A DNA stretch of 43,422 bases from Desulfobulbaceae bacterium (lineage in GTDB: Bacteria; Desulfobacterota; Desulfobulbia; Desulfobulbales; SURF-16). Below are positions 1-43,422 of this stretch, piece by piece. Location of the stretch: assembly GCA_027859235.1 (NCBI GenBank), contig JAQIBE010000061.1, forward strand, positions 1 through 43,422, written 5' to 3'. Under the pieces are notes generated by a model, which was given only the letters and a program-made list of their open reading frames with translations, did no database searches and was not told the origin of the DNA. Position 1 is the stretch's first letter. Every line of letters starts with the position of its first letter. The position numbers were made by a program, and so were the translations under genes.

Positions 1-58
1 TGCCATGGGGCATAGGTGCCGTAAAACAACCACTTGCCTTATGACAGCGAGAGGGGAT

Positions 59-107
59 GTAACGGTTTGGTAGCACTGGACATCAGGGTGTGTTACCGTG
101 TGGTAAC
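59..107 (+). promoter_or_regulatory. Paired upstream palindromes, candidate enhancer sites for the NtrC-type regulator
   Basis: A perfect palindrome GTTACC-N4-GGTAAC lies at 92-107. A weaker copy with the same geometry, GTAACG-GTTT-GGTAGC, lies at 59-74. Their centres are 33 bp apart, about three helical turns, and both sit upstream of a sigma54-type promoter. This is the usual arrangement of upstream activating sites for a dimeric Fis-type HTH activator. The likely ligand is the regulator encoded at 1773-3110; that assignment is inference. Confidence 0.55.
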
Positions 108-147
108 TTTTTGCGGCTAAGGGGGCCTGAAGACCAGCCTCACTTAG

Positions 148-163
148 GGGAATGCTTTTTGCA
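148..163 (+). promoter_or_regulatory. Sigma54 (-24/-12) promoter
   Basis: The sequence GGG-AATG-CTTT-TTGCA places GG at 149-150 and GC at 161-162 with exactly ten bases between. The TTGCA -12 element matches the consensus fully. It lies 54 bp before the kinase start and 41 bp downstream of the perfect palindrome. Because the operon encodes a sigma54 activator, autoregulation is likely. Confidence 0.6.
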
Positions 164-216
164 ATGAACTTACAATCTCATTACTCACCTTAATGTTACA
201 AAAGGGTATCTAAAAA

Positions 217-1776
217 ATGCAATTGAAGTCAAAGTTTATTCTCTGTATCAGTCTGATTATTAGTTGTTCCTACGGCATCACATTTTACAGGACTTCCGCC
301 TTTCAGGAAAATCTCGTAACTGAGCAGGCGATTCAGCAGGCCCGGATGCTGTTTCAGCAACTTCGCATCACCCGGCAATGGATTGCTGATCACCAAGGGT
401 TATTTCTCTTAAAGGGACCCGGGGTTGAACCAAATCCCTATCTGGAGGACGGCTCCATTCTGGATACGGAGGGGCGGGAATTGGTTATGCGCAATCCGGC
501 TATGGTTACGCGTGAATTGTCCGGTTATGCAAAGCGTGAAGGCCTGGGGCAGTTCAGGGTGACGAGTCTCCAGCCCATAAACCCTGATAATGGGCCTGAT
601 CCTTTTGAAACAGTGAGTTTGAATAAATTTGCCCGGGGTGAGGGGGATGAGGTGATCGAGGTTGCACAAACAGAGCAGGGCCCCTATCTGCGTTATATTG
701 CGGCATTGAGGGTTGAGGAGAGCTGTCTGGGATGTCATGGGTATCAAGGGTACAGTGTCGGCGATATTCGTGGCGGACTGTCAATCATGATCCCCATGGA
801 TAAGGCCTATGCGCATATTCATGATAATAATCGTATGCTCCTTGTTATTGCGGTGGCAACCATTGTTGTGGTTTGGTTTACCCTGTTTCTCCTGTTTGAT
901 TCCCTCGTTGTTAAACGGTTGAGCCGTCTGGCCAAGAGGATGGATAGTTATCCGGCGCAAGTGGTGGAGGATGAAGCGGTGAGTCGTGATGAGATTGGCG
1001 TGTTGAGTAAACGTTTTCATGGATTATGTGAACGTCTGGAGTTGTCCCAGACTGAGTTGCTCCAAACACGCGAGCAGGTGTTTAAAAACGAAAAGCAGGC
1101 CGCGCTTGGCCGTCTTGTGGCGGGAATCAGTCATGAAATAAACAATCCTCTCGGCGGGATGCAAAATTGTATCAAGACCATGGAGCGTCATCCTGAAGAT
1201 GTTGAGCGGGTGACCCGGTATCTTGGCTTATTGGCAAAGGGGGTTCAGCGTATTAAGACAACGGTGCGTCACCTCCTTGATTTTGGTCGCCAGGAACCGC
1301 TTATCATCCAGCGCGGGTCGGTGGACAAGGTTATTGAGGAATGTCTGGAGCTCGTGGGAATGGGGATGCGCCATATCACCATAACCCATGATCTCAAGGT
1401 GGTTGATGAGTATGAGGTCGGCCTTGAAGCACTTCGGCAGGTGGTTCTCAATCTTGGTTTAAACAGTGTGCAGGCGATCGGCAAGCGGCCCGGGACGTTG
1501 CATGTGACGAGTGCGGTGCAGGGGCAGGAGATTATTATTCAAATTGAGGATAGCGGCGGCGGCATAGACCCTGAACATCTGGATCATATCTTTGATCCGT
1601 TTTTCACCACGAAAGATGTGGGGGAGGGAACCGGTCTCGGGTTGTCTGTCTCCCAGTCGTTGGTCGCCCAGATGGGCGGTGAGTTGACGGTCCGGAGTGA
1701 GGAAGGGGTCGGGACCTGTTTCACCCTCACGCTTCCTGTTACAATGCTGGAGAATCAAAACGGAGAGACCCCATGA
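217..1776 (+). CDS. Haem-sensor (DUF3365/Tll0287-like) histidine kinase
   Basis: This is a 519-residue membrane sensor kinase. Residues about 7-24 form an N-terminal membrane anchor. Residues about 30-200 form an extracytoplasmic domain of the DUF3365/Tll0287-like type carrying a c-type haem motif, CLGCH at 170-174. A second membrane segment lies at about 207-232, followed by a HAMP-like linker. The HisKA domain has the H-box SHEINNP with phospho-acceptor His306. The ATPase domain has an N box (LNLGLNSVQA), DSGGGI and a GTGLGL box near the C-terminus. The CxxCH motif suggests a covalent haem that reports redox or a small ligand; this is known of the fold and not shown here. The stop overlaps the regulator's ATG by 4 bp, so the two form a cognate pair. 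The ribosome site before ATG 217 (AGGG) is weak. Confidence 0.9.
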   Translation: MQLKSKFILCISLIISCSYGITFYRTSAFQENLVTEQAIQQARMLFQQLRITRQWIADHQGLFLLKGPGVEPNPYLEDGSILDTEGRELVMRNPAMVTRELSGYAKREGLGQFRVTSLQPINPDNGPDPFETVSLNKFARGEGDEVIEVAQTEQGPYLRYIAALRVEESCLGCHGYQGYSVGDIRGGLSIMIPMDKAYAHIHDNNRMLLVIAVATIVVVWFTLFLLFDSLVVKRLSRLAKRMDSYPAQVVEDEAVSRDEIGVLSKRFHGLCERLELSQTELLQTREQVFKNEKQAALGRLVAGISHEINNPLGGMQNCIKTMERHPEDVERVTRYLGLLAKGVQRIKTTVRHLLDFGRQEPLIIQRGSVDKVIEECLELVGMGMRHITITHDLKVVDEYEVGLEALRQVVLNLGLNSVQAIGKRPGTLHVTSAVQGQEIIIQIEDSGGGIDPEHLDHIFDPFFTTKDVGEGTGLGLSVSQSLVAQMGGELTVRSEEGVGTCFTLTLPVTMLENQNGETP

Positions 1777-3110
1777 GTATACGGATATTGCTTGCTGAAG
1801 ATGATGAACTCATGCGGGTTACGGTGCAGGATCATCTGCGTGATCAGGGGTGGATTGTTGACGAGGCCGTGGACGGGCATGCAGCCCTCGCCCTAATGAA
1901 ACAACAGTCCTATGAAGTTGTGGTGTCTGATATTCGCATGCCGGGGCTCGATGGGACACAGCTCCTCCAGCTGGTGAAGACCCAGTCGCCCAATACGGAT
2001 GTCATCATGATGACAGCCTACGGCAGTGCTGATGATGCGGTGCAATGTTTGAAGAAAGGTGCTGCGGATTACATCCTGAAGCCGTTTGATCTGGATGATT
2101 TGACGATTCGCATCAAGCGTTTGGTGGAAATGCAGGAGGTGAAGGCGCGGTGTATTTCCAGCGATAAGGGTTGTTTTTCTAAGCCGACACCTATTATTGG
2201 TTCAAGTCTGGTGATCCAAAAAATGCTCAGCATGGTGAGCCAGGTGGCGGTGGCCGATGCCACGGTGCTCATCCATGGCGAAAGCGGTACGGGTAAGGAG
2301 CTTGTGGCGGCGGCGCTGCATTATGGCAGCAAGAGAGCGTCCAAGCCCTATATCCGTTTAAATTGTGCGGCCATTCCAGCGGGTCTTCTTGAGTCGGAGC
2401 TGTTCGGCCATGAAAAGGGTGCCTTTACCGGAGCTGACCAGCGGAAAATCGGCAAGTTTGAGTTGGCGGATCAGGGCACCATTCTTCTGGATGAAATTGG
2501 TGACATGCCCTTGGAATTACAAGTGAAAATACTTCGGGTCCTGCAGGAGCGCGAGGTGGAACGGGTGGGTGGCGGAATTGTGCACCTTAATGTCCGGGTG
2601 ATTTGTGCAACATCCAAAGATCTCAAACAATTGGTGGCTGAGGGTAAATTTCGGGAGGATCTCTATTATAGACTGCAGGTTATTCCCCTTGAAGTCCCTC
2701 CTCTGCGTGAGCGCGAGAATGATGTCCTGGAACTCTGTGCGTTTTTTCTGCAAGGGTTCAGCCTTGAGCGCGGTTTGACCTTCAGATTGTCTCAAGAGGC
2801 GCAGGATACCTTGGCGGGTTATCGTTACCCCGGGAATGTTCGGGAGTTAAGGAACATCCTTGAACGGGTATCGGTCTTAGCCCCTGCGCCCACCATCCAG
2901 GTCTGGGATCTTCCTTCCGAGATTCAGGGGACGGACAGTCTGCAAGATGTCAACTATACCCTGGCAAATGCTGTGGCCCATGCGGAGAAAAAATGTATCT
3001 TGCAGGCGTTACGAAAAACAACGAATAATAAAACGCAAGCCGCTGTTTTGCTGGGAATCAGTCGTAAAAATTTATGGGAGAAGATGAAAGGCTATGGCCT
3101 GCATGCTTGA
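1773..3110 (+). CDS. NtrC-family sigma54-dependent response regulator
   Basis: The product is a 445-residue bacterial enhancer-binding protein. The receiver domain (about 3-118) carries acidic residues Asp10 and Asp11 and phospho-acceptor Asp53 in VSDIRMPG. The AAA+ domain (about 140-370) has the Walker A motif GESGTGKE, the sigma54-contacting GAFTGA loop, a LLDEIGD Walker B and arginine fingers in PPLREREND. A Fis-type helix-turn-helix occupies the last 45 residues (NKTQAAVLLGISRKNLWEKM). The length is normal for the family. It overlaps the sensor kinase gene by ATGA, indicating translational coupling. It probably binds the palindromes at 59-107 and activates its own sigma54 promoter plus unknown targets. 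The convergent gene on the other strand ends 4 bp away and no terminator is evident between them. Confidence 0.93.
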   Translation: MSIRILLAEDDELMRVTVQDHLRDQGWIVDEAVDGHAALALMKQQSYEVVVSDIRMPGLDGTQLLQLVKTQSPNTDVIMMTAYGSADDAVQCLKKGAADYILKPFDLDDLTIRIKRLVEMQEVKARCISSDKGCFSKPTPIIGSSLVIQKMLSMVSQVAVADATVLIHGESGTGKELVAAALHYGSKRASKPYIRLNCAAIPAGLLESELFGHEKGAFTGADQRKIGKFELADQGTILLDEIGDMPLELQVKILRVLQEREVERVGGGIVHLNVRVICATSKDLKQLVAEGKFREDLYYRLQVIPLEVPPLRERENDVLELCAFFLQGFSLERGLTFRLSQEAQDTLAGYRYPGNVRELRNILERVSVLAPAPTIQVWDLPSEIQGTDSLQDVNYTLANAVAHAEKKCILQALRKTTNNKTQAAVLLGISRKNLWEKMKGYGLHA

Positions 3111-3114
3111 TGGT

Positions 3115-3432
3115 TTAATGGATTGTCTTGGGCTCATCATCAGGAAATAGATGTTGAATATCTCCATCCTGTTCTTTTTGCTGTAACCGCGCCTTAGTCT
3201 CTTCTGCAGAAATGCCGAGGCTTTCGGCCAACTCATTGATGTTATAAAAGGGGGCTCCGTCAGCTCCGTATCCGGCAGGTGCTAGTTCCGGAAACTGTGT
3301 GCTTGTTGCCATGCTTGAGGCCTGTCCTAGCAGGTCTTGGATTTGTGGTGGGCCATACAGCATGAGCCATTCCACAGCCTCAGCCCAAAGCTCACCATCA
3401 ACGGTTTTGTTTTTCAGTACCGCCAGGGCCAT
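3115..3432 (-). CDS. Small hypothetical protein
   Basis: This is an unrecognised protein of about 105 residues. The chosen ATG at 3432 has an AGGAG sequence about 12 bases upstream. The frame stays open to ATGs at 3462 and 3522, but neither has a visible ribosome site. The C-terminal half contains a short helical stretch, NELAESLGISAEETKARLQ, that resembles a helix-turn-helix or helical-repeat segment. There is no signal peptide, membrane helix or cysteine cluster. It is convergent with the NtrC-type gene and codirectional with the NosL gene upstream, but a strong terminator separates it from NosL. Function unknown; the coding call is moderately secure. Confidence 0.5.
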   Translation of the reverse strand: MALAVLKNKTVDGELWAEAVEWLMLYGPPQIQDLLGQASSMATSTQFPELAPAGYGADGAPFYNINELAESLGISAEETKARLQQKEQDGDIQHLFPDDEPKTIH

Positions 3433-3670
3433 TTTTATATCCCACTCCTGTTTAAATGTCATATGTTGAGAATAATTCCAGGTAAAGGTTACAGGGCCAA
3501 TTAAAAAGATTGGGGGGTGCATCAGATTTTAAGCATAGAAAATATAACGTAAAATAAATAATGCTGCCAGCCATAGATAGTTAACATCTGGAATTTGTCC
3601 TGGAAGTCCGATCTGAGCAACTCTATCTGCCGTCTCTGCCATTCCATCAAAGGTGCTTGTTTACACTTAT

Positions 3671-3720
3671 GACGTAAAAAAGGCTGGCATAGTTGATCTA
3701 TGCCAGCCTTTTTTTTACGC
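3671..3720 (-). terminator. Rho-independent terminator (bidirectional) after the NosL gene
   Basis: GGCTGGCATAG at 3682-3692 pairs perfectly with CTATGCCAGCC at 3698-3708 around a 5-base loop. The stem has A runs on its left and T runs on its right, so it can terminate in both directions. It begins within 10 bp of the tandem-NosL stop codon. Confidence 0.9.
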
Positions 3721-3726
3721 TTGATC

Positions 3727-4644
3727 TCAATGCATTTTATGATGCATTTTCCCGTTAAACATGCTCGGGTTGAGTTGGGTGTAGGTGGTAATTGTGCCGC
3801 CGTGTTTTTTGATGAATTCGGCTCCATCTTGTTTTTTGCGAAAGGGGAGGGCCTCAGATCCCATGGGTCCCATTACGTCTGAACCAATGACGTAATAGAG
3901 TCCTTCGGCAAAATCTATATCGCCGCTAGGGTAAACGGTAACCCATGCTGAACTGTTTTTCCCTGCAAAAGAGTCCTTCTGTTTGATCAAACATTTCGTT
4001 GAACAAAAATGCAAGGTGCCTTCCCCTTGCACCTGTACCTGGCTGCGAAACGCCGGGTATTGTGCCGGGCGCATGCCGCAATTGGCGCAGGCTGTGGTGT
4101 CATCCGGGGTGGCTATTTTGCCCATGTGTTGACGTTTCTGCTGGAGCATCTGGCGCATGGGTTCGAGCTCCTTTTGGGCCTGGAGGAGTGCGGTCTCAAA
4201 TTGGGTCAGGGTGCCGCCATGGTTCAGGGCAAATTGTTCAGCCTTTGTTTTTGACGCAAAGAATAGTTTTGATTTATGCGTCATGGTTCCGGGGGCTGAG
4301 GAGCCAATGACATACCAGCCTTTTACTGCCTCACCCATAATTTTGGGATCGAGATAAACTCCAGCCTGAACGGCGTGAGGTCCTTCTCCTGCCCGTAATA
4401 CGGTATCGGCCAGACAGCGCAGCGAGCAGGTTTCATAAGAGGTAGTGCCGATGGTGAATTGATGGCGGGTTCTGGCCCACATATTGATATCCATGCCGCA
4501 ATTGGGGCAATGGGTTGCCTGGCTGTACTGTTCCCCTGTGGTGATTGGATGGTTGAATTGGCCGGTATGCTCACCGGCAATGAGCATGCTGGGCAAGGTG
4601 CAGAGGATAGAGAAAAAAAACAAAATGGACACTTTAGCGTGCAT
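3727..4644 (-). CDS. Tandem NosL-domain protein, putative exported copper/metal-binding protein
   Basis: The 305-residue product begins with a signal peptide (about 1-23, hydrophobic core then LIAG). Two NosL-like domains follow, each opening with a CxxCGM metal site: CPNCGM at 46-51 and CANCGM at 186-191. Each also has a second CxxxC pair (CSLRC near 73, CSTKC near 215) and a YVIGS segment. A coiled helical linker rich in Gln, Lys and Met joins them. The C-terminus ends in a Met/His-rich tail (NGKMHHKMH). NosL binds Cu(I) for nitrous oxide reductase assembly, but no nos genes occur here, so a wider metal-handling role is likely. The start has the ribosome site CCGGAGA. It is transcribed divergently from the helicase. 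Confidence 0.8.
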   Translation of the reverse strand: MHAKVSILFFFSILCTLPSMLIAGEHTGQFNHPITTGEQYSQATHCPNCGMDINMWARTRHQFTIGTTSYETCSLRCLADTVLRAGEGPHAVQAGVYLDPKIMGEAVKGWYVIGSSAPGTMTHKSKLFFASKTKAEQFALNHGGTLTQFETALLQAQKELEPMRQMLQQKRQHMGKIATPDDTTACANCGMRPAQYPAFRSQVQVQGEGTLHFCSTKCLIKQKDSFAGKNSSAWVTVYPSGDIDFAEGLYYVIGSDVMGPMGSEALPFRKKQDGAEFIKKHGGTITTYTQLNPSMFNGKMHHKMH

Positions 4645-4837
4645 GGGGTTCTCCGGGAAAGAATTATAAACAAATAATATTCCATTTCAGTACCCTGTTT
4701 CCCTCTAGCGTGGCAACACTTATGTTATCCCTCAGCGGATGTTTGTCGGTTCTGCTCCCTATCAGCTTTACGTGGTTTCAATGGTCTGGTATATTTTTGC
4801 GGTGATGTGTTTATGAAAAAGTCCGGTGGGTTACTGA

Positions 4838-6205
4838 GTGAAACAAGAGAAAAAGAGCACCCCTGCAAAACTGACTGTAACGTCTGACTGTCTTCTGTCC
4901 GGCGTCACGTCCTCCACCCTTGAATTTCTGAAAAAAGAACTAACCATTGACAACCCGAAGTATGTTGATGCGGTGAAGTATGGTCGCTGGGTGGGCAAGC
5001 GGATAAAGCCGAAGTTAAAGTTTTATTCAGGGGTCAAAAATCTGCGTTTCCCGCGCGGCTTTGCCAATGAAGCGGTGCGGTTGATTCGGCAGCTTGAGGG
5101 CGAACCTCCCCTGATTATTGATAAACGTGTCAAGCAAGAGACTGTTGCCCTGTCTTTCTCCGGAGAGCTGCGGCCCTATCAGCAGGAGGCTGTTGCTAAG
5201 GTGGTGGCAAGACAGTTCGGTGTTCTTGAGTCTGGTACGGGTTCGGGGAAAACAGTCATGGCCCTTGCTATTATTGCTGAGCGCGGCCAGCCCACCTTAA
5301 TCCTGGTTCATAATAAAGAACTCCTGTATCAATGGCAGGAGCGTATCCACTCCTTTCTAGGGGTTCAGGCAGGTCTTGTCGGTGATGGCAGGTTTGATCT
5401 GCAGGATGTTACGGTGGCCATTGTGAACACGGCCCGGAATAAGATTGCTGAACTGCAGCAGCGTTTTGGTCATCTCATTGTTGATGAATGTCACCGGGTG
5501 CCGTCCTCCTTATTTACCGATGTGGTAACCGGGTTTGACTGTCTGTATATGCTTGGCCTCTCTGCTACGGCATTTCGGCGGGATGGTCTCAGTCGCCTGA
5601 TTAATATTTATCTTGGTGACCTGGTGCACCGGGTGGACGGAAAAGGTCTTGAGGCTGTGGGGGCTGTATTACGTCCCAAGTTGATTGGCCATGCAACCTC
5701 CTTTTATTTTAAATTCAGGGATAATTATCAGGATCTGCTCAAGGCCCTCACCAGTGATGAAGCCCGGAATAACCAGATCGTTGATGATGTTGCTGCTGAG
5801 TGCAGGAGGATCAAATCGGGTATTCTTGTGGTGAGTGACCGCGTTGCCCATTGTGAGCTGCTTGTTGCCCTGCTCCTGCAGCGGGGTGTTGATGCCCGGT
5901 TGCTCACGGGGCGTTCCGCCACCGAAGAGCGGCAGCAGACGGTGGAAGATGTGCATGCCGGTAAGGTAGCTGTGCTGGTGTCCACGGTGCAACTCATTGG
6001 CGAGGGATTTGACTGCTCCGGTCTGGCCTCTTTATTTCTCACTACGCCGATTAAGTTTTCGGGCCGTTTACTGCAGGTGGTTGGGCGTATTCTCCGGCCT
6101 GCTCCGGGAAAAACAGCACGGGTTCATGATTATCTCGATGTGGAGGTGGGTGTATTGATGCGGTCGGCAGATATCCGTAAACAGAGTTTGTCTGGTTTCT
6201 CATGA
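4838..6205 (+). CDS. XPB/SSL2-like superfamily 2 DNA/RNA helicase
   Basis: A 455-residue SF2 helicase of the COG1061 type. The first 110 or so residues are a small N-terminal domain without a recognised nuclease motif. A Q-motif-like LRPYQQEAV follows, then Walker A SGTGSGKT with Lys138, DECH at 216-219, motif III SAT, and a second RecA domain ending in QVVGRILRP. It starts at GTG 4838; the nearby ATG at 4813 is in another frame. It stands alone, without methylase, nuclease or phage genes next to it, so a DNA-repair or RNA-remodelling role is more likely than restriction. The exact substrate cannot be told from the sequence. Confidence 0.88.
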   Translation: MKQEKKSTPAKLTVTSDCLLSGVTSSTLEFLKKELTIDNPKYVDAVKYGRWVGKRIKPKLKFYSGVKNLRFPRGFANEAVRLIRQLEGEPPLIIDKRVKQETVALSFSGELRPYQQEAVAKVVARQFGVLESGTGSGKTVMALAIIAERGQPTLILVHNKELLYQWQERIHSFLGVQAGLVGDGRFDLQDVTVAIVNTARNKIAELQQRFGHLIVDECHRVPSSLFTDVVTGFDCLYMLGLSATAFRRDGLSRLINIYLGDLVHRVDGKGLEAVGAVLRPKLIGHATSFYFKFRDNYQDLLKALTSDEARNNQIVDDVAAECRRIKSGILVVSDRVAHCELLVALLLQRGVDARLLTGRSATEERQQTVEDVHAGKVAVLVSTVQLIGEGFDCSGLASLFLTTPIKFSGRLLQVVGRILRPAPGKTARVHDYLDVEVGVLMRSADIRKQSLSGFS

Positions 6206-6303
6206 AGTAAGTCAAAATGTTCTGTAGTCTTGACCAGTTTTATGCTGTTCATTATTATGTTAGAAATGTTCTTTTCCATTAAGCCATTTATCACTGGATC
6301 AAT

Positions 6304-7722
6304 ATGTCGCAAAAAACACAACAAACAGAGATTCAGAATCTTCTGCGTGCCATTCCCAAGGTTGATGAGTTTTTAGGCTGGGTTTCCCAGCATCAGGCCC
6401 CTCTGCGAGTGGTTAAAAAGGTAGTTCGTGAACTTCTTGAAGATGTCAGGGGGGCGATACTCGCAGGTGACGGTTCTCCATCGGACCTTGCCAAACCGCA
6501 TCTTCTGTTTCGTTTTGATCGCCGCCTGACACGTCTCATGCAAGCCAATTTTCGCACGGTGATTAACGGCACAGGGGTGGTTGTGCATACCAATATGGGG
6601 CGGAGTTTACTGCCTGAAATTGCCATGGATAACATCCGTGCTGCCGGGGCGCGCTATTCAAACCTGGAGTTTGATCTCGCCACAGGCAAACGCGGCAGTC
6701 GTTACTCTCTGGTGGAGGAGCTGCTCTGTGAACTCACCGGGGCTGAGGCCGGGCTTGTGGTGAATAATAATGCGGCTGCGGTCCTGTTATGCCTTGATAC
6801 CCTGGCAAGAGATAAGGAGGCGATCGTCTCCCGGGGGCAATTGGTGGAAATTGGCGGGTCTTTTCGTATTCCGGACGTGATGGCGAAAAGTGGTGCCAGA
6901 CTTGTGGAGGTTGGTGCGACAAATCGCACCCATCTGCGCGATTATGAGCAGGCCATTACCGATGATACGGCCATGCTCCTGAAGGTGCATACGTCCAATT
7001 ATAGAATTATTGGTTTCACCAAAGAGGTACCCCTTGGTGATCTTGTTGAGCTGGCCGGTAGGCGAGGGCTTGTGGTGATGGATGATCTCGGCAGCGGTTC
7101 CCTCATTGATATGTCGAGGTTTGGTCTTGAAAAAGAGCCCACTGTGCAGGAGGCGGTGGCTGCCGGTGCCGATGTGGTCACCTTCTCTGGTGATAAACTC
7201 CTGGGCGGACCCCAGGCCGGTATCATTGTTGGTTCTAAGGATGTTATTGACCGTATCAAGCAGAATCCCTTAAATCGCGCCCTGCGCATTGATAAGTTTA
7301 CCCTGGCAGCCCTCGAGTCGGTATTTCGCTTGTATCTGGATGAGGATGAAGCACTTGCTGCAATTCCAACCCTGGCCATGCTGGGGGCGTCCTATGCCGA
7401 GATTAAGCGTCGGTCTGCAAGGGTTGTGCGGAGGCTGCGTAAGGTCGTGGCGGCTGAAGACTGTGTCGTCGGATCCCTTGATGTGCAGTCTCAGGTGGGC
7501 GGCGGGGCATTGCCCGAACAGACCATGCTGAGCCGGGCGGTGACGTTGAAGCCATTGTCCTGTTCGGTGAATCAGCTGGAAAAACACCTCCGCGCCGTTG
7601 CTGTTCCTGTTATTGGCCGTGTCAGCGATGATACGTTCCTGCTCGATATGCGTACGGTTGCGGATCAGGAGGTTTCTGAACTTGTCCATGCTGTTGCAGC
7701 TGTGTTTTCTCCTCACTCTTAG
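6304..7722 (+). CDS. selA: L-seryl-tRNA(Sec) selenium transferase
   Basis: This PLP enzyme converts Ser-tRNA(Sec) to Sec-tRNA(Sec) using selenophosphate. The 472-residue length is typical. An N-terminal helical domain containing RAIPKVDEFL is followed by a fold type I aminotransferase-like domain with KVHTSNYRIIGFT, the VVMDDLGSGSL segment and the PLP lysine Lys298 in SGDKLLGGPQAG. Its presence implies that the organism makes selenoproteins, which is common in sulfate reducers. selB, selC and selD are not in the window. No clear ribosome site precedes ATG 6304. Downstream, the repeat element at 7729 begins 6 bp after the stop codon. Confidence 0.96.
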   Translation: MSQKTQQTEIQNLLRAIPKVDEFLGWVSQHQAPLRVVKKVVRELLEDVRGAILAGDGSPSDLAKPHLLFRFDRRLTRLMQANFRTVINGTGVVVHTNMGRSLLPEIAMDNIRAAGARYSNLEFDLATGKRGSRYSLVEELLCELTGAEAGLVVNNNAAAVLLCLDTLARDKEAIVSRGQLVEIGGSFRIPDVMAKSGARLVEVGATNRTHLRDYEQAITDDTAMLLKVHTSNYRIIGFTKEVPLGDLVELAGRRGLVVMDDLGSGSLIDMSRFGLEKEPTVQEAVAAGADVVTFSGDKLLGGPQAGIIVGSKDVIDRIKQNPLNRALRIDKFTLAALESVFRLYLDEDEALAAIPTLAMLGASYAEIKRRSARVVRRLRKVVAAEDCVVGSLDVQSQVGGGALPEQTMLSRAVTLKPLSCSVNQLEKHLRAVAVPVIGRVSDDTFLLDMRTVADQEVSELVHAVAAVFSPHS

Positions 7723-7728
7723 GGGGTG

Positions 7729-7869
7729 TTAAGAATGTTGACCCGGTAAGCACAGACTCCCGGTAAGCGCAGACTCCCGGTAAGCGCAGACTCCGATAGC
7801 AATTTCTTTACCGCCCTTTATGCAGCTATGGACATCTCGTTGGGTATGTTATTTTTTTACAACTGCTTA
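7729..7869. repeat. Dispersed intergenic element, copy 1 (three 17-bp units)
   Basis: A 141-bp element runs from TTAAGAATGTTGA to ACAACTGCTTA. Its ends are imperfect inverted repeats (TAAGAATGTTG against TAAGCAGTTGT). It holds three tandem copies of the 17-bp unit CCCGGTAAGCRCAGACT at 7742-7792, then a conserved block GATAGCAATTTCTTTAC and a T-rich tail. Two further copies are at 11013-11167 and 16989-17081. No protein is encoded. It resembles a small non-autonomous mobile element (MITE) carrying a minisatellite. Confidence 0.85.
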
Positions 7870-7920
7870 GTCCTTTAACCCTGTTTCCTCCCTTTGAAAA
7901 TAAACTCCGCAGGAATCCAT

Positions 7921-10020
7921 ATGAGTTTTCCCTTTTATCATGATGAAGTTGCCATAGCGAGTCGTGATCTTGATCTGCTGGCCCCTTTATTTGAAAGCAA
8001 TATCAAAGAGTCCTGCCCCTGTGAAGGCGTCTATTTTATGGGACCGTCTGTCTCTGGTGACGGGTTGCCTGTCCAATGGAATGCCGGGGTTGAGGTGGTC
8101 CGCAATGGTTTGAAACCGGTTAAGGATAAGGGGAAGAATCCAGCACTCTATCTCCCCCTGTGGACAGGTGAAGAGTTGTTTGGGGTGGCGGTCTTAATCG
8201 GTGCAGAGGTCCAGGTTTTAGAGCTTAGCGCGGGTCTTCTTCTTGAGAAAAGCAAGGCGGTTTCACGGGAATTACACATGCTCAAGCTTGCCGCCATTGA
8301 GCCCATTACCCAGCTCGGGAACAGCCTTGTCCTGCAGTCACGGGTAGCGCTGGCGACGCTTGAACAGGATATTGACAGTTCCCTCGTTCTTTTTGATCTT
8401 TTTCCAAAGGCGTCAGGGGCCGGCAAGGCCGGGGCTGCAGTGGCCAAGGTGGGGGCCTGTCTCCACGCTCTCATCGGTCATCTCGCCCATCCCTGTCATC
8501 TTGGTAACGGTTTGTTTGGTCTATGTTGGCAGGGTGGTTCTGAAGAGACAGCCCTCAAGATGGCAGATCAGGTTCTGCAATGGTTGAAACGGGATAATAT
8601 TGGCAAGGGTCATGTGGGGATCGCCGTCTGTGACGGAAGCTCGGTGGATCAGTTGCTTGATCAGGCGTGGCAGGCTCTGCTCATAGCCCAAAAACGCGGG
8701 CCGTTTGGGATTTGTTCCTATACCGCTCTTTCTGATCGTGCTTCTCATCCCCTTTATCCTCCTCCGGGGAAAACCCTGCGGCAGCTGCGGCAGCTCATGA
8801 AGGACGATGAGCAATTTAGTTTGATTGAACTGAAGCCTGACGACCCTGCAGTGGTCTTTTCTGCTCCATTCTGCGCGGATCTTCCCGGTGTTACGGTCCC
8901 AACGGAACATGGCGGCGCTTATGTCTTCCTGGCTGGTGCCTCTGAAAAGGAGAGCCTTGGCTGGTGCCGATCGGCGCAAACACTCTTTGCTGAAAATGGG
9001 GTGAGTTTTTCCATGGGTGTCTGTGTGTATCCCTATGAGAACTTCCGTAAAGGTGAAATAATCGGCAATTGCCGGAAGGCCTTACTGCATACGGCCTTCT
9101 TTGGGGAGGGGACGTGGACTGTTTTTGATGGTGTGAGTCTCAATATAAGCGGTGATGTCTACTATAATGAAGGCGATATGCTTAAGGCGTCACGGGAGTA
9201 TCAGCGCGGTCTCGACATTGACCCGGAAAATGTAAACCTCCTCAACTCCATAGGGGTAACCACCGCCCAGATGGCCAGGTACACCAAGGCTGTTTCTTGT
9301 TTTGAAAAGGTGCTCACGGTTGATCCTCGGGATTTTATGGCCCTGTGTAATCTGGGTTTTGCCCATTTGGCCTTGAACCACCCTGATGAAGCGATTGCGT
9401 ATTTTGAAGAGGCCTTAGGTGGGAATGATGTTCATTTTGATTTACTCTTCCAGCTGGGTAAGCTCTATGTCGGGAAAGGTCGGTATCGGGACGCCATTCG
9501 TGTTCTTGCGCAGGCGGAGGAGATTGGTCCGGAGCATATTGAAGATGTGAGCCACGGTGCGGTGCATTGTCTGCTGGGTGAGGCCTATTATCACGAGAAA
9601 AATCGTAAAAAAGCCACGGGGAGTTTGCAGCGGGCTATCCGCTATAATAGTCGTGACAGCCTGTCCTTGAGTTTACTGGGTGAGCTGTATGGCCAGGATG
9701 AGCCTGATATCGGATTGACCTTCTGTCAGCAGGCGGTTGAGATTGACGGAGAGTGCTGGCGCCATTGGCTGCGTCTGGGTACTATCCATCTTGCCCGGGG
9801 AAACAGGGATGAGGCGCGACGTGTGCTGACCCGGATTCTTCGTCTGCAGCGGCAGCATGAGGATGTGTCTCTGTTTCAGGCAAAGCTCTCTGAAGCAGAG
9901 GGGGATGCGCCCAAGGCCTGTGGTTTGTATCAACAGGTCTTGAAGTTGAATGCAAAGAACAGGGATGCAGCAAAGGCGGTGAAACGACTAAAGCGGTCAA
10001 TACAAGAGACCGGGAAATAA
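7921..10020 (+). CDS. Degenerate GGDEF-like and TPR-repeat protein
   Basis: A 699-residue cytoplasmic protein. ATG 7921 is chosen because GCAGGAA lies just upstream; the frame opens 9 codons earlier. Residues about 1-140 look GAF-like. Two regions (roughly 150-270 and 285-405) have the size and secondary pattern of GGDEF domains, each with a VGIAV- or MGVCV-like strand, but the GG[DE]EF signature is absent, so cyclase activity is unlikely. From about residue 411 to the C-terminus there are six or more TPR units, such as GDVYYNEGDMLKASREYQRGL and the following PENVNLLNSIG repeat. It is probably a scaffold or sensor that binds partners through the TPRs. No membrane segment is seen. The domain identification of the first half is tentative. 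Confidence 0.75.
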   Translation: MSFPFYHDEVAIASRDLDLLAPLFESNIKESCPCEGVYFMGPSVSGDGLPVQWNAGVEVVRNGLKPVKDKGKNPALYLPLWTGEELFGVAVLIGAEVQVLELSAGLLLEKSKAVSRELHMLKLAAIEPITQLGNSLVLQSRVALATLEQDIDSSLVLFDLFPKASGAGKAGAAVAKVGACLHALIGHLAHPCHLGNGLFGLCWQGGSEETALKMADQVLQWLKRDNIGKGHVGIAVCDGSSVDQLLDQAWQALLIAQKRGPFGICSYTALSDRASHPLYPPPGKTLRQLRQLMKDDEQFSLIELKPDDPAVVFSAPFCADLPGVTVPTEHGGAYVFLAGASEKESLGWCRSAQTLFAENGVSFSMGVCVYPYENFRKGEIIGNCRKALLHTAFFGEGTWTVFDGVSLNISGDVYYNEGDMLKASREYQRGLDIDPENVNLLNSIGVTTAQMARYTKAVSCFEKVLTVDPRDFMALCNLGFAHLALNHPDEAIAYFEEALGGNDVHFDLLFQLGKLYVGKGRYRDAIRVLAQAEEIGPEHIEDVSHGAVHCLLGEAYYHEKNRKKATGSLQRAIRYNSRDSLSLSLLGELYGQDEPDIGLTFCQQAVEIDGECWRHWLRLGTIHLARGNRDEARRVLTRILRLQRQHEDVSLFQAKLSEAEGDAPKACGLYQQVLKLNAKNRDAAKAVKRLKRSIQETGK

Positions 10021-10088
10021 CATTGTTCAGCATGGGTGATTATGCGCTGCTGGCTAGCTACTGATAAAAATAAATATAAGGGTGCAGT

Positions 10089-10766
10089 ATGTCAAAGTTT
10101 TCTTCCGCCGATGAAGCGCAGCAGTACTGGCTGGATAATTTTAATGCCGGTGACTCGTGGCGGTTATTCCGGATCATGGCCGAGTTTGTTGAGGGGTTCG
10201 ACTCTCTGGCTGCGATTAAACGGCCTGCGGTGTCGATTTTCGGTTCAGCCCGTTTCACTGAAGATGATGCTTATTATAAATTGGCGCGGACTGTGGGTAA
10301 GGGGTTGTCTGAGGAGGGGTACGCCATTATGACAGGCGGCGGCCCTGGGATTATGGAAGCGGCTAACCGTGGCGCGGATGATGTGGATGGAATTTCCATA
10401 GGGCTCAATATCGATCTCCCTTTTGAGCAGGAGAAGAACCCCTATGCCAATGTCGATTTGCGGTTTAAGTATTTCTTTGTCCGCAAGGTCATGCTGATTA
10501 AATATGCCATGGCGTTCATCTGTATGCCGGGTGGTTTCGGGACAATGGATGAAATCTTTGAGGCCATAACCCTTATTCAAACCAGAAGAATTAAGCGTTT
10601 CCCTATTGTCTTAGTGGGAACAGAGTATTGGCAGGGTCTGGTGGAGTGGATCAAGGCCCAGATGCTTGCATCGGGTACCATCAATGCCGAGGATTTGGAT
10701 ATTTTTGTAATCCTTGATGATGCGGATGATATTATTCAATATATCAAACGCACGGTCATTGTGTAA
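10089..10766 (+). CDS. LOG-family (TIGR00730) Rossmann-fold protein
   Basis: This 225-residue protein carries the two LOG-family signatures: GGGPGIMEAANRGA in the first half and PGGFGTMDEIFEA in the second. Family members include cytokinin riboside 5'-monophosphate phosphoribohydrolases, which cleave the N-glycosidic bond of nucleoside monophosphates. The bacterial substrate of this member is not determined. The ribosome site is GGGTGCAGT before ATG 10089. It follows the GGDEF/TPR gene by 68 bp and a strong terminator lies about 115 bp downstream, so the two may share a transcript. Confidence 0.9.
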   Translation: MSKFSSADEAQQYWLDNFNAGDSWRLFRIMAEFVEGFDSLAAIKRPAVSIFGSARFTEDDAYYKLARTVGKGLSEEGYAIMTGGGPGIMEAANRGADDVDGISIGLNIDLPFEQEKNPYANVDLRFKYFFVRKVMLIKYAMAFICMPGGFGTMDEIFEAITLIQTRRIKRFPIVLVGTEYWQGLVEWIKAQMLASGTINAEDLDIFVILDDADDIIQYIKRTVIV

Positions 10767-10879
10767 CTCTTTCTGTGCAGTACAGTGGCGAAACGATTCA
10801 CGACCCTCTTCTGCAAATCCCTGGCCTGTACCCCCTGTGCCAGGGATCGCTCTTAATGGCCAGTTTCCGGGAAGATTAA

Positions 10880-10930
10880 CAGAGGGCAAGGGGGCACGGT
10901 TCCCGCATCCCCTTGCCCTCTGGGCATTTT
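10880..10930 (+). terminator. Rho-independent terminator after the LOG-family gene
   Basis: CAGAGGGCAAGGGG at 10880-10893 pairs perfectly over 14 bp with CCCCTTGCCCTCTG at 10909-10922, followed by GGCATTTTAC. The stem is very GC-rich and the T run is short. Confidence 0.8.
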
Positions 10931-11012
10931 ACTATATGATTACCCCCCCCCACTTCAGCCTAACTTAGAGGCTGCCAAACAATATTCTGTTATTCCAATA
11001 AGTTAGTGGCCG

Positions 11013-11167
11013 TTAAGAGTGTTGATCCGGTAAGCGCAGACTCCCGGTAAGCGCAGACTCCCGGTAAGCGTAGACTCCCGGTAAGCGTAGACTCCGATAG
11101 CAATTTCTTTACACCCCCTTATGCAGCTATGGACATCTCACGGGCCCCTATTTTTTACAACTGCTTA
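11013..11167. repeat. Dispersed intergenic element, copy 2 (four 17-bp units)
   Basis: This 155-bp copy has the same ends as the copy at 7729 (TTAAGAGTGTTGATC to ACAACTGCTTA). It carries four tandem 17-bp units at 11026-11093; the last two have TAGACT in place of CAGACT. The conserved block GATAGCAATTTCTTTACACC and the T-rich tail follow. It sits between the LOG-family terminator and mraZ. Confidence 0.85.
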
Positions 11168-11620
11168 CCAGCTTACCGTTTATAGTTCGTGGATGTTGAC
11201 GTTATCTGGGTCATTGTCCCTTGAACCGTAAACTGGCAACAGTAAACTTCAGGCTGAAACTCTGTCAAAACCAATAATGGACATATCCTTGGCTGAAGTT
11301 GGGAGGTAATCATATCTGACTATGTTCCCTGATCTCCCTATCCTGTAGATGCCTTCCTCTGGCATCTCGTTGAAATGATTAACACTCCTCTTTTTTCGTC
11401 CTGAAGTTAAAAGCTGTTTTGCCTTTATTGACCCCTTAAATAGAATCTCCCTGTTTCTTTCACCACTTTGCACCCACTTATTTTTTTTAACCATGTGTTT
11501 GAGCTGATGCGCGGGGTGGTTTTGGCCTATATGGTGTCTTTGCTTTCTTTCATGCATCTATGTGGTGTTTTGTTAGGTTATGCTTAAATACTGCGGAAAA
11601 GGATGGTAAAACATTTTTTC
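11168..11620. other. Non-coding or degenerate stretch upstream of mraZ
   Basis: This 450-bp stretch has no recognisable gene. An open frame on the minus strand (11249-11557, 102 codons) lacks a ribosome site and resembles no family I recognise; it could be a gene remnant. On the minus strand within 11461-11480, GTGGG and GTGGT lie 11 bp apart, resembling the MraZ boxes in front of mraZ and sharing the 12-mer GGTGCAAAGTGG with them. Confidence 0.4.
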
Positions 11621-11650
11621 TTGACACTTCATTATGATGATCACTATAAA
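11621..11650 (+). promoter_or_regulatory. Sigma70-type promoter of the dcw cluster
   Basis: TTGACA at 11621-11626 and TATAAA at 11645-11650 are separated by 18 bp. Transcription would start near 11657, at the leading edge of the MraZ boxes and about 43 nt before the mraZ start codon. Confidence 0.75.
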
Positions 11651-11659
11651 GGTAGTATT

Positions 11660-11704
11660 GTGGTGTAAAGTGGTGCAAAGTGGAAAAGGGTGGGTAAAAG
11701 TGGA
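11660..11704 (+). promoter_or_regulatory. Five MraZ boxes (mraZ operator)
   Basis: GTGG direct repeats begin at 11660, 11670, 11680, 11690 and 11700, a strict 10-bp period (GTGGT, GTGGT, GTGGA, GTGGG, GTGGA). MraZ is known to bind such repeats upstream of its own gene and repress the dcw cluster. The last box overlaps the likely GTG start codon of mraZ. The array lies just downstream of the -10 element, a position suited to repression. Confidence 0.85.
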
Positions 11705-12167
11705 AGAAGACAGCTCCAGCAAACTAAAAAAATTTCGTGGTCAATCTGAACACGGTCTTGACGGCAAGGGACGCCTGAATATCCCTGCCCGTTTCAGGGA
11801 CGTGCTGGGTCAGACCTATGACGATGACAGGGTTGTTATTACGCCTCCCTGGGAGAAATGTTTGCGGGTCTATCCTCTTCAGGAATGGGTCATGCTTGAG
11901 AGGGATTTGAAGCTTTCTGCTACACAGAACCCTAAGGCGCGACTCGCAATGCGTTATCTGGTGGGAGGAGCCATTGAAACGAAGGTTGATAAAAATGGTC
12001 GCATTCTTCTTCCAGCTGGATTGCGGGGTAAGGCGAGTTTGGCTAAGGACGTTACACTTGCAGGTTTTGTAGAGTATTTCGAGGTCTGGGATCAAGCTAT
12101 TTTCAATGATGAAAATGAAGTGACCCCTGATGACTTCGAACTTCTTGCTGATCTTGGGTTCATATAA
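11700..12167 (+). CDS. mraZ: MraZ, transcriptional regulator of the dcw cluster
   Basis: The product has about 155 residues with two SpoVT/AbrB-like halves: FRGQSEHGLDGKGRLNIPARFR, with the first DxKGR-type loop, and VDKNGRILLPAGLRGKA. I chose GTG 11700 because the frame upstream (open to 11634) runs through the promoter and operator. MraZ forms ring oligomers and binds the GTGG repeats immediately upstream, giving autoregulation. rsmH begins 6 bp after the stop, as is usual for this pair. Confidence 0.9.
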   Translation: MEEDSSSKLKKFRGQSEHGLDGKGRLNIPARFRDVLGQTYDDDRVVITPPWEKCLRVYPLQEWVMLERDLKLSATQNPKARLAMRYLVGGAIETKVDKNGRILLPAGLRGKASLAKDVTLAGFVEYFEVWDQAIFNDENEVTPDDFELLADLGFI

Positions 12168-12173
12168 CTCCCT

Positions 12174-13073
12174 ATGCCTGATCCTACCCACATACCTGTT
12201 TTACTCGAAGAGGTCTTAGAGTATCTGCAGCCACAGGAAAACAAAGTTTATGTAGACGGAAACCTTGGGCTGGGGGGGCATTCCGGAGCCATTCTGGCGA
12301 GGTGCAACGGCAATGCGCAGCTCATTGGTTTTGACTGGGATGAAGAGGCCCAGCGCCGGGCAGTAAAGAATTTAGCCTCCTTTGGCGACAGAGTTACCTT
12401 TGTCCGGAGAAATTTTGCTGATCTCAAAGAGGTCCTGGCAGAGCTTGGCATAGCCCGGATTGACGGACTGCTCCTTGACCTGGGTCTCTCGTCTCTGCAG
12501 CTTGATGAAAGTGACCGGGGTTTTAGTTTCAAGCGTGAGGAGCCCCTGGACATGAGAATGGACAACCGGATCAGTGTTAATGCCGCTGATCTGGTGGCAA
12601 CGGCAAGTGAAGAAGAGCTGGCTGATATCTTCTTTCACTACGGTGAAGAGCGCCAGGCAAGACCCATAGCCCGGGCAATTTGTGAAACGAGAAAGAAATC
12701 GCCCATTACCACCAGTGCTGGACTTGCCCGTCTTATTTATGCTGCTATTCCCGTCAGGTTTCATCCGAAGAAGATCCACGTGGCCACTAAGGCCTTTCAG
12801 GGATTACGGATTGCGGTGAATCGGGAGTTGGATAATTTGGCAACAGTACTCAAGGATGGGGTGGACGTGCTTGCGCCCGGTGGACGTTTTTGTATCATTT
12901 CTTTTCATTCCCTGGAAGATCGGTTGGTGAAGAGAGGCTTTAAGGCGGACCCCAGGCTGCAGGTTTTGACGACCCGTCCTGTGGTTGCCGGCAAGGAAGA
13001 ATGTAATCAGAACCCGCGGTCCCGGAGTGCAAAACTTCGAGTGGCGGAAAAATTGGGAGAATACAATGCGTGA
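12174..13073 (+). CDS. rsmH: 16S rRNA (cytosine1402-N4)-methyltransferase
   Basis: RsmH (MraW) methylates C1402 of 16S rRNA with S-adenosylmethionine. The 299-residue length is normal. It begins HIPVLLEEVLEYL, with the SAM-binding segment NLGLGGHSG near residue 28, then LLLDLGLSSLQLDESDRGFSF and the C-terminal FISFHSLEDRLVKRGF and RSRSAKLRVAEK signatures. The ftsL-like gene starts at 13066, overlapping this gene's end by 8 bp. Confidence 0.96.
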   Translation: MPDPTHIPVLLEEVLEYLQPQENKVYVDGNLGLGGHSGAILARCNGNAQLIGFDWDEEAQRRAVKNLASFGDRVTFVRRNFADLKEVLAELGIARIDGLLLDLGLSSLQLDESDRGFSFKREEPLDMRMDNRISVNAADLVATASEEELADIFFHYGEERQARPIARAICETRKKSPITTSAGLARLIYAAIPVRFHPKKIHVATKAFQGLRIAVNRELDNLATVLKDGVDVLAPGGRFCIISFHSLEDRLVKRGFKADPRLQVLTTRPVVAGKEECNQNPRSRSAKLRVAEKLGEYNA

Positions 13074-13449
13074 TTATGCTCAAGGATATCGTTCAAAGGT
13101 ACATTCAAAGGTGCATTTCCCTGTGGCTCCGCGTCAGCCTCAGTACGGTGGGCGGACAGCTGCTCAACCCCTGCGGGCATTATTCTGGAAAACTGCCGGA
13201 ACTGTGCTGGTGGTTTGCATGTGTACAGGAATCATGGCCAGTTTTTGGATCGGCCAGCAAATCCAGAACAGTTTGTCCTCCATCGCTTCGTTGCAGCAGG
13301 TGGCGCTGCATGAGCAGAATGTGCACAATGTTCTGGTTGCAGAGCGGGAGGGGATGTTAGCCCCCAAGAGATTGCAGGCAAGGGCTGCGGTGCAGAATGG
13401 GTTGTACGCAGCAGTAGATAATCAGGAAGTTGACGAAGTTGACCTTTAG
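13066..13449 (+). CDS. ftsL: FtsL-like cell division protein
   Basis: This is a 127-residue single-pass protein placed between rsmH and ftsI, the standard position of ftsL. A positively charged cytoplasmic segment of about 40 residues precedes a membrane helix (about 43-66, TAGTVLVVCMCTGIMASFWIG) and a periplasmic region predicted as coiled coil (residues about 68-105). ATG 13066 has GGGAGA upstream; the frame opens further up inside rsmH. FtsL works with FtsB and FtsQ to activate the septal FtsWI synthase. The primary sequence is divergent, so the call rests on position, topology and size. Confidence 0.75.
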   Translation: MRDYAQGYRSKVHSKVHFPVAPRQPQYGGRTAAQPLRALFWKTAGTVLVVCMCTGIMASFWIGQQIQNSLSSIASLQQVALHEQNVHNVLVAEREGMLAPKRLQARAAVQNGLYAAVDNQEVDEVDL

Positions 13450-13477
13450 AGAATCGGGCAATGCGTGAGGGCGCGTC

Positions 13478-15403
13478 ATGGGTTATCAAAGACGCAACGG
13501 GCCGATTGACTATAAGGGCTACGGTAAGAATAAAAATAAAAATGCAGTTAACCTGATCCGACTTGGTGGGCTTGTTGCCCTTGTCCTTCTTGTGGGCTGG
13601 ATCCTCCTGCAGTTGTTTGGTTCCGGTGGAGAGGTGGCGTTCAAGGAAGAGCAAGCCTCGGTAGATGGCTTATTTTTAGACCGGAAAAATATATATGATC
13701 GAAATTTGCAACCGTTGGCGGTTAGCTTTTGTCAGTACGCAGCCTATGTAAAACCCCTGGAGGTAAAAGGGAAGGTTGAAACGGCGCAAATTTTAGCCGC
13801 AATCCTCGGCCTGGATGAGCAGGGGTTGCTGAACAGGCTTAATACGGAGCGAACTTTTATCTGGCTTGGCCAGCAGCTGCAAAGTGAACAGGCCAGGGCA
13901 ATTGTGGAGAGGAATATCGCAGGCGTCTACCTTCAGGAGAAACCGGTTCGCTATTATCCCCATGGGCAGTCCATGGCCCAGCTGCTTGGCTATGTCAAAG
14001 ATGGCAAGGGGCTTGCCGGTGTGGAATTGTATTATGATAATGTTTTGACTGGAGGAGTGGCCCAGGTCGGTGCGTCCCCTGCCTCCGGGCCTATTTTTGA
14101 AACGGGTAAGCATGTTGTATTAACCATTGATTTGCAAATCCAGACACAACTGGAGAAGGTTATGGTACAGCTTTTGAAAAAGACAGAGGCAACCTCGGTA
14201 TCAGCAATGCTCGTGCATACTGATAGCGGTGCGATCCTTGCGTCTGTGCAGTTACCCTCCTTTGATCCGAATAAATTCTGGGATGGTCATCCCCAGACCC
14301 AGCAACTCAAAATGGTTTCTTCTCTCATTGATACGGGCGGCATCTCTTCATTATTCCGCTATGCGGCTGCGGTGGATGGGGGGCGGTCTTTATCCCCTGC
14401 AACGAGTCAAAATGAGTCTCCTGTGGTTATTCAACCATCTCTTATGAAAACAGGTAGTCTGGCCCGGGCGGGATACTGGTGGCCTTGGGCAGGCGGCGGG
14501 TTTATCTCAGATGAGTTAACGGAACTTCCTGATCCCACCATTACTCCAAGTGAACTTCTGCATTTTCAGCAGAAATTGGGCATTACCTGTGCTGATAATT
14601 TTGATTTTCCCGACACCCAAATTCCCCATGGTAAGTGTGAGGAGGGCCAGCTCAACGGTGTTTCTCTTCTGGGTGGATTTACACGGCTCGTGAATGGTGG
14701 AAAACCTGTATATATCCACAGCCTGAAAGGTACTGTGGCCGATGATGGACAGTTCGCAACCTATGAATTTGCGGCGCGGGGCGAAGGGCTTGGCGGTGTG
14801 AGCGGCATGCTTGCTCAATCCTTTGTTGCCAGTGCAGGCGAGGGCGCACCCCTCTTTGCTGTGGAGTATTTATCCAGGCGGGCGCAGGATGATGCCGTGA
14901 CAGTGGAAACAGCAACCGATGACGGGGAAAGTCAGGTGTCGGTGCTGCAGAAAGAGTACCGCCATGACGGTCTGCTGCTGGGTGCCATACCGGCCAATAA
15001 TCCACAACTGACAGTACTCATGGTGGTTGAAGAGGGCATGTTTGATTTGCGCGCGGCATCGCCTTTGCGCAATATAATGAATCGGTTTGCCATTGGGGTG
15101 CGTCTTGATGGTCTTGATGAATCAACCTTGGCGGAGCAGGAAATGGTTGATCCCCTTGTGTTGAAAAAACAATTTGCTGGAATGTTGAATTCAGAGAAGG
15201 CTGTGTCACGGCCGAATGTCAGCAGAGCCACGCATCTAATGCCGGAGCTTCGCGGCATGAGTTTACGTAAGGCCTTAATCCTTCTGCAGCCCTCTATGGT
15301 GTCCGTGGAGATCAGAGGTGCAGGCCGGGTCATGAATCAGGTGCCAGAACCTGGAAGTGAAATGGGTGACCATGTTGTCTTGACTTTAGGCAATCAGGAG
15401 TAG
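13478..15403 (+). CDS. ftsI: FtsI/PBP2-like division protein lacking catalytic motifs (predicted pseudoenzyme)
   Basis: The 641-residue protein has the class B PBP layout: membrane helix at about 27-50, pedimer region (IYDRNLQPLA, RYYPHGQSMAQLLGY, GLAGVELYYD), transpeptidase-like domain from GKHVVLTIDLQIQ, and a C-terminal PASTA domain (about 580-641). The catalytic motifs are missing. From PSFDPN onward it aligns without gaps to E. coli FtsI. The active-site Ser (E. coli Ser307) becomes Gly288 and the Lys310 equivalent becomes Ser291. The KTGT-like motif aligned at VEYLSRRAQ is LSRR at 465-468. I also find no SxN. The surrounding framework, for example FDPN, VNGGKPVY and LLGAIPANNP, is conserved in one uninterrupted frame, so this is not a frameshift. 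It may be a structural division protein. Confidence 0.85.
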   Translation: MGYQRRNGPIDYKGYGKNKNKNAVNLIRLGGLVALVLLVGWILLQLFGSGGEVAFKEEQASVDGLFLDRKNIYDRNLQPLAVSFCQYAAYVKPLEVKGKVETAQILAAILGLDEQGLLNRLNTERTFIWLGQQLQSEQARAIVERNIAGVYLQEKPVRYYPHGQSMAQLLGYVKDGKGLAGVELYYDNVLTGGVAQVGASPASGPIFETGKHVVLTIDLQIQTQLEKVMVQLLKKTEATSVSAMLVHTDSGAILASVQLPSFDPNKFWDGHPQTQQLKMVSSLIDTGGISSLFRYAAAVDGGRSLSPATSQNESPVVIQPSLMKTGSLARAGYWWPWAGGGFISDELTELPDPTITPSELLHFQQKLGITCADNFDFPDTQIPHGKCEEGQLNGVSLLGGFTRLVNGGKPVYIHSLKGTVADDGQFATYEFAARGEGLGGVSGMLAQSFVASAGEGAPLFAVEYLSRRAQDDAVTVETATDDGESQVSVLQKEYRHDGLLLGAIPANNPQLTVLMVVEEGMFDLRAASPLRNIMNRFAIGVRLDGLDESTLAEQEMVDPLVLKKQFAGMLNSEKAVSRPNVSRATHLMPELRGMSLRKALILLQPSMVSVEIRGAGRVMNQVPEPGSEMGDHVVLTLGNQE

Positions 15404-15406
15404 CGG

Positions 15407-16978
15407 GTGGCAGTTCAAACCATAGGACTGCAGCAACTCCTGGCAGAGTGCGGTTATGAATGTCAGAGTGCGGATGACCAGGAGATCACTGGTGTCACGG
15501 CCGACTCCAGAGCGGTGCAATCCGGATTTGTTTTTGTGGCAGTGGCCGGGGTCAGTGTCAATGGTCATGAATTTATAGAGGATGCCGTTGCAAGGGGCGC
15601 TTGCCTCGTGGTGGTGGAAGCTGGCCACGTCAAGTCTGTACCCCGTGGTTGTGAAACCCTCACACTTGCTGATACGAGGGAGGGGTTGGCACAGCTTGCA
15701 GCATGTTTTTATAGATTTCCGGCACAGCGTATGAGGTTTGTCGGGGTAACGGGAACCAATGGTAAGACGACGTGCTCATATCTTATTGAATCCGTGTTGC
15801 AGGAGGCGGGTTTTAAAACAGGGCTTATCGGCACGGTGAGTTATCGGTTTGGCAGCGTGGAGCGCGCTGCCAGTCACACCACCCCTGACGCGGTACAGCT
15901 CCAGCGCTTATTGGCGGAAATGGCGGATGACGGTGTGACCCATGTGGTGATGGAGGTTTCATCCCATGCCTTGACGCAGGGGAGGGTGGCAGGGATCAGC
16001 TTTGCTGTTGCCCTGTTTACGAATTTGAGTCGTGATCATCTTGATTATCACCGTGGGATGGCAGACTATTTTGCGGCAAAGAGGAGACTGTTTACCGAGT
16101 TTTTGTCACCCCAGGGGATCGGCGTGGTTGTTGATGATGGGGGACAGGGGTGGAGCGACAAGCTGGTTGCTGCCCTGAGCCGGTCCGGTCGAAAAATAGT
16201 GGTTTGCGGCAGAAACAGGGACGTGTCATATGGCAATGTCCGTTTCTCCCTCAGGGGAATACAGGCGGATGTTGAGGTGGCGGGCCGGACGAATCGGGTG
16301 ACCTCACCCCTGGTTGGTGAGTTTAATTTGCAGAATATTTTAGGGACAATGGGTGTCGGTAAGGCGCTTGGTGTTGAACCGACAGCCATGATTCAGGGGC
16401 TCAAGTTTGCAACGGGCGCACCGGGCCGGATGGAACAGATTGTTATCCAAGGGGCCCCCCATCCCGCAGTCTTTGTTGATTATGCCCATACACCTGATGC
16501 CCTTGAAAAGGTGCTGGCAACCCTTACTGGTTTGACCAGGAAAAGGGTTATTGTGGTATTTGGCTGTGGCGGTGATCGCGATAGGGGCAAGCGGTCTCTC
16601 ATGGGTTGGGTTGCTGCGCAGGGGGCTGATATTGCCATTGCCACGTCTGATAATCCCCGCAGTGAAGATCCCATGCGGATTCTCCAGGCCATTGAAGTGG
16701 GTATGCAGGATGCGGGGGGGACGAGATTTACAGAGAAGTCTGAGTTCAAGGGGCATGGGAAGGGGTATCTCATTATTGAATCACGCAGGGAGGCCATAGC
16801 CTGCGCGATCACTATTGCCGAGAAGGATGACGTGGTTCTGATAAGCGGCAAAGGACATGAGACTTACCAGGAGACACGAGCAGGTCGAATCTGTTTTGAT
16901 GATCGCCTGGAGGCGACACAGCAACTGCAGCAGGTTTGGGGCAGGGCAGATGAAACACGTTCAGGTCCGGAAACCTGA
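15407..16978 (+). CDS. murE: UDP-N-acetylmuramoyl-tripeptide synthetase, meso-diaminopimelate type
   Basis: MurE adds the third residue of the peptidoglycan stem peptide using ATP. The 523 residues contain the N-terminal Mur domain, the P-loop GTNGKTT with Lys120, the central ligase domain (SSHALTQGRV, NLSRDHLDYH) and the C-terminal domain (GCGGDRDRGKR). The motif DNPR at 415-418 marks specificity for meso-diaminopimelate, the usual diamino acid of Gram-negative bacteria. Translation begins at GTG 15407, 3 bp after the ftsI stop codon, with a GGAG within the ftsI end serving as ribosome site. The C-terminus is normal. The repeat element at 16989 lies between this gene and murF. Confidence 0.97.
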   Translation: MAVQTIGLQQLLAECGYECQSADDQEITGVTADSRAVQSGFVFVAVAGVSVNGHEFIEDAVARGACLVVVEAGHVKSVPRGCETLTLADTREGLAQLAACFYRFPAQRMRFVGVTGTNGKTTCSYLIESVLQEAGFKTGLIGTVSYRFGSVERAASHTTPDAVQLQRLLAEMADDGVTHVVMEVSSHALTQGRVAGISFAVALFTNLSRDHLDYHRGMADYFAAKRRLFTEFLSPQGIGVVVDDGGQGWSDKLVAALSRSGRKIVVCGRNRDVSYGNVRFSLRGIQADVEVAGRTNRVTSPLVGEFNLQNILGTMGVGKALGVEPTAMIQGLKFATGAPGRMEQIVIQGAPHPAVFVDYAHTPDALEKVLATLTGLTRKRVIVVFGCGGDRDRGKRSLMGWVAAQGADIAIATSDNPRSEDPMRILQAIEVGMQDAGGTRFTEKSEFKGHGKGYLIIESRREAIACAITIAEKDDVVLISGKGHETYQETRAGRICFDDRLEATQQLQQVWGRADETRSGPET

Positions 16979-16988
16979 TTAAGGGCTG

Positions 16989-17081
16989 TTAAGAATGTTG
17001 ATCGTTTATAGCAATTTCTTTACACCCCTTTATGCAGCTACGGACATTTCAGTGGCCATGTTATTTTTTTACAACTGCTTA
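16989..17081. repeat. Dispersed intergenic element, copy 3 (no 17-bp units), inside the dcw cluster
   Basis: This short 93-bp copy keeps the ends TTAAGAATGTTGATC and ACAACTGCTTA, the ATAGCAATTTCTTTACACC block and the T-rich tail. The 17-bp tandem repeat is absent: GTTGATC runs straight into GTTTATAGC. It fills the murE-murF spacer. Confidence 0.85.
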
Positions 17082-17100
17082 GGGTTGCAAGGAGAAAGGG

Positions 17101-18591
17101 ATGAAAACACTCAGCTGTAGAGATCATAATAGGACGGATTCATATTCACAGGCCAGGATGGTAAACGATAAGGGTGACATAGTGAACGATTCCACCGGCT
17201 GGACCTTGACCGATGTTCTGCTTGCCACAGGGGGGAAGTTTGTTGCAGGTGAACCCGGGGTCTGTTTTGGCGCCGTGTCCACGGATACACGTTCTATCAA
17301 AAAAGGAGCTTTATTCCTCGCCCTTTCCGGTACCAATTTCAATGGTGCAGAGTTTGCCCATGAAGCCTATGCCAAGGGGGCTGGAGGTATTATTGTTGAT
17401 ACGCCTCTGGAGGAGAAGCTTGATATCCCTGTTATCCTCGTTGACAACGCGCAAGAGGCCCTGGGTGATCTTGCGGCATATCGGCGGAATGGTATGGCTG
17501 ATTTGAAGGTGGTTGCCATTACAGGGAGTTCCGGTAAGACCACGGTGAAGGAGATGTGCGGGGCAATCCTTACCCAGGAGTATAACATTTTGAAGACAGA
17601 GGGAAATTTCAATAATTTAATCGGCATGCCTCTATCCCTTCTGCCTGTCACCAATGAGCATGATGTGGCCATTCTTGAGATGGGTATGAATCGTAAGGGT
17701 GAAATCGCCAGAATGACCGAGATTGCTGACCCTGATATTGCCTGTATCGTTAATGTGCAGGCTGCACATCTCGCGGGACTGGGGTCAATAGAAGGTGTGG
17801 CACGGGCAAAGGCGGAACTCTTTAAGGGGTGTAAGGCTTGGTCCGTACTCTGTGTAAATTATGATGATAAACTCGTGCGGGCGATCGCACGGGAAACCCA
17901 TCAGGATATAGTGCCTTTTGGTCGACACCGGGACGCCTATGTGCGGGCGACCCATGTGAAAAATAATGGTGAAAAAGGGTTGACCTTTACCCTGCATGTG
18001 GGGATAGAACGTCTTCGTCTGAATTTGCGGGTCCTCGGGGAACATAATGTTGCCAATAGCCTTGCTGCTGCGGCTATCAGTCATGCAGCAGGGTTGTCTA
18101 TTGAGCAAATTGTCAAAGGTCTGGAAGGGTTTGCACCCTGTGACAAGCGTATGCAGCTGGTAAATATTGGTGGCCTGAAAATCATCAATGACTGTTATAA
18201 TGCCAACCCCGCCTCGATGTTGGCGGCCTTTGATGCGGTACAGGGCATGAAAGGCACCCATAAGACCATTGCCATCCTTGGTGACATGCTGGAGCTTGGT
18301 GTGGCCAGTGAAAAGGCCCACCGGAGATTGGGCGAGATGGTGGCCTGTAAGGGGTTTGATCATCTCCTGGTATTTGGTGAATACTCAAAAGTTGTTGCTC
18401 AGGGTGCCATGGATGGTTCCATGGCCCTGCGGCAGGTACATCGTCTGGAAAATAAGGAGATGATTCTGCAAACGATTTTTGAATGTATGGAAGAAAAATC
18501 GTTTGGCCGCGGAGATTATTTCCTGATTAAAGGCTCGCGCGGCATGTGCATGGAAAAGATCGTTGATGGTTTGCGTAAGGAACTTGGTTGA
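17101..18591 (+). CDS. murF: UDP-N-acetylmuramoyl-tripeptide:D-alanyl-D-alanine ligase
   Basis: MurF joins D-Ala-D-Ala to UDP-MurNAc-tripeptide. The 496 residues include the P-loop TGSSGKTTVKEM with Lys146, the acidic motif ILEMGMNRKGEI, GEHNVANSLAAAA and INDCYNANPASM. The ATG has a strong AAGGAG just upstream. The N-terminus carries about 30 extra residues before the usual first strand (GWTLTDVL); a downstream start is possible. It is separated from murE by the mobile-like element and from mraY by a 146-bp spacer holding a long hairpin. Confidence 0.97.
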   Translation: MKTLSCRDHNRTDSYSQARMVNDKGDIVNDSTGWTLTDVLLATGGKFVAGEPGVCFGAVSTDTRSIKKGALFLALSGTNFNGAEFAHEAYAKGAGGIIVDTPLEEKLDIPVILVDNAQEALGDLAAYRRNGMADLKVVAITGSSGKTTVKEMCGAILTQEYNILKTEGNFNNLIGMPLSLLPVTNEHDVAILEMGMNRKGEIARMTEIADPDIACIVNVQAAHLAGLGSIEGVARAKAELFKGCKAWSVLCVNYDDKLVRAIARETHQDIVPFGRHRDAYVRATHVKNNGEKGLTFTLHVGIERLRLNLRVLGEHNVANSLAAAAISHAAGLSIEQIVKGLEGFAPCDKRMQLVNIGGLKIINDCYNANPASMLAAFDAVQGMKGTHKTIAILGDMLELGVASEKAHRRLGEMVACKGFDHLLVFGEYSKVVAQGAMDGSMALRQVHRLENKEMILQTIFECMEEKSFGRGDYFLIKGSRGMCMEKIVDGLRKELG

Positions 18592-18605
18592 TCAAAAAAA
18601 GGGGG

Positions 18606-18700
18606 GAAGATAAAGAAAATAGAGAAAATAACGGAAAGGTTATAGAAGGGGCTGGTATAGTCTTTTCTGTATATTCTTTATCTTCTTTACATTCTTTATT
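18606..18700. repeat. Long imperfect hairpin in the murF-mraY spacer
   Basis: GAAGATAAAGAA at 18606-18617 is a perfect inverted match to TTCTTTATCTTC at 18674-18685. Weaker alternative pairing extends the arms to about 40 nt with a purine-rich left arm and a pyrimidine-rich right arm. The sequence lacks a terminator-like T run. Confidence 0.6.
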
Positions 18701-18737
18701 TCCCTATCGTTATACTGGCTTTTGGAAATAAAAAAGA

Positions 18738-19817
18738 ATGCTCTACCACCTACTCTACCCCCTGCATACCTCCTTTGGAGGGTTCAATGTCTTCCGTTAT
18801 ATCACCTTTAGGGGGATTGGCGCGACAGTGACCGCCTTCCTTGTGGTGCTTTGGCTCGGGCCGAAATTTATTCGTTTCCTGCAGGCAAATCAGGTGGGCC
18901 AGGTGATTCGTGATGACGGTCCGGAATCGCATTTTACCAAGAAAGGGGTTCCCACCATGGGGGGGGGGCTTATCCTCTTCGGTCTTGTTGTTTCGACATT
19001 GCTGTGGATGGATCTCACCAACGTCTATGTGTGGATTATTCTCGGGTTGACCCTATGGTACGGTGGGATTGGCGCCTATGATGATTTCTGCAAGATTAAG
19101 AAACAGAACTCTAAGGGGTTAAGCGGTAAGGGCAAGCTTGGGCTGCAGATAATAGGCGCCCTTCTTGCTGGCATGATGATAGCCAATTTGCCTGAATATT
19201 CCACCACGTTGAATATTCCCTTTTTTAAAGGGGTAACCCCTGATCTCGGCTGGTTGTATATTCCCTTTGCCATGTTTGTTGTGGTTGGCGCATCAAACGC
19301 GGTGAATCTCACGGATGGTCTTGACGGCCTTGCAGCCGGGCCGACGGTAATAACAAGTGGCGTGTATTTACTCTTTTCCTATCTTGCAGGGCATGCGGTG
19401 CTGGCCAATTATTTGCAGATTCCCTATGTGCCTGGTGCTGGAGAGGTGGTTATTGTCTGTGGAGCCTTGGCTGGAGCCTCCCTCGGTTTCTTATGGTTCA
19501 ACGCCTATCCGGCCCAGATTTTCATGGGGGATGTCGGCTCCCTGTCCATCGGCGGGACTCTGGGCATGGTTGCCATTGTTACAAAGCAGGAAATGCTGCT
19601 GGCCATTGTCGGCGGTATCTTTGTCATGGAGGCCATTTCGGTCATTCTGCAGGTGGGATATTTTAAGATTTCAGGGGGCAAGCGGATTTTTCTCATGGCC
19701 CCTTTTCATCATCATTTTGAAAAGAAGGGCTGGAGTGAACCAAAGGTTGTGGTGCGTTTTTGGGTGGTCTCTATTATCCTGGGTTTGATTGGTTTGGCAA
19801 CGTTGAAATTGCGCTAG
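18738..19817 (+). CDS. mraY: Phospho-N-acetylmuramoyl-pentapeptide-transferase
   Basis: MraY makes lipid I at the inner face of the cytoplasmic membrane. The 359-residue, polytopic protein (about ten membrane helices) has the family signatures [11 protein letters not shown] near residue 70, [14 protein letters not shown], the catalytic [10 protein letters not shown] loop, [12 protein letters not shown] and the histidine loop [10 protein letters not shown]. The ribosome site is weak (GGAA), about 10 nt upstream of ATG 18738. murD begins about 40 bp downstream. Confidence 0.97.
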
Positions 19818-19857
19818 GGTTGTTTGTGCCGCAGACTGGACATGGAAAAGAGAAGTT

Positions 19858-21288
19858 TTGCAGATTAACCCGCAACTTATAAAAAATATGAAAAAAAAAT
19901 CTTTGCATAAGGGGCAGCATGTCCTTGTGGTGGGTGCCGGGAAATCCGGCATGGCTGCCTGCCGTCTTTTACACAGCAAAGGGTGTGAAGTGTGCTTAAG
20001 CGATACCAGGCAGGAATCACAGCAGGATCCAGAAGATGTGGATTGGCTCAAGGCAAGGTCCATTGTTCAGGAGTTTGGCGGACATCATCTGGCAACATTT
20101 ATGGTGCCGGATCTCATTGTCGTCAGTCCCGGGGTGCCGCTTACCATTGATCCATTGCAGGCAGCGCGCACAGCAGGTGTACCAATAATTGGCGAGCTTG
20201 AACTCGGCTTTCTCTATTTCACCGGTGCCATCATCGCAATTACGGGGACAAACGGTAAAACCACGGTCACCACCATGATTGGTGAGAGTCTGCGCCATTC
20301 CGGGATGAACGTGTTTGTCGGTGGCAATATAGGGACGCCGTTTTGTTCCCATGTCCTGGAGGAAAATCAAGCTGAGGTTGCAGTGCTTGAGGTGTCCAGC
20401 TTTCAGCTTGATGCCAATAGAGATTTTAAGCCAAAGGTCGGGGTTCTTTTGAACATAAGTCCTGATCACTTGGATCGGTATGCAAGTTACACCGCCTATG
20501 GCGATGCAAAAATGCAGCTGTTTAAACAGCAGAATGAACAGGATGTTGCGCTTATTTCTGGTACGGACCGGGAAATCGCCCGGCGCAGGTCCATGATACC
20601 GGCCAGGGTTGTTGAGTTTGATAATGACAGTTGGCGGGTCAATGCAGAAGAGCGCAGCTTGACATGGGTTAACCAAGAATCAGGTGCTGAAACCTATGGG
20701 CTTCATGATCATCAGCTGAGTCGTCCCAATCTGCAAAACTGTATGGCGGCCATTGGTGGTTCACGGCTCATGGGGGCAACCAGGAATGGTGTGCAGGAAA
20801 TGCTTAATGAATTTGCTATTCCACTCCATCGTTTGACGCCGGTGGGGTCATGGAATGATATCGAGTTTGTCAATGATTCAAAGGCCACCAATGTCGGCGC
20901 GGTGCAGTCTGCCCTGTCCGGCATGCATAGGCCCGTTATTCTTATTGCTGGGGGGCGTGATAAGGGTGGCGATTATGCAATTCTTTGTCCTGAGGTAAAA
21001 CGCATTGTGAAACAGCTTATTGTTATGGGTGAAGCTGCACAACAGATGACGGCAGCTTTTACTGAAATTACCACGGTGCACCAGGCTGCGGATATGGAAG
21101 ACGCGGTTAACCTGGCTGTGGCCCATGCAGAACAGGGGGATACGATTCTTCTTTCTCCAGCCTGTGCCAGTTTTGATATGTATGGGAGTTATGCAGAGCG
21201 CGGTAATGTATTTATGGAGCAGGTGCAGCGAGTCATGGGGAAATACGGGACACCCGCAACCGTTAAGACCATACAGAGGGCGGTGTAA
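19858..21288 (+). CDS. murD: UDP-N-acetylmuramoylalanine--D-glutamate ligase
   Basis: MurD adds D-glutamate to UDP-MurNAc-L-Ala. Motifs include VVGAGKSGMAA at the N-terminus, the P-loop TGTNGKTTVT with Lys134 (from the TTG start), LNISPDHLDRY, NDSKATNVGA and LIAGGRDKGGD. The start is uncertain. TTG 19858 has GAGAAG just upstream, whereas ATG 19888 (MKKKSLHKGQ) lacks a ribosome site. murG follows after 4 bp; ftsW, which usually stands here, is absent. Confidence 0.95.
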   Translation: MQINPQLIKNMKKKSLHKGQHVLVVGAGKSGMAACRLLHSKGCEVCLSDTRQESQQDPEDVDWLKARSIVQEFGGHHLATFMVPDLIVVSPGVPLTIDPLQAARTAGVPIIGELELGFLYFTGAIIAITGTNGKTTVTTMIGESLRHSGMNVFVGGNIGTPFCSHVLEENQAEVAVLEVSSFQLDANRDFKPKVGVLLNISPDHLDRYASYTAYGDAKMQLFKQQNEQDVALISGTDREIARRRSMIPARVVEFDNDSWRVNAEERSLTWVNQESGAETYGLHDHQLSRPNLQNCMAAIGGSRLMGATRNGVQEMLNEFAIPLHRLTPVGSWNDIEFVNDSKATNVGAVQSALSGMHRPVILIAGGRDKGGDYAILCPEVKRIVKQLIVMGEAAQQMTAAFTEITTVHQAADMEDAVNLAVAHAEQGDTILLSPACASFDMYGSYAERGNVFMEQVQRVMGKYGTPATVKTIQRAV

Positions 21289-21292
21289 GCCA

Positions 21293-22390
21293 ATGCGAAT
21301 CTTAATCAGCGGGGGGGGCACCGGGGGACATTTATTCCCAGGTATTGCCGTGGCTCAGGAAGTGCTTCATTCCGTGAGTCGCAGTGAGGTGTTGTTTGTG
21401 TCGACAGATCGGCAGACAGATAAGAGGGTGCTTGCCGATGTGGACTTTAAGTCCATGCCGCTCAACTCAAAAGGCATCAAGGGAAAATCTCTTATTGATC
21501 GACTGGTCGCCCTCCTGCAATTACCGTTATCCCTTGTTGCGGCCCTGAAGATAATCGGCGATTTTAAACCGGAGGTGGTGCTTGGTGTCGGTGGATATGT
21601 TACAGGGCCTATGCTTCTTGCCGCATGGCTGCGGGGTGTTCCTACCTGTATTCATGAACAGAATTCGCTGCCGGGACTTGCCAACCGTATACTTTCGAAA
21701 TTTGTAACCCGGGTGTATGTGTCTCTTCCTGGAACAGAAAAACACTTTCCCAGGAATAAGACCATTCATACGGGCAACCCTGTACGCCAGGAAGTGAAAT
21801 CCTTACGCTCTGGAGAGAAAAAACAGGGTGGTTTTACCCTCCTGGTGATGGGTGGGAGCCTTGGTGCCCATGCCATAAACCAGGCCATGATTGAAGCAGT
21901 ACAGGTATTGAAAAAAAGAGTGCCCCTGGGTTTCAGCATTATTCATCAGACAGGTAACGAGGACGAGGAAAAAGTACGTGAGGCCTATGCCGATGGAGGT
22001 CTCACTGCAACGGTCTCCCCCTTTATTCATGAAATGCCCATGGCTATGGCCAAGGCGGATCTGGTGGTGGGACGGGCGGGTGCTACGAGTCTTGCAGAAC
22101 TAACTGTAATGGGGAAGCCGATGATTCTTATCCCTTATCCCCATGCTGCAGATAACCATCAGGAGCTGAATGGCGCAATGCTGGTACAGGGTGGCGCTGC
22201 CAGAATGATTCGGGAGAGTGAGTTGAGTGGTATTGGTCTTGCTGAAGAGATACTGGCCCTGGTTCAAAGTGACGATAAACGGCAGAAAATGGCAGATATG
22301 GCGTTGAAATTTGGCGAACCTGATGCCGCCCAAAAAATAGTTAGCCAATGTCTGGCTTTAGCTGCGGCCCATAAGACCTCACTGGAGTGA
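21293..22390 (+). CDS. murG: UDP-GlcNAc:lipid I N-acetylglucosaminyltransferase
   Basis: MurG converts lipid I to lipid II at the membrane surface. The 365 residues begin MRILISGGGTGGHLFPG, the donor-side glycine-rich loop. They continue with VLGVGGYVTGP, IHEQNSLPGLANRIL, MGGSLGA and VGRAGATSLAE, all typical. ATG 21293 is the start, because the open frame further upstream lies inside murD. It follows murD by 4 bp, indicating coupling, and murC follows 21 bp later. Confidence 0.97.
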   Translation: MRILISGGGTGGHLFPGIAVAQEVLHSVSRSEVLFVSTDRQTDKRVLADVDFKSMPLNSKGIKGKSLIDRLVALLQLPLSLVAALKIIGDFKPEVVLGVGGYVTGPMLLAAWLRGVPTCIHEQNSLPGLANRILSKFVTRVYVSLPGTEKHFPRNKTIHTGNPVRQEVKSLRSGEKKQGGFTLLVMGGSLGAHAINQAMIEAVQVLKKRVPLGFSIIHQTGNEDEEKVREAYADGGLTATVSPFIHEMPMAMAKADLVVGRAGATSLAELTVMGKPMILIPYPHAADNHQELNGAMLVQGGAARMIRESELSGIGLAEEILALVQSDDKRQKMADMALKFGEPDAAQKIVSQCLALAAAHKTSLE

Positions 22391-22411
22391 GGGTTAGGAG
22401 TAAGGCGTTAG

Positions 22412-23791
22412 ATGTATAAGAAAAATAAACAGATACATTTCGTTGGAATTGGCGGGATCGGCATGTCCGGTATTGCAGAACTCCTCCTGAATTTGGGCTA
22501 TCGGGTGAGTGGTTCTGATTTAAAGGATACCGTGATGACCCAGCGCTTAAAGGAGCTTGGAGGCATGATTCACCAGGGTCATTCCAGTGAGTGGATTGAG
22601 GGAGCTGATGTTGTGGTGACATCCACGGCAATTACCGCGAATAACCCTGAAGTTGTAGCGGCCCGGGGTGCGGGGATTCCTGTTATCCGGCGGGCGGAGA
22701 TGCTTGCGGAGCTGATGCGCCTTAAAAAATTTGGTATTGCCATTGCCGGTTCCCATGGCAAGACATCGACCACCTCATTTGTTGCCGATATCCTCGCTGA
22801 AGCGGGACTGGATCCCACGGTGGTGATTGGCGGCAAGGTCAATAGCCTCGGAACCAATGCCAAGTTGGGGGAGGGTGAGTTTCTGGTGGCTGAAGCAGAT
22901 GAGTCCGATGGCTCGTTCCTGCATCTTGCACCCGTTGTTGAGGTGGTCACGAATATTGATCTTGAACATCTCGATTATTATTCTGGAATTGATGAAATAA
23001 AGGCGGTGTTCCTTGAATTCATCAATAAAATTCCATTTTATGGCGTTGCAATCCTCTGTTTTGATGATACCAATATCACCGATTTGCTCCCCCAGATTGA
23101 AAAACGAGTCATCACCTATGGACTCACCGCCCAGGCGGATATTAATACGCGCAAGGTGAAGAAGAAGGGGTTTGGTGTGTCCTTTGATGTGTGTAACGGC
23201 CAAACAGTACTGGGTGAAATTAATTTAAAATTTCCAGGCATGCATAATGTGTACAATGCCCTGGCAGCTGTGGCTGTTGGCCTTGAACTTGAAATTGACT
23301 TTGCTGTCATAGCACGCGCCTTGTCAAATTTTAAAGGGGTACAGCGTAGACTGCAGCTGAAAGGTGAAGAGCAGGGGGTCATTGTGATTGATGATTACGG
23401 TCACCACCCAACAGAGATCAAGGCCACCCTGTCAGCCCTGCGCGATGCCTGGCCCGCTAGGCGGCTGGTGGTGATGTTTCAACCCCATCGTTACACCAGG
23501 ACAAAGGCCTTGTTTACCGAATTTACAACGGCCTTTCATGATGCGGATCTGCTGTTTATGACCGAGATTTACCCTGCCAGTGAAGAGCCGATTGCTGGAG
23601 TTTCAACCGAGTGTCTGATTCAAGCCATAAAGGCGCGAGGCCAACGGGATGTATATCTAGCTGAATCCGTGGCAACCTTACCGGATACAGTACGGCCCCA
23701 TCTTAAGGAAGATGATGTTGTTGTGAGTTTAGGGGCGGGTAATATTTATCGTGCAGGAGAGCAGCTCCTGAGTCTTTTGCGGGAAGAATAG
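22412..23791 (+). CDS. murC: UDP-N-acetylmuramate--L-alanine ligase
   Basis: MurC adds L-alanine to UDP-MurNAc. The 459 residues show HFVGIGGIGMSGIAE, the P-loop GSHGKTST with Lys117, EADESDGSFLHL, NIDLEHLDYY, DDYGHHPTEIKAT and FQPHRYTRT. An AGGAG lies about 11 bp before ATG 22412. A 90-bp spacer with a perfect 11-bp inverted repeat separates it from murB. Confidence 0.97.
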   Translation: MYKKNKQIHFVGIGGIGMSGIAELLLNLGYRVSGSDLKDTVMTQRLKELGGMIHQGHSSEWIEGADVVVTSTAITANNPEVVAARGAGIPVIRRAEMLAELMRLKKFGIAIAGSHGKTSTTSFVADILAEAGLDPTVVIGGKVNSLGTNAKLGEGEFLVAEADESDGSFLHLAPVVEVVTNIDLEHLDYYSGIDEIKAVFLEFINKIPFYGVAILCFDDTNITDLLPQIEKRVITYGLTAQADINTRKVKKKGFGVSFDVCNGQTVLGEINLKFPGMHNVYNALAAVAVGLELEIDFAVIARALSNFKGVQRRLQLKGEEQGVIVIDDYGHHPTEIKATLSALRDAWPARRLVVMFQPHRYTRTKALFTEFTTAFHDADLLFMTEIYPASEEPIAGVSTECLIQAIKARGQRDVYLAESVATLPDTVRPHLKEDDVVVSLGAGNIYRAGEQLLSLLREE

Positions 23792-23802
23792 GGGTGAGAA
23801 TC

Positions 23803-23866
23803 TGAGTCGTTGAGAACGGGGTGATCTTCTTAATTTCTTGTATATTCTCATATTGTCAACGACTCA
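23803..23866. repeat. Inverted repeat in the murC-murB spacer
   Basis: TGAGTCGTTGA at 23803-23813 is a perfect inverted match to TCAACGACTCA at 23856-23866, enclosing 42 bases. No T run follows, so it is not a standard terminator. It lies 17 bp before the murB start and could affect murB translation or mRNA processing. Confidence 0.65.
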
Positions 23867-23882
23867 ATTAGAGGGTGCAACA

Positions 23883-24866
23883 ATGGAAGCATTCGTAATG
23901 GAGAGAGAGGACATGGCAAGGGTTAGAGAAATGCCGGCATGGAGTTCGGTGTTTAACGATGGTATGGCCGACTTTTGGGTTGGTGAGGTGCTGTGGCAGC
24001 AACCCATGTCAGAATACACGACCTATAGGGTTGGCGGGCCTGCCCAGGCCATGGTCTTCCCCTGTGGCATAAGGGAGCTTGCCAGTTTACTGGATGGGGT
24101 TTGCCGGTTGGATATCCCCTGGCGGGTCATTGGCGGTGGTTCGAATATTCTCGTGTCAGATAAGGGGCTCGAGGGTGTCACCATTGTCTTGACTAAAGGA
24201 TTCTCTGCAAAGACCATTGTTCATGAAGTGGATGATCATGTTCTGGTTAAGGTGGAAACAGGATGTTCACTGGCAAGTTTTGTGAACTGGTGTGTGGAGC
24301 ATGGGTTGACAGGAATGGAATTTGCGGTTGGCATTCCGGGCTCCATCGGTGGTGCCATGGTGATGAATGCCGGGGCCTTTGGTGGAGAAATTTCCAAGGT
24401 CCTTGGTTCTGTAACCTTGATGAACAGTCAGGGTGAGGTGGTGGAAAAGGAGGCGTGCAGGATGAATTACACGTACCGTAACTGGGGTGAAGAGCGCGGT
24501 CAGATTGCCCTTGAAGGATTGTTTGCTCTCCGGCGTGGAGATAGTCAGGCGATTCGTACCAGTTGCAGGAAGCTCCTGAAGAAGCGCCAAACCCATCAAC
24601 CAAAGGGGCCCAGTTGCGGATCGTTTTTCAGGAATCCTCCCGGTGCTGAAACGGCTGGATATTTAATTGAAAAAGCTGGACTCAAAGGGACACGGGTTGG
24701 CGGGGCTGAGATTTCCAAGATCCACGCAAATTTTTTAATTAATAGGGGTAATGCCTCGGCCCGGGATTTGGTCCGGTTAATGGAACTGGTGCAGAATGAA
24801 GTAGAACAGAAGTTCGGTGTGTTTTTGGAGCCAGAAGTGAAATTGCTTGGGTTTGAACCGGGGTGA
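23883..24866 (+). CDS. murB: UDP-N-acetylenolpyruvoylglucosamine reductase
   Basis: MurB is the FAD enzyme that reduces UDP-GlcNAc-enolpyruvate to UDP-MurNAc. Motifs are TTYRVGGPAQAMVFP, VIGGGSNILVSDKGLEG, GMEFAVGIPGSIGGAMVMNAGAFG, the catalytic GPSCGSFFRNPPG, and IHANFLINRGNASARD, with a C-terminal glutamate in LEPEVKLLG. ATG 23883 is preferred (AGAGGGTG upstream), giving 327 residues; the frame opens 15 codons earlier in the hairpin. Its TGA stop overlaps the ftsQ GTG start. Confidence 0.95.
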   Translation: MEAFVMEREDMARVREMPAWSSVFNDGMADFWVGEVLWQQPMSEYTTYRVGGPAQAMVFPCGIRELASLLDGVCRLDIPWRVIGGGSNILVSDKGLEGVTIVLTKGFSAKTIVHEVDDHVLVKVETGCSLASFVNWCVEHGLTGMEFAVGIPGSIGGAMVMNAGAFGGEISKVLGSVTLMNSQGEVVEKEACRMNYTYRNWGEERGQIALEGLFALRRGDSQAIRTSCRKLLKKRQTHQPKGPSCGSFFRNPPGAETAGYLIEKAGLKGTRVGGAEISKIHANFLINRGNASARDLVRLMELVQNEVEQKFGVFLEPEVKLLGFEPG

Positions 24867-25666
24867 AGTCGAAGAAGTCAAAATACTCGAGGACGGTTCG
24901 GGAAAAGGTCGGTGCTGGTTCATCCATAAGACATCAGGTTGTTGGTGCTGCAGTGGGAATTGTCGGTGTAGTTTTCGGTTTTTTTGTGTTAGGCTGGCTG
25001 GGTTATGTTGGCTTGAGCCATTCACCTTTTTTTGAGGTTGAATCAGTAAATATTACAGGCAGTTCTAAGTTTGGCCATGATGAGATTCTCAGTCTCATTG
25101 GTATAACAAACCAGACCAATCTTGTTGCTGTTGATAAGGTCGAGATTGGTGAGGAATTAAAAAAGACGGGATGGATACGCAGGGTCAGTGTCAAGAAGGT
25201 GTATCCCAATAGTCTGGAGATACAAATTCAGGAGCGAAAACCTCTGGCCATAGTGCAGTTGCAACAGGGGTTGTCTTATTTTGACAAGAGTGGGTTTGTT
25301 TTTGCCGGGGTGAAACCGGGAGAGGGTTTGGACTTTCCTGTGGTGCATTTTGCTGATGAGACCATGGTGGCTGGCAAAGACTCCATGAAAAATGTCACCG
25401 ATTTTCTGAAATACACCAGAAGTGGTAATCCGGCCCTGTCTATTCAGAATGTCTCGCAGATTATGGTGGATGAACAGGGGGACCTGACTCTATATATGGC
25501 CGATAATCCCTTCCCTGTGCAAATAGGGCAGACCAAGATGTGGCAAAAGTATAAGCGTTTGGCAAAGGTGCTTGGCTGGCTGTATAAAAAGAAGAAGTTT
25601 GATACAGTGACAATGATTGATCTGGAGTATTCGGAAGGTCGGGTTCTGGTGAGTTTTCAAAGTTAA
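24863..25666 (+). CDS. ftsQ: FtsQ/DivIB-type cell division protein
   Basis: The 267-residue bitopic protein starts at GTG 24863, overlapping the murB stop (GTGA). A basic cytoplasmic segment of about 28 residues leads to a membrane helix (about 29-51). A POTRA domain follows (EVESVNITGSSKFGHDEILSLIG through VYPNSLEIQIQERKPLAIV), then the beta domain ending in DTVTMIDLEYSEGRVLVSF. FtsQ recruits FtsL and FtsB to the septum. The ddl gene often found between murB and ftsQ is not present. Confidence 0.92.
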   Translation: MKSKKSKYSRTVREKVGAGSSIRHQVVGAAVGIVGVVFGFFVLGWLGYVGLSHSPFFEVESVNITGSSKFGHDEILSLIGITNQTNLVAVDKVEIGEELKKTGWIRRVSVKKVYPNSLEIQIQERKPLAIVQLQQGLSYFDKSGFVFAGVKPGEGLDFPVVHFADETMVAGKDSMKNVTDFLKYTRSGNPALSIQNVSQIMVDEQGDLTLYMADNPFPVQIGQTKMWQKYKRLAKVLGWLYKKKKFDTVTMIDLEYSEGRVLVSFQS

Positions 25667-25751
25667 TTTAAGAAATTAGACTGTGACTGCTGCGTGTTCT
25701 TTCTTAGAGGCATAATGCAGTTACATCAACATAAAGAAGGGTTTTGAGGAA

Positions 25752-26984
25752 ATGACGCAAAGTCAGCAAAGAGGAGAAATCATTGTTGGGCTGGATATTG
25801 GGACCACCAAGATCTGTACCATCGTAGGCGAGGTCCTCGATGAGAAGCTGGAGATTATCGGTTTTGGGGTGCATCCCTCTGTGGGTATGCGCAAAGGGGT
25901 GGTGGTGAATATCGAGGCCACTGTGCAGTCCATCAGAAAATCAGTCCATGAGGCCGAAGTCATGGCCAATTGTGATATCTCCTCAGTATTTGTGGGAATC
26001 GCGGGCTCACATGTGGTTGGCACCAATAGCAACGGGGTGATTGCGGTAAAGAATCATGAAATAACAGAGCAGGATATTGCCCGGGTTGTGGAGAATGGTC
26101 AGGCTATTCCCCTGAGCCAGGAGCAGGAGGTGCTGCATGTTATCCCTCAGGATTTCACCGTGGATGGTCAGGGTGGAATCCAGGACCCTTTAGGCATGAC
26201 CGCTGTACGCCTTGAGGCGAATGTGCATATTGTCACCGCTTCAACAACGGCGGTGCATAATATTGTGAAGTGTTGCAATAAGGCCGGACTTGATGTGGAT
26301 GATGTGGTGCTGGAACCTATCGCGTCTGCAGAAGCGGTCTTGACCTATGAGGAGATGGAAATTGGTGTCGGCTTACTGGATATTGGTGGTGGTACAAGTG
26401 ATCTCGCCGTGTTCAGTGACCATTCCATCCGCCAGACGTTTGTTCTCGGTATTGGTGGTGATAATCTCACCAATGATCTCTCCCAGGGGTTACGGACGCC
26501 CCTTGTTGAGGCTGAGAAGCTCAAAGAAAAATATGGGTGTGCGATTGCCTCGATGATTGATAAGGATCAGGCCATTGATGTTCCCAGTGTCGGCGGGAAG
26601 CAATGTCGGAAATTATCCCAGCGGGTTATGGGTGAGATCCTTGAGCCGCGGATTGAAGAGATGTTGCTCCTGGTGAATCAACAGCTTGTGGATCACAATA
26701 TTAAAGGTAGTATCCATGCGGGCATCGTCATGACGGGCGGGAGCTCATTGCTGGCCAATATGGAGGACCTTGCGGAACAGATTTTTGATCTCCCTGTGCG
26801 CATCGGCTATCCAAATCATGTGGAGGGGATTACCGACTTGGTGAATACCCCGCAATGTGCAACAGGAGTTGGTCTGCTGCTCTATGGCATGAAGCATGAG
26901 CCTGGCCGTTTTGTGCCGGATGATTCCGGGGTGCTTGCTAAGATTGGCCAGCGGTTAAAAGGTTTTTTTAAGAAAGTGATGTAG
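25752..26984 (+). CDS. ftsA: Cell division protein FtsA
   Basis: FtsA is an actin-like ATPase that tethers FtsZ to the membrane. The 410 residues contain the phosphate-1 loop VGLDIGTTKIC, the 1C domain, LLDIGGGTSDLAVF (phosphate 2), MTGGSSLLANM, and a C-terminal amphipathic helix (LAKIGQRLKGFFKKVM) that serves as the membrane target. The ribosome site is TGAGGAA directly before ATG 25752. A 141-bp spacer with a long imperfect hairpin precedes ftsZ. Confidence 0.97.
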   Translation: MTQSQQRGEIIVGLDIGTTKICTIVGEVLDEKLEIIGFGVHPSVGMRKGVVVNIEATVQSIRKSVHEAEVMANCDISSVFVGIAGSHVVGTNSNGVIAVKNHEITEQDIARVVENGQAIPLSQEQEVLHVIPQDFTVDGQGGIQDPLGMTAVRLEANVHIVTASTTAVHNIVKCCNKAGLDVDDVVLEPIASAEAVLTYEEMEIGVGLLDIGGGTSDLAVFSDHSIRQTFVLGIGGDNLTNDLSQGLRTPLVEAEKLKEKYGCAIASMIDKDQAIDVPSVGGKQCRKLSQRVMGEILEPRIEEMLLLVNQQLVDHNIKGSIHAGIVMTGGSSLLANMEDLAEQIFDLPVRIGYPNHVEGITDLVNTPQCATGVGLLLYGMKHEPGRFVPDDSGVLAKIGQRLKGFFKKVM

Positions 26985-26990
26985 AGTTAT

Positions 26991-27110
26991 ATGAGGCTAT
27001 TAGGGGTTTAGGCGGAAGGCTATTAGGGCAGATGGTATTTTTATCTATAAAAGATAAGTACCAAATAAACCTAATATTCTAAAAGCCTACAGCCTAAAAG
27101 CCTAAATAAA
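26991..27110. repeat. Long imperfect hairpin in the ftsA-ftsZ spacer
   Basis: The left arm contains GGCTATTAGG twice and TTTAGGC. The right arm contains CCTAATA, AAAAGCCTA and GCCTAAA as inverted matches, giving arms of roughly 45 nt. An inner stem of GGTA...TATCT against AGATAAGTACC is centred near 27049. The ftsZ ribosome site lies just downstream. Confidence 0.55.
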
Positions 27111-27125
27111 TAGAGGGGAATAATT

Positions 27126-28283
27126 ATGGCAGAGTTTAAAATGGCAGAATTTCCTGGCCGGGCCAAAATCAAGGTGTTTGGTGTTGGCGGCGCCGGCGGT
27201 AACGCTATAAATAACATGGTGGACAGTAGAATCGGCGGGGTGGAGTTTATCTCGGGCAATACGGATCTCCAGGATCTGGAACGATCCAAGGCGGATGTGC
27301 AGGTGCAGCTTGGGCCAAGTATTAGTGGTGGTCTTGGTGCCGGGGCAAAGCCTGATGTTGGTCGCCAATGTGCTGAGGAGTCCATTGATATTATTCGCGA
27401 GAGTTTGCAGGGTGCGGAGATGGTCTTTGTGGCGGCCGGTCTGGGTGGCGGAACGGGTACAGGAGCGGCTCCGGTGATTGCCCGGATTGCCAAGGAGCTC
27501 GGCGCCCTTACCGTGGCTGTGGTTACAAAACCCTTTGTCTTTGAAGGGCCGAAACGGATGAAAGCCGCTATGAAGGGGTGGAATGAATTAAAGGAACAGG
27601 TGGATACGATCATCACGATTCCCAATGATCGTGTCCTGCCTTTGTCCCAGAAAAATATGACCTTTGTTGATTCCATGCGTATGGTGGATGATGTGCTGGT
27701 TAAAGCGGTAAAGGGGATAACGGATCTGATTAATAAGGATGGTTATATCAATCCTGATTTTGCTGATATCTGCACGGTAATGAATGAAATGGGTACCGCA
27801 CTTATGGGGTCTGGTTCCTCGGTTGGGGAGAATCGTGCCAAGGAGGCGGTGAAGCAGGCCATTGAAAGTCCGCTTCTTGAAGATGTTTCCATCCGCGGTG
27901 CCCGGGGTGTTCTGGTGAATATGTCTGCCCGCCGTGATTCTCTGGGCATGCATGAGGTGACAGAGGTAACCAGTCGTATTCAGCAGGAGGTGCATGAAGA
28001 TGCCGATATCATCATGGGTGTTATCTTTGATGAAGATGCCGGTGAAGAGTTACGCGTCACTGTCGTGGCTACCGGTATTCAGGAAGAGGTCATCCTGGAG
28101 ATAACCCCGATTGCTGTTAATGGTCGTGGCAGGTTTGCAAGGGCTGATAGTTCTGAGCCACAACCCTCTTCTTCTCCCCATAATAAGGGCACTGTCATTC
28201 CAAATGCCTTTGGACTAAACGTTAATCCCCTGGATGAAAAGACCTTGGATACTCCAGCCTTTATCCGCAGGAATGCGAATTGA
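27126..28283 (+). CDS. ftsZ: Cell division protein FtsZ
   Basis: FtsZ is the tubulin-like GTPase that forms the Z ring. The 385 residues have the nucleotide motif GVGGAGGNAINNM, the tubulin signature GGGTGTG at 107-113, the T7 synergy loop INPDFADI and a short linker of about 40 residues. The C-terminus ends in DTPAFIRRNAN, matching the conserved peptide that binds FtsA. Catalytic residues look intact, in contrast to the ftsI product. The ribosome site is GAGGGG, and a terminator lies 100 bp downstream. Confidence 0.98.
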   Translation: MAEFKMAEFPGRAKIKVFGVGGAGGNAINNMVDSRIGGVEFISGNTDLQDLERSKADVQVQLGPSISGGLGAGAKPDVGRQCAEESIDIIRESLQGAEMVFVAAGLGGGTGTGAAPVIARIAKELGALTVAVVTKPFVFEGPKRMKAAMKGWNELKEQVDTIITIPNDRVLPLSQKNMTFVDSMRMVDDVLVKAVKGITDLINKDGYINPDFADICTVMNEMGTALMGSGSSVGENRAKEAVKQAIESPLLEDVSIRGARGVLVNMSARRDSLGMHEVTEVTSRIQQEVHEDADIIMGVIFDEDAGEELRVTVVATGIQEEVILEITPIAVNGRGRFARADSSEPQPSSSPHNKGTVIPNAFGLNVNPLDEKTLDTPAFIRRNAN

Positions 28284-28384
28284 TGATGGGATTAATCCTG
28301 TTCCGGGAATCCGGGGCAGATGAAAAATAATGGATATTGATGTCGCCAAACGCCCCTTCTGTGCGGCACCATCGGTATCTGACA

Positions 28385-28425
28385 AAAAAGCCTGCAGGGG
28401 ATTACCTTGCAGGCTTTTATTTTTG
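28385..28425 (+). terminator. Rho-independent terminator closing the dcw cluster
   Basis: The stem AAAAGCCTGCAGG at 28386-28398 against CCTTGCAGGCTTTT at 28405-28418, with one bulge and a 6-nt loop, is followed by ATTTTTG. It lies 100 bp downstream of ftsZ. Confidence 0.85.
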
Positions 28426-28506
28426 CCATTATTCTTATTCAGTTATACGGGTGAGTCGGTAAAGAAGGAAGATGGGTCATAGACCTATTTCACGTGAAAG
28501 AAGATA

Positions 28507-30213
28507 ATGAAACCAGATACAGCGACCATTCTCGATAAAGAGCAGGGGACCATTATTAAGAAATGGCATGGGCGGTTGCCTGTGGCAATCGTTTTTCCCA
28601 ATGTGTATAGACTTGGCATGTCCAATCTGGGAATGCAGATTGTCTATAGGCTGGCCAATGAGTTCCCTGAGATTGTTTGTGAACGGGTCTTTCTCCCGGA
28701 TGATCATTCCCCACCCAAATCAGTGGAGTCTGGACGGCTTCTGACGGATTTTCCCGTGGTGCTCTGTGCCCTGAGTTTTGAGCAGGACTATGAAAATCTT
28801 ATAAGGCTGTTTCTCCTGGCAGGGGTTGAACTCTTTGCTGCTCAAAGGAATAACGACTCGTTTTCTGCAGGAGATCCCCTCATTGTGGGCGGCGGTGTTG
28901 CGACCTTTATCAATCCGGAACCCTTGGCTGATTTTTTTGATCTCTTTCTCATTGGTGATGCTGAAGTCCTGCTGCCTGAATTTCTGCAATCCCTCCTTGC
29001 CTTGAAGTCACGAGAACGGCATGCCTTTTTAAAATCTCTGGCCCATATCCCTGGAAACTATGTCCCCTCTCTTTATGAGTATGTTTGGGAGGACGGGCAG
29101 TTTGCTGGTTTTAGGTCCAAGTTTCAGTGCCCCTCTCCAGTGCAAAAAACAGTCTGCCATGGGGTTGAGAAGAGTGGCCATAGTGAGATATTAACCCCTG
29201 AAACAGAATTTTCAGATATGTTCATTGCCGAACTTGGCCGTGGCTGCAGCCGTGGTTGTCGTTTTTGCGCCGCAGGTTTTATCTATCGTCCTCCCCGCCA
29301 GTGGAAGGCTGAGGCGATTATTAAGGCCATCAGTGAACGGCCCCAAAGTTGCCGGAAGGTTGGGCTGCTCGGTATGGAGATGACAGAGCCAAAATCCCTG
29401 GCTGAGGTTTCGGAGTATCTGCTGGGTGAGTCGTGTAGCCTGTCGTTCTCCTCCTTGCGGGCTGATGCCATCACCCCGGAGTTGGTGGCGTTACTGCGGC
29501 AGAGCCGGTTGAAAACAGCGGCTATTGCCCCGGACGGCGGTTCCGCTCGACTGCGGCGGGTGATTAATAAGGGGCTGTCCCGGGAGGATTTGCTCTCAGC
29601 CGCTACCCTCTTGGTCGGGGCCGGTGTGATGAATTTAAAATTATACTTTATGGTTGGTCTGCCAAGTGAAGGGGATGAAGATCTTGATGAGCTGGTAATC
29701 CTGGTGGAAGAGATTAAAGATGCCATCGATGTTATCGGCAGGGAGAGAGGGCGATTGGCCACAATTGTTGTCAGTTTGAACTCCTTTGTTCCCAAGGCTT
29801 CCACACCGTTTCAATATGCTGGGTTTGCCGGGGTAAAATCCCTGAAGCTGAAAATTCAGCGAGTGAGGAAGGGGTTAAAGGTTCTGAGTAATGTGAAGCT
29901 GCATGTGGATAAACCGGATAATGCCTTTTATCAGGCCGTCCTTGCCAGGGGGGATCGTTCCCTTGGCCCTGCTCTCGTTGAGTTGGTTGTCACTGGTCGA
30001 AACTGGAAGCAGGTCTTTAAGGGGTGCGGCGTTGATGTTGCTGATGTTGTGCGGCCGCGCGAACAGCACGAGAAGTTTTGCTGGGATATTATTGGCCATG
30101 GTATGAGCCCGGGCTATCTCTGGCAGGAGTACCAGCGCGGGTTGTCTGAAAAGGCAACCCCCCTTTGTGATACCTCAAAATGTAAGCGTTGTGGAGTATG
30201 TAATGTCAGTTAA
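28507..30213 (+). CDS. Radical SAM protein with B12-binding-like N-terminus (TIGR03960-like)
   Basis: A 568-residue protein. The N-terminal part (about 15-210) resembles the B12-binding fold region found in large radical SAM proteins (FPNVYRLGMSNLGMQIVY, LIVGGGVATFINPEP). The radical SAM core carries the [4Fe-4S] triad C247-x3-C251-x2-C254 in GRGCSRGCRFCAAGF. Its barrel extends to about residue 500 (LRADAITPELVALL, SLNSFVPKASTPFQY). The C-terminus ends in another cysteine cluster, CKRCGVC, preceded by a further Cys. The substrate is unknown; the family is uncharacterised. The next gene starts inside its last codons, so the two are co-translated. Confidence 0.85.
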   Translation: MKPDTATILDKEQGTIIKKWHGRLPVAIVFPNVYRLGMSNLGMQIVYRLANEFPEIVCERVFLPDDHSPPKSVESGRLLTDFPVVLCALSFEQDYENLIRLFLLAGVELFAAQRNNDSFSAGDPLIVGGGVATFINPEPLADFFDLFLIGDAEVLLPEFLQSLLALKSRERHAFLKSLAHIPGNYVPSLYEYVWEDGQFAGFRSKFQCPSPVQKTVCHGVEKSGHSEILTPETEFSDMFIAELGRGCSRGCRFCAAGFIYRPPRQWKAEAIIKAISERPQSCRKVGLLGMEMTEPKSLAEVSEYLLGESCSLSFSSLRADAITPELVALLRQSRLKTAAIAPDGGSARLRRVINKGLSREDLLSAATLLVGAGVMNLKLYFMVGLPSEGDEDLDELVILVEEIKDAIDVIGRERGRLATIVVSLNSFVPKASTPFQYAGFAGVKSLKLKIQRVRKGLKVLSNVKLHVDKPDNAFYQAVLARGDRSLGPALVELVVTGRNWKQVFKGCGVDVADVVRPREQHEKFCWDIIGHGMSPGYLWQEYQRGLSEKATPLCDTSKCKRCGVCNVS

Positions 30214-31636
30214 GGAAATAACCACCACAGAGCTTGCCCGGTTAAAACCGTTTCGTATGGTGAAGTTCTTTTCCTATACGTCACTGGGGTTTATTGCCTT
30301 TTCTATTCTGCTGCTCTCCTGGATTATTTCCTCCCACACCACAAAGGTTCTCCTTGAGCGGAGCAAACAATACACCGAGGTGTATGCCCAGAATCTCAGC
30401 CATCAGATTTTTCAGCAGTTTGTCTTGCCATTGGCCCTGCAGAACCGCCCGATTGCTCTTCAGGATCCCCGCCAATATGCCAAGCTTGATTCCATTGTCC
30501 AGTCTATGCGCACCTCGGTTGATTTACAATCTGTAAGGATTTATTCCACAAAGGAGAATCTTATCTCCTATTCAACCAGTCCTGAGGATATTGGTAAAAA
30601 GGATCTCGGTGAAGAGGTCAGGTACCAGGAAGCTTTAAACGGGGTGCCAAGTTCATCCTTTACCCTTTCAGGTTCAATCTGGAATATCCTGCCCGGGAGT
30701 GATGATGTCTCCTGTCTCATTCAAACTTATATTCCGCTGCGCAAGGAAAAACCGTTTAGTACCGATGAATCGGTGATGGGGGTGATCGAGGTGGTGCAGG
30801 ATCTTTCTGCTGATCTGGAGGCCATGGTGAAGTTACAGGCCTCTATTCTCGGAACGTCGGTGTTGGTGATGTCCGCCCTTTTTGCAGTGTTATCAATGAT
30901 TGTTCATCGGGGTGAGCGGATTATGGCAGCCCGTGCCTCTGAGCGGAGGCGGCTGGAGGAAAAACTGCATCATTCGGAACGACTGGCCTCCTTGGGGACC
31001 ATGGTTGCCACGGTTTCCCATGAAATTAAAAATCCTCTGGGAATTATTCATTCAACGGCTGAGGTTCTTGGTAAGAAAATTAAAAAATTGGCACCGGGCA
31101 AGGAGCATCTGGCAACGATTATTGTTGATGAAACAAGACGTCTGGATAAGATCGTCCGGGAATTTTTAGATTATGCCAGGCCGCAGCAGCCTGACATGAA
31201 AGAGATTGCCATTAATGATGTGGTGCGCAGGGTATCCACCTTCATGCATGATGAACTTGCCGGCCAGGGTGTTGAGTTGCAGATGACCCTGGGTACGGAA
31301 ATGCGCTGGATCATGGGTGATTTCGATCAGCTCTACCAGGCCATTATGAATATGATGGTTAATGGGGCGCAATCCATGGAGCAGGGTGGGGTGCTGTCTA
31401 TTATAACCCGCCAGGAGAATAAGACAATTTATGTGGAGATTGCGGATCAGGGGTGTGGTTTAAGTCAGGAGCAGATCAAGTTGATTTTCACGCCGTTTTA
31501 TACCTCAAAAAATAAAGGCTCAGGGTTGGGGCTTGCCATTACCCATAATATTATGGAAAGTCATGGGGCTGAGATCACAGTTGAGAGTGAGGAGGGGGTG
31601 GGCTCGGTTTTTGTGGTGGCGTTTAAGTCTCTGTGA
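30203..31636 (+). CDS. Orphan sensor histidine kinase
   Basis: The product has 477 residues. ATG 30203 has GGAG five or so bases upstream and overlaps the radical SAM gene by 11 bp. Two membrane helices (about 21-44 and 214-236) flank a periplasmic sensing domain of about 170 residues. It has no CxxCH motif. The HisKA domain carries SHEIKNPLG with His273; the ATPase domain has DQGCGLS and GSGLGLAI. It is NtrB/ZraS-like. No response regulator is adjacent; the partner must lie elsewhere. Coupling to a radical SAM enzyme is unusual. Confidence 0.88.
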   Translation: MSVKEITTTELARLKPFRMVKFFSYTSLGFIAFSILLLSWIISSHTTKVLLERSKQYTEVYAQNLSHQIFQQFVLPLALQNRPIALQDPRQYAKLDSIVQSMRTSVDLQSVRIYSTKENLISYSTSPEDIGKKDLGEEVRYQEALNGVPSSSFTLSGSIWNILPGSDDVSCLIQTYIPLRKEKPFSTDESVMGVIEVVQDLSADLEAMVKLQASILGTSVLVMSALFAVLSMIVHRGERIMAARASERRRLEEKLHHSERLASLGTMVATVSHEIKNPLGIIHSTAEVLGKKIKKLAPGKEHLATIIVDETRRLDKIVREFLDYARPQQPDMKEIAINDVVRRVSTFMHDELAGQGVELQMTLGTEMRWIMGDFDQLYQAIMNMMVNGAQSMEQGGVLSIITRQENKTIYVEIADQGCGLSQEQIKLIFTPFYTSKNKGSGLGLAITHNIMESHGAEITVESEEGVGSVFVVAFKSL

Positions 31637-31662
31637 ATGCAAAATTACCCTGGCGCTAAAAT

Positions 31663-31698
31663 AAAAAAAGCCTGGCGAAAATCGCCAGGCTTTTTTTA
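31663..31698 (+). terminator. Bidirectional Rho-independent terminator
   Basis: The 15-bp perfect stem AAAAAAGCCTGGCGA against TCGCCAGGCTTTTTT has a 3-nt loop. It lies between the convergent kinase and YkgJ-type genes and can serve both. Confidence 0.92.
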
Positions 31699-31722
31699 TG
31701 CTTTATTGGGACAAATCAGAAA

Positions 31723-32655
31723 TTATTTTTTATAATCTTCATTCTGAACCATCAGGGCATCTCGATCAGCAATCAATTGCTTGTACGTCTCTTCAGCATC
31801 CGCTTCACGGTCTCCCTGGCTGTTTTTCATCTTTTCAACCCGGGCGTCAATCTTTTCTTTCTTAACCTGCAGGGTCTTGGCACCAAACAGGGCACTGGCA
31901 AGATATTTAAACCCAAAGAACATGAGATTGATGTCGTCATTCTTGATTTCTTCAAGTTCCTGAGGATCGATTTCGTACGTGTCAAGAAAGGAAGATTCAA
32001 AAACGAAGTTCTTGAATTTTTCAAGATTGGTTGACACCATGAAGAACATCTTTTGTCCTTCAGGGCTCATGCTGGCCTGAAAGCCGTAAGATTTGCGGCG
32101 CATGACAAGTTGCATCCACTGGACGTTCATTTCATCACACAGGTCAACACCTTGATCTGCGCGCCAGTCACGGATTGTCCAGGTCTTCGGTTCATCGTGG
32201 CCTTTGCAGTGCTCCTCTTTAACAACAAAGAAGAATTTTTCCGCTTCAGCACCTTCATCATCCGCCTGATGGAAGTTCGCCATGCCGATTGGGTAATAAC
32301 GGCAGGCAGAAGGACGGTGTTCATAAATGGTACAGCCTTTTTTAGTTACAAAGGGGCAGCGGCCATCTTCATCAAGGTTGAGTTTTACGCCTGGAAGGTC
32401 GGTTTTATCAACCCACATCGGGGTGGTAAAACGCAAAAGAAATTCATCAGAGCTAATATTGAGTTCTTTGCGAAGTCTGAGAATGTCGAAAGGGGTAAGG
32501 ATAATGTCAATATTGCCGCAGCAGGCTGTAAAGCATGACACCCCGGGATGACATTGAAACTGGATTTTAGAATCCAGAGTGTATTTCATCGGGATAATAT
32601 TTGAGGGGTTATTATCGTTACCAAACATGGTCTGGGTTTTCGTTTCATTGGTCAT
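31723..32655 (-). CDS. YkgJ-family cysteine-cluster protein
   Basis: About 310 residues. ATG 32655 is preferred; a TTG five codons earlier also keeps the frame. The N-terminal third carries the YkgJ metal-binding pattern: CHPGVSCFTACC, then CPFVTKKGCTIYEHRPSACRYYPIG, with a later CKGHDEPKT. Such proteins are thought to bind zinc or an iron-sulfur cluster; no function is established. The C-terminal half is helical, ending in a charged coiled coil. It is divergent from aprB, sharing the 620-bp spacer. Any link to sulfate respiration is only positional. Confidence 0.85.
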   Translation of the reverse strand: MTNETKTQTMFGNDNNPSNIIPMKYTLDSKIQFQCHPGVSCFTACCGNIDIILTPFDILRLRKELNISSDEFLLRFTTPMWVDKTDLPGVKLNLDEDGRCPFVTKKGCTIYEHRPSACRYYPIGMANFHQADDEGAEAEKFFFVVKEEHCKGHDEPKTWTIRDWRADQGVDLCDEMNVQWMQLVMRRKSYGFQASMSPEGQKMFFMVSTNLEKFKNFVFESSFLDTYEIDPQELEEIKNDDINLMFFGFKYLASALFGAKTLQVKKEKIDARVEKMKNSQGDREADAEETYKQLIADRDALMVQNEDYKK

Positions 32656-32937
32656 GGTGACATCTCGCAAAATATAAAATTAAGAGAAGGTTTAACACTT
32701 ATGTTAATAAATTAAGTATTTAAGTGAATTGTTAGACAGTTTCTTGAAAAATAAGAATGAAACAATAAAGCATGGGGTCATGTGGTTGTCAATTTATTTA
32801 AAATTTCAGGGATTGGAAGTGACCACAAAATAGGTGGTTAGGCCGAATTGAATGGTTGGGATGGAGGTTGTAAAATAATGAAACCGGAAAGTAAATGTTA
32901 AATGAGCCCCTCGGTTGTTTCACTGAGAGATTTTTTC

Positions 32938-32966
32938 TTGACAAGTTGTTGGCGAAATTTTATAAA
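32938..32966 (+). promoter_or_regulatory. Strong sigma70 promoter for aprBA
   Basis: TTGACA at 32938-32943 and TATAAA at 32961-32966 are separated by 17 bp, nearly a full consensus. The predicted start, near 32973, leaves a 5' leader of about 305 nt before aprB. A second -10-like TATAAT at 33103-33108 lacks a good -35 element. Confidence 0.75.
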
Positions 32967-33039
32967 CCAAAGGGTTGAGAAATGAAGCCCTGCTCATTTT
33001 ATGACAAGATGCAATTCTTGTTATGGATTTTGTAGGGGA

Positions 33040-33090
33040 AAAGGCAAGTTAAAACAGGTGGTTGCCTGATGTGTTGCCTTTCATTTTTTG
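33040..33090 (+). promoter_or_regulatory. Attenuator-like hairpin in the aprB leader
   Basis: AAAGGCAA at 33040-33047 pairs with TTGCCTTT at 33074-33081, followed by CATTTTTTG. A nested stem CAGG/CCTG lies at 33055-33058 and 33065-33068. The shape and the T-rich tail resemble a weak terminator inside the leader of aprBA. Confidence 0.45.
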
Positions 33091-33277
33091 CCGGCCATTT
33101 ATTATAATGGTGCTATTTTACGGTTTGATGTTTGTCTTTAGTTTCAAGATGTTAGGGTCGGTTTGTTGGTTGAATTGGTGCTCATCCATAAAGAAAAATG
33201 TGAAATCGATAGGTATAGGAGACAGGTTTTGTAATGAATGCAAGGCCAAAATTTAATCCAATGAGGAGGTATTTTTA

Positions 33278-33703
33278 ATGCCAAGTTATGTAGATCCTGA
33301 AAAATGTGACGGCTGTAAGGGTGGTGACAAAACTGCTTGTATGTACATTTGTCCAAACGACCTGATGGTTCTTAACAAAGAAGAGATGAAGGCATACAAC
33401 CAGGAGCCTGATGCTTGCTGGGAATGTTACTCTTGCGTTAAGATTTGTCCACAAGGTGCTATTGCTGTTCGTGGTTACGATGACTTCGTACCAATGGGCG
33501 GTCAGGTACATCCAATGAGAAGTGCTGATTCCATTATGTGGACTGTTAAGTTCCGTAACGGTTCCATGAAACGTTTCAAGTTCCCAGTGCGTACTACTGC
33601 TGAGGGCGCTGCAAACGCTTATGTTGGTGAGAAAGGTGCTAATCTCGATGACGAGAATCTGCTTCTCGAAGCTGATCTTCCAATTCCAACTATGGTTGCC
33701 TAA
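33278..33703 (+). CDS. aprB: Adenylylsulfate reductase, beta (iron-sulfur) subunit
   Basis: AprB carries electrons to AprA for reduction of adenosine 5'-phosphosulfate to sulfite and AMP. Two [4Fe-4S] clusters are bound by Cys10, 13, 21, 25 (with the family's longer first loop) and Cys47, 50, 53, 57. At 141 residues it is slightly short for the family; the C-terminal tail that wraps around AprA is present (PIPTMVA end). A strong GAGGAGG ribosome site precedes the ATG. Codon use is strongly biased toward GGT and CGT, suggesting very high expression. aprA follows 49 bp later. Confidence 0.97.
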   Translation: MPSYVDPEKCDGCKGGDKTACMYICPNDLMVLNKEEMKAYNQEPDACWECYSCVKICPQGAIAVRGYDDFVPMGGQVHPMRSADSIMWTVKFRNGSMKRFKFPVRTTAEGAANAYVGEKGANLDDENLLLEADLPIPTMVA

Positions 33704-33752
33704 GTAAACCTGGTTAGAATCTGTATTAATATAAAACTTCTGTTTAGGAGAT

Positions 33753-35780
33753 TTGAATATGGCATTACCTAATAAGCCAAAGGGCGAGATCAACGCCACT
33801 GCGACCCCAGAAATAGTCGAAATCACAACTGACGTATTAATCGTCGGTGGTGGTATGGCTGCTTGTGGTACCGCATTTGAAATCAGAAAATGGTCCAATG
33901 AAGCTGATCTGAAAGTAACTCTCGCTGATAAAGCTTCCATGGAACGTTCCGGTGCTGTTGCACAGGGTCTTTCTGCTATCAACACCTACATCGGTGAGAA
34001 CATTATTGAGAACTATGTAAAAATGGTTCGTAACGACCTTATGGGTGTTGTTCGTGAAGACCTTATTTATGACCTTGGTCGTCACGTGGATGAGTCTGTT
34101 AAGCTTTTCGAAGAATGGGGCCTCCCAATCTGGAAGAAAGATGCTGACGGCGAAACCCTTGATGGTGCTAAGCCTGCTCCTTCCCTCCGCGAAGGTGGAA
34201 CTCCAGTACGTACTGGTAAATGGCAAATCATGATCAACGGTGAGTCTTACAAGTGCATCGTTGCTGAGCCTGCCAAGACTGCACTCGGCGAAGAAAATTG
34301 CCTCGAGCGTATTTTCATCGTTAAGATGCTTCTTGACAAGAACAAAGACAATCAAGTTGCTGGCGCTGTTGGTTTCTCAACTCGTGAAAACAAAGTATAT
34401 GTTTTCACCTGTAAGACTGCCATGGTTGCTTGTGGTGGTGCGGTAAACATTTTCCGTCCACGTTCAACTGGTGAAGGTAAAGGTCGTGCTTGGTATCCAG
34501 TATGGAATGCCGGTTCCACTTACACCATGTGTGCTCAAATTGGTGCTACCCTGACCATGATGGAAAATCGTTTCACCCCAGCTCGTTTCAAAGATGGTTA
34601 CGGTCCTGTTGGAGCGTGGTTCCTTCTTTTCAAAGCTAAGGTTCAAAACGGTCTTGGTGAGTTCTATGCGAACTCTGATGCAGTTAAGGACGAGCTTGGG
34701 AAATTCATGCCTTACGGCGCTTCTCCAGTAACACCTACCTGTCTTCGTAACCACCTCATGATCAACGAGCTCAAAGAAGGTCGTGGCCCAATCTACATGG
34801 CTACTGACGTTGCTCTTAATGCATTCCTTGAAGAGCGTCGCGACGCTGGTATGGACGAGAAAGCTGTCAAGAAGTTCTGGAAACATCTTGAGTCAGAAGC
34901 TTGGGAAGATTTCCTTGATATGTCCGTTGGTCAAGCCGGCCTCTGGGCTGGTATGGACATCGAGCCTGAGAAAGTCGGTTCCGAAATTATGCCGACAGAA
35001 CCCTACATGCTTGGATCTCACTCCGGTTGTTGCGGAATCTGGACCTCTGGTCCTGATGAAGCTTGGGTACCAGATGTTGCTAATGAGTCTCGTGCTCATA
35101 AGTACAAATGGGGCTATAACCGTATGACTACTGTTGACGGTCTCTTCACTGCTGGTGATGGTGTTGGTGCTTCCGGACATAAGTTCTCTTCCGGTTCCCA
35201 TGCTGAAGGTCGTATCTGTGCTAAGCAGATGGTTAAATTCTGTCGCGATAACGCTGACTTTACTCCTGAGATTGCTCAATCTGCTCAAGAGCTTGCTGAT
35301 GAAGTTTACGCACCAGTTAGATTATATATTGAGCACGTTGGCAAGTCCACTGCTGCAGATGTTAACCCTAACTACTGCAAGCCTGCCGGTATCATGATGC
35401 GTCTGATGAAGGCGACTGATGAGTATGGTGGTGGTGTAGCTACATACTACATGACTTCTGGTAAGCTTCTCAGTATATGTCTTGATCTTCTTCGTCTTCT
35501 TCGCGAAGATGCTGCCAAGATGGCTGCTGGCGATCTTCACGAACTCCTTCGCGTTTGGGAAAACTATCACCGCATCTGGTGTGTTGAGTCTCACATTCGT
35601 CACATTGAGTTCCGTAAAGAGTCCCGCTACCCAGGATTCTACTATCGTTCAGACTTTCCAACCGTTGATGACGAAAACTGGAAGTGTTTCGTTAACTCTA
35701 CTTATGATCCTAAGACCGAAGAGTGGTTGTGTGAGAAAGTTGAGTGTATCAATCTTGTTGAAACTGAGCCTTGGGTTTAA
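33753..35780 (+). CDS. aprA: Adenylylsulfate reductase, alpha (FAD) subunit
   Basis: AprA is the FAD-containing catalytic subunit of dissimilatory APS reductase in the cytoplasm. The 675 residues begin with the dinucleotide-binding VLIVGGGMAACGTAFEI. They contain the conserved RSGAVAQGLSAINTYIG, NRFTPARFKDGYGPVGAW, HSGCCGIWTSGPDEA and GDGVGASGHKFSSGSHAEGR segments of the family and end KVECINLVETEPWV. The ribosome site is TTAGGAG. The same highly biased codon use as aprB is visible. Two hairpins and a strong terminator follow. Confidence 0.98.
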   Translation: MNMALPNKPKGEINATATPEIVEITTDVLIVGGGMAACGTAFEIRKWSNEADLKVTLADKASMERSGAVAQGLSAINTYIGENIIENYVKMVRNDLMGVVREDLIYDLGRHVDESVKLFEEWGLPIWKKDADGETLDGAKPAPSLREGGTPVRTGKWQIMINGESYKCIVAEPAKTALGEENCLERIFIVKMLLDKNKDNQVAGAVGFSTRENKVYVFTCKTAMVACGGAVNIFRPRSTGEGKGRAWYPVWNAGSTYTMCAQIGATLTMMENRFTPARFKDGYGPVGAWFLLFKAKVQNGLGEFYANSDAVKDELGKFMPYGASPVTPTCLRNHLMINELKEGRGPIYMATDVALNAFLEERRDAGMDEKAVKKFWKHLESEAWEDFLDMSVGQAGLWAGMDIEPEKVGSEIMPTEPYMLGSHSGCCGIWTSGPDEAWVPDVANESRAHKYKWGYNRMTTVDGLFTAGDGVGASGHKFSSGSHAEGRICAKQMVKFCRDNADFTPEIAQSAQELADEVYAPVRLYIEHVGKSTAADVNPNYCKPAGIMMRLMKATDEYGGGVATYYMTSGKLLSICLDLLRLLREDAAKMAAGDLHELLRVWENYHRIWCVESHIRHIEFRKESRYPGFYYRSDFPTVDDENWKCFVNSTYDPKTEEWLCEKVECINLVETEPWV

Positions 35781-35802
35781 TTCGGCGCAGTTGATCGTGA
35801 CT

Positions 35803-35829
35803 GATGATTCCAGTTCTGCTGGAATCATC
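35803..35829 (+). other. Perfect hairpin after aprA
   Basis: GATGATTCCAG at 35803-35813 and CTGGAATCATC at 35819-35829 form an 11-bp perfect stem with a 5-nt loop, just upstream of the terminator. It may protect the aprBA message 3' end. Confidence 0.7.
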
Positions 35830-35842
35830 ATGATGCAATCAG

Positions 35843-35889
35843 AAAAGGCTTTCTGTCCCTTAATCGGGGCAGGAAGCCTTTTTTTTTTC
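35843..35889 (+). terminator. Rho-independent terminator of aprBA
   Basis: AAAGGCTTTCTGTCCC pairs with GGGGCAGGAAGCCTTT with few mismatches, followed by a run of about ten T residues. It separates aprBA from qmoABC. Confidence 0.93.
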
Positions 35890-36237
35890 GATTTTTTCAG
35901 GATTGTTACTGAGAGTAAACTCCTCCCTGGCACCATCAGGTTCGGCTGACAGGTAGAGCGAGTGGTTACTCGTTCGCCGGGACGGTCATTTCGAGATGTT
36001 TCCTGCCCGTGGAACTACCTGTGCCGGTCTCAAGTATTTTCAGCAAATATCATAAAAAAAACAGCCATTAGTTGATTAACCATTCAGTTTCTGGTAAATG
36101 GCATAACAATTTGGTTTAATCCCTGAAATTCACACAGTTAACTTGCGTCATGAATGTGATATGAGAGAAACGTTTGTGTCTAGAGTGTGTGAGGGAAAGG
36201 TTTCTATTAATATTTTTTTCCTAAATGGAGGAGTGGC
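35890..36237. other. aprA-qmoA spacer with a structured block at 35949-36022
   Basis: No gene is seen. ACAGGTAG at 35949-35956 and CTACCTGT at 36015-36022 close a possible RNA domain. Inside are a stem AGCGAGT/ACTCGTT with a GGTT loop and a longer arm with CGGG/CCCG ends. This could be a small RNA or leader element; no known riboswitch class is recognised. The qmoA promoter must lie in the A/T-rich remainder, but I see no consensus match. Confidence 0.45.
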
Positions 36238-37488
36238 ATGACAGATTCTAGTTCTGGCGCAGTGCTGGTCGTTGGTGGCGGTATCAGCGGTCTTACTGCA
36301 GCCCTGGAAGCCGCAGAGGTAGGAAAGGATGTATTTCTGATCGAGAAGAACGCCTTTATGGGCGGTCGCGTTTCCCAACTCAATCAGTACTTCCCTAAGC
36401 TTTGCCCCCCGTCTTGTGGTCTTGAGATTCAGTTTAAAAGAATCCGCGCGAACCGCAACATTCGTATGTACAACATGACTACCGTGAAGGCCATTTCTGG
36501 CTCCGCTGGTGATTTTGAAGTTACCTGTACAACAGCCCCACGCTACGTGAACAATAACTGCACCTGCTGTGGCGATTGTTCTGCTGTCTGTGCTGACGAA
36601 TGTGACAATGACTTTAACTTTGGTATGGATAAAGCCAAGGCGATCAGCCGTCCACATGATATGGCTTTCCCTGCCAAGTATGTTCTGAACAAAGAAGCCT
36701 GTTCTGATGATACTCTGGCTGCTATTAAGTCTGCCTGTAAGATGAATGCCATTGAGACTGAAATGGCTGAGCAGGAGTTTACGGTCAATGTTGATTCCAT
36801 TATCTGGGCCACGGGTTGGGTTCCTTATGATGTGTCTAAATTGACAAACCTCAAGCCTGATTCTTCAAGTGCTATTATCTCCAATATGCAAATGGAACGT
36901 CTTGCTGCACCTTCCGGTCCTACCGGTGGTCAGATTCTTCGTCCAGGTGATGGCAAAGAGCCTGCATCGTTCGGTTTTGTTCAATGCGCAGGCTCCCGTG
37001 ATGAAAATCATCTGGAGTACTGTTCGTACATCTGCTGTATGGCGACCATGAAGCAGATTACGTATATCCGTGAGCGTTACCCTGATGCTGAGATCTATGT
37101 CTTCTATATTGATCTTCGGACCCCTGGGAAATACGAAAAATTTCGTGAAAAAGTATCCGCTGATGAAAAAGTACACTTCATCAAAGGTAAGGTTGCTGAT
37201 ATTCAGGCGGAAGACGACGGTGGTGTGACCCTGATCGCTGAAAATGCTATGACAGGTGCCAAGGTCAACCAGAAGGTTGATCTCTGTATTCTTGCTACAG
37301 GCATGGAGCCTGCAGCCAAGGCCCAGGCTGCAGCGCTTGGACTTGATATCGACTCTTCTGGTTTTATTATTAGTAACCCGGAAGCCGGTCACATTTCATG
37401 TGGTTGTGCCAAGAAAGCAGCTGACGTTGTAACCAGTGCCCAGAGTGCTACTGCGGCCGCAATGAAAGCCATTCAGGCTGGACGCTAG
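36238..37488 (+). CDS. qmoA: Quinone-interacting membrane-bound oxidoreductase subunit QmoA
   Basis: QmoA is an HdrA-like flavoprotein of the Qmo complex, which passes electrons from menaquinol toward APS reductase. The 416 residues open with the FAD fold VLVVGGGISGLTAALEA, followed by CPPSCGLEIQ. A cysteine cluster CTCCGDCSAVCADEC lies near residue 110, and later HdrA-type segments ATGWVPYD and FVQCAGSRDENHLEYCSYICC follow. The ribosome site is GGAGGAG. qmoB begins 11 bp after the stop codon with its own AGGAGG. Confidence 0.97.
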   Translation: MTDSSSGAVLVVGGGISGLTAALEAAEVGKDVFLIEKNAFMGGRVSQLNQYFPKLCPPSCGLEIQFKRIRANRNIRMYNMTTVKAISGSAGDFEVTCTTAPRYVNNNCTCCGDCSAVCADECDNDFNFGMDKAKAISRPHDMAFPAKYVLNKEACSDDTLAAIKSACKMNAIETEMAEQEFTVNVDSIIWATGWVPYDVSKLTNLKPDSSSAIISNMQMERLAAPSGPTGGQILRPGDGKEPASFGFVQCAGSRDENHLEYCSYICCMATMKQITYIRERYPDAEIYVFYIDLRTPGKYEKFREKVSADEKVHFIKGKVADIQAEDDGGVTLIAENAMTGAKVNQKVDLCILATGMEPAAKAQAAALGLDIDSSGFIISNPEAGHISCGCAKKAADVVTSAQSATAAAMKAIQAGR

Positions 37489-37499
37489 GAGGAGGAACA

Positions 37500-39749
37500 A
37501 TGTCAAATACAATAGCTACTTATTTATGTACTGGTTGTGGAATTGGTGATGCCCTTGATATGGACGCCATGAATGAAGCCGCTGGTGAGGTGAGCGCTGA
37601 GATTAAGACCAGCGAAGCCCTTTGTCAGGCTGCAGGCCGTGAGATGATTCAGGCGGATATTGACGGCGGAGTAAACTCCGTTGCCATTTGTGCCTGTTCC
37701 ATACGTGTTATGCAGCAAGAATTTAACTTTGGCGACACCGTGTCTGTGTCTCGCGGAAACATCCGTGAGGGTGCGGTATGGTGTGCTGAGAAGCCATCTG
37801 AGTCCCGCGACGAAGCAACCTGTAAAGAGTTCACCAGTATGGCAGCAGGCGATATCCTGCGCATGTGTGTAACTCAAGCGCAGAAGACAGCATTGCCTGA
37901 GCCGTTCCAGCTTGAAACCATTAACATGGAAATTCTTGTTATGGGTGGTGGTATTGCCGGTCTTACTGCAGCCACTGAGGCTGCCAAGGCGGGTTACTCC
38001 GTAACCATCATTGAGAAAGCGGATAAGCTTGGCGGTAAGGCCCTGGGTTGGACAAAGCAATTCCCAACCAAGGCGCCGTATCAGGATCTTGAAGAGCCGA
38101 CAATCGGTGCAATGATTGCTGAGGTAGAAGCTGATACCAACATTACGGTGAAGACCTCAACTGAGGTCGCGCGTATTGGTGGTGCTCCTGGTGACTTTGA
38201 TGTTACCCTGAAGGCTGCTGGTGAGACCTCAGAGTGGACTGCGCCAGTTAAGGTTGGTGTTGATGATCAGGACCGCATTGAAAAAGGTGATATGGACGAT
38301 CCTAATGTTGGTCTTAAGCCTTATGGTGAAGTGAATCCAGATGCCCAGAAATTCGGTTCTGTTATTCTCGCCACCGGTTGGGTTCCTGCCGATGTGTCTG
38401 AATATACCCATCTTGGCTATGGTGCAAACGATAAGGTTGTGACCAACGCTGAATTTGAGAAGATGGCGAAAGAAGGCAAGCTTGGTGGTGTTAATTCCGT
38501 GGCCTTTGTTATGAGTCCAGGTGGTGAAGAGCACGATCAAGACTTTCCCTATGCGAACTCTGTAACCTCCATGGTTGCGTTGAAGCAGGCGAAGTATCTT
38601 CGTGAAGCCAATGCGGATTCAAAGGCCTATATCCTGTATCAACACATGCGTACTCCGGGTCATCTGGAACTGTTCTACAAGGGTGTGCAGCAGGATGACG
38701 GTATTTTCTTTACCAAAGCCACGGTAACCGGTGTTGAAGATGGAACGGTTCATGCTAAGGATACCCTCCTTGGTGAAGATCTTGATATTGATGTAGATCT
38801 TGTTGTTCTGGCCGCTGGTATGCGTCCGACTACTGCTGATGAGCCGACAATCAATATGGCGTATCGTCAGGGTAATGGCTTCCTTGACCTTGATCTGTTT
38901 GACGGCTATGCCGACTCGCATTTCATCTGTTTCCCATACGAAACCCGTCGGACCGGGATCTATACCTGTGGTGGTGTTCGTAAGGCCATGAACATGGAAG
39001 AGACCGTCGATGATGCAACTGGTGCAGCATTAAAGGCTATCCAGGCCATGGTATCTGCTGATCGTGGTGTTGCAGTTCATCCCCGTTCCGGTGATGCAAG
39101 CTACCCTGAGTTCTTCATGCAGCGTTGTACTCAGTGTAAGCGTTGTACAGAAGAATGTCCGTTCGGCGCCTTGGATGATGACGCGAAGGGTACACCTCTG
39201 CCGAACCCAACACGCTGTCGTCGTTGCGGTACCTGTATGGGTGCCTGTCCTGAGCGTATTATCGGCTTCAAGGATTACAATATTGACCTGATCGGTTCCA
39301 TGATTAAGGCCATTGAAGTTCCTGAAGACGAGGACGATCAATTGCGTATTCTTGTTCTCGCCTGTGAAAATGATGCGGTTCCTGCCCTTGATATGGCAGC
39401 GGCTCGCGGTCATTATATTAACAACCTTGCCCGTGTTATTCCCGTTCGCTGTCTTGGTTCGGTGAACATGGCCTGGATTAAAGATGCGCTGTCTGTCGGT
39501 CTTGACGGTGCCCTGCTTCTCGGTTGTGCCCATGGTGATGATTACCAATGTCACTTTGTTAAGGGTTCCGAGATTGCTGATAAGCGGATGGAAAATATTG
39601 GTGATACGTTGTCCACCCTCGGCCTTGAGCCAGAGCGTTGCGGTACTCGTTCAGTAGCCATCACCGATTACAATAAGATCCCAGATGTTATCAATGAATT
39701 TGTTGAAGAGATTCTTGAAATGGGACCAAATCCATTTAAAGGCTTCTAG
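37500..39749 (+). CDS. qmoB: Quinone-interacting membrane-bound oxidoreductase subunit QmoB
   Basis: QmoB is a larger HdrA-like flavoprotein, 749 residues long. A short N-terminal domain (about 1-140) precedes the FAD fold ILVMGGGIAGLTAATEA. Two [4Fe-4S] sites follow, Cys543/546/549/553 and Cys573/576/579/583. The C-terminus (about 610-749) is an MvhD-like domain (ILVLACENDAVPAL, RVIPVRCLGSVNM, GALLLGCAHGDD). QmoB is thought to contact AprAB. A perfect hairpin with a T run follows 22 bp after the stop, before qmoC. Confidence 0.97.
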   Translation: MSNTIATYLCTGCGIGDALDMDAMNEAAGEVSAEIKTSEALCQAAGREMIQADIDGGVNSVAICACSIRVMQQEFNFGDTVSVSRGNIREGAVWCAEKPSESRDEATCKEFTSMAAGDILRMCVTQAQKTALPEPFQLETINMEILVMGGGIAGLTAATEAAKAGYSVTIIEKADKLGGKALGWTKQFPTKAPYQDLEEPTIGAMIAEVEADTNITVKTSTEVARIGGAPGDFDVTLKAAGETSEWTAPVKVGVDDQDRIEKGDMDDPNVGLKPYGEVNPDAQKFGSVILATGWVPADVSEYTHLGYGANDKVVTNAEFEKMAKEGKLGGVNSVAFVMSPGGEEHDQDFPYANSVTSMVALKQAKYLREANADSKAYILYQHMRTPGHLELFYKGVQQDDGIFFTKATVTGVEDGTVHAKDTLLGEDLDIDVDLVVLAAGMRPTTADEPTINMAYRQGNGFLDLDLFDGYADSHFICFPYETRRTGIYTCGGVRKAMNMEETVDDATGAALKAIQAMVSADRGVAVHPRSGDASYPEFFMQRCTQCKRCTEECPFGALDDDAKGTPLPNPTRCRRCGTCMGACPERIIGFKDYNIDLIGSMIKAIEVPEDEDDQLRILVLACENDAVPALDMAAARGHYINNLARVIPVRCLGSVNMAWIKDALSVGLDGALLLGCAHGDDYQCHFVKGSEIADKRMENIGDTLSTLGLEPERCGTRSVAITDYNKIPDVINEFVEEILEMGPNPFKGF

Positions 39750-39771
39750 TCTTTTAGTGTGTTACGTACTC

Positions 39772-39812
39772 TATCGATTGGCGGTATCTTACCGCCAATC
39801 GATATTTTTGTT
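39772..39812 (+). terminator. Terminator-like perfect hairpin between qmoB and qmoC
   Basis: A 15-bp perfect stem, TATCGATTGGCGGTA at 39772-39786 and its complement at 39790-39804, with a 3-nt TCT loop, is followed by TTTTTGTTT. It would reduce transcription into qmoC or stabilise the qmoAB 3' end. Confidence 0.8.
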
Positions 39813-39959
39813 TAAGTAATGATCTTGACGGTCAGTGGGTTTTGTTCCTGAGGGATGTCTTTACAGGGCGCAATGCCTGGCTTGCAAGTATTACAAAATA
39901 AACTCGGTCCGGCTTTTTCCGGTTATACCGGGAAAACCAACCGTTATGGGAGAGAAAAG

Positions 39960-41156
39960 ATGAGAGTAGATCCAGATTTACATTTCATTAAATACATGAA
40001 GAGTGCCGGTGGCGATACATTGAAGAAGTGTTTTCAGTGTGCAACCTGTTCTGTAATGTGTCCTTTGTCCACCGATGAGAACCCCTTCCCGCGTAAGCAA
40101 ATGGTCTTTGCTCAGTGGGGTATGAAGGAGCAACTCATCGCCGACCCAGAAGTATTGTTATGCCACAACTGTGGTGATTGTACCGCATATTGTCCGCGTG
40201 GCGCGAAGCCGGGTGATGTGCTTGGTTCTATCCGTGCCTATATGTACACCCATTATGGTTGGCCGAATGGTCTGGCCAAGATGGTGAGTGAGCCCAAGAT
40301 GTTGCCCATGACTATCGCTTTACCGGCAATTATTATTACCCTGATGCTTTTTATCAGTCAAATGGGTTCCCATGATGCCTGGATTCCAACGGTCCAAGGT
40401 CTCAAGGATCATGGTTTCGGGTCATTTTTTGGTCATTGGGATTTCAAGTGGTTATCTAAGAATGTAGCCTTCATTGACGCCATCATGCTTCCTGCCGTCG
40501 GTCTTGCGGTGTTCTCCCTGTTTAAGGGTGTTTCCAACATGTGGTCGGCAATGGAAAAAAGGTGCGACATTAATCCGAGCTTCAGACCTTCTGCCAAGCA
40601 GTTTGTCACTGAATTCCTGGTTCCTTCTGTTAAGGAGATCATTGCCCATAACCGTTTCCGGGAATGTACTGAAAATGCGGATCGTGTTCGTGGTCATAGA
40701 CCACTCATGTATGCCTTTATCGGTCTGGCCATAGTTACGGCGTACTCTGCCTTCAAGCAGGACGTACTTGGTGCCTTTATTCCTTCCATGCACGGACCTT
40801 TAAGCCTGATTGATCCTTTTAAGATTCTGGCTAATGTCTCTGCCATAGCGATGATCGTTGGTGTTGGTATCCTCTGGGGTAATCGTGCTGCTGCTGAGGA
40901 GAAGAACGGCGTAACACCTACCTATTTCGACTGGTTTCTTTTATACGAAATCATGGCGGTTGGTGTGACAGGTATTAGTGCCGAGTTGACCCGGCTCATC
41001 GGTATTCCACCACTGGCCTATGCTGTATACTATCTGCATCTTGTTTCTATTTTGATGTTGTTCCTGTATTTGCCATACACCAAGTTCGCCCATCTTGTGT
41101 ATCGTACCTTTGCTATGGCATTTGAGCGCTATCGCAACTCATCCTTTGTGAAATAG
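39960..41156 (+). CDS. qmoC: Quinone-interacting membrane-bound oxidoreductase subunit QmoC
   Basis: QmoC is the membrane subunit that oxidises menaquinol. ATG 39960 is preferred because GGAGAG lies 7 bp upstream; a further upstream ATG at 39855 overlaps its purine run and is too close to be used. The 398 residues comprise an HdrC-like domain with two [4Fe-4S] sites, CFQCATCSVMCPL and CHNCGDCTAYCPRG, then about six membrane helices (from about residue 110). The haem b-binding histidines would sit in helices such as YYLHLVSILML. The length matches QmoC. Confidence 0.96.
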   Translation: MRVDPDLHFIKYMKSAGGDTLKKCFQCATCSVMCPLSTDENPFPRKQMVFAQWGMKEQLIADPEVLLCHNCGDCTAYCPRGAKPGDVLGSIRAYMYTHYGWPNGLAKMVSEPKMLPMTIALPAIIITLMLFISQMGSHDAWIPTVQGLKDHGFGSFFGHWDFKWLSKNVAFIDAIMLPAVGLAVFSLFKGVSNMWSAMEKRCDINPSFRPSAKQFVTEFLVPSVKEIIAHNRFRECTENADRVRGHRPLMYAFIGLAIVTAYSAFKQDVLGAFIPSMHGPLSLIDPFKILANVSAIAMIVGVGILWGNRAAAEEKNGVTPTYFDWFLLYEIMAVGVTGISAELTRLIGIPPLAYAVYYLHLVSILMLFLYLPYTKFAHLVYRTFAMAFERYRNSSFVK

Positions 41157-41164
41157 GATTTGTG

Positions 41165-41235
41165 AATTCAGAACTGGGGATATGGGAAGGGGATGCTTCT
41201 AGTAAGATTTTATCCTTCTTCCCATCTTCTGAATT
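41165..41235. repeat. Long imperfect hairpin between qmoC and the tRNA genes
   Basis: AATTCAGAA at 41165-41173 and TTCTGAATT at 41227-41235 are perfect inverted repeats. Inner pairing of GATATGGGAAGGGGAT with ATCCTTCTTCCCATC extends the stem. There is no T run, so it is not a clear terminator. Confidence 0.65.
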
Positions 41236-41281
41236 ATCATATTCGCAACCCCTATTAATTTATCTCTTTTGGAAAAAGAGG

Positions 41282-41310
41282 TTGAAATAATAGAAAGCAG
41301 CGTTTATGGT
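41282..41310 (+). promoter_or_regulatory. Candidate promoter of the tRNA-tuf cluster
   Basis: TTGAAA at 41282-41287 and TATGGT at 41305-41310 are separated by 17 bp. The tRNA-Thr begins 17 bp downstream. Confidence 0.4.
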
Positions 41311-41326
41311 GTCTCGTCTTAACGGT

Positions 41327-41402
41327 GCTGGTGTAGCTCAATTGGTAGAGCAGCTGATTTGTAATCAGCAGGTCGCGGGTTCGAGTCCCATCACCAGCTC
41401 CA
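41327..41402 (+). tRNA. tRNA-Thr (anticodon TGT)
   Basis: The acceptor stem GCTGGTG/CACCAGC, D-arm GCTCAATTGGTAGAGC, anticodon stem GCTGATTTGTAATCAGC with anticodon TGT and T-arm GGGTTCGAGTCCC are all present. The CCA end is encoded (41400-41402). Confidence 0.97.
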
Positions 41403-41456
41403 TTTTTTGCTTGCCCGAAAGAGAGTCATTTGCTATAAAGGCTTTCTTTCATGAGA

Positions 41457-41541
41457 GGAGGGGTTCCCGAGTGGCCAAAGGGATCAGACTGTAAATCTGA
41501 CGGCAGCGCCTTCGGAGGTTCGAATCCTCCCCCCTCCACCA
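41457..41541 (+). tRNA. tRNA-Tyr (anticodon GTA)
   Basis: The acceptor stem GGAGGGG/CCCCTCC, anticodon GTA in GACTGTAAATC, a long variable arm (CGGCAGCGCCTTCG region), T-arm GGTTCGAATCC and encoded CCA are visible. The 85-nt length reflects the long variable arm. Confidence 0.96.
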
Positions 41542-41601
41542 TTTTGCATTACTGCTGTTTCAGATTCTTTTGTTAAGGTTTGGGGCAGCTTATAAGTGAA
41601 G

Positions 41602-41627
41602 ATGCTCTCTTTGAGCATTTTTTTTTG
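41602..41627 (+). terminator. Short terminator-like hairpin between tRNA-Tyr and tRNA-Gly
   Basis: A 6-bp stem ATGCTC/GAGCAT with a TCTTT loop is followed by eight T residues. It lies 3 bp before tRNA-Gly. Confidence 0.5.
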
Positions 41628-41629
41628 TC

Positions 41630-41705
41630 GCGGGAATAGCTCAATTGGTAGAGCATCAGCCTTCCAAGCTGAGGGTCGCGAGTTCGAGCCTCGTTTCCCG
41701 CTCCA
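41630..41705 (+). tRNA. tRNA-Gly (anticodon TCC)
   Basis: The acceptor stem GCGGGAA/TTCCCGC, D-arm GCTCAATTGGTAGAGC, anticodon loop CTTCCAA with TCC, T-arm GAGTTCGAGCCTC and encoded CCA are present. Confidence 0.96.
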
Positions 41706-41718
41706 GTTTGTACAGGAC

Positions 41719-41794
41719 GCTCATGTAGCTCAGATGGTAGAGCACATCCTTGGTAAGGATGAGGTCATCGGTTCGATTCCGATCATGAGCTCCA
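41719..41794 (+). tRNA. tRNA-Thr (anticodon GGT)
   Basis: The acceptor stem GCTCATG/CATGAGC, D-arm GCTCAGATGGTAGAGC, anticodon stem CATCC/GGATG with loop TTGGTAA, T-arm CGGTTCGATTCCG and encoded CCA are present. This is the second threonine isoacceptor in the cluster. Confidence 0.97.
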
Positions 41795-41928
41795 GTCGTT
41801 TTTTAAGTATTTCACGGAAAAGAAACGTGAAATCCTCTTTGTTTGTTGGTTAGTGGCAACGGCCTAGTGGTTCAGTTGAGTCCATGGCGGTCAATTATAT
41901 TCATGTTTACGGCTTTAAGGAGACGGTA

Positions 41929-43119
41929 ATGGCTAGACAAAAATTTGAACGCAATAAGCCCCATGTAAATATCGGCACCATTGGTCACGTTGATCATGGT
42001 AAGACCACATTGACGGCAGCGATTACGAACGTACTTTCAACGAAAGGCTTTGCTAAAGGCTCCGACTTCAGTGATATCGATAAGGCTCCTGAAGAAAGAG
42101 AGCGTGGTATTACTATCGCTACAGCCCACGTTGAGTATGAGACAGCAAATCGTCATTACGCTCATGTTGATTGCCCAGGCCATGCTGATTACATTAAGAA
42201 CATGATTACCGGTGCTGCCCAGATGGACGGTGCAATTCTTGTTGTTGGTGCTGATGATGGTCCTATGCCCCAAACCCGTGAGCATATCCTCCTTGGTCGC
42301 CAAGTTGGTATCCCATCCATTGTTATCTTTCTTAACAAGGTAGACCTCGTTGATGACGAGGAACTTATTGAGCTTGTAGATATGGAGCTCCGTGAGCTTC
42401 TTGATGCCTATGAGTATCCAGGCGATGATACTCCAATCATTCCAGGTTCAGCTCTTAAGGCCCTTGAGAATCCAACCGATCCTGAAGCAACAAAATGTAT
42501 CTGGGATCTGATGGAAGCATGTGACACCTTCATTCCTGAGCCTGCTCGTGATGTCGACCTGCCATTCCTCATGCCTGTAGAAGATGTTTTTTCTATCTCA
42601 GGTCGTGGAACAGTAGCGACTGGTCGTATTGAACGCGGTGTGATCAATGTTGGTGATGACATTGAGATCGTTGGCATTAAAGATACTGTAACAACAACTG
42701 TTACCGGTGTAGAGATGTTCCGCAAGATGCTTGATCAAGGTCTCGCGGGTGATAATGTTGGTATCCTTCTGCGCGGTACCAAGCGTGAAGATATTGAACG
42801 TGGACAGGTTCTTGTTAAACCAGGATCCATTAAGCCACATATGAAATTTAAGGCCGAATGCTATATCCTTTCCAAGGAAGAGGGTGGACGTCATACTCCA
42901 TTCTTCAATGGCTATCGTCCCCAGTTCTATTTTAGAACAACAGATGTAACTGGTGTAATTACATTGTCAGATGGTGTTGAGATGGTAATGCCTGGCGATA
43001 ACGTAACGATCACCGGTGGACTTATTCCTCCGATCGCCATGGAAGCTGGCCTGCGTTTCGCAATTCGCGAAGGTGGCCGCACAGTCGGCGCCGGTGTGAT
43101 TAACGAAATTATCGAGTAA
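41929..43119 (+). CDS. tuf: Elongation factor Tu
   Basis: EF-Tu delivers aminoacyl-tRNA to the ribosome. The 396 residues have GHVDHGKT at 19-26, the switch I segment [25 protein letters not shown] and the domain 2/3 signatures. ATG 41929 has AAGGAG upstream; the frame extends 15 codons further but lacks support. tuf directly follows the tRNA cluster and precedes rpsJ by 8 bp. Codon use is strongly biased, like aprBA. Confidence 0.98.
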
Positions 43120-43127
43120 GGATCACC

Positions 43128-43422
43128 ATGATTCAGACACAGAAAATTCGTATTCGTTTGAAAGGATACGATCATAAATTGCTTGACCAGTCCACATTGG
43201 AAATTGTTGATACTGCGACAAGAACTGGCGCCACTGTTGCTGGTCCTATTCCATTACCAACATCCATTAATAAAGTATGTGTTCTTCGTTCTGTTCACGT
43301 TGACAAAAAGTCGCGAGAGCATTTCGAGATGAGAACCCATCGCCGTCTCTTGGATATACTTGAGCCGACTCAGCAGACCATTGATTCATTGATGAAATTG
43401 GAACTCTCTGCTGGTGTAGATG
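43128..43422 (+). CDS. rpsJ: 30S ribosomal protein S10 (partial, C-terminus beyond the window)
   Basis: The window ends 98 codons into this gene, close to the usual length of about 102. The product begins [22 protein letters not shown] and has the S10 segments [35 protein letters not shown] and LDILEPT. The AAGGATCACC before the ATG is the ribosome site. The gene is the usual first member of the S10 operon. Confidence 0.95.

Follow-up and report, generated by a model that had tools for sequence, protein, structure and literature searches.

Sequence comparison indicates that the order Desulfobulbales as a whole lacks FtsW and yet carries, at its usual place in the dcw cluster, an FtsI that is predicted to be catalytically dead. 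FtsW and FtsI form the enzyme pair that builds the cell-division wall; with FtsW lost and FtsI dead, this textbook pair cannot be at work. The reading favored here, which we consider quite probable, is that the dead FtsI is a lineage-wide pseudoenzyme kept as a non-catalytic divisome adaptor, with RodA-PBP2 as the simplest source of septal wall. The starting point was a 641-aa protein encoded at 13478..15403 (+) of the window, the term used here for the whole 43,422-nucleotide stretch of Desulfobulbaceae DNA that was analyzed.

The gene belongs to a dcw cluster ordered mraZ, rsmH, an FtsL-like ORF, ftsI, murE, murF, mraY, murD, murG, murC, murB, ftsQ, ftsA and ftsZ, and related loci show ftsI at the same place, between rsmH/ftsL and murE. 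All features with coordinates given here lie on the plus strand. The upstream marker is RsmH (MraW; 12174..13073; Pfam Methyltransf_5, E=3e-104) and the downstream marker is MurE (15407..16978; Mur ligase domains). Further downstream are FtsQ (24863..25666; POTRA_1 and FtsQ_DivIB_C above cut-off), FtsA (25752..26984; TIGR01174, 434 bits) and FtsZ (27126..28283; TIGR00065, 394 bits). The ORF between rsmH and ftsI (13066..13449) encodes 127 aa with one hydrophobic segment and is weakly recognized as FtsL, since NF049847 matches at E=2e-5, below its cut-off and on a longer frame. This weakly similar ORF occupies the canonical ftsL place, whereas an earlier survey reported no encoded FtsL for Desulfobulbaceae (PMC7873302). 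In E. coli, ftsW directly follows murD. Here, the junction of the murD stop and the murG start (21286..21295) leaves that place empty: the last base of murD is 21288 and the first of murG 21293, so that 4 bases separate the two, and tblastn found no FtsW-like sequence there or anywhere else in the window. Four tRNA genes stand in tandem at 41327-41791 of the window.

The 641-aa dcw protein is FtsI by position, fold, pedestal and PASTA domain. An earlier note, made from the DNA sequence alone, had described a full-length frame with pedimer motifs, an FDPN landmark and a PASTA domain, and this description holds: the frame translates into 641 aa with no internal stop, the Pfam PBP_dimer and PASTA matches both exceed their cut-offs, and the PSFDPN landmark falls at residues 260-265. 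A helix at residues 23-47 (13544..13618), seen in the AlphaFold2 model and coinciding with a hydrophobic stretch, is the likely N-terminal transmembrane anchor. It is followed by the pedestal at residues 67-210 (13676..14107; PF03717, E=1e-14), a degenerate transpeptidase domain at residues 211-545 (14108..15112) and the PASTA domain at residues 586-640 (15233..15397; E=2e-5), which includes an SLRKAL stretch. The Pfam transpeptidase model (PF00905) reaches 16.3 bits against a cut-off of 22.1 bits, over residues 242-280 only. The AlphaFold2 model, built with 34 orthologues, has a mean pLDDT of 77 and a pTM of 0.70, and its top Foldseek matches include C. difficile SpoVD (E=4e-28), P. aeruginosa PBP3 (E=4e-27; TM-score 0.64 over target 7onz) and PBP2x. 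With SpoVD and PBP3 as the best matches, the protein has kept the transpeptidase fold although the motifs are gone.

The loss of the motifs was followed residue by residue. From an ungapped alignment to E. coli FtsI, the earlier note had placed Gly288 at the nucleophile and Ser291 at the SxxK lysine. The same assignment results when the protein is multiply aligned with FtsI of E. coli K-12 and with canonical relatives, with Gly288 (14339..14341) corresponding to E. coli Ser307 and Ser291 (14348..14350) to Lys310, and a profile search of PDB sequences pairs "EPGSTVKPF" of P. aeruginosa PBP3 with "PGGLSRLF" of the 641-aa protein. The KTGT place is occupied by LSRR at residues 465-468 (14870..14881) within VEYLSRRAQ, as had been claimed; the numbering was checked, and the PDB profile alignment gives the same region, pairing PBP3 "KSGTARK" with a degenerate "aesLvrkaeee" stretch. 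The claim that no SxN motif exists needs amending: the motif is indeed lost, but its place can be located at S344-D-E346 (14507..14515), where the serine is retained and the asparagine is not. In these alignments, neither the SxxK nucleophile and lysine, nor the SxN motif, nor the KTG on strand beta-3 is intact. Between the nucleophile and SxN places lies a Trp-rich stretch, AGYWWPWA (window 14468-14491, residues 331-338), which is conserved in the closest genera and may fill the old active-site pocket.

A displaced triad, or the use of some other nucleophile, would leave FtsI an active enzyme. The strings SQN (310-312), SLMK (321-324) and KTGS (324-327) do occur in this protein (P0001), and Ser344 of SxN is retained in many FtsI of the order. 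Considered as an active site, the three strings were rejected: they are misordered, they lie in a loop (residues 307-329) with pLDDT <50, and they are absent as a set from the FtsI of the closest relative. The predicted structure, a check proposed in the earlier note, keeps the transpeptidase fold and confines the stray motifs to this loop. Among 76 FtsI of the order, no conserved substitute for the nucleophile or the lysine was found, and an active enzyme of this kind is extremely unlikely. The SLMK/KTGS strings (window 14438-14458, residues 321-327) could nonetheless be mistaken for an active site by motif searches.

The genome that contains the window is a draft of 333 contigs, 97% complete. 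Its PF00905 matches are a PBP2 (624 aa, motifs intact), a PBP1A and a 1103-aa GT51/transpeptidase protein, with no others, so the search for another class B PBP suggested by the earlier note returned only the PBP2 beside RodA. The SEDS family (PF01098) is found once; this protein scores 405 bits with the RodA model TIGR02210 and 294 bits with the ftsW model, whose cut-off is 337.5. Its gene directly follows that of PBP2, downstream of mreB, mreC and mreD. RodA is thus the only SEDS protein, and no FtsW partner was found in this genome. An FtsB/DivIC protein is also encoded, beside FtsQ. Very long class A PBPs of ~1100 aa (L003 at G000:C192 and similar frames in other genomes), with a GT51 part and SxxK, SxN-like and KTG motifs, recur across the order.

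The same state extends across the Desulfobulbales. The 641-aa FtsI has a match in 243 of the order's 258 genomes, and of the 76 FtsI loci read, spread across its families, none has both the serine and the lysine. At the nucleophile position stand G, A, L, E, P, V, T and other residues; at the lysine position, R, G, L, S and others. In a contig scan with an 11-sequence alignment as the query, dead FtsI was found in the type strains Desulfogranum mediterraneum DSM 13871 (L208) and D. japonicum DSM 18378 (L212), as well as in Desulfurivibrio sp. AMeS2 (L182) and in a MAG labelled Desulfobulbus propionicus (L205). A SEDS match is present in 236 of the 258 genomes, exactly one in 227, and every one typed is RodA. 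The additional SEDS genes of nine genomes were considered as FtsW and rejected as fragments or RodA duplicates: they are pieces of one gene or belong to G119, an assembly with 8% contamination and two near-equal RodA. PF00905 detected no second FtsI in the window's genome or in 23 well-assembled genomes of the order, several of them in one contig; each of the 23 has one strong PBP2-type match, the rest being class A frames or weak. Proteins of ~620 aa with PF00905 matches in other genomes read, considered as a second FtsI, turned out to carry a GT51 part and to be class A PBPs.

The draft state of the window's genome (333 contigs, 97% completeness) leaves some room for an artefact, in which the real FtsI and FtsW were missed or the region was misassembled. 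However, the same state is seen in a sister species with 69% identity, in one-contig genomes and in the assemblies of type strains. The sole apparent counter-example (G475, with RodA only and a canonical FtsI) is explained by a 100-N assembly gap at the murD-ftsW-murG-murC place of its dcw cluster. An artefact is almost certainly not the explanation.

The pattern of constraint shows what has been kept. Comparison of the window species with its sister (69% identity) gave dN 0.24, dS ~2.5, which is saturated, and dN/dS ~0.1. Mean pairwise identity in the pedestal is 37.7% among degenerate FtsI versus 36.9% among canonical FtsI; in the PASTA domain the values are 44.2% versus 32.1%, and in the transpeptidase domain 24.4% versus 46.2%. 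Constraint has thus shifted away from the catalytic domain, while the docking and PASTA domains retain it. Four columns of the dead domain are nevertheless near-invariant (W334, N406, G408 and P509), indicating that it is still a folded part of the protein. A functionless, decaying relic could account for the fast-evolving transpeptidase domain and for the much shortened protein of some other clades. Against this, the frames are intact in the genomes read and dN/dS is ~0.1, so the gene is not decaying; the pedestal is as conserved as in active FtsI and the PASTA domain more so, and the gene position is kept wherever examined. A relic is very unlikely. These comparisons strongly support the reading of a conserved pseudoenzyme, whose triad is lost clade-wide and whose remainder is under purifying selection. 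The selective retention of pedestal, PASTA domain and dcw position is consistent with a structural or allosteric role.

Outside the order, an even sample of the phylum showed two SEDS genes in most genomes. Among readable Desulfobacterota FtsI that do not belong to the RodA-only clades, 29 of 29 keep serine, lysine, SxN and KTG, and FtsI retrieved by similarity from other phyla have the serine and the lysine. Four further RodA-only clades were found (lineages f31; f43/69/75/79/91/96; f42/78; f38/68), in which the FtsI between rsmH and murE is dead or shortened and the SEDS protein, where typed, scores higher as RodA than as FtsW. FtsI is dead in f31, f69, f75, f79 and f96. The shortened proteins measure ~410 aa in f43, ~450 in f78, ~320 in f42, ~250 in f38 and 280-345 in f68, and they retain a hydrophobic N-terminus together with pedestal remnants and/or a PASTA-like end. 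In f38 and f68 (L156-L162, L165), proteins of 248-345 aa combine an N-terminal hydrophobic segment with a C-terminal PASTA-like stretch; their pedestal and transpeptidase domains are unrecognizable, as if the protein had been pared to anchor plus PASTA. In the one-contig genomes of f42 (L154, L155), proteins of 320-324 aa have a hydrophobic N-terminal segment and a pedestal-like part, with no PASTA and no transpeptidase motifs. With the pedestal unrecognizable in f38/f68 and PASTA lost in f42, none of the parts is common to all clades. In f91, murE and murF lie in one frame and are apparently fused (L163, 3357-5999).

Genomes with a single SEDS protein and an FtsI-type protein as their only class B PBP (f32, f36, f82 and f99) have an intact FtsI, and in the three that were typed, f32, f82 and f99, the SEDS protein is FtsW. 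A mirror image of the RodA-only state is seen in G274, G425, G412, G491 and G278, which have one SEDS protein (FtsW where typed), an intact FtsI and no PBP2-type match, a pattern that resembles loss of the elongation pair. Two drafts were set aside: G299 has no SEDS match, and its canonical FtsI lies at the end of a contig; G324 has one SEDS match and a canonical FtsI. Taken together, the RodA-only and FtsW lineages show a recurring link between FtsW absence and FtsI degeneracy that holds in every resolved case. On an RsmH+MurE tree with weak deep nodes, degenerate FtsI appears in five separate clades, with a parsimony count of 5 (L217 degenerate); because of this weak deep support, the number of independent losses is uncertain. 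The inference of a pseudoenzyme in the earlier note is borne out by this recurrence and by the absence of FtsW, in addition to the fixed loss and purifying selection within the order.

The protein resembles FtsI/PBP3 of E. coli and P. aeruginosa in its dcw position, N-terminal anchor, pedestal and transpeptidase fold, and FtsQ, FtsB and probably FtsL are present. It differs in lacking the nucleophile serine, the lysine, the SxN asparagine and KTG, in possessing PASTA, and in residing in a genome without FtsW. The FtsW-FtsI pair has been described as universally conserved and essential, with a clostridial exception reported: vegetative division of C. difficile uses a class A PBP and no canonical FtsW/FtsI pair (PMC10693644). 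Both systems would perform septation without the textbook pair and keep FtsQ/L/B; in C. difficile, however, the dcw-encoded SpoVE/SpoVD are present and specialized for sporulation (PMC10693644), whereas here FtsW is absent, FtsI is dead and the lineages are Gram-negative.

A non-catalytic adaptor is proposed on the basis of precedents from three organisms. In the P. aeruginosa FtsWIQBL structure, FtsI touches FtsW in the membrane and FtsL via its pedestal (PMC7614612). In S. aureus PBP1, a divisome class B PBP with essential non-catalytic functions that include peptidoglycan binding by PASTA, PASTA loss stops septal plate formation separately from the loss of catalysis; PBP1 is a real enzyme, however, its activity is also essential in MSSA, and the dead form is a laboratory allele (PMC9426605). 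The class B PBPs SpoVD and PBP3 of C. difficile have a division function independent of catalysis and can support asymmetric division without it (PMC12713402). Those are laboratory mutants, and SpoVD depends on its SEDS partner SpoVE even when inactive (PMC12713402), whereas the loss described here arose in nature and the SEDS partner is missing. In both precedents (PMC9426605, PMC12713402), the PBP still acts alongside other PBPs or an active SEDS protein.

What follows on the adaptor role, on what the adaptor contacts and on which enzyme is the septal synthase is what we infer. The active site of FtsI would have been lost together with its partner glycosyltransferase FtsW, and the anchor, pedestal, degenerate transpeptidase fold and PASTA domain would have been kept for a non-catalytic job at the division site. 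The dead FtsI probably survives as a scaffold, most likely as a docking and sensing subunit: its pedestal would bind the FtsL of FtsQLB, the PASTA domain may contact the peptidoglycan of the septum, and the whole would connect the FtsZ/FtsA/FtsQLB machinery to the septum-building synthase. Because FtsW loss removes the polymer supply for FtsI cross-linking, the FtsQLB-facing surface is the most likely reason for keeping the protein. If FtsW is the main partner of the pedestal, conservation of the pedestal without FtsW needs a new partner, perhaps RodA.

RodA-PBP2, as the only SEDS/class B PBP pair left, is the likeliest septal synthase and would serve both elongation and division, with the help of class A PBPs. 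The main rival for this role is a class A PBP acting as the main septal wall maker, like C. difficile PBP1, with the dead FtsI merely stabilizing FtsQLB or regulating the class A PBP. Class A PBPs with intact motifs exist in the genomes read, and the ~1100-aa protein is a candidate septal synthase; RodA-PBP2, however, is conserved order-wide, and nothing marks a class A PBP as divisome-bound. We regard this arrangement as possible, at rather less than even chances. A broader scenario builds on the RodA-PBP2 reading: FtsW-FtsI would have been discarded in this order and several other clades, RodA-PBP2 would build the septum, recruited or switched by the dead FtsI adaptor, and FtsI would then erode stepwise to a small anchor plus PASTA or anchor plus pedestal protein. 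It is advanced tentatively, its odds falling just short of even.

The absence of ftsW has been noted before, in two Electrothrix and two Desulfobulbus genomes, according to the available part of PMC7873302. That part has septal wall synthesis depend on FtsI activity, following the E. coli model, assumes FtsI recruitment and leaves a dead FtsI unmentioned. No earlier report of a dead FtsI was found in the literature searched (subscription papers lay outside the search).

An order with >200 sequenced species of Gram-negative bacteria, culturable type strains among them, has lost FtsW and kept a dead FtsI, which amounts to a natural experiment in which the structural role of FtsI is set apart from its catalytic one. 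It makes testable whether RodA-PBP2 can build a septum, and it predicts that FtsI-directed beta-lactams would be without an FtsI target in these organisms. It also alters the reading of cell division in cable bacteria and their relatives.
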